This document shows positions 1 to 21,205 of a DNA stretch of 21,205 nt, piece by piece (the first letter of the stretch is position 1; the number at the start of each line of letters is the position of its first letter). Both the position numbers and the translations under genes were made by a program. The stretch lies in NCBI RefSeq assembly GCF_001555965.1, contig NZ_LSHX01000026.1, positions 1 to 21,205 of the forward strand. Reading direction: 5' to 3'. This DNA is from Sphingomonas sp. CCH21-G11 (GTDB lineage: Bacteria; Pseudomonadota; Alphaproteobacteria; Sphingomonadales; Sphingomonadaceae). The notes beneath the pieces are model-generated. The model made no database searches. It was not told where the DNA came from and worked only from the letters and a program-made list of their open reading frames with translations.

Positions 1-271
1 GCTTGGCGGCGGGCGCGGCGGCATCCTCGCCCTCGCCAGCCAGCAGCGCGATGACTGTGCCGACCTTCACCCCGTCGGTCCCCTCGGCGACCAGGATCTG
101 CGTGATCGTGCCCTCGTCGACCGCCTCGAACTCCATCGTCGCCTTGTCGGTCTCGATCTCCGCCATCAGGTCGCCGGCGCCCACCGTATCGCCTTCCTTG
201 ACCAGCCAGCGGGCCAGCGTGCCCTCCTCCATGGTCGGGGACAGAGCGGGCATCTTGATTTCGATCGGCAT
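1..271 (-). CDS. pdhB: Pyruvate dehydrogenase subunit with N-terminal lipoyl domain, probably E1-beta (5' part; runs off the left edge)
   Basis: Only the first 90 codons are present, reading leftwards. They encode a complete biotinyl/lipoyl domain starting [20 protein letters not shown]. The lipoylation lysine is K43 in the context [12 protein letters not shown], and an Ala/Pro-rich linker begins at the window edge. In many alphaproteobacteria such a domain is fused to the E1-beta subunit of pyruvate dehydrogenase, and the EFEAVDEG wording fits that better than the E2 (dihydrolipoamide acetyltransferase) version, but the catalytic part lies outside so E2 is not excluded. The ATG at 269-271 matches the family N-terminus. 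In-frame ATGs at 341-343 and 353-355 would add 24 or 28 residues and look less likely. It diverges from the stress-protein gene across about 145 bp. Confidence 0.8.
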
Positions 272-416
272 CGGCGCGGGTTCCGTTGCGTGGTCCTGGG
301 GAGCGCCTTCCTTTGCCGGGCCGGGACGCCCGGTCAACCCCATCACCTTGCGCATACGTCTTCGACTCGCCACGTTCGGCGCGGCGGGATCGCAATTCCG
401 GGGGGAGGAACACAAT

Positions 417-872
417 ATGCGCACCTATCTGGTGGTGGTCGACGAGAGCCCGGAGTCCGAAGTCGCGCTGCGCTTCGCCGCCCGACGCGCGGTCAAGACC
501 GGCGGCAATGTCGAGATCCTGGCGCTGATTCCCAAGGCGGAGTTCGTCCACTGGGGCGGCGTGATGGCGACGATCGAGGACGAGGCGCGCCAGCGCGCCG
601 AGGCACTGGTCGCGGGTGCCGCGGGCACCTTGCTGGAGGAATCGGGGATCAAGCCGACGATCACGGTGCGCGAAGGCGACGGACCAAAGGTCGTGCGCGA
701 GGCGATCGAGGTCAATCCGGAGATCGCCGCCCTCGTCCTCGGCGCGGCGGCGAGCGGCGCGCCCGGCCCGCTGGTCGCGCATTTTTCCGGCGCCGACGCG
801 GGCAAGCTGCCCGTGCCGATCATGATCATCCCCGGCAGCCTGGAGGTCGAGGCGATCGACCGGCTGAGCTAG
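417..872 (+). CDS. Universal stress protein (UspA family)
   Basis: This 151-residue protein is the size of a single-domain UspA protein. It opens with the beta-strand and Asp typical of the family ([21 protein letters not shown]) and closes with the C-terminal strand [10 protein letters not shown]. The family ATP-binding loop would be near residues 105-135, where VLGAAASG and GPLVAHFSG keep a Gly-rich character but not a clean G-x2-G-x9-G-S/T motif, so nucleotide binding is uncertain. The start is fixed by a strong ribosome-binding site (GGGGGAGGA at 401-409). A longer upstream reading in the same frame is the antisense of the lipoyl-domain gene and is not real. It is divergent from that gene and convergent with the next one. 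Confidence 0.85.
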
Positions 873-887
873 CCGGCGTTCCGCCGG
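873..887. terminator. Hairpin between convergent genes, possible bidirectional terminator
   Basis: CCGGCG-TTC-CGCCGG is a perfect 6-bp stem with a 3-nt loop. It fills exactly the 15 bp between the stop of the universal stress protein gene (872) and the stop of the convergent membrane-protein gene (888). There is no T-run on either side, so an intrinsic terminator is only suggested by position and symmetry. Confidence 0.35.
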
Positions 888-1367
888 TCAGGCGGCGCGT
901 AAGGTCGCCGGCCGGCCGATGTCGTTCGCGGAATGGCGCGGCGCGGGCCCCGGTCGATCGCCGTCCGCCCCGCCCCCCGGTCGCTTGATCCGCGTCCGCG
1001 TGCGGCGCTGGCGCGCACGCGAGCGGCGGACCGACCGTGCGCGTCGCGCGCTGCGCACGACCGCGGCGATCCCGCGCATCCGGGCCAGCCCGGCCAGCAA
1101 TGCGGTGGCCATCATCGCGTCGTAATAGGCCGCCGTTTGCCAAGCGATCAGCATCAACGCATCGGCCGAACCGAAGATGAGCATGAGCTCGCCGCCGACC
1201 GGCAGCAGCATCACCAGTGCGACCATGAACAGCAACTGCTGGCGCGACAGTGCCGACAGCCGCCGCGCGGGCGCCGCCACCAGTGTCCGGTGCAGCCACC
1301 GCGCGATCGGCGTCTCTGGCCAAAGGCGCAGGATCATCATCACGAAAACGGTCGTCGCAAACAGCAT
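888..1367 (-). CDS. Small hypothetical membrane protein
   Basis: The product has 159 residues and I do not recognise a family. The N-terminal half is hydrophobic, with likely membrane segments at about residues 1-16 (MLFATTVFVMMILRLW), 44-64 and 70-95. The last 60 residues are very rich in Arg and Pro and look like a disordered cytoplasmic tail, which follows the positive-inside rule. The start at 1367 is preferred over an ATG 36 nt upstream because GGGAGGGGGCTGCC lies directly before it. It is convergent with the universal stress protein gene and divergent from the M28 peptidase gene. No function can be assigned. Confidence 0.6.
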   Translation of the reverse strand: MLFATTVFVMMILRLWPETPIARWLHRTLVAAPARRLSALSRQQLLFMVALVMLLPVGGELMLIFGSADALMLIAWQTAAYYDAMMATALLAGLARMRGIAAVVRSARRARSVRRSRARQRRTRTRIKRPGGGADGDRPGPAPRHSANDIGRPATLRAA

Positions 1368-1471
1368 GGCAGCCCCCTCCCGGCTCGAAAGTGGCGTGCG
1401 CATCCCCGCCGTGCAAGCTGGCGCGCAACGAGGGGATTGAGCCGGGCGCCGATCGCGTCCACGATCGCACG

Positions 1472-2770
1472 ATGCGCCACCTGATCCTGCTCGCTCCGCT
1501 CCTCCTCCCCCTCCCCGCCATCGCCCGCGACGCGCCCGATCCCGCGCGGATGAAGGCCGATGTCGAAAAGCTGGTCAGCTTCGGCACCCGCCACACGCTG
1601 TCCAGCCCCGATGATCCCAAGCGCGGCATCGGCGCGGCGCGCAAATGGGCAGCGGACGAATTGAACCGGATCAGCGCGAAGTGCGGCGGCTGCATCACCG
1701 TCGCCAACATCGCGCGCACCTTTACCGGGCCGCGCGCGCCCAATGGCGTCAACGTCGTCAATGTGCTGGGCTTTCAGGCCGGACGCGACCCCAACCGCGT
1801 CATCATCGTCCAGGGCCATATCGACAGCCGGGTCAGCGACGTGATGGACTTCACCAGCGATTCGCCCGGCGCCAATGACGATGCCTCCGGCGTCGCGGTG
1901 GTGCTGGAAGCCGCGCGCATCCTGTCGAAGGAAAAGTTCGACGCGACGATCATCTATGCCGCCTTGTCCGGCGAGGAACAGGGGCTGTGGGGCGGCACGC
2001 TGCTGGCCGAAACCGCCAGGGAGCGCGGCTGGGTGGTCAGCGCGGTGCTCAACAACGACATTGTCGGCAACACCGTCGGCATCAATGGCGCGCGCGTCGC
2101 CGACCGGGTGCGCGTGTTTTCCGAAGGCATCCGCGCGTCGGAGACGATCGAGCAGCAGATCGCGCGGCGCGGCAATGGCGGCGAGGATGACGGCCCGTCG
2201 CGCGCATTGGCCAAGGCGATCGACGGCGTCGCGGCGGCGATGCCGGGCGCGCTCGACGTGTTCGTCGATCGGCGGCCCGACCGCTTCGGGCGCGGCGGCG
2301 ACCATGAGCCGTTCCTGCGGCTCGGCTATCCGGCGGTGCGTTTTTCGGTCGGCATCGAGAATTACGACCAGCAGCACCAGGATCTGCGCACCGAAGCCGG
2401 TCGCGAATATGGCGACACCGTCGACAAGATGGATTTTCCCTATCTAGCCAGGGTCGCGGCGATCAACGTGGCCACGATCGCCCGGCTGGCCAGCGCCCCC
2501 GCCGCGCCCGACGGCGTGTCCGTGGGCGGCGCGGTCTCCTCCGACACGACGGTCAAGTGGCAAGCCGTGCCGGGTGCGACGGGCTACCGCGTCCATTGGC
2601 GGCGCAACGATGCGCAGGATTGGACCGACCATCGCGACGTGCCCGCATCTGCCACCGAATGGGTGCTCAAGGACGTGATCGTCGACGACCACTTCATCGG
2701 CGTGTCGTCGCTGGCTGCCGACGGCGCGGAGAGCATCGTCACCTTCGCCGGGCGGGCTGCGGCGCGGTAA
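1472..2770 (+). CDS. Secreted M28-family zinc metallopeptidase
   Basis: This 432-residue protein has a Sec signal peptide (MRHLILLAPLLLPLPAIA, cleaved near residues 18-19), so it acts in the periplasm or outside. The M28 di-zinc set is complete in order: H116 and D118 in GHIDS, bridging D136 in GANDDASG, E168/E169 in SGEEQG (general base and ligand), D196 in LNNDIVGN and H278 in GGDHEPF. The family contains aminopeptidases and related exopeptidases; the substrate cannot be told. After about residue 345 there is a C-terminal beta-rich domain (TVKWQAVPGATGYRVHWR) resembling fibronectin type III, a common add-on in secreted peptidases. The start is chosen because it opens the signal peptide; no strong Shine-Dalgarno is visible. 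Confidence 0.88.
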   Translation: MRHLILLAPLLLPLPAIARDAPDPARMKADVEKLVSFGTRHTLSSPDDPKRGIGAARKWAADELNRISAKCGGCITVANIARTFTGPRAPNGVNVVNVLGFQAGRDPNRVIIVQGHIDSRVSDVMDFTSDSPGANDDASGVAVVLEAARILSKEKFDATIIYAALSGEEQGLWGGTLLAETARERGWVVSAVLNNDIVGNTVGINGARVADRVRVFSEGIRASETIEQQIARRGNGGEDDGPSRALAKAIDGVAAAMPGALDVFVDRRPDRFGRGGDHEPFLRLGYPAVRFSVGIENYDQQHQDLRTEAGREYGDTVDKMDFPYLARVAAINVATIARLASAPAAPDGVSVGGAVSSDTTVKWQAVPGATGYRVHWRRNDAQDWTDHRDVPASATEWVLKDVIVDDHFIGVSSLAADGAESIVTFAGRAAAR

Positions 2771-2976
2771 TCCAAAACCGCCGTCACTCGGGCCGCGTGT
2801 CGGGGTCCGCTGCGCCATTCAGCTCGCGCCGCGCCAGGTGCGGCCTTCGCGGTGCCGTTGGCGCGCACCCGTGCGGCGGGCAAAAGCCTGTGCCCATGTC
2901 GCGGCGGGGCCCGGCATGCGGCCGGGGCAACGGCCCCTGGGGCTTCGTGCGCAGCGGATATTGCCGGGCCGGCTGA

Positions 2977-3972
2977 TCAGCCGCCGCAGGTCACCGTCGT
3001 CTCGAAGGTTGCCGGGAAGTACCAGCCGCGCGCGACATAGGCGGGGCGGACCTCAACCGTGCGCGTGGTGCAGCCATTGCCCGTGACCTGGACCTGTGGC
3101 GGCACCGACGGCGGCAGGTCGATCTCGTCAGACCGCCAGTCGCGATAGCCCGCGCGGTCGTCATCGCCCCAGGGCGGATAGTCGGCGTCGTCATCGCGCG
3201 GCGCCCGACCGCGATCCTCCGCCCGGTCGATCGCAAGGCCAGCCACTGCCCCGACGCCCGCACCGATCAGCGCCCCGCCCAGCCGGTCGCCGCGACCGGC
3301 GATCAGCCCACCGGCGACCGCACCGGCCCCCGCCCCTATGGCCGCGCCACCGATGCCGCGATCGGCGCGCACGGGCGCTGCCGCCGGCCGCGGGTAGCCG
3401 CGCGGGGGTGCGACCGGCCCCGGCCGGGGCGGCGGGGCTTCCGCCAGCACGGTCGCAGGCGCCGCCACCGCTGCCGGGCGGGCGGGCGGCGGCGCATAGG
3501 TCGCACCGGGCGCGGCCGGCGCGCGTGCGACGACGGGCGCTGATGCGGGTGCAGGTGCAGGTGCAATGGCGCGCATCGGTGCAGCGGGCGCGAACAGCGC
3601 GACCGGCGCGGCCTTCATCGCGGCAGGATTGTTCCAGTCGATGCCGGTGCGCGCGTCGATCACCCGGCCATCGTCGCCGACCAGCACCGCGTCGTCATAA
3701 TAGCGCAGCCAGCGCCGCCCCGTCTCGGCGGCGGGCAGTCGGTACCGGGCCGGATCGCGCACCTCGAACCCCGGTTCGATCCAGTAGCGCGGCAGTTCGA
3801 CACCGGCTTCGGGCGCGCGATAGGCCGCCCAGCCGCCCGGCGCATAGCTGCCCGCATACCAGCGCCCGTCGACGCTGCCGCCCCAGCCCGTCTCGGGTGC
3901 CGCCTGTCCCGCGTGAACGGGCATGGCGGTCAGGCTCGCCAGGATGAGGGCGGTCACGGTCGATCGGCGCAT
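2977..3972 (-). CDS. RcnB-like secreted protein with glycine-zipper segment
   Basis: The 331-residue product begins with a signal peptide (MRRSTVTALILASLTAMPVHA). Residues 36-106 resemble the RcnB family (PRYWIEPGFEVRD, then RRWLRYYDDAVLVGDDGRVI at 86-105), whose founding member affects nickel/cobalt homeostasis in the E. coli periplasm. A long Pro/Ala linker follows, then a glycine-zipper segment at about 207-247 (two short Gly/Ala stretches that can form paired membrane helices), then an acidic region and a C-terminal domain with two cysteines (GNGCTTRT and TVTCGG). The start at 3972 has GGGAG 10 nt upstream; an upstream TTG would add 10 residues ahead of the signal peptide. Metal binding is not demonstrated by the sequence. 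Confidence 0.7.
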   Translation of the reverse strand: MRRSTVTALILASLTAMPVHAGQAAPETGWGGSVDGRWYAGSYAPGGWAAYRAPEAGVELPRYWIEPGFEVRDPARYRLPAAETGRRWLRYYDDAVLVGDDGRVIDARTGIDWNNPAAMKAAPVALFAPAAPMRAIAPAPAPASAPVVARAPAAPGATYAPPPARPAAVAAPATVLAEAPPPRPGPVAPPRGYPRPAAAPVRADRGIGGAAIGAGAGAVAGGLIAGRGDRLGGALIGAGVGAVAGLAIDRAEDRGRAPRDDDADYPPWGDDDRAGYRDWRSDEIDLPPSVPPQVQVTGNGCTTRTVEVRPAYVARGWYFPATFETTVTCGG

Positions 3973-4063
3973 CTTGGTCAACTCCCGGGTGGTCGCGCGC
4001 AACCTAACAGCCGGGTCACCGGGTGGGAAACCGGCGCAATGGTTAAGCCTGTCCCGCTTCGGA

Positions 4064-4549
4064 TCAGTCCGCGATGCGCGCGGCCAGGATCGCCATCAAC
4101 GCCTCGCAACCCGCAGCATCCTCCGCATCGAAGCGCGCCACCTTGGGACTGTCGAGGTCGAGCACCCCGATCAGCCGGCCGTCATGGACGATCGGCACGA
4201 CCAGTTCGGACGCGCTGGCCGCGTCGCAGGCGATATGGCCGGGAAAGGCGTGGACGTCGTCGACCAGCTGCGTGGCGCGGGTCTGCGCCGCGGTGCCGCA
4301 CACGCCACTGCCGAACGCGATGCGGATGCACGCCGGCTTGCCCTGAAACGGCCCGAGCAACAGTTCGTCGCCGACGTTGCGATAGAAACCCGCCCAGTTG
4401 AGGTCGGGCAGATACTGCCAGATCAGCGCGGCGGCGTTCGCCATGTTGGCGATCGCATCCGGCTCCTCCGCGGTCAGCGCATCGAGCGCGCCCGCCAGTT
4501 CACGATACAGCTCGGCCTTGCTGCCGGCGGCGATGTCGAAATCGTACAT
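4064..4549 (-). CDS. msrC: Free methionine-(R)-sulfoxide reductase, GAF domain
   Basis: This 161-residue single GAF-domain protein matches the fRMsr family, which reduces free L-methionine-(R)-sulfoxide in the cytoplasm using thioredoxin. All three redox cysteines are present: C74 (GKPACIRIAFGSG), C84 (GVCGTAA) and C108 (GHIACDAAS). Each is exactly ten residues before the E. coli counterparts at 84, 94 and 118. The family signature DVHAFPGHIACDA and SELVVPI is intact. The full length fits the family, so the ATG at 4547-4549 is accepted even though no Shine-Dalgarno precedes it. It lies upstream of the RcnB-like gene on the same strand with 91 bp between them. Confidence 0.9.
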   Translation of the reverse strand: MYDFDIAAGSKAELYRELAGALDALTAEEPDAIANMANAAALIWQYLPDLNWAGFYRNVGDELLLGPFQGKPACIRIAFGSGVCGTAAQTRATQLVDDVHAFPGHIACDAASASELVVPIVHDGRLIGVLDLDSPKVARFDAEDAAGCEALMAILAARIAD

Positions 4550-4639
4550 GGGCGGGGATGTAGGGGCTTTGTAGCGTGGGCGCTACTGGCAAGGCGTCCA
4601 CAACTAAGGCCCACACAATTGGTCCACCGGATGAGCTGA

Positions 4640-5503
4640 TCACAGCCCATCGTAAGCCGCTTTTTGAACGGCTTCGAGTGCGGCGGGCATAGTAACCATC
4701 CCCAATTGTCCCTGAGCTATCACTTGTCGCACCGGTGGTTGGATTCGCGGCCTTTCTAATCCAATGCAAGCTTTAGCGGGTGGGAGCGGGGGTGCTGCTC
4801 CCCGCACGATTGCAGCAATGTCGAGCGGTTGGCTGCGCTCGTCCTCTCTCGCGAGGCCACGGCGATCCCAAGTAAAAAGCATGAGCAGCGGTGCGTTGCG
4901 GTCTATATTCTTCCACGGTACGAGGCATGGGTCGCCCACGGTTAACCGCTGTTTTACTGGACCGTCATATGCAGCAATGATGGGAGCAGCCTCGCCGGCC
5001 CCTACTATCATTATCCTTTTGCGATCTATCCAGTTGGCGCTCTGTACATAATTCAATGCGAATTTGAGTTGTCGCTCAATTGCTTGCTGCAACGATATTG
5101 CGTCCCGAGACATGCACGCTTCAAGTGAAGTCTTCGCAGTTATTAGATTCCGGTTCTCATCAATGGATAGAACGACTACGTTCAAGGGTACATTTTTGCC
5201 TCGAACTGCAAAAGCGCAACCGGGAAGAACGATGATTGCAGGGATCTTGCCCAAAGATTTAATGCGGTGATGGAACGATGGAAGATCAGCCGGCACCTGA
5301 TAATTGCCGTTTGACGTTGAAACCATGGCGCTCACCTCAAGCGGTGTCGGTGATCTGGCGTTAAACTTGCGGTCGAGCGCGATGTCGCTCTGTAAAGCTT
5401 GATATTGCTTGCTTTGCTCTAAATTTCGGAGAAACGCCGTCCCCGACCATGCAAAAGCGACTAAGCCTAGCAGCCAGATACAGCCGCGCTTCAATCGAGC
5501 CAT
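4640..5503 (-). CDS. Membrane-anchored orphan resembling a nucleophile-less alpha/beta-hydrolase
   Basis: The 287-residue product has one N-terminal membrane anchor (residues 9-25) and a soluble domain of no family I recognise with certainty. Residues 87-99 (KIPAIIVLPGCAF) and 152-180 (YVQSANWIDRKRIMIVGAGEA and onward) follow the pattern of dienelactone-hydrolase-like proteins, where a strand leads into a Gly-x-Ser-x-Gly elbow. Here the elbow reads G168-A-G-E-A172, so Gly170 replaces the nucleophilic serine. If the resemblance is real it is a pseudoenzyme. The start at 5503 has AGAGGGC just upstream; an upstream TTG would add 7 residues. Codon use is clearly more AT-rich than its neighbours, suggesting transfer into this locus. 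Confidence 0.6.
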   Translation of the reverse strand: MARLKRGCIWLLGLVAFAWSGTAFLRNLEQSKQYQALQSDIALDRKFNARSPTPLEVSAMVSTSNGNYQVPADLPSFHHRIKSLGKIPAIIVLPGCAFAVRGKNVPLNVVVLSIDENRNLITAKTSLEACMSRDAISLQQAIERQLKFALNYVQSANWIDRKRIMIVGAGEAAPIIAAYDGPVKQRLTVGDPCLVPWKNIDRNAPLLMLFTWDRRGLAREDERSQPLDIAAIVRGAAPPLPPAKACIGLERPRIQPPVRQVIAQGQLGMVTMPAALEAVQKAAYDGL

Positions 5504-5726
5504 GGTCGCCCTCTTTGTTGACAACCCCTACGCAGGATTGCTTACCAGACCCGTCAGGCGCGCGAACACGTGCAAGCTCCATTGAGGTGCAGGAGTCACA
5601 GTGCAAGGTTCTGGCTTAACGCGAATCACGTTTATCCGCATCTTCGGCCCAAAAGCGGACCGTCTCTCGCTCACGCAGTCGGACGCGGAGCAATTGTATC
5701 GAACGCGCCCGTTCAACGTCTGACAC

Positions 5727-6632
5727 TTAATCCCCGAACCCCGTCCGGCGATAGAGCAGCGTGATCGCGACGCGGCGGTTGCGGGGGTCGGCGGGGTTTT
5801 CCTTCACCATCGGTTCGCGGTCGGCGACGCCTTCGATGCGTTCGAACTGGTCCTCGCGGATGCCGCCCTGCGCCAGGCGACGGCGCGTCGCCTCCGCGCG
5901 GCCGCTCGACAGCATCCAGTTGTTCATCGCCGCCGGGTTGCCATAGCCCAGGCTGTCGGTGTGGCCGCGGATCATGATGGGATTGTCCATCCCCTCGATG
6001 CTTTCGGCGACCATGCCGATCAGCGTGCTGGCGTCCGGCACCAGCGCGGTCGTCCCCAGCGCGAACATCGAATAATTGGCGTCGTCGATCAGGTCGATGC
6101 GCATGCCGTCGCGGGTACGCACGAAGCGGACATATTTGGCGATCTTCGCAATGCGCGCGTTCGACTTCATCGTCGCTTCGAGCTTGGAACGCATCTTGGC
6201 GAAATTCTCGCGATCCTCCGCCGCCATCGCCTGGCTTGCCTTCAGGCTGCCCTTGTCGCCGGTGCCGACTTCCTTGCCGCCGGTCGCGCCCGCGGGGATC
6301 GTCAGCGACCGCGTCCCGGTCTGCTGCGCCTTGTGCGGATAGCTGTCGACGTCGGTGATCGATTCGCCGCCGAAAATGCCGTTGGAGCCGGCGCTGTTCT
6401 GCTTGAGCTGGACCAGCGTCGGCGCGAAATAGTCGGCGATGCCCTTGCGCTGCTTCTCGCTGGTCGCGCCGAGCAGCCACATCAGCAGGAAGAACGCCAT
6501 CATCGCGGTGACGAAGTCGGCATAGGCGACCTTCCACGCGCCGCCGTGATGGCCGCCATGCCCCTCGATATAGATTTTCTTGACGATGACCTTGGGCGGC
6601 TGATTGGTCCCGTGGGGTGCGCGCGCGGCCAT
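5727..6632 (-). CDS. motB: Flagellar stator protein MotB
   Basis: MotB pairs with MotA as the torque-generating ion channel anchored to peptidoglycan. The 301-residue product has a His/Gly-rich N-terminus (GHGGHHGGAWKVAYADF), a single membrane helix at about 35-54 carrying the ion-binding aspartate D39 (YADFVTAMMAFFLLMWLL), and a periplasmic OmpA-like domain whose peptidoglycan motif reads IMIRGHTDSLGY then SSGRAEATRRRL. The start at 6632 is chosen because GGGAGGC lies at 6641-6647; the longer reading frame runs back into the inverted repeat and is non-coding. It follows motA on the same strand after 130 bp, nearly all of that gap occupied by a perfect palindrome. Confidence 0.95.
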   Translation of the reverse strand: MAARAPHGTNQPPKVIVKKIYIEGHGGHHGGAWKVAYADFVTAMMAFFLLMWLLGATSEKQRKGIADYFAPTLVQLKQNSAGSNGIFGGESITDVDSYPHKAQQTGTRSLTIPAGATGGKEVGTGDKGSLKASQAMAAEDRENFAKMRSKLEATMKSNARIAKIAKYVRFVRTRDGMRIDLIDDANYSMFALGTTALVPDASTLIGMVAESIEGMDNPIMIRGHTDSLGYGNPAAMNNWMLSSGRAEATRRRLAQGGIREDQFERIEGVADREPMVKENPADPRNRRVAITLLYRRTGFGD

Positions 6633-6654
6633 TATTCTACGCCTCCCGGCGCGA

Positions 6655-6739
6655 CGCGGTACCGGCCCACTCCCCCACCCGGCCACCCACAAGAGTAGCC
6701 TGGCTGGGTGGCCGGGTGGGGGAGTGGGCCGGTACCGCG
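6655..6739. repeat. Perfect 35-bp inverted repeat with 15-nt loop between motA and motB
   Basis: Positions 6655-6689 are the exact reverse complement of 6705-6739, with a 15-nt loop at 6690-6704. Each arm begins CGCGGTACCGGCCCACTCCC on the outer side and is pyrimidine-rich on one strand. Symmetry stops sharply at both ends (A6654 opposite C6740; C6690 opposite C6704). In a motA-motB transcript this would fold into a very stable hairpin starting 23 nt after the motA stop and ending 7 nt before the motB ribosome-binding site. No T-run follows on the minus strand, so it is not a normal intrinsic terminator. A repeated intergenic palindrome (REP/MITE-like) or an mRNA stability/translation element are the main options. 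Confidence 0.97.
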
Positions 6740-6762
6740 CATCGGCGTGAGCCGATCAGTCA

Positions 6763-7626
6763 TCACTTCCCCCGCAGACCGTCGAACACCTCGGCAAAGC
6801 CGGGCTGGTTCTGATGAGCGATTCCCGAGCGTGCGGCTTCGATCACCAGCGGCTGGGGATGGCCGTGCAGCGAGGCGATGATGATCTGCTTGACGACGTG
6901 ATAGATCGCGGCATCGGCGTCGATTACCTGCTGCAGCCGGGTGGCGAGCGGGCCGACGATGCCATAGGCGAGCAGCACGCCCAGAAAGGTGCCGACGAGG
7001 GCCGAACCGATCATCCCGCCCAGGATCGACGGCGGCTTGTCGATCGATCCCATCGTCTTGACCACGCCCAGCACCGCGGCGACGATGCCGAGCGCGGGCA
7101 GCGCGTCGGCCAGGCCCTGCAGCGTGCCCTGCGGACCCTGGACCTCGTGGTGGTGGGTCTTGATCGCGTTGTCCATCACCTCCTCGACCGCGTGCACGTC
7201 GAGCGTGCCCGACGAGACGACGACGAGGCGCAGCGTATCGGCGATCAGGTTGACCAGCGTGTGATCGGCCATCAGGCGCGGATATTCGGCGAAGATCGCG
7301 GAGGATTTGGGATCCTCGACATGCGGCTCGAGCGCGATCGGCCCTTCGGTGCGCAGCATCTTCATCAGCTTGGAAACGAGGAAGATGGTGTCGAGATAGT
7401 CCTGCTTCTTGTATTTCGGGCCCTTCAGCACCTTCATGACGCCGCCGCCGATCGCCTTCAGCTCCTTGCCGGAATTGCCGATGATCAGCGCGCCGACCGC
7501 GGCACCGCCGATGATCAGCATCTCGTGCGGCAGCGCGTGCATGACGGGGCCCAGCGCGCCGCCGGTGATCGCGAATCCGCCGAACACCATCGCCAGCAGG
7601 ACAACCAGGCCAATCAGCGGAAACAT
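6763..7626 (-). CDS. motA: Flagellar stator protein MotA
   Basis: This is a full-length MotA (287 residues, E. coli about 295) with four membrane helices: about 1-22, 33-50, 171-191 and 205-230. The two conserved prolines are present, P177 in ADALPALGIVAAVLGVVKTMGS and P226 in YGIVGPLATR. In the cytoplasmic loop R92 and E100 keep the eight-residue spacing of the E. coli R90/E98 pair that touches FliG. With MotB it converts ion flow into rotation. The start is the family N-terminus (MFPLIGLVVLL); the upstream AGGG is a weak ribosome-binding site. The start lies only 17 bp after the terminator of the flg operon, leaving little room for a promoter. Confidence 0.95.
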   Translation of the reverse strand: MFPLIGLVVLLAMVFGGFAITGGALGPVMHALPHEMLIIGGAAVGALIIGNSGKELKAIGGGVMKVLKGPKYKKQDYLDTIFLVSKLMKMLRTEGPIALEPHVEDPKSSAIFAEYPRLMADHTLVNLIADTLRLVVVSSGTLDVHAVEEVMDNAIKTHHHEVQGPQGTLQGLADALPALGIVAAVLGVVKTMGSIDKPPSILGGMIGSALVGTFLGVLLAYGIVGPLATRLQQVIDADAAIYHVVKQIIIASLHGHPQPLVIEAARSGIAHQNQPGFAEVFDGLRGK

Positions 7627-7643
7627 CGGCGCATCACACCCTT

Positions 7644-7678
7644 AAAAAACTGCCACCGATCCGGAATGGAATCGGCGG
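7644..7678 (-). terminator. Intrinsic terminator at the end of the flgB-flgL operon
   Basis: On the minus strand CCGCCGATTC (7678-7669) pairs with GGATCGGTGG (7662-7653) as a 10-bp stem with two G-U wobbles and the loop CATTCC. CAG and then six T (7649-7644) follow. It lies 54 bp after the flgL stop and just before motA, which fits the end of the long flg operon. Confidence 0.75.
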
Positions 7679-7731
7679 GCCATGGCCCTTCATGCCCGAC
7701 ACCCGTCGAGAAATGGTTACCGCGCGCGGCG

Positions 7732-8640
7732 TCAGCTCAGATAGTTGAACAGCGACAGGTCGCTCAGCCGCGCAAAGCTCGACTGGGTCGCCTGGAGAAT
7801 GGTCAGCGTCTTCTGCAGCTCGGTGATCGCCGCGCTGACGTCGGTATCCTCGAGCGCGGAGCGCAATTCCTCGCGCACCAGCCCGTTGGCCTCGACCTGA
7901 TCGCGTTCGAGATCGAGTCGATAGGCGCGCGCGCCGACCATCGATCGCGCCGCCGACACCTGGTCGAGCGCCGAATTGACTTCGCTCAACGCGGTCGCGC
8001 TGGGTGCCTGGACATCCGCGCCCGATCGCAGCGCGGCGCTGTAGGTCGCGATCATCGCGAAAATGTCGATCACGCCCGGCTGGCCCGCGCCGCCGAAGAT
8101 GCGGCCGCCGTCCTCGGTGGTCTGGATCGCGACGCCATCGGCGACGGGCACCGTCCCCGCCTCACCCGATCCGGCATAGGTGATGCTGCCGTCGGGCTGG
8201 GTTTCGAACGCGACATCGCCGGACGCGCCGCCGAACAGGGGCTGGCCGCGTACGTCGGTCGCGTTTGCGAGGCGCAGCAGGTCCTCGCGAATCGCGTCGA
8301 GCGCGGTGGCGATGCCGACCCGGTCGTCGGCGGACAGCGTGTCGTTCGCTGCCTGGATGATGAGTTCGTTGACACGCTGAAGCTGGGTCTCGGTGCCTGC
8401 CAGCGCGGTATCGGCCTGGCTCAGCACGCCCTGCGCAAGGCTGATGTTGCTCGAATAGGCGACGTCGTCGGCGACCAGCGCGCGAAGCCCGCTCAGCCGC
8501 TGATAGGCGGCGGCGTCGTCCGATGCGGTCTGCAGCTTTTTCCCCGTCGCAATCTGCGTCTGCAGCCGGTTGGCATCGACGTTGAGCGTCGAGATGTCGC
8601 GCAACGACTGGCGGAAATATTGCGAGGTGGTGACGCGCAT
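7732..8640 (-). CDS. flgL: Hook-filament junction protein FlgL (HAP3)
   Basis: FlgL is exported through the flagellar type III apparatus and joins hook to filament above FlgK. The 302-residue protein has the flagellin-like N-terminal helix (MRVTTSQYFRQSLRDISTLN and LQTQIATGKKLQTASDD at about 27-43) and the matching C-terminal helix (AAITELQKTLTILQATQSSFARLSDLSLFNYL). These terminal coiled coils are the family hallmark. Two ATGs lie side by side (8641-8643 and 8638-8640); the second gives the usual MRVTTSQ start and the better spacing from GGATAAG. It begins 7 nt after the flgK stop and is the last gene of the flg operon before the terminator. Confidence 0.93.
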   Translation of the reverse strand: MRVTTSQYFRQSLRDISTLNVDANRLQTQIATGKKLQTASDDAAAYQRLSGLRALVADDVAYSSNISLAQGVLSQADTALAGTETQLQRVNELIIQAANDTLSADDRVGIATALDAIREDLLRLANATDVRGQPLFGGASGDVAFETQPDGSITYAGSGEAGTVPVADGVAIQTTEDGGRIFGGAGQPGVIDIFAMIATYSAALRSGADVQAPSATALSEVNSALDQVSAARSMVGARAYRLDLERDQVEANGLVREELRSALEDTDVSAAITELQKTLTILQATQSSFARLSDLSLFNYLS

Positions 8641-8647
8641 CATCGGC

Positions 8648-9994
8648 TTATCCGATATCGAAGATGGTCTGGAGGGTTTCGCGCGCGACCTGGATCACCC
8701 GGCTCGACGCCTGATAGGCCTGCTGGAAACGCAGCAGGTCGACGGCTTCCTCATCCAGATTGACGCCGGTCACCGAATCGCGCTGCGTCACCGCCTGGTC
8801 GCGGATCACGGTCTGCGCCGCGCTCACCGACTTGCGCGCTTCCAGCGCGGAGGCGTTGCCCAGGATCAGGCTGTTGACCCGCCCCTCGATCTGGCTCGAA
8901 TCGCGCAGCGCGGCGATCGCCTGAAGATTGCGGTTGTCACGCGCGCCGCCGCCCGGCTGCGCCGCCGCGACCCCCGACGGATCGGTCAGCAGCACCGATA
9001 CCTCGCCCGCGCCGCCAGGGCCGATCGCGAACATCGGTGCGCCCGGATTGCCGTCGAGCCCCTCGCCGGCTGCCTGTACCGCGTTGACGTCGTTCACGAA
9101 TTGCGTGGCAAGCGCGTCCAGCCCCGTCCGCGCCTCGTCGATGCGAATCGCGCCTTCGGCGACGCCTGCCAGGATGCCGCCGGTCGGCGTCACGATCGAT
9201 GCGGTCGCATTGCGATACAGCGTGAATGCGGTCGCGCCGCCGCTGCGTTCGTAACGCAGCTGGCCGGCATTGTCGTCTTCCACCAGGATCGGGCCGGTCG
9301 CGCCGTTCAGCCGCACGCTGGCGCGGCCATATTCGTCGATCGCGACGTCGATGTCGGTCTGTTCCGCCAGGTTTTCGAGCAGGCGGTCGCGCTGGTCGAG
9401 CAGCGCGGCATGCCCGGACGTGCCCGGCGACACGCGCGCCAGCCCGGAATTGACCTGGGCCAGCGAACTGGCGGTGCCGTTCAGGTCGCGCGTCGATTGC
9501 GCCGCGGTCGCGTCCAGCTCGATCGCGGCGGTCGCGAGCGCGCGATCGGTCGCGACGAAACCGCCCGCAATGCCGCTCGCGCTGTCGAGAAACACGACGC
9601 GCGCCGCCTGCGATGCGGGGTCGGCAGCCAGATTCTCCGATGCACCGAAAAAGCGGGTCAGGCTGTCGCCCAGCCGGTTGCCGGTCAACGCGCGCTCGAT
9701 CGAATCGAGCCACACGATGCCCGACTGCGTCTTGGCAAGGTCGGTGGTGGCGCTGCGGACCTCGCTGGCGCGGAACTCGTCCGCGGCGCGGGTGATGCCG
9801 GTCGCCGCGACGCCGAGCCCGTTGACCAGCCGCCCGCCGAGCAGGCTCGATCCGGGTGCCGAAATCTCGGTCAGGTTGGTGGTGCGCCGCGAATAGCCGG
9901 ACACGCCGGCATTGGCGACATTCTCCGACGATGTGGTCAGCGCGGTCTGATAGGCACGCAGCCCCGACGCGCCGATTGCGAGCAGATCGGTCAT
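8648..9994 (-). CDS. flgK: Hook-filament junction protein FlgK (HAP1)
   Basis: FlgK is the first junction protein on the hook tip. The 448-residue product has the N-terminal rod/hook signature (LLAIGASGLRAYQTALTTSS and NVANAGVSGYSRR, residues 4-38), the FlgK central domain (LDQRDRLLENLAEQTDIDV at about 205-223) and the C-terminal helix ending DLLRFQQAYQASSRVIQVAR. It is about 100 residues shorter than the Salmonella protein; the missing part is in the variable middle, which is surface-exposed in the family. Its ATG overlaps the flgJ stop by 4 nt (ATGA), indicating translational coupling. Confidence 0.95.
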   Translation of the reverse strand: MTDLLAIGASGLRAYQTALTTSSENVANAGVSGYSRRTTNLTEISAPGSSLLGGRLVNGLGVAATGITRAADEFRASEVRSATTDLAKTQSGIVWLDSIERALTGNRLGDSLTRFFGASENLAADPASQAARVVFLDSASGIAGGFVATDRALATAAIELDATAAQSTRDLNGTASSLAQVNSGLARVSPGTSGHAALLDQRDRLLENLAEQTDIDVAIDEYGRASVRLNGATGPILVEDDNAGQLRYERSGGATAFTLYRNATASIVTPTGGILAGVAEGAIRIDEARTGLDALATQFVNDVNAVQAAGEGLDGNPGAPMFAIGPGGAGEVSVLLTDPSGVAAAQPGGGARDNRNLQAIAALRDSSQIEGRVNSLILGNASALEARKSVSAAQTVIRDQAVTQRDSVTGVNLDEEAVDLLRFQQAYQASSRVIQVARETLQTIFDIG

Positions 9995-10356
9995 CGCGTC
10001 ACCTGCGGGTCATCGCTTGTCCCGGGCACCGCCGGCGCCGCCGGCGCGGGATCGGCCGCAACCGGGTGGCTGCGCGACAGGAACTCGGTCATCGCCTTGC
10101 CGATGCCCAGCGGCGTGGATGCCGCCATCGACTTGGCGAGCTGCTGGTCCTGCATGTCGCGGAACTGGTCGAGTGCCTGGCTTTCAAAGAGCCCTTCGGA
10201 CAGCCGCGCCTTGCGCATCGCGCCGAGCATCATGTTGACGAAGATCGCCTCGAACTGCTGGCCGGCCTGATCCAGATTCTCAGCCGTCGCCAACCGGCGC
10301 GTGTCGATCGACCGGCCGGCAGTTGCGGGAGAAACGGGGGCGACCGGCTGGGTCAC
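9991..10356 (-). CDS. flgJ: Single-domain rod-binding protein FlgJ (no muramidase domain)
   Basis: The 121-residue product corresponds only to the N-terminal rod-capping half of enterobacterial FlgJ. Its core is GQQFEAIFVNMMLGAMRKAR (residues 32-51), followed by SQALDQFRDMQDQQLAKSMA and GIGKAMTEFL. The C-terminal glucosaminidase domain of the E. coli protein is absent; a separate lytic transglycosylase is encoded at 19301-20197. The start codon is GTG (10354-10356), overlapping the flgI stop as GTGA, and the stop overlaps flgK as ATGA, so flgI-flgJ-flgK are tightly coupled. The Pro/Ala-rich tail after residue 97 is poorly conserved in the family. Confidence 0.9.
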   Translation of the reverse strand: MTQPVAPVSPATAGRSIDTRRLATAENLDQAGQQFEAIFVNMMLGAMRKARLSEGLFESQALDQFRDMQDQQLAKSMAASTPLGIGKAMTEFLSRSHPVAADPAPAAPAVPGTSDDPQVTR

Positions 10357-11444
10357 AGGACGATCAGCTCCGCCTTGAGCGCGCCGGCTTCCTTCAACGC
10401 TTCCAGGATCGCGACCAGGTCGGCGGGCGACGCACCGATGGCGTTCACCGCCTTCACGATGTCCGCCAGCTTCGGGCCGGGCTCCAGCAAGAACATCGGG
10501 CGCTTTTCCTCTTCGATGCCGACCGCGCTCTGCTGCTCGACCGCGGTCTGGCCACGGCTGAGCGGTGCGGGTTGGCTGATCCTCTGCGATTCCTCGATAC
10601 GGACAGTAAGTTTACCATGCGTTACCGCGGACGGCGCGACGCGGACCGCCGAATTGATGACGACGGTGCCGCTGCGCGCATTGACGATCACGCGCGCGGC
10701 CGCCTCGGCCGGGTCGACGGTCAGGTTCTCGATCTCGCTCATCAGCGCCGCGCGGACGTCCGCGCCCGGCGGCGGGGCCAGCGTCACCGACACCGCATCG
10801 AGCGCGCGCGCGGTGCCCGGGCCGAAGCGGCTGTTGACCGCGCTGGCGACGCGCTGGGCGGTGGTGAAGTCAGCACGCGCCAGGTTGAAGGTCAGCGTCG
10901 GCGAGCTGTCGAAGCCGGTATCGACCGAACGCTCGACCGTCGCCCCGTCGGGGATGCGCCCGGTCGACGGGACATTGACGACGATCTGCGATCCATCCTT
11001 GCCCTCGGCACCCAGGCCACCGACCGCCAGATTGCCCTGCGCCATCGCATAGATCTGGCCATCGGCACCGATCAGCGGGCTGAGCACCAGCGCGCCGCCG
11101 CGCAGGCTCTTGGCCTTGCCCAGCGCCGACACGGTGATGTCGATCTTCTGCCCTGGCTTGGCGAACGCCGGCAGTTCGGCGGTGATCATCACCACGGCCG
11201 AGTTCTTGAGCGCCGGATTGACCTGGGGCGGCAATTGCAGCCCGAAGCGCGACGCGATACCCTTCATCGACTGGACGGTATATTCCAGATTGTCGTCGCC
11301 CGTGCCCGGCAGGCCGACGACGATGCCGTAACCCGTCAGCTGGTTGGTACGGATATTCTGGAACTTGCCCAGATCCTTGACGCGCTCCGCATTCGCCGGC
11401 GTGGCGAGCAGCAGGGCGGCAAAGAGGGTAAGAAGAAAGCGCAT
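10353..11444 (-). CDS. flgI: Flagellar P-ring protein FlgI
   Basis: FlgI assembles into the periplasmic P-ring around the rod with the help of FlgA. The 363-residue product starts with a Sec signal peptide (MRFLLTLFAALLLATPANA) and continues with the family signature ERVKDLGKFQNIRTNQLTGYG and VVGLPGTGDD. Other conserved stretches are KNSAVVMITAELPAFAKPGQ and VNARSGTVVINSAVRV, and the C-terminus is NAIGASPADLVAILEALKEAGAL. Length is normal. It follows flgH by 14 nt and overlaps flgJ by 4 nt. Confidence 0.96.
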   Translation of the reverse strand: MRFLLTLFAALLLATPANAERVKDLGKFQNIRTNQLTGYGIVVGLPGTGDDNLEYTVQSMKGIASRFGLQLPPQVNPALKNSAVVMITAELPAFAKPGQKIDITVSALGKAKSLRGGALVLSPLIGADGQIYAMAQGNLAVGGLGAEGKDGSQIVVNVPSTGRIPDGATVERSVDTGFDSSPTLTFNLARADFTTAQRVASAVNSRFGPGTARALDAVSVTLAPPPGADVRAALMSEIENLTVDPAEAAARVIVNARSGTVVINSAVRVAPSAVTHGKLTVRIEESQRISQPAPLSRGQTAVEQQSAVGIEEEKRPMFLLEPGPKLADIVKAVNAIGASPADLVAILEALKEAGALKAELIVL

Positions 11445-11458
11445 GTGAATGCTCCGCC

Positions 11459-12157
11459 TCAGAACGGGCTGATGACTTGGAAGAACCGGCTCAGCCAGCC
11501 CTGGCGGGCGGCGCGGGCGACGTCGCCCCGGCCGGTATAGGCAATGCGGGCGTCGGCGACGCGGGTCGACGCGACGCGGTTGTTCACGTCGATGTCGGCG
11601 CGGCGCACGATCCCCTTGATCTGGACGAACTCGTCGCCGCGATTGAGCGTCACGCGCTTCTGGCCCTGCACCACCAGCGTGCCGTTGGGCAGCACCTCCG
11701 CGACGGTGACGCTGATCTCGCCGGACAAGGCGTTGGACTGGTCCGCACTGCCCGCGCCGGTGAAGCCGCGATTGCCCGACAGCCGCGCGGCATCCGGGTT
11801 GAACGAGAACGGGCCGGACGCCGGCGGGGTCAGGCCGAAGCCGCCCTCGCTGTCCAACTGCGTGCCGGCGGACTTCGATGCCTGCATCCGCTCCACCAGA
11901 ATGATGGTCAGCGGATCGCCGATGCGAAAGGCGCGCGCGCCCTCGTGCAGCCCGGCATAGCCGTCGGCGACCTGAAAGATCGAGCCGTTCGCCGGGGGCG
12001 GCGCGGGCGGCGTTGCCGGCGCGATCGTTGCGGAGAAATCCTCCGGCGGCTGCTTCTTCCCAAACAGGCGCGCGTCGGCGGACCCCGGCGCCAGGATCAG
12101 CGCGAGCGCGGGGACGAGCGCGAGGCCCAGCCGGGCGGAGCCGCGACGATCAGACAT
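11459..12157 (-). CDS. flgH: Flagellar L-ring protein FlgH, without a lipobox cysteine
   Basis: FlgH forms the outer-membrane L-ring. The family core is clear: SIFQVADGYAGLHEGARAFR, IGDPLTIILVER, FNPDAARLSGNRGF, ISVTVAEVLPNGTLVVQGQK and DEFVQIKGIVRRADID. FlgH is normally a lipoprotein acylated on a Cys right after the signal peptide. This protein has no cysteine at all, and its leader (LGLALVPALALILAPGSADA) ends in an Ala-x-Ala type site for signal peptidase I. The gene overlaps the flgG stop by 8 nt. An ATG 12 nt further upstream (12167-12169) is an equally possible start because neither has a clear ribosome-binding site. The product has 232 residues. Confidence 0.94.
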   Translation of the reverse strand: MSDRRGSARLGLALVPALALILAPGSADARLFGKKQPPEDFSATIAPATPPAPPPANGSIFQVADGYAGLHEGARAFRIGDPLTIILVERMQASKSAGTQLDSEGGFGLTPPASGPFSFNPDAARLSGNRGFTGAGSADQSNALSGEISVTVAEVLPNGTLVVQGQKRVTLNRGDEFVQIKGIVRRADIDVNNRVASTRVADARIAYTGRGDVARAARQGWLSRFFQVISPF

Positions 12158-12938
12158 TCTGGTTGACATATTGCAGCATCTCGTCGGTGGCCGAGATCAT
12201 CTTGGAATTGACCTCATAGGCGCGTTGCGTCTCGATCATGTCGACGAGTTCCTCGACGACGTTGACGTTCGATCCCTCGAGCATCCCCTGGCGCACCTGG
12301 CCGCGACCATCGAGGCCGGCGATGCCGAGATTGGCGGGGCCGCTCGATGCGGTCTCGATCAGGTAATTGTCGCCGGTCGCCTGCAGGCCCGCGGCATTGG
12401 GAAAGGTCGCGACCTGGATCTGGCCGATCTGCTGCGCCTCCGCCTGGCCGGGAACGACCGCCGACACGGTGCCGTCGCTGCCGACGGTGATGCTGGTGGT
12501 GCCTTCGGGAACCGTGATCCCGGGCGTCACCTGATAGCCTTCGCTGGTGACGAGCAGCCCCTGGGGCGAACGGGCGAAATTGCCCGCGCGCGTGTAGCCG
12601 AGCTGCCCGCCGGGCAGCTGCACCTGGAAATAGCCGTCGCCGTCGAGCGCGAGGTCGAGCGAATTGCCCGTGGTCTGCAACGAACCCTGGGTGTTGATCC
12701 GCGCGGTCCCCTGAACCCGGACGCCGGTGCCCAGATTTAGGCCGACGGCATACTGGGTTTCCTGCGTGCTCGCCGAACCGGCGGCGGTCACGACCTGATA
12801 GGCGAGCGTTTCGAACGCCGCGCGGTCGCGCTTGAAGCCGGTCGTGTTGACGTTGGCCAGGTTGTTGGAGATCACGCGCATCCGCATGTCCTGGGCATCC
12901 AGGCCGGTGCGGGCGATGTGCATTGCGGCGTTGCTCAT
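12150..12938 (-). CDS. flgG: Distal rod protein FlgG
   Basis: FlgG forms the distal part of the flagellar rod. The 262-residue length is normal for the family. The N-terminal signature is ARTGLDAQDMRMRVISNNLA followed by NVNTTGFKRDRAAFE; the central D1 region has GYFQVQLPGGQLGYTRAGNF; and the C-terminus is NVVEELVDMIETQRAYEVNS then KMISATDEMLQYVNQ. The start has GAAGGAA about 7 nt upstream. It follows flgF by 15 nt and overlaps flgH by 8 nt. Confidence 0.97.
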   Translation of the reverse strand: MSNAAMHIARTGLDAQDMRMRVISNNLANVNTTGFKRDRAAFETLAYQVVTAAGSASTQETQYAVGLNLGTGVRVQGTARINTQGSLQTTGNSLDLALDGDGYFQVQLPGGQLGYTRAGNFARSPQGLLVTSEGYQVTPGITVPEGTTSITVGSDGTVSAVVPGQAEAQQIGQIQVATFPNAAGLQATGDNYLIETASSGPANLGIAGLDGRGQVRQGMLEGSNVNVVEELVDMIETQRAYEVNSKMISATDEMLQYVNQNV

Positions 12939-12953
12939 AACGTTATTCCTTCA

Positions 12954-13700
12954 TCAACCCTGCACACGCATCAGCGACGCGGCGCTTTCGTCCATCTGCT
13001 TGGCTTCTTTCAGCAAATTCGCCTGAACCTCATAGGCGCGCTGGTTCTCGATCATGTCGACCAGCGCCTGGGTGAGGTTGACGTTCGACTGTTCGAGCGC
13101 GCCCACGCGCACCTTGGCGTCGAGATCGACCGGCAGCACCCCGCCGCCGCGGACATGCAGCTGGTTGTCCAGCCCCTTGACGGTGCGGCTGCCCTGATCG
13201 CTGACCAGCTTCAGCCGGTCGATGATCTGCGGCGCGGAACCGGGCTCGGCACCCACCGGCATGATCGACACCGTGCCGTCCTCCGCCACCGCGATCGACT
13301 GATAGGGCGGCAGCGTGATCGGGCCGTTATTGCCGATCATCGGCCGCCCTTCGCCATTCTCGAGCAGCCCCGACGCGCCGACCTTCAGGTCGCCGCGCCG
13401 CGTATAGGCCTCCGTGCCGTCGGCTGCCTGCACCGCGAACCAGTTGTCGGTCGCGATCGCCACGTCGAGCGGCTGGCCGGTCTCGACGATGGTCCCGGCG
13501 CGCCGGTCCATGTCGACGACTTCCTCGGCGTTGGGCTGGCGGGTTTCGAACTGCTGGCCCTTGAGCACCAGCCGCTCGAACGACACCCGGTCGGAGCGAT
13601 AGCCGACGGTCGAGGCGTTCGCGATGTTGTTCGCGATCGACGCCTGTGCCGACATCTTGCTCTTGAGACCCGACAGGGCCGTGTAGACCAGACCGTCCAT
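12954..13700 (-). CDS. flgF: Proximal rod protein FlgF
   Basis: FlgF is a proximal rod subunit. The 248-residue product has the rod-protein N-terminus (YTALSGLKSKMSAQASIANN then IANASTVGYRSDRVSFE) and the C-terminal helix (NVNLTQALVDMIENQRAYEV then QANLLKEAKQMDES). The middle contains NWFAVQAADGTEAYTRRGDL. It is distinguished from FlgG by its position between flgE and flgG, its shorter length and the FlgF-type start MDGLVYTALSG. GGAG lies 8 nt before the ATG. Confidence 0.94.
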   Translation of the reverse strand: MDGLVYTALSGLKSKMSAQASIANNIANASTVGYRSDRVSFERLVLKGQQFETRQPNAEEVVDMDRRAGTIVETGQPLDVAIATDNWFAVQAADGTEAYTRRGDLKVGASGLLENGEGRPMIGNNGPITLPPYQSIAVAEDGTVSIMPVGAEPGSAPQIIDRLKLVSDQGSRTVKGLDNQLHVRGGGVLPVDLDAKVRVGALEQSNVNLTQALVDMIENQRAYEVQANLLKEAKQMDESAASLMRVQG

Positions 13701-13732
13701 ATGCGTGCTCCGTCAGCCTTTCCGCGACGCGA

Positions 13733-14980
13733 TCAGATGTTGAAGATCGTCTGCGAGATCTCGTTCGACGTCTCGAGCGCCTTGGAATTCGCCTGGAAAT
13801 TGCGCTGCGCCGCGATCAGCGACACGAGCTCCTCGGTGATGTCGACGTTCGAGCCCTCGATGATGTTCGACATCAGGTTGCCCGCGCCGTCGCGTCCCGC
13901 CTCGCCCGCGATCGCCTCGCCCGACAGGCCCGTCGATGCCCAGTAGCTGTCGCCCAGCTGGCGCAGGCCGGCGGGATTGGCGAAATTGATGATCGCCACC
14001 TTGCCGAGCGCCTGGGTATCGCCGTTGGAAAAGGCCGCGGTCACGATGCCCTCGCTGTCGACCGACACCGATTCGAGCTTGCCGACCGCCACGCCGTCCT
14101 GCAGCCGGCTGTTGACCGTGAAAGGCGACGCTTCCTGCGTCGAGCCGGTCAGATCGAACGACACGGTCTGCTCGCCGGCGCTGCCCGCGGGCGTGAACGG
14201 CGGAAAGGCCGTCGGCGTCGTCGGCGACACCAGCGCGCCGGTCCCGTCAAATGTCGCCGCAATCGGCGCTGTACCGAGCTGCTGGTCGCCGACAAAGTTG
14301 TAGATCGACCAGTCGCTGTTGGGGTTGCCAGCGGTCGGCGCGGTTTCGCGAACGAAATAGGTGGTCAGCGTGCGCGGATTGCCGGTCACGTCATAGATGG
14401 TGGTCTGCGTCGCCTGATTATAGGTCGACGGATCGAAGCGGTCGAACGTGCCCGACGGGATCGACGATCCGGCGTTCAGCGTCACCGACAAGCCGACATT
14501 GCTCGTCGCAACCGGCGTGCCGCTGGTCGCGGGCAGGCGCAGGCTGATCGTCGAATCGAGCCCCGAGGCGACCACCGCGCCGCTGCCATCGACCGGATAG
14601 ACCTGAAGATTGGCACCCTTGCCGTCGACGACATAGCGGTCCTTGTCGACCAGGAAGGCACCGTTGCGGGTGAAGTTGACCTTCTCGCCGTCGGGATCGG
14701 GCTTCATCGCGAAGAAGCCGTCGCCGGAGATGGCGAGGTTGAGCGCACCGGTCTGCTGGACCAGATTGCCCTGGGTGAACTGCTGGCGGATCGCCTTGGT
14801 GACCACGCCCGATCCGACCTGGGCGGTGGGGCTCAGCGACACGCTCGACGAGATCACGTCGGCGAACTCGACGCGGCTCTTCTTGAAGCCGTTGGTCTGC
14901 ACGTTCGCCAGATTGTGCGAAATGACCGACATGTCCTTTTGCGAAGCCTGCAGGCCGCTCAGCGAAGTGAAGAAAGACAT
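13733..14980 (-). CDS. flgE: Flagellar hook protein FlgE
   Basis: FlgE polymerises into the hook. The 415-residue product has the hook N-terminus (MSFFTSLSGLQASQKDMSVI, then SHNLANVQTNGFKKSRVEF), a D1 motif (ALNLAISGDGFFAMKPDPDG and FTRNGAFLVDKDRYVVDGKG) and the C-terminal helix (NVDITEELVSLIAAQRNFQA then NSKALETSNEISQTIFNI). The Ala/Thr/Gly-rich central domains are variable in the family. AGGAGA lies 6 nt before the ATG, the best ribosome-binding site in the operon, as expected for a protein needed in many copies. FlgD, encoded just upstream, is its assembly cap. Confidence 0.96.
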   Translation of the reverse strand: MSFFTSLSGLQASQKDMSVISHNLANVQTNGFKKSRVEFADVISSSVSLSPTAQVGSGVVTKAIRQQFTQGNLVQQTGALNLAISGDGFFAMKPDPDGEKVNFTRNGAFLVDKDRYVVDGKGANLQVYPVDGSGAVVASGLDSTISLRLPATSGTPVATSNVGLSVTLNAGSSIPSGTFDRFDPSTYNQATQTTIYDVTGNPRTLTTYFVRETAPTAGNPNSDWSIYNFVGDQQLGTAPIAATFDGTGALVSPTTPTAFPPFTPAGSAGEQTVSFDLTGSTQEASPFTVNSRLQDGVAVGKLESVSVDSEGIVTAAFSNGDTQALGKVAIINFANPAGLRQLGDSYWASTGLSGEAIAGEAGRDGAGNLMSNIIEGSNVDITEELVSLIAAQRNFQANSKALETSNEISQTIFNI

Positions 14981-15007
14981 TGGATTCTCCTGTTCCTAAA
15001 GGGCGGC

Positions 15008-15700
15008 TCAGCCGATCGAGCGGACCGCAGAGGCGGGGACCTGGCCGAGGCCGGGCAGATTGAGGATGGCTTCGCCATTGCTGACCGAAACCGAGTTGAC
15101 GGGTGCCCACACCAAAGGCTGGGCCGCGACCGGGCCGTTGGTGCCGAGTGCGGTGACCTGGATCGAGAACGGCCCCGCGCCGGCATCCTCGCCGGCGGCA
15201 TCCTTGCCGTCCCATTCATAGCTGGCGGTGCCGGCGGGCTGGGCGCCCAGGTCGATCGTCTTGAGCAACCGGCCATCGGCATCGGCGATCGACACCATGA
15301 CGCTGCCGGCGGCTTCGGGCAGTTCGACCGCGCCCTGCAGCCCGCCAGTCGTGCGGCCGAAGGCGACGTCGCCGGCGGTCAGCACGTTGCGGCCGACCCA
15401 TTGCAGCGCGTCGGTCGTGCTGGTCCCGCCCAGCTTCGCGGCGAGCGACTTCAGCGTCGAGTTCATCTCGCTGATGCCGGCCAGGCTGGAGAACTGCGCC
15501 ATCTGTGCGACCATCTGGCTGTTGTCGACCGGCTCGAACGGGTCCTGGTTGTTGAGCTGCGCCGTCATCAGCCGCAGGAAATCGGACTGGTCGAGCGTCG
15601 CATTGGCGTTCGCGGACGCGGCAACCTGCGGCGAGCTGTCGCCGCTTCGGTTGATCCCCAGTCGCGAAAGCGTCGAGTCAAAGGTGTTGGCGATGGTCAT
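15008..15700 (-). CDS. flgD: Hook-capping protein FlgD
   Basis: FlgD sits on the growing hook and guides FlgE assembly. The 230-residue protein has the conserved N-terminal block DFLRLMTAQLNNQDPFEPVD, then NSQMVAQMAQFSSLAGISEM (residues 41-80). The Ig-like/Tudor region follows with the FlgD pattern of a strand (GSVMVSIADADGRLLKTIDL) and YEWDGKDAAGEDAGAGPFSI. The start is set by GGGAGG six nt before the ATG at 15700; a TTG two codons upstream is rejected because it lies inside that site. It starts 2 bp after the flgC stop. Confidence 0.95.
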   Translation of the reverse strand: MTIANTFDSTLSRLGINRSGDSSPQVAASANANATLDQSDFLRLMTAQLNNQDPFEPVDNSQMVAQMAQFSSLAGISEMNSTLKSLAAKLGGTSTTDALQWVGRNVLTAGDVAFGRTTGGLQGAVELPEAAGSVMVSIADADGRLLKTIDLGAQPAGTASYEWDGKDAAGEDAGAGPFSIQVTALGTNGPVAAQPLVWAPVNSVSVSNGEAILNLPGLGQVPASAVRSIG

Positions 15701-15702
15701 GA

Positions 15703-16098
15703 TCAACCTCCCATCCGCAGGGTTTCGGTGATCAGCGTCTTGGCCGTCGCCATCACTTCGACATTGTTCTGATAGGTGCGGGCGGCTTCCATCATGTCGA
15801 CCAGCTCGCGGGTCTCGTCGACCGCGCTTTCATAGACATAGCCGTCCTTGTCGGCGAGCGGATTGCCCGGATCGTGGCGCTTCACCGGCTCCTCGCCCGC
15901 GGTCACGACGCGCGCGACATCGACGGTGGCCATGGTCGAGGCCGCGTCGAAATGGGTGCGGAACACGGGCTTGAGCGAACGATAGGCTGCGTCGGGCGTG
16001 CTCGCGACCGCGCCGGCATTGGCGAGGTTGGACGCGGTGGTATTCATCCGCACCAGCTGCGCCGACATCGCGCGGCCGGCGACCTGGAACAGGTTCAT
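15703..16098 (-). CDS. flgC: Proximal rod protein FlgC
   Basis: FlgC is a proximal rod subunit. With the start at 16098 the protein has 131 residues and the family N-terminus (MNLFQVAGRAMSAQLVRMNT then TASNLANAG). Its C-terminus is VDETRELVDMMEAARTYQNN then VEVMATAKTLITETLRMG. GAGG lies 6 nt before this ATG. Two upstream ATGs in frame (16111-16113 and 16117-16119) would add 5 or 7 residues; the latter overlaps the flgB stop as ATGA and could be used by coupling. I prefer 16098 because it matches the family N-terminus and has a ribosome-binding site. Confidence 0.92.
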   Translation of the reverse strand: MNLFQVAGRAMSAQLVRMNTTASNLANAGAVASTPDAAYRSLKPVFRTHFDAASTMATVDVARVVTAGEEPVKRHDPGNPLADKDGYVYESAVDETRELVDMMEAARTYQNNVEVMATAKTLITETLRMGG

Positions 16099-16115
16099 CG
16101 GAGCCTCAGGCATCT

Positions 16116-16475
16116 TCATTCACCCTTCAGCGCGCGCGTGATGGTCGAGATGCGACCGTTCAGGAACGCGAGCGTCGATTGATAGGCGATCGCATTTTCG
16201 GCGAACGCGGTCTGTTCGGTGGTCAGCTCAACAGTGTTGCCGTCCAGCCGCGGCTGGAGCGGCTTGCGATACAAGGTCGCGCCGCGGATCGCGCGATCGG
16301 GGGACCCCCCCGGGCCCTCGATCGCCGACATCGCCGCGCGAAAGTCGATGTCCTTCGCCTTGTAACCGGGCGTGGAGGCGTTCGCGATGTTCGACGCGAG
16401 CACGCTCAGGCGCTGCGAACGGACGGCCAGCGCCGCGCCGTGCACTCCAAAAAGCGTATCCTGTGGCATCGTCAT
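16116..16475 (-). CDS. flgB: Proximal rod protein FlgB, first gene of the flg operon
   Basis: FlgB is a proximal rod subunit at the base of the axial structure. The 119-residue product has the signature LSVLASNIANASTPGYKAKD (residues 24-43) and the C-terminal helix (FAENAIAYQSTLAFLNGRIS). GGAGACGA directly precedes the ATG at 16475; a second ATG 6 nt later is possible. A much longer in-frame reading upstream is rejected because it would run through the promoter. Transcription should start near 16496 from the sigma-54 site at 16507-16522, giving a leader of about 21 nt. Confidence 0.94.
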   Translation of the reverse strand: MTMPQDTLFGVHGAALAVRSQRLSVLASNIANASTPGYKAKDIDFRAAMSAIEGPGGSPDRAIRGATLYRKPLQPRLDGNTVELTTEQTAFAENAIAYQSTLAFLNGRISTITRALKGE

Positions 16476-16506
16476 TCGTCTCCAAGGACTATTCCGGTTC
16501 CCGCTC

Positions 16507-16522
16507 AGCAAATGGCGTGCCA
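16507..16522 (-). promoter_or_regulatory. Sigma-54 promoter of the flgB-flgL operon
   Basis: Read on the minus strand the site is TGGCACGCCATTTGCT, a full match to the sigma-54 consensus TGGCACG-N4-TTGCW. The -24 GG is at 16521-16520 and the -12 GC at 16509-16508, 12 bp apart as required. The predicted start is about 16496, just before the flgB ribosome-binding site. Sigma-54 promoters need an AAA+ enhancer-binding activator; candidate enhancer dyads lie upstream at 16576-16611. Confidence 0.93.
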
Positions 16523-16575
16523 ATTGCCCCGATGCCGCCTCGACTGGGCGTTTCGGTGGTCCGGCAGCGGTCGGG

Positions 16576-16611
16576 CGGCAAGATTTTGCCGGGTGCGGCA
16601 GCCGATTGCCG
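16576..16611. promoter_or_regulatory. Twin dyad, probable enhancer shared by the divergent flgB and motA2 promoters
   Basis: Two dyads of the same design lie side by side: CGGCAAGATTTTGCCG at 16576-16591 (perfect 6-4-6 inverted repeat) and CGGCAGCCGATTGCCG at 16596-16611 (one mismatch). Their centres are exactly 20 bp apart, about two helical turns. The midpoint is 73 bp from the flgB -24 GG and 74 bp from the motA2 -24 GG. Spacing and position fit binding sites for a flagellar sigma-54 activator such as FlbD or FleQ; the identity of the protein is inference. Confidence 0.75.
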
Positions 16612-16665
16612 GTCGCCGGTCGCGATGCGGCAATGCGCGGGGTTCCCCGGCGGCTTCGGTCGAAT

Positions 16666-16681
16666 TGGCGCGGGACTTGCT
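16666..16681 (+). promoter_or_regulatory. Sigma-54 promoter of the motA2-motB2-flgA unit
   Basis: TGGCGCGGGACTTGCT differs from the sigma-54 consensus only at the A after TGGC (G here). GG is at 16667-16668 and GC at 16679-16680, the required 12 bp apart. The predicted start is about 16692, which is downstream of the first possible ATG (16685) and only 2 nt before the second (16694). Confidence 0.85.
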
Positions 16682-16693
16682 GATATGAACGCC

Positions 16694-17395
16694 ATGACTC
16701 CACCCGTCGCACCCCTGACCGGCGAAATCGCAGGCCTGGCCCCGGCAATGGCGCCGTTTCTCGATCCGACCGCGCTGGCGATCGTGGTCGGCGGGACGCT
16801 CATCGCCCTGCTGCTGCGCGCGCCGCTCGGCGATCTGGTCCGCGCCGTGCGCGCGCTCGGCACGCTCGCCCGCCGGTCGTTCGATGCCGAGGGCTGCCTG
16901 ACACAGATCGACGCGCTCGCCCGCATTTCCGCGCGCCATGGGATCGTCCCGCTCGACCGGGCGGTGATCGCCGACCCCGATGTCGCCGACGCCATCGCGG
17001 CAATCGTCGACGGCATCGCCCCCGACATGCTCGAGCGCCGCCTGGCCGAGCGCATCGCCGCGCGTGACGAACGCCATGCGGCGGCGATCGGCGTTTGGAC
17101 CGCCGCCGCCGACCTCGCGCCGGCGATGGGCATGGTCGGCACGCTGATCGGCCTGGTGCGGATGTTCAGCGCGATGAGCGATCCGATGGCGATCGGCGGA
17201 TCGATGGCGATCGCGCTGCTCGCCACGCTCTATGGCGCGATCATCGCCTTTCTCGTCGCCAGCCCGATCGCCGGGCGCCTTCGCGCGCGCGCGCGTGCGG
17301 AATCAATTGGCCGGGCCCGGCTGGTGCCGCCGCTGGTCGAACTCGCCGGCCGCGAACAACCGCGCCGCGTCACCATCGCGACCGAGGCGGCATGA
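16694..17395 (+). CDS. Second MotA/PomA-like stator subunit, apparently lacking the first membrane helix
   Basis: The 233-residue product matches the PomA/MotA family: DPTALAIVVGGTLIALLL (residues 24-41), LAPAMGMVGTLIGLVRMF (141-158) and GGSMAIALLATLYGAIIAFL (168-187), with the stator prolines P143 and P191. The helix that normally precedes the DPTALAIVVGG segment is missing, so only three membrane helices are visible instead of four, and no in-frame upstream sequence supplies it. The start at 16694 is chosen because the sigma-54 promoter predicts transcription from about 16692; an ATG at 16685 would add three residues but lies before that point. Its stop overlaps motB2 by 4 nt. The companion MotB-like gene and flgA point to a flagellar role; ion specificity cannot be told. 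Confidence 0.85.
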   Translation: MTPPVAPLTGEIAGLAPAMAPFLDPTALAIVVGGTLIALLLRAPLGDLVRAVRALGTLARRSFDAEGCLTQIDALARISARHGIVPLDRAVIADPDVADAIAAIVDGIAPDMLERRLAERIAARDERHAAAIGVWTAAADLAPAMGMVGTLIGLVRMFSAMSDPMAIGGSMAIALLATLYGAIIAFLVASPIAGRLRARARAESIGRARLVPPLVELAGREQPRRVTIATEAA

Positions 17396-17982
17396 CCGAC
17401 GCCTTCGCCCCGACCGAGGCGGCGCGCCCCTTGTGGCTGACCACGCTCGCCGACCTGTCGCTGCTGCTGCTCGGCTTCTTCGTCCTGCTCCAGTCGATGC
17501 AGGCGGCGGACCGCGCGCGGCTCGCTGCAGGACTGCGCGCGGGGTTCGGCATCGATACGCCCGCCGCGGCCGCACCGATGACGCCGGCCGGCGCGCCGAT
17601 GCCGGTCGATTATGCGCGCGTGGGCGGCTTCGCCCCCGCCAGTGCGATCGTACCGGACACCATCGCGACCTATGCGCAATGGGCCGCGACCGTCGGCAGC
17701 GACCGGCGACTGACGCTGACCGTCACCGGGTCGGTCGACGGATCGCCCCGCGATGTCGACCCGGCGACCGGCAGCGCCGCGATCCTGGCCGCCGACCGCG
17801 CCCGCGCGGTCGCGCGCGCGCTCATCCTGTCGGGTCAGGTCGCCCCCGCCCAGCTTCGCGTCGCGATCGCACCGCCGTCCGAGCATGCCCGTGCGGTCCA
17901 CCTCGCCATCGGCTTCGCGGGCAACCCTGCCCCCGCCGCTTCCACTACCGCCGCCGATCCGGTCGGCCGCGCCCTTCCCTGA
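17392..17982 (+). CDS. Second MotB-like stator subunit with a divergent OmpA-like domain
   Basis: The 196-residue product has one membrane helix at about 14-34 (PLWLTTLADLSLLLLGFFVL) with the MotB-type ion-binding aspartate D21. After a Pro/Ala linker a periplasmic domain at about 95-175 resembles the OmpA/MotB peptidoglycan fold. D116 (TGSVDG) and R136 (ILAADRARAV) could be the two residues that hold diaminopimelate, but they are 20 apart rather than the usual 15. The protein is about 100 residues shorter than MotB at 5727-6632. It overlaps the motA2 gene by 4 nt (ATGA) and flgA lies directly behind it. A TolR/ExbD-type role is an alternative but the flagellar operon makes it less likely. 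Confidence 0.8.
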   Translation: MTDAFAPTEAARPLWLTTLADLSLLLLGFFVLLQSMQAADRARLAAGLRAGFGIDTPAAAAPMTPAGAPMPVDYARVGGFAPASAIVPDTIATYAQWAATVGSDRRLTLTVTGSVDGSPRDVDPATGSAAILAADRARAVARALILSGQVAPAQLRVAIAPPSEHARAVHLAIGFAGNPAPAASTTAADPVGRALP

Positions 17983-17993
17983 TGGAGCCCATC

Positions 17994-18527
17994 ATGCCGC
18001 TTGCCCCGCTGACCTGGCTGCTGATCGCCGCCGCACCCGCCACGCCCGCCTTTCAGGACACCCGCCTGATCGACGCGGCCGTCGTCCAGTTCACCGGCAA
18101 GCCGGTGGGCGAGGAAGGCGGCGCGCGCGCCCCGGTCGATGCACGCCTCAAGCTCGCCGCCTGCCCGATGCCGCAATTCGAGTGGCGCAACGCCGCGCAC
18201 GATGCGGTGGTCGTCCATTGCATGGCGCCGGCCTGGCGAATCTTCGTGCCGGTGGTGCGCGCCACCCCGGTCGCGCCGCCCCCTGCGGCGGCGGCGACAC
18301 CCGCGGTCGCCACGCGGCCGGAGCGTGTCGCGCCGGTCATCAAGCGTGGCGACCCGATCGTCGTCGAGGCGGTCGCGGTCGGCTTTTCGATCACGCGCGA
18401 GGGGATCGCGGCGAGCGACGCCGCGCCCGGCGCGCGGCTGCTGGTCAAGGTCGATCCGGCCAAGCCGCCCATCCAGGCGATCGCGATCGAAAGCGGCCGC
18501 GCGACATTGCCCGGCTGGGCTCAATAA
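17994..18527 (+). CDS. flgA: P-ring assembly chaperone FlgA (SAF domain)
   Basis: FlgA is a periplasmic chaperone for FlgI. The 177-residue product has a signal peptide (MPLAPLTWLLIAAAPATPAF), then a short N-terminal domain (VDARLKLAACPMPQFEWRNA) with the cysteine pair C57/C76, then a C-terminal SAF domain (VIKRGDPIVVEAVAVGFSIT, then GIAASDAAPGARLLVKV) ending IAIESGRATLPGW. It is shorter than E. coli FlgA (219). The start at 17994 has GGAG 6 nt upstream; the ATG at 17982 overlaps the motB2 stop but has no ribosome-binding site, so coupling followed by initiation at either is possible. Confidence 0.88.
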   Translation: MPLAPLTWLLIAAAPATPAFQDTRLIDAAVVQFTGKPVGEEGGARAPVDARLKLAACPMPQFEWRNAAHDAVVVHCMAPAWRIFVPVVRATPVAPPPAAAATPAVATRPERVAPVIKRGDPIVVEAVAVGFSITREGIAASDAAPGARLLVKVDPAKPPIQAIAIESGRATLPGWAQ

Positions 18528-18595
18528 TTTTTTCTAAAGGTTTTCGCCAACCGGTCGTTTGGTCTGAATGTCGGCAGATTCATAAGGACGCAGAC

Positions 18596-18895
18596 ATGGT
18601 GGACCCAATCGGCTTCAGGCCCATATCGGCGACGGACGCCCGAAATGCGCCCGTTGCACCGGTCACCCCGGTGCAGCCGGTCGAGCCGGTGGCCAAGGCG
18701 GATCCGACCGCCGCCGAACTGAACGCCAGCGAGACCGCGCGCGCACTCGCCGCGGCACCGCCGGTGGATGTCGACCGGGTTCATCGCATTCGGTCGGCCG
18801 TCCAGGACGGAACCTTCCCCATCCTTCCCGCAACGATCGCCGACCGGCTGATCGCGCTGCGCCTGCAATGGAGTCCCCATGACCAGTCGGCGTGA
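18596..18895 (+). CDS. flgM: Anti-sigma-28 factor FlgM
   Basis: FlgM holds sigma-28 (FliA) inactive until it is exported through the finished hook-basal body. The 99-residue product has a disordered, Pro/Ala/Val-rich N-terminal half and the conserved sigma-binding C-terminal region: VDVDRVHRIRSAVQDGTFPI (residues 57-76), then ATIADRLIALRL. AAGGA lies 8 nt before the ATG. The order flgA-flgM-flgN is the same as in enterobacteria. A 68-bp gap with an AT-rich stretch separates it from flgA, so it may also have its own promoter, which I could not identify. The end overlaps flgN by 17 nt. Confidence 0.85.
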   Translation: MVDPIGFRPISATDARNAPVAPVTPVQPVEPVAKADPTAAELNASETARALAAAPPVDVDRVHRIRSAVQDGTFPILPATIADRLIALRLQWSPHDQSA

Positions 18896-19199
18896 CGCCC
18901 TGATCCAGGTGATCGAATGCCTGCACGCCGAAATCGCGGCGCTGAAGGCCAACGATGTCGCCGCGCTGGAGCGCGCGACGCAGGCAAAGCTGGTCGCGAT
19001 CGAGACGGTCGCCGCCAACGACAACATGCCCGCGCAGGACCATGAGCTGCGCCTGCTGGCTGCGGAGGCGAACCGGCTCAACGAAACCGCGCGCATCTAC
19101 GTCAACCTGATGGCGGCAAATGTCCGCCGCCGCCTGCAAGTTCTTGCCGGCCACGACGGCACGGCATATCGCGCCGCCGGCGCTGTCGCCTTCGGCTGA
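18879..19199 (+). CDS. flgN: Flagellar export chaperone FlgN-like protein
   Basis: FlgN binds the C-terminal helices of FlgK and FlgL in the cytoplasm and delivers them for export. The 106-residue product is almost entirely helical and fits the FlgN pattern: a long amphipathic helix (ALIQVIECLHAEIAALKAND and following), a loop around NDNMPAQ (residues 47-53), and a second helix ending NETARIYVNLMAANVRRRLQ. Sequence conservation in FlgN is low, so position behind flgM adds much of the support. GGAG lies 6 nt before the ATG. Its last 90 nt contain a pair of dyads that look like a regulatory site for the next gene. Confidence 0.75.
   Translation: MTSRRDALIQVIECLHAEIAALKANDVAALERATQAKLVAIETVAANDNMPAQDHELRLLAAEANRLNETARIYVNLMAANVRRRLQVLAGHDGTAYRAAGAVAFG
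19114..19149. promoter_or_regulatory. Second twin dyad, probable enhancer for the transglycosylase-flhA promoter, inside flgN
   Basis: CGGCAAATGTCCGCCG (19114-19129) and CTGCAAGTTCTTGCCG (19134-19149) repeat the 6-4-6 layout seen at 16576-16611. The first has an intact left half and the second an intact right half; one half of each is degenerate. Their centres are again exactly 20 bp apart, and the midpoint is 119 bp upstream of the -24 GG at 19250-19251. The site overlaps flgN coding sequence. Confidence 0.55.
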
Positions 19200-19222
19200 G
19201 CCGCCGCGCGGGCGCGAACACA

Positions 19223-19240
19223 CCGGCTGCGCGCCGGCTT
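19223..19240 (+). terminator. Weak hairpin after flgN, possible terminator
   Basis: CCGGC-TGCGC-GCCGG forms a 5-bp stem, followed by CTTT. It lies 24 bp after the flgN stop and just before the next sigma-54 promoter, a sensible place for a terminator, but the stem is short and the T-run has only three bases. Confidence 0.3.
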
Positions 19241-19248
19241 TGCAACAT

Positions 19249-19264
19249 TGGCATGGTCCTTGCT
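19249..19264 (+). promoter_or_regulatory. Sigma-54 promoter of the transglycosylase-flhA unit
   Basis: TGGCATGGTCCTTGCT matches the sigma-54 consensus except for one base in the -24 block (TGGCAT for TGGCAC). GG is at 19250-19251 and GC at 19262-19263, 12 bp apart. The predicted start is about 19275, giving a leader of 26 nt before the ATG at 19301, with AAGGAT close to the start codon. Confidence 0.85.
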
Positions 19265-19300
19265 AAGCTGTTCCCGACGGAATAGCCAGAGCAAGGATCG

Positions 19301-20197
19301 ATGAGCGTCACCCCGGTCGGTTCCCCCAACCCCATCCAGAACGCGATCGCCAGCGCCGCCCGGCGCACCGGCGTCGACTTCGCCTATCTGATCGGCCAGG
19401 CGCAGGTCGAAAGCGGCATGCGCGCCGACGCGCGCGCCGCCACGTCGAGCGCGACGGGGCTGTATCAGTTCATCGACCAGAGCTGGCTGGGCGTGATGAA
19501 GCGCCACGGCGGCGAGCATGGCCTGGGCTGGGCGGCGGACAGCATCCGCCAGACGCCGGGCGGACGCTATGTCGTCGACGATCCCGCCACCCGCCGCGCC
19601 ATTCTCGACCTGCGCAAGAACCCGCAGGTCGCGTCACTGATGGCGGCGGAGCACGCCGCCGACAACAAGGCCGTGCTCGAAGGCACGCTGGGGCGCGGCG
19701 CCAGTGGCACCGACCTCTACATGGCACATTTCCTGGGTATCGGCGGGGCCAAGTCGTTCCTGTCGGCGATGCAGGACAATCCCGACCGCAGCGCCGCGTC
19801 GATGTTCCCGGCGGCTGCGCGCGCCAACCGCAGCATCTTCTTCGAAGGCAATGGCCAGCCGCGTTCGCTGGCCGACATCTATTCGCGCTTCGCCGCCAAG
19901 CTGGATCGCGGGGCCGCCGCCGCGGGCGCGACGGGCCTCGCCTCGGGGGGCATCGCGCCGCCGTCGATGCCGCAGCTCGAACCCGGCGTCGAGGTCATCA
20001 TGGGCAACGCCGCCGCCGGCGGCAGCGAGGATCTCTGGCTCCAGACCACGCTCGCCAACCTGAACGTCGTCGGCGGCCAGCGCGGCGCGCCGGTCGCGAC
20101 CGCGCAGCTCGGCACGCAGCTCGGCCAGCCCGGCTACCGTCCGCTGCCCGAAACCGCGCGGCTCGCCTATATGATGCTCGCGCAGCTGGGCGCGTGA
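19301..20197 (+). CDS. Flagellar lytic transglycosylase (SLT domain), SltF-like
   Basis: The 298-residue product has a soluble-lytic-transglycosylase fold at the N-terminus: the catalytic glutamate is E37 in GQAQVESGM, followed by ATGLYQFIDQSW (residues 51-62), the ES and GLxQF motifs of the family. Such enzymes cleave the MurNAc-GlcNAc bond and open the peptidoglycan for the rod. FlgJ in this cluster lacks its muramidase domain, and in Rhodobacter sphaeroides the same split is made with SltF, so the role is inferred by analogy. There is no signal peptide (MSVTPVGSPNPIQNAIASAA), so export would have to use another route, perhaps the flagellar type III system. The C-terminal third is a low-complexity Gly/Ala region. 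Confidence 0.85.
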   Translation: MSVTPVGSPNPIQNAIASAARRTGVDFAYLIGQAQVESGMRADARAATSSATGLYQFIDQSWLGVMKRHGGEHGLGWAADSIRQTPGGRYVVDDPATRRAILDLRKNPQVASLMAAEHAADNKAVLEGTLGRGASGTDLYMAHFLGIGGAKSFLSAMQDNPDRSAASMFPAAARANRSIFFEGNGQPRSLADIYSRFAAKLDRGAAAAGATGLASGGIAPPSMPQLEPGVEVIMGNAAAGGSEDLWLQTTLANLNVVGGQRGAPVATAQLGTQLGQPGYRPLPETARLAYMMLAQLGA

Positions 20198-20201
20198 CGC
20201 G

Positions 20202-21205
20202 ATGATCGCTGCACTCAAGGCACCCCAGGGGGTTTTTCCGGCATTGCGCAGCACCGCGCTGCCGCTCGCCATCCTGCTGCTCGTCATGCTCATGGTCGTG
20301 CCGATCCCGGCCATGCTGCTCGACGCCTTCTTCATCCTGAACATCATGATCAGCCTGGCGGTGTTGATGGTGGCGCTGAATGCGCAGAAGCCGCTCGACT
20401 TCTCCGCCTTTCCCACCGTGCTGCTGTTCGCCACGCTGTTCCGCCTGGGCCTCAACGTCGCGTCGACGCGCGTCGTGCTGGTCCACGGCCATGAAGGCGA
20501 AGCCGCCGCCGGTCACGTGATCGAGGCGTTCGGTACCTTCCTGATCGGCGGCGACTATGTCGTCGGCCTGTTCGTCTTCGCGATCCTGATCATCATCAAC
20601 ATGATCGTCGTGACCAAGGGCGCGGGCCGCGTGTCCGAAGTGTCGGCGCGCTTCACGCTCGACGCCTTGCCCGGCAAGCAGATGGCGATCGACGCCGACC
20701 TCAACGCCGGCCTGATCACGCCCGACGAAGCGCGCCAGCGCCGCTTCGACGTGTCGACCGAAGCCGACTTCTACGGCGCGATGGACGGTTCGTCGAAATT
20801 CGTGAAGGGCGACGCGGTCGCCGGCCTGCTCATCCTGGCCATCAACATCGTCGGCGGCCTGATCCTGGGCACGCTCAGCCACGGCCTGAGCGTGGGTGAC
20901 GCCGCGCAGACCTATATCCTGCTCGCGATCGGCGACGCGCTCGTCGCGCAGATCCCGGCGCTGATGCTGTCGATCGCGGCCGCCGCCATCGTCACCCGCG
21001 TCGCGTCCAGCATGGACCTCGCCGGCCAGATCGGCAGCCAGTTCGGCAGCCACAAGACCTGGATCCCCGTCGCCGCGATCCTCGCGCTGCTCGGCATCGT
21101 GCCGGGCATGCCCAGCATGATCATCCTGCCGGCGGCCGCCGCGGCGGGTTTCGCGGCATGGCGGATGCGCGAGGATCGCGGCGACGGGGATCCAGGTCTT
21201 GTGGC
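20202..21205 (+). CDS. flhA: Flagellar export gate protein FlhA (5' part; runs off the right edge)
   Basis: FlhA forms the nonameric export gate of the flagellar type III apparatus. The 334 visible codons cover the membrane domain: repeated hydrophobic helices from LPLAILLLVMLMVVPIPAML onward, the FHIPEP-family signature RLGLNVASTR at residues 81-90, then GTFLIGGDYVVGLFVFAILI and RFTLDALPGKQMAIDADLNA, a strongly conserved cytoplasmic loop. The large cytoplasmic C-terminal domain is beyond the window. The ATG at 20202 is 4 bp after the transglycosylase stop, so the two are probably co-transcribed; no strong ribosome-binding site is seen. Long antisense reading frames here are shadows. Confidence 0.95.
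   Translation, partial: MIAALKAPQGVFPALRSTALPLAILLLVMLMVVPIPAMLLDAFFILNIMISLAVLMVALNAQKPLDFSAFPTVLLFATLFRLGLNVASTRVVLVHGHEGEAAAGHVIEAFGTFLIGGDYVVGLFVFAILIIINMIVVTKGAGRVSEVSARFTLDALPGKQMAIDADLNAGLITPDEARQRRFDVSTEADFYGAMDGSSKFVKGDAVAGLLILAINIVGGLILGTLSHGLSVGDAAQTYILLAIGDALVAQIPALMLSIAAAAIVTRVASSMDLAGQIGSQFGSHKTWIPVAAILALLGIVPGMPSMIILPAAAAAGFAAWRMREDRGDGDPGLV

Follow-up and report, generated by a model that had tools for sequence, protein, structure and literature searches.

A twin-dyad array between divergent sigma-54 promoters of flgB and motA2 is a probable two-site flagellar enhancer in Sphingomonas

In Caulobacter crescentus, the divergent sigma-54 units flaN and flbG reportedly share the downstream elements ftr2 and ftr3, an arrangement attributed to work by Mullin and Newton in 1993. 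The activator FlbD acts at ftr sites in Caulobacter (PMC3930126). For the LuxO-driven qrr genes of Vibrio, tandem enhancer sites are described that loop to a sigma-54 promoter over roughly 80–120 bp; across species, the loop lengths of 61 enhancers fall into groups about 11 bp from one another (PMC4740811). Divergent flagellar promoters are also found in Rhodobacter sphaeroides, where they depend on CtrA (PMC6180460). Leaderless mRNAs are reported from alphaproteobacteria as well, with 375 in Caulobacter (PMC4117421) and 119 in Zymomonas, counted at leaders of up to 5 nt (PMC7566282). In the open-access literature we found no described binding site for the Sphingomonas flagellar regulon.

We analyzed a stretch of 21,205 nt, hereafter the window, which holds a Sphingomonas-like flagellar cluster. 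Two sigma-54 sites point outwards from the interval between flgB and motA2 and enclose two dyads; an initial annotation had located these four elements, and our searches found each of them at the same positions. The features are:

Minus strand: axial operon flgB-C-D-E-F-G-H-I-J-K, then flagellin, motA1 and motB1
Plus strand: motA2, motB2, flgA (weak match), flgM, flgN (weak match), a transglycosylase-like gene and flhA
16116..16475, minus strand: flgB, first gene of the axial operon
16522-16507, minus strand: sigma-54 promoter of flgB, TGGCACGCCATTTGCT, 12/12 consensus positions, predicted start near 16496
16576-16591, no strand: dyad 1, CGGCAAGATTTTGCCG, flgB-proximal and perfect, by sequence match
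16596-16611, no strand: dyad 2, CGGCAGCCGATTGCCG, by sequence match
16666-16681, plus strand: sigma-54 promoter of motA2, TGGCGCGGGACTTGCT, 11/12, predicted start near 16692
16694..17395, plus strand: motA2, MotA/PomA-like stator (PF01618), ATG 13 nt after the -12 C
17398..17982, plus strand: motB2 frame, start codon not fixed, MotB_plug and weak OmpA matches

Sigma-54 sites were scored out of 12 by GG at -24, GC at -12 and the context TGGCACG-N4-TTGCW, and it is by this scale that the window sites reach 12/12 at flgB and 11/12 at motA2. The cluster holds two stator pairs, motA1-motB1 (5727-7626) ending the flgB operon and motA2-motB2 (16694-17982) opposite. Among the matches listed, either by name or for near-top scores, the nearest relatives of MotA2 were Sphingomonas proteins with 60–66% identity.

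To assess conservation we assembled related loci. A MotA2 alignment search gave 18 Sphingomonas-like loci (L001-L018) among the 80 kept, two of which are labelled simply Proteobacteria bacterium and uncultured bacterium. Of 295 genomes of the genus, 262 carry motA2, and upstream regions were taken for 100 of these 262, drawn from the best-scoring matches listed, a choice independent of any dyad. With the window this made 119 loci, 118 of which have a divergent flgB nearby (the exception is L248); removal of 4 duplicates left 114. Both sigma-54 sites are present in all 114. A perfect CGGCAA-N4-TTGCCG lies between the promoters in 109 loci and a copy with one mismatch in the other 5. A dyad pair at 18–24 bp was detected in 77 loci and not in the remaining 37, five of which have a pair at about 32 bp. 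Dinucleotide shuffling of the 114 loci over 20 rounds yielded on average 0 perfect dyads and 0 pairs, and within the window CGGCAR-N4-TTGCCG without mismatch matches at dyad 1 and dyad 2 only. Thus, the array exceeds chance. The initial annotation had named loss of the dyads in close relatives as the outcome that would speak against it; across the 114 loci they are kept between flgB and motA2.

The strict twin pattern occurs in 143 of 295 genus, 54 of 298 family and 1 of 337 class genomes, the last being the reference genome itself (G001), and the reversed twin pattern gave no match in the same three tables (295, 298 and 337 genomes). When 30 of the genus twins were fetched, 22 adjoined flgB, and all of these but one at a contig end had motA2 on their other flank; 6 were near the end of motB2 and 2 resembled a fliK promoter site. 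Among 30 family twins fetched, 22 adjoined flgB.

The geometry of the array was less fixed than the window suggests. Here the dyad centres are 20 bp apart, and the two -24 elements have their outer bases 71.5 and 72.5 bp away from the array midpoint, the same central placement that had been given as 73 and 74 bp. This near-perfect symmetry had been proposed as a feature of the array. It is not conserved, holding within 2 bp in just 15 of the 114 loci, and we reject it as a design feature and regard it as accidental. An exact dyad spacing of 20 bp was rejected too, as it is the low edge of a 20–22 bp range; in relatives the centres are mostly 21–22 bp apart, with five loci at 32.5 bp. The inner spacer of dyad 2 varies from 2 to 6 bp while its centre hardly moves, staying about 21 bp from dyad 1; the variances for a fixed left half-site and for a fixed centre were 0.49 and 0.52.

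We analyzed helical register using the distance between the outer edge of each -24 element and the flgB-proximal perfect dyad, the latter taken at its centre. On the flgB side, 109 of 114 distances fall into four classes, 50–51 bp (35 loci), 60–64 bp (49), 72–73 bp (10) and 81–84 bp (15), and none of the 114 loci has a distance of 52–59, 65–71 or 74–80 bp; the remaining five lie at 152, 155, 189, 226 and 329 bp. Concentration at a period of 10.5 bp was R = 0.87 after thinning to 67 sequence clusters and R = 0.75 for the family loci (21 of 22, one at 292 bp being omitted), Rayleigh values being descriptive only because the loci are related. Independent changes were counted on a tree built with FastTree from pieces of FlgB, MotA2 and FlgC, taking pairs that differ by at least 3 bp. 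Of 23 independent pairs that differ on the flgB side, all 19 with differences of up to 60 bp differ by 9–12 or 21–22 bp, and the other four by 91, 94, 103 and 128 bp. None of 20,000 jittered sets was as good. As a control, the spacing between the flgB promoter and the flgB ATG showed no phase (19 pairs, P 0.65). We rejected turnover from one dyad to the other as the chief source of the stepwise distances, since it predicts 21-bp steps and most steps are 9–12 bp. Six close pairs were aligned to view the indels behind the spacing steps.

On the motA2 side, 41 independent pairs differ, 23 of them by up to 60 bp, and the phase is weaker (P 0.002). Concentration at 10.5 bp, again as a descriptive value, was 0.79 below 110 bp (n=71) and fades with distance, to 0.48 at 110–200 bp (n=28) and 0.39 at 200–300 bp (n=8). 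A single array between two outward promoters, as originally envisaged, thus agrees with phasing on both sides, looser towards motA2. A looped two-site enhancer is expected to keep its dyads in helical register, both mutually and relative to the promoter, and we found both, the former in the 77 of 114 loci with a pair and the latter in the promoter phasing. In 10 loci from one group of relatives (within L154-L253), a perfect dyad lies just 17–18 bp from the motA2 -24 element. This is an odd position for an activator and counts against an enhancer of two promoters; in these 10 loci the abutting dyad might repress instead of activate.

Next, we compared the two promoters. The flgB site scores 12/12 in 97 loci, 11 in 13 and 10 in 4, and the motA2 site 12/12 in 1 locus, 11 in 78, 10 in 34 and 9 in 1. 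The motA2 -24 element is systematically weaker, reading TGGCC in 80 and TGGCA in 21 of 114 loci, whereas the flgB element reads TGGCA in all 114. An in-frame motA2 ATG follows the -12 C at 12 nt (58 loci), 13 nt (32), 14 nt (16) or 15 nt (2), i.e. in 108 of 114 loci. Four of the six misses are excerpts that end too early; the other two are L178, with a Shine-Dalgarno-led motA2 ATG farther on, and L212, where an ATG at 12 nt is in a frame other than that of the match. For flgB the promoter-to-ATG spacing is broad (21–55). A Shine-Dalgarno-like motif precedes 6 of 91 motA2 starts, as against 98 of 113 flgB starts. Sigma-54 transcription usually starts about 12 nt from the -12 C, so that the ATG spacing would give a motA2 leader of 0–3 nt, and from these sequences the motA2 mRNA looks leaderless. 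A public relative (P0001) starts MotA2 at the equivalent of ATG 16685, 3 codons before ATG 16694; by the spacing rule, the start in the window would be ATG 16694. As far as the published accounts of alphaproteobacterial leaderless mRNAs go, the predicted motA2 case would share with them a start codon at or beside the transcription start and no Shine-Dalgarno sequence, and differs in being predicted genus-wide from a sigma-54 promoter at a rigid ATG distance.

The motA2-facing site does not extend to the whole family. Among the wider-family loci, all 20 with motA2 keep the flgB promoter and the dyads, but their best motA2-facing sigma-54 sites reach at most 9/12, so that none attains 10/12. An array serving two promoters is therefore not universal. 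That the axial structure and the second stator would be switched on together, as the initial annotation proposed, is a tentative reading, given these loci, the weaker motA2 -24 element and the predicted leaderless mRNA. L312 and L314, which lack a MotA2 match, each have an outward 11/12 site that faces an operon containing flgM, with dyad distances of 72 and 74 bp; flgA is weakly suggested downstream in L314 only, not in L312. The second promoter may thus be a clade-specific gain or loss.

These loci bear on the explanation that the array enhances flgB alone, with a motA2-facing site that is real but belongs to another site or activator, or is minor. The 20 family loci and the tighter phasing at flgB are what such an arrangement would give. 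It does not account for the short-range phasing of the motA2 distance, seen both in the concentration below 110 bp and in the independent pairs, nor for the reappearance of an outward 11/12 site at L312 and L314. We therefore consider it unlikely.

To find a candidate activator, we searched for sigma-54 activator domains, which gave about 9–13 matches per genome in the four genomes examined. One activator in each of these genomes sits in the flagellar cluster; its orthologues share 66–88% identity, and other activators are at most 45% identical. In a sample of 63 genomes, an orthologue of at least 547 bits was present in 30 of 30 MotA2-positive and 6 of 33 MotA2-negative genomes, with next-best proteins at no more than 244 bits. 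The strict twin occurs in 22 of the 36 genomes with this gene versus 0 of the 27 without it (Fisher 8e-8), and all four MotA2-negative genomes with a twin belong to the six that carry the gene. The gene lies outside the window and is known from relatives only, where it is at most 15 kb from motA2 in 23 of 30 genomes, farther away on the same contig in 4 and on another contig in 3.

All 19 members examined contain AAA+ and Fis-type HTH domains, and none of the 19 matches a Pfam receiver family. The curated FlbD model NF050807 was the best of 27 model matches, but at 314.6 bits, below its cut-off of 750, over profile positions 108–451 of 454; since the cut-off was missed, we name the protein FlbD-like. 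Its N-terminal domain (residues 1–98 in L135) was modelled with a confident fold (pLDDT 86.5), and comparison with the PDB gave weak matches, none significant, with receiver or pseudo-receiver domains at the top of the list (lowest E 0.035). With the full activator model, the match list was filled by AAA+ domains. The earlier proposal of an activator of the FlbD type is strengthened by the co-occurrence with the twin. FlbD and FliX are annotated in Sphingomonas sp. WG (PMC8921679). FliX (PF10768) was found in 11 of the 36 genomes with the FlbD-like gene and is commoner without it (18 of 27), possibly owing to a second flagellar system in many Sphingomonas. This distribution suggests that the genus has two flagellar systems under separate regulators; two independently acquired flagellin clusters have been described there (PMC13015449).

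The number of activator-domain matches per genome leaves room for another regulator at the dyads, an NtrC-type activator or a repressor, with the FlbD-like protein acting elsewhere. This appears improbable, given that the twin is absent from all 27 sampled genomes without the FlbD-like gene, that this gene is usually in the same cluster and that the promoters beside the dyads are sigma-54 promoters of flagellar genes. Finally, RNA or DNA hairpins (terminators or attenuators) rather than protein sites are a very remote prospect: the dyads are perfect inverted repeats, and some relatives have a comparable twin at the motB2/flgA junction, inside the transcribed region and with no sigma-54 site nearby, but the dyads between flgB and motA2 are upstream of both predicted starts and hence outside both mRNAs, and helical register with promoters would be meaningless for a hairpin.

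Our preferred reading is that the twin dyad is a two-site enhancer, likely bound by the FlbD-like protein, for the flgB and motA2 sigma-54 promoters, and we give it a probability of about 0.78. From the sites, their conservation and phasing, the promoter-to-ATG spacing and the co-occurrence with the FlbD-like gene we infer binding, activation and looping, and the transcription starts, as follows. Dimers of the FlbD-like activator would occupy both sites, which face the same side of the helix at a distance of two turns, and assemble an AAA+ ring. By short-range looping the array would act on the strong flgB sigma-54 promoter and, in this lineage, in the opposite direction on the weaker motA2 promoter. 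Because the loops would be short, the promoters would be bound to one face, each having to keep the correct helix face relative to the array, and spacing would evolve only in whole turns. With the motA2 promoter so near the coding start, hardly any leader would be left on the mRNA. A fuller version, to which we would give an even chance, is that one enhancer is selected genus-wide for register with two divergent sigma-54 promoters, one firing a leaderless stator mRNA, and is controlled by an FlbD-like activator whose phosphorylatable receiver was lost and which is independent of FliX.

Additional dyads and sigma-54 sites were found within the window and in relatives. Those in the window are:

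19114..19149, no strand: candidate second array within the flgN 3' end, CGGCAAATGTCCGCCG and CTGCAAGTTCTTGCCG, spacing 20 bp
19249..19264, plus strand: sigma-54 promoter of the transglycosylase-like gene and flhA, TGGCATGGTCCTTGCT, with a counterpart of at least 10/12 in 18 of 18 relatives

The dyad pair lies 100 bp upstream of this third sigma-54 site. As a further array it is tentative, because the flgN codons are also conserved. In L001-L018, the distances from the flgN dyad-like sites to the transglycosylase/flhA promoter were not phased when inspected by eye. In four genomes, other perfect dyads lie twice at fliK, as identified by domain (L090 and L091), and otherwise beside unrelated genes (tRNA synthetase, amidase/RNase E, kinase and dehydrogenase loci), where they are probably due to chance. 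In L090 (1293-1516) and L091, a sigma-54 site precedes fliK and a perfect dyad follows about 200 bp downstream within the coding region, making it a candidate downstream enhancer. Similar downstream-dyad sites occur in L085, L104 and L105; the fliK domain was confirmed in L090 and L091 only. In L095, L103, L120-L123 (near 1501) and L002 (7122), a twin dyad with no adjoining sigma-54 site lies close to the motB2 end, just ahead of a start codon.

By analogy, we call the Sphingomonas array a variant of the divergent ftr2/ftr3 arrangement of Caulobacter. As far as the accounts of that system go, the likeness concerns the arrangement: a pair of activator elements for two divergent sigma-54 flagellar units, with an activator of the FlbD type. 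The genes differ, being the flgB operon and motA2-motB2 instead of flaN and flbG, and the array lies between the promoters, whereas ftr2 and ftr3 are titled downstream elements. Unlike in the Caulobacter FlbD system, the activator has no recognisable receiver and FliX is present in just 11 of 36 carriers. With Vibrio qrr it has in common tandem sites and a sigma-54 promoter at whole-turn spacings, but qrr has one promoter per enhancer and Sphingomonas two divergent ones; here, changes were moreover counted independently on a tree, with an unphased control distance. The Rhodobacter sphaeroides case is likewise one of divergent alphaproteobacterial flagellar promoters with a common regulator, there CtrA. 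Shared elements at divergent sigma-54 units, the action of FlbD at ftr and whole-turn enhancer spacing are known already. New are the two-sided natural phasing, the rigid near-zero motA2 leader and the receiver-poor, mostly FliX-less activator.

To our knowledge, the dependence of sigma-54 activators on helix face has so far been tested mostly with engineered constructs. More than 100 natural loci now reveal allowed and forbidden spacings on both sides of one enhancer, and the same series shows where the face constraint relaxes with loop length. For the Sphingomonas flagellar regulon, the analysis provides a defined motif and a named activator gene. The rigid motA2 promoter-to-ATG distance is a sharp prediction of a sigma-54 leaderless mRNA, which would be a possible way to hold the second stator in proportion to the axial structure.
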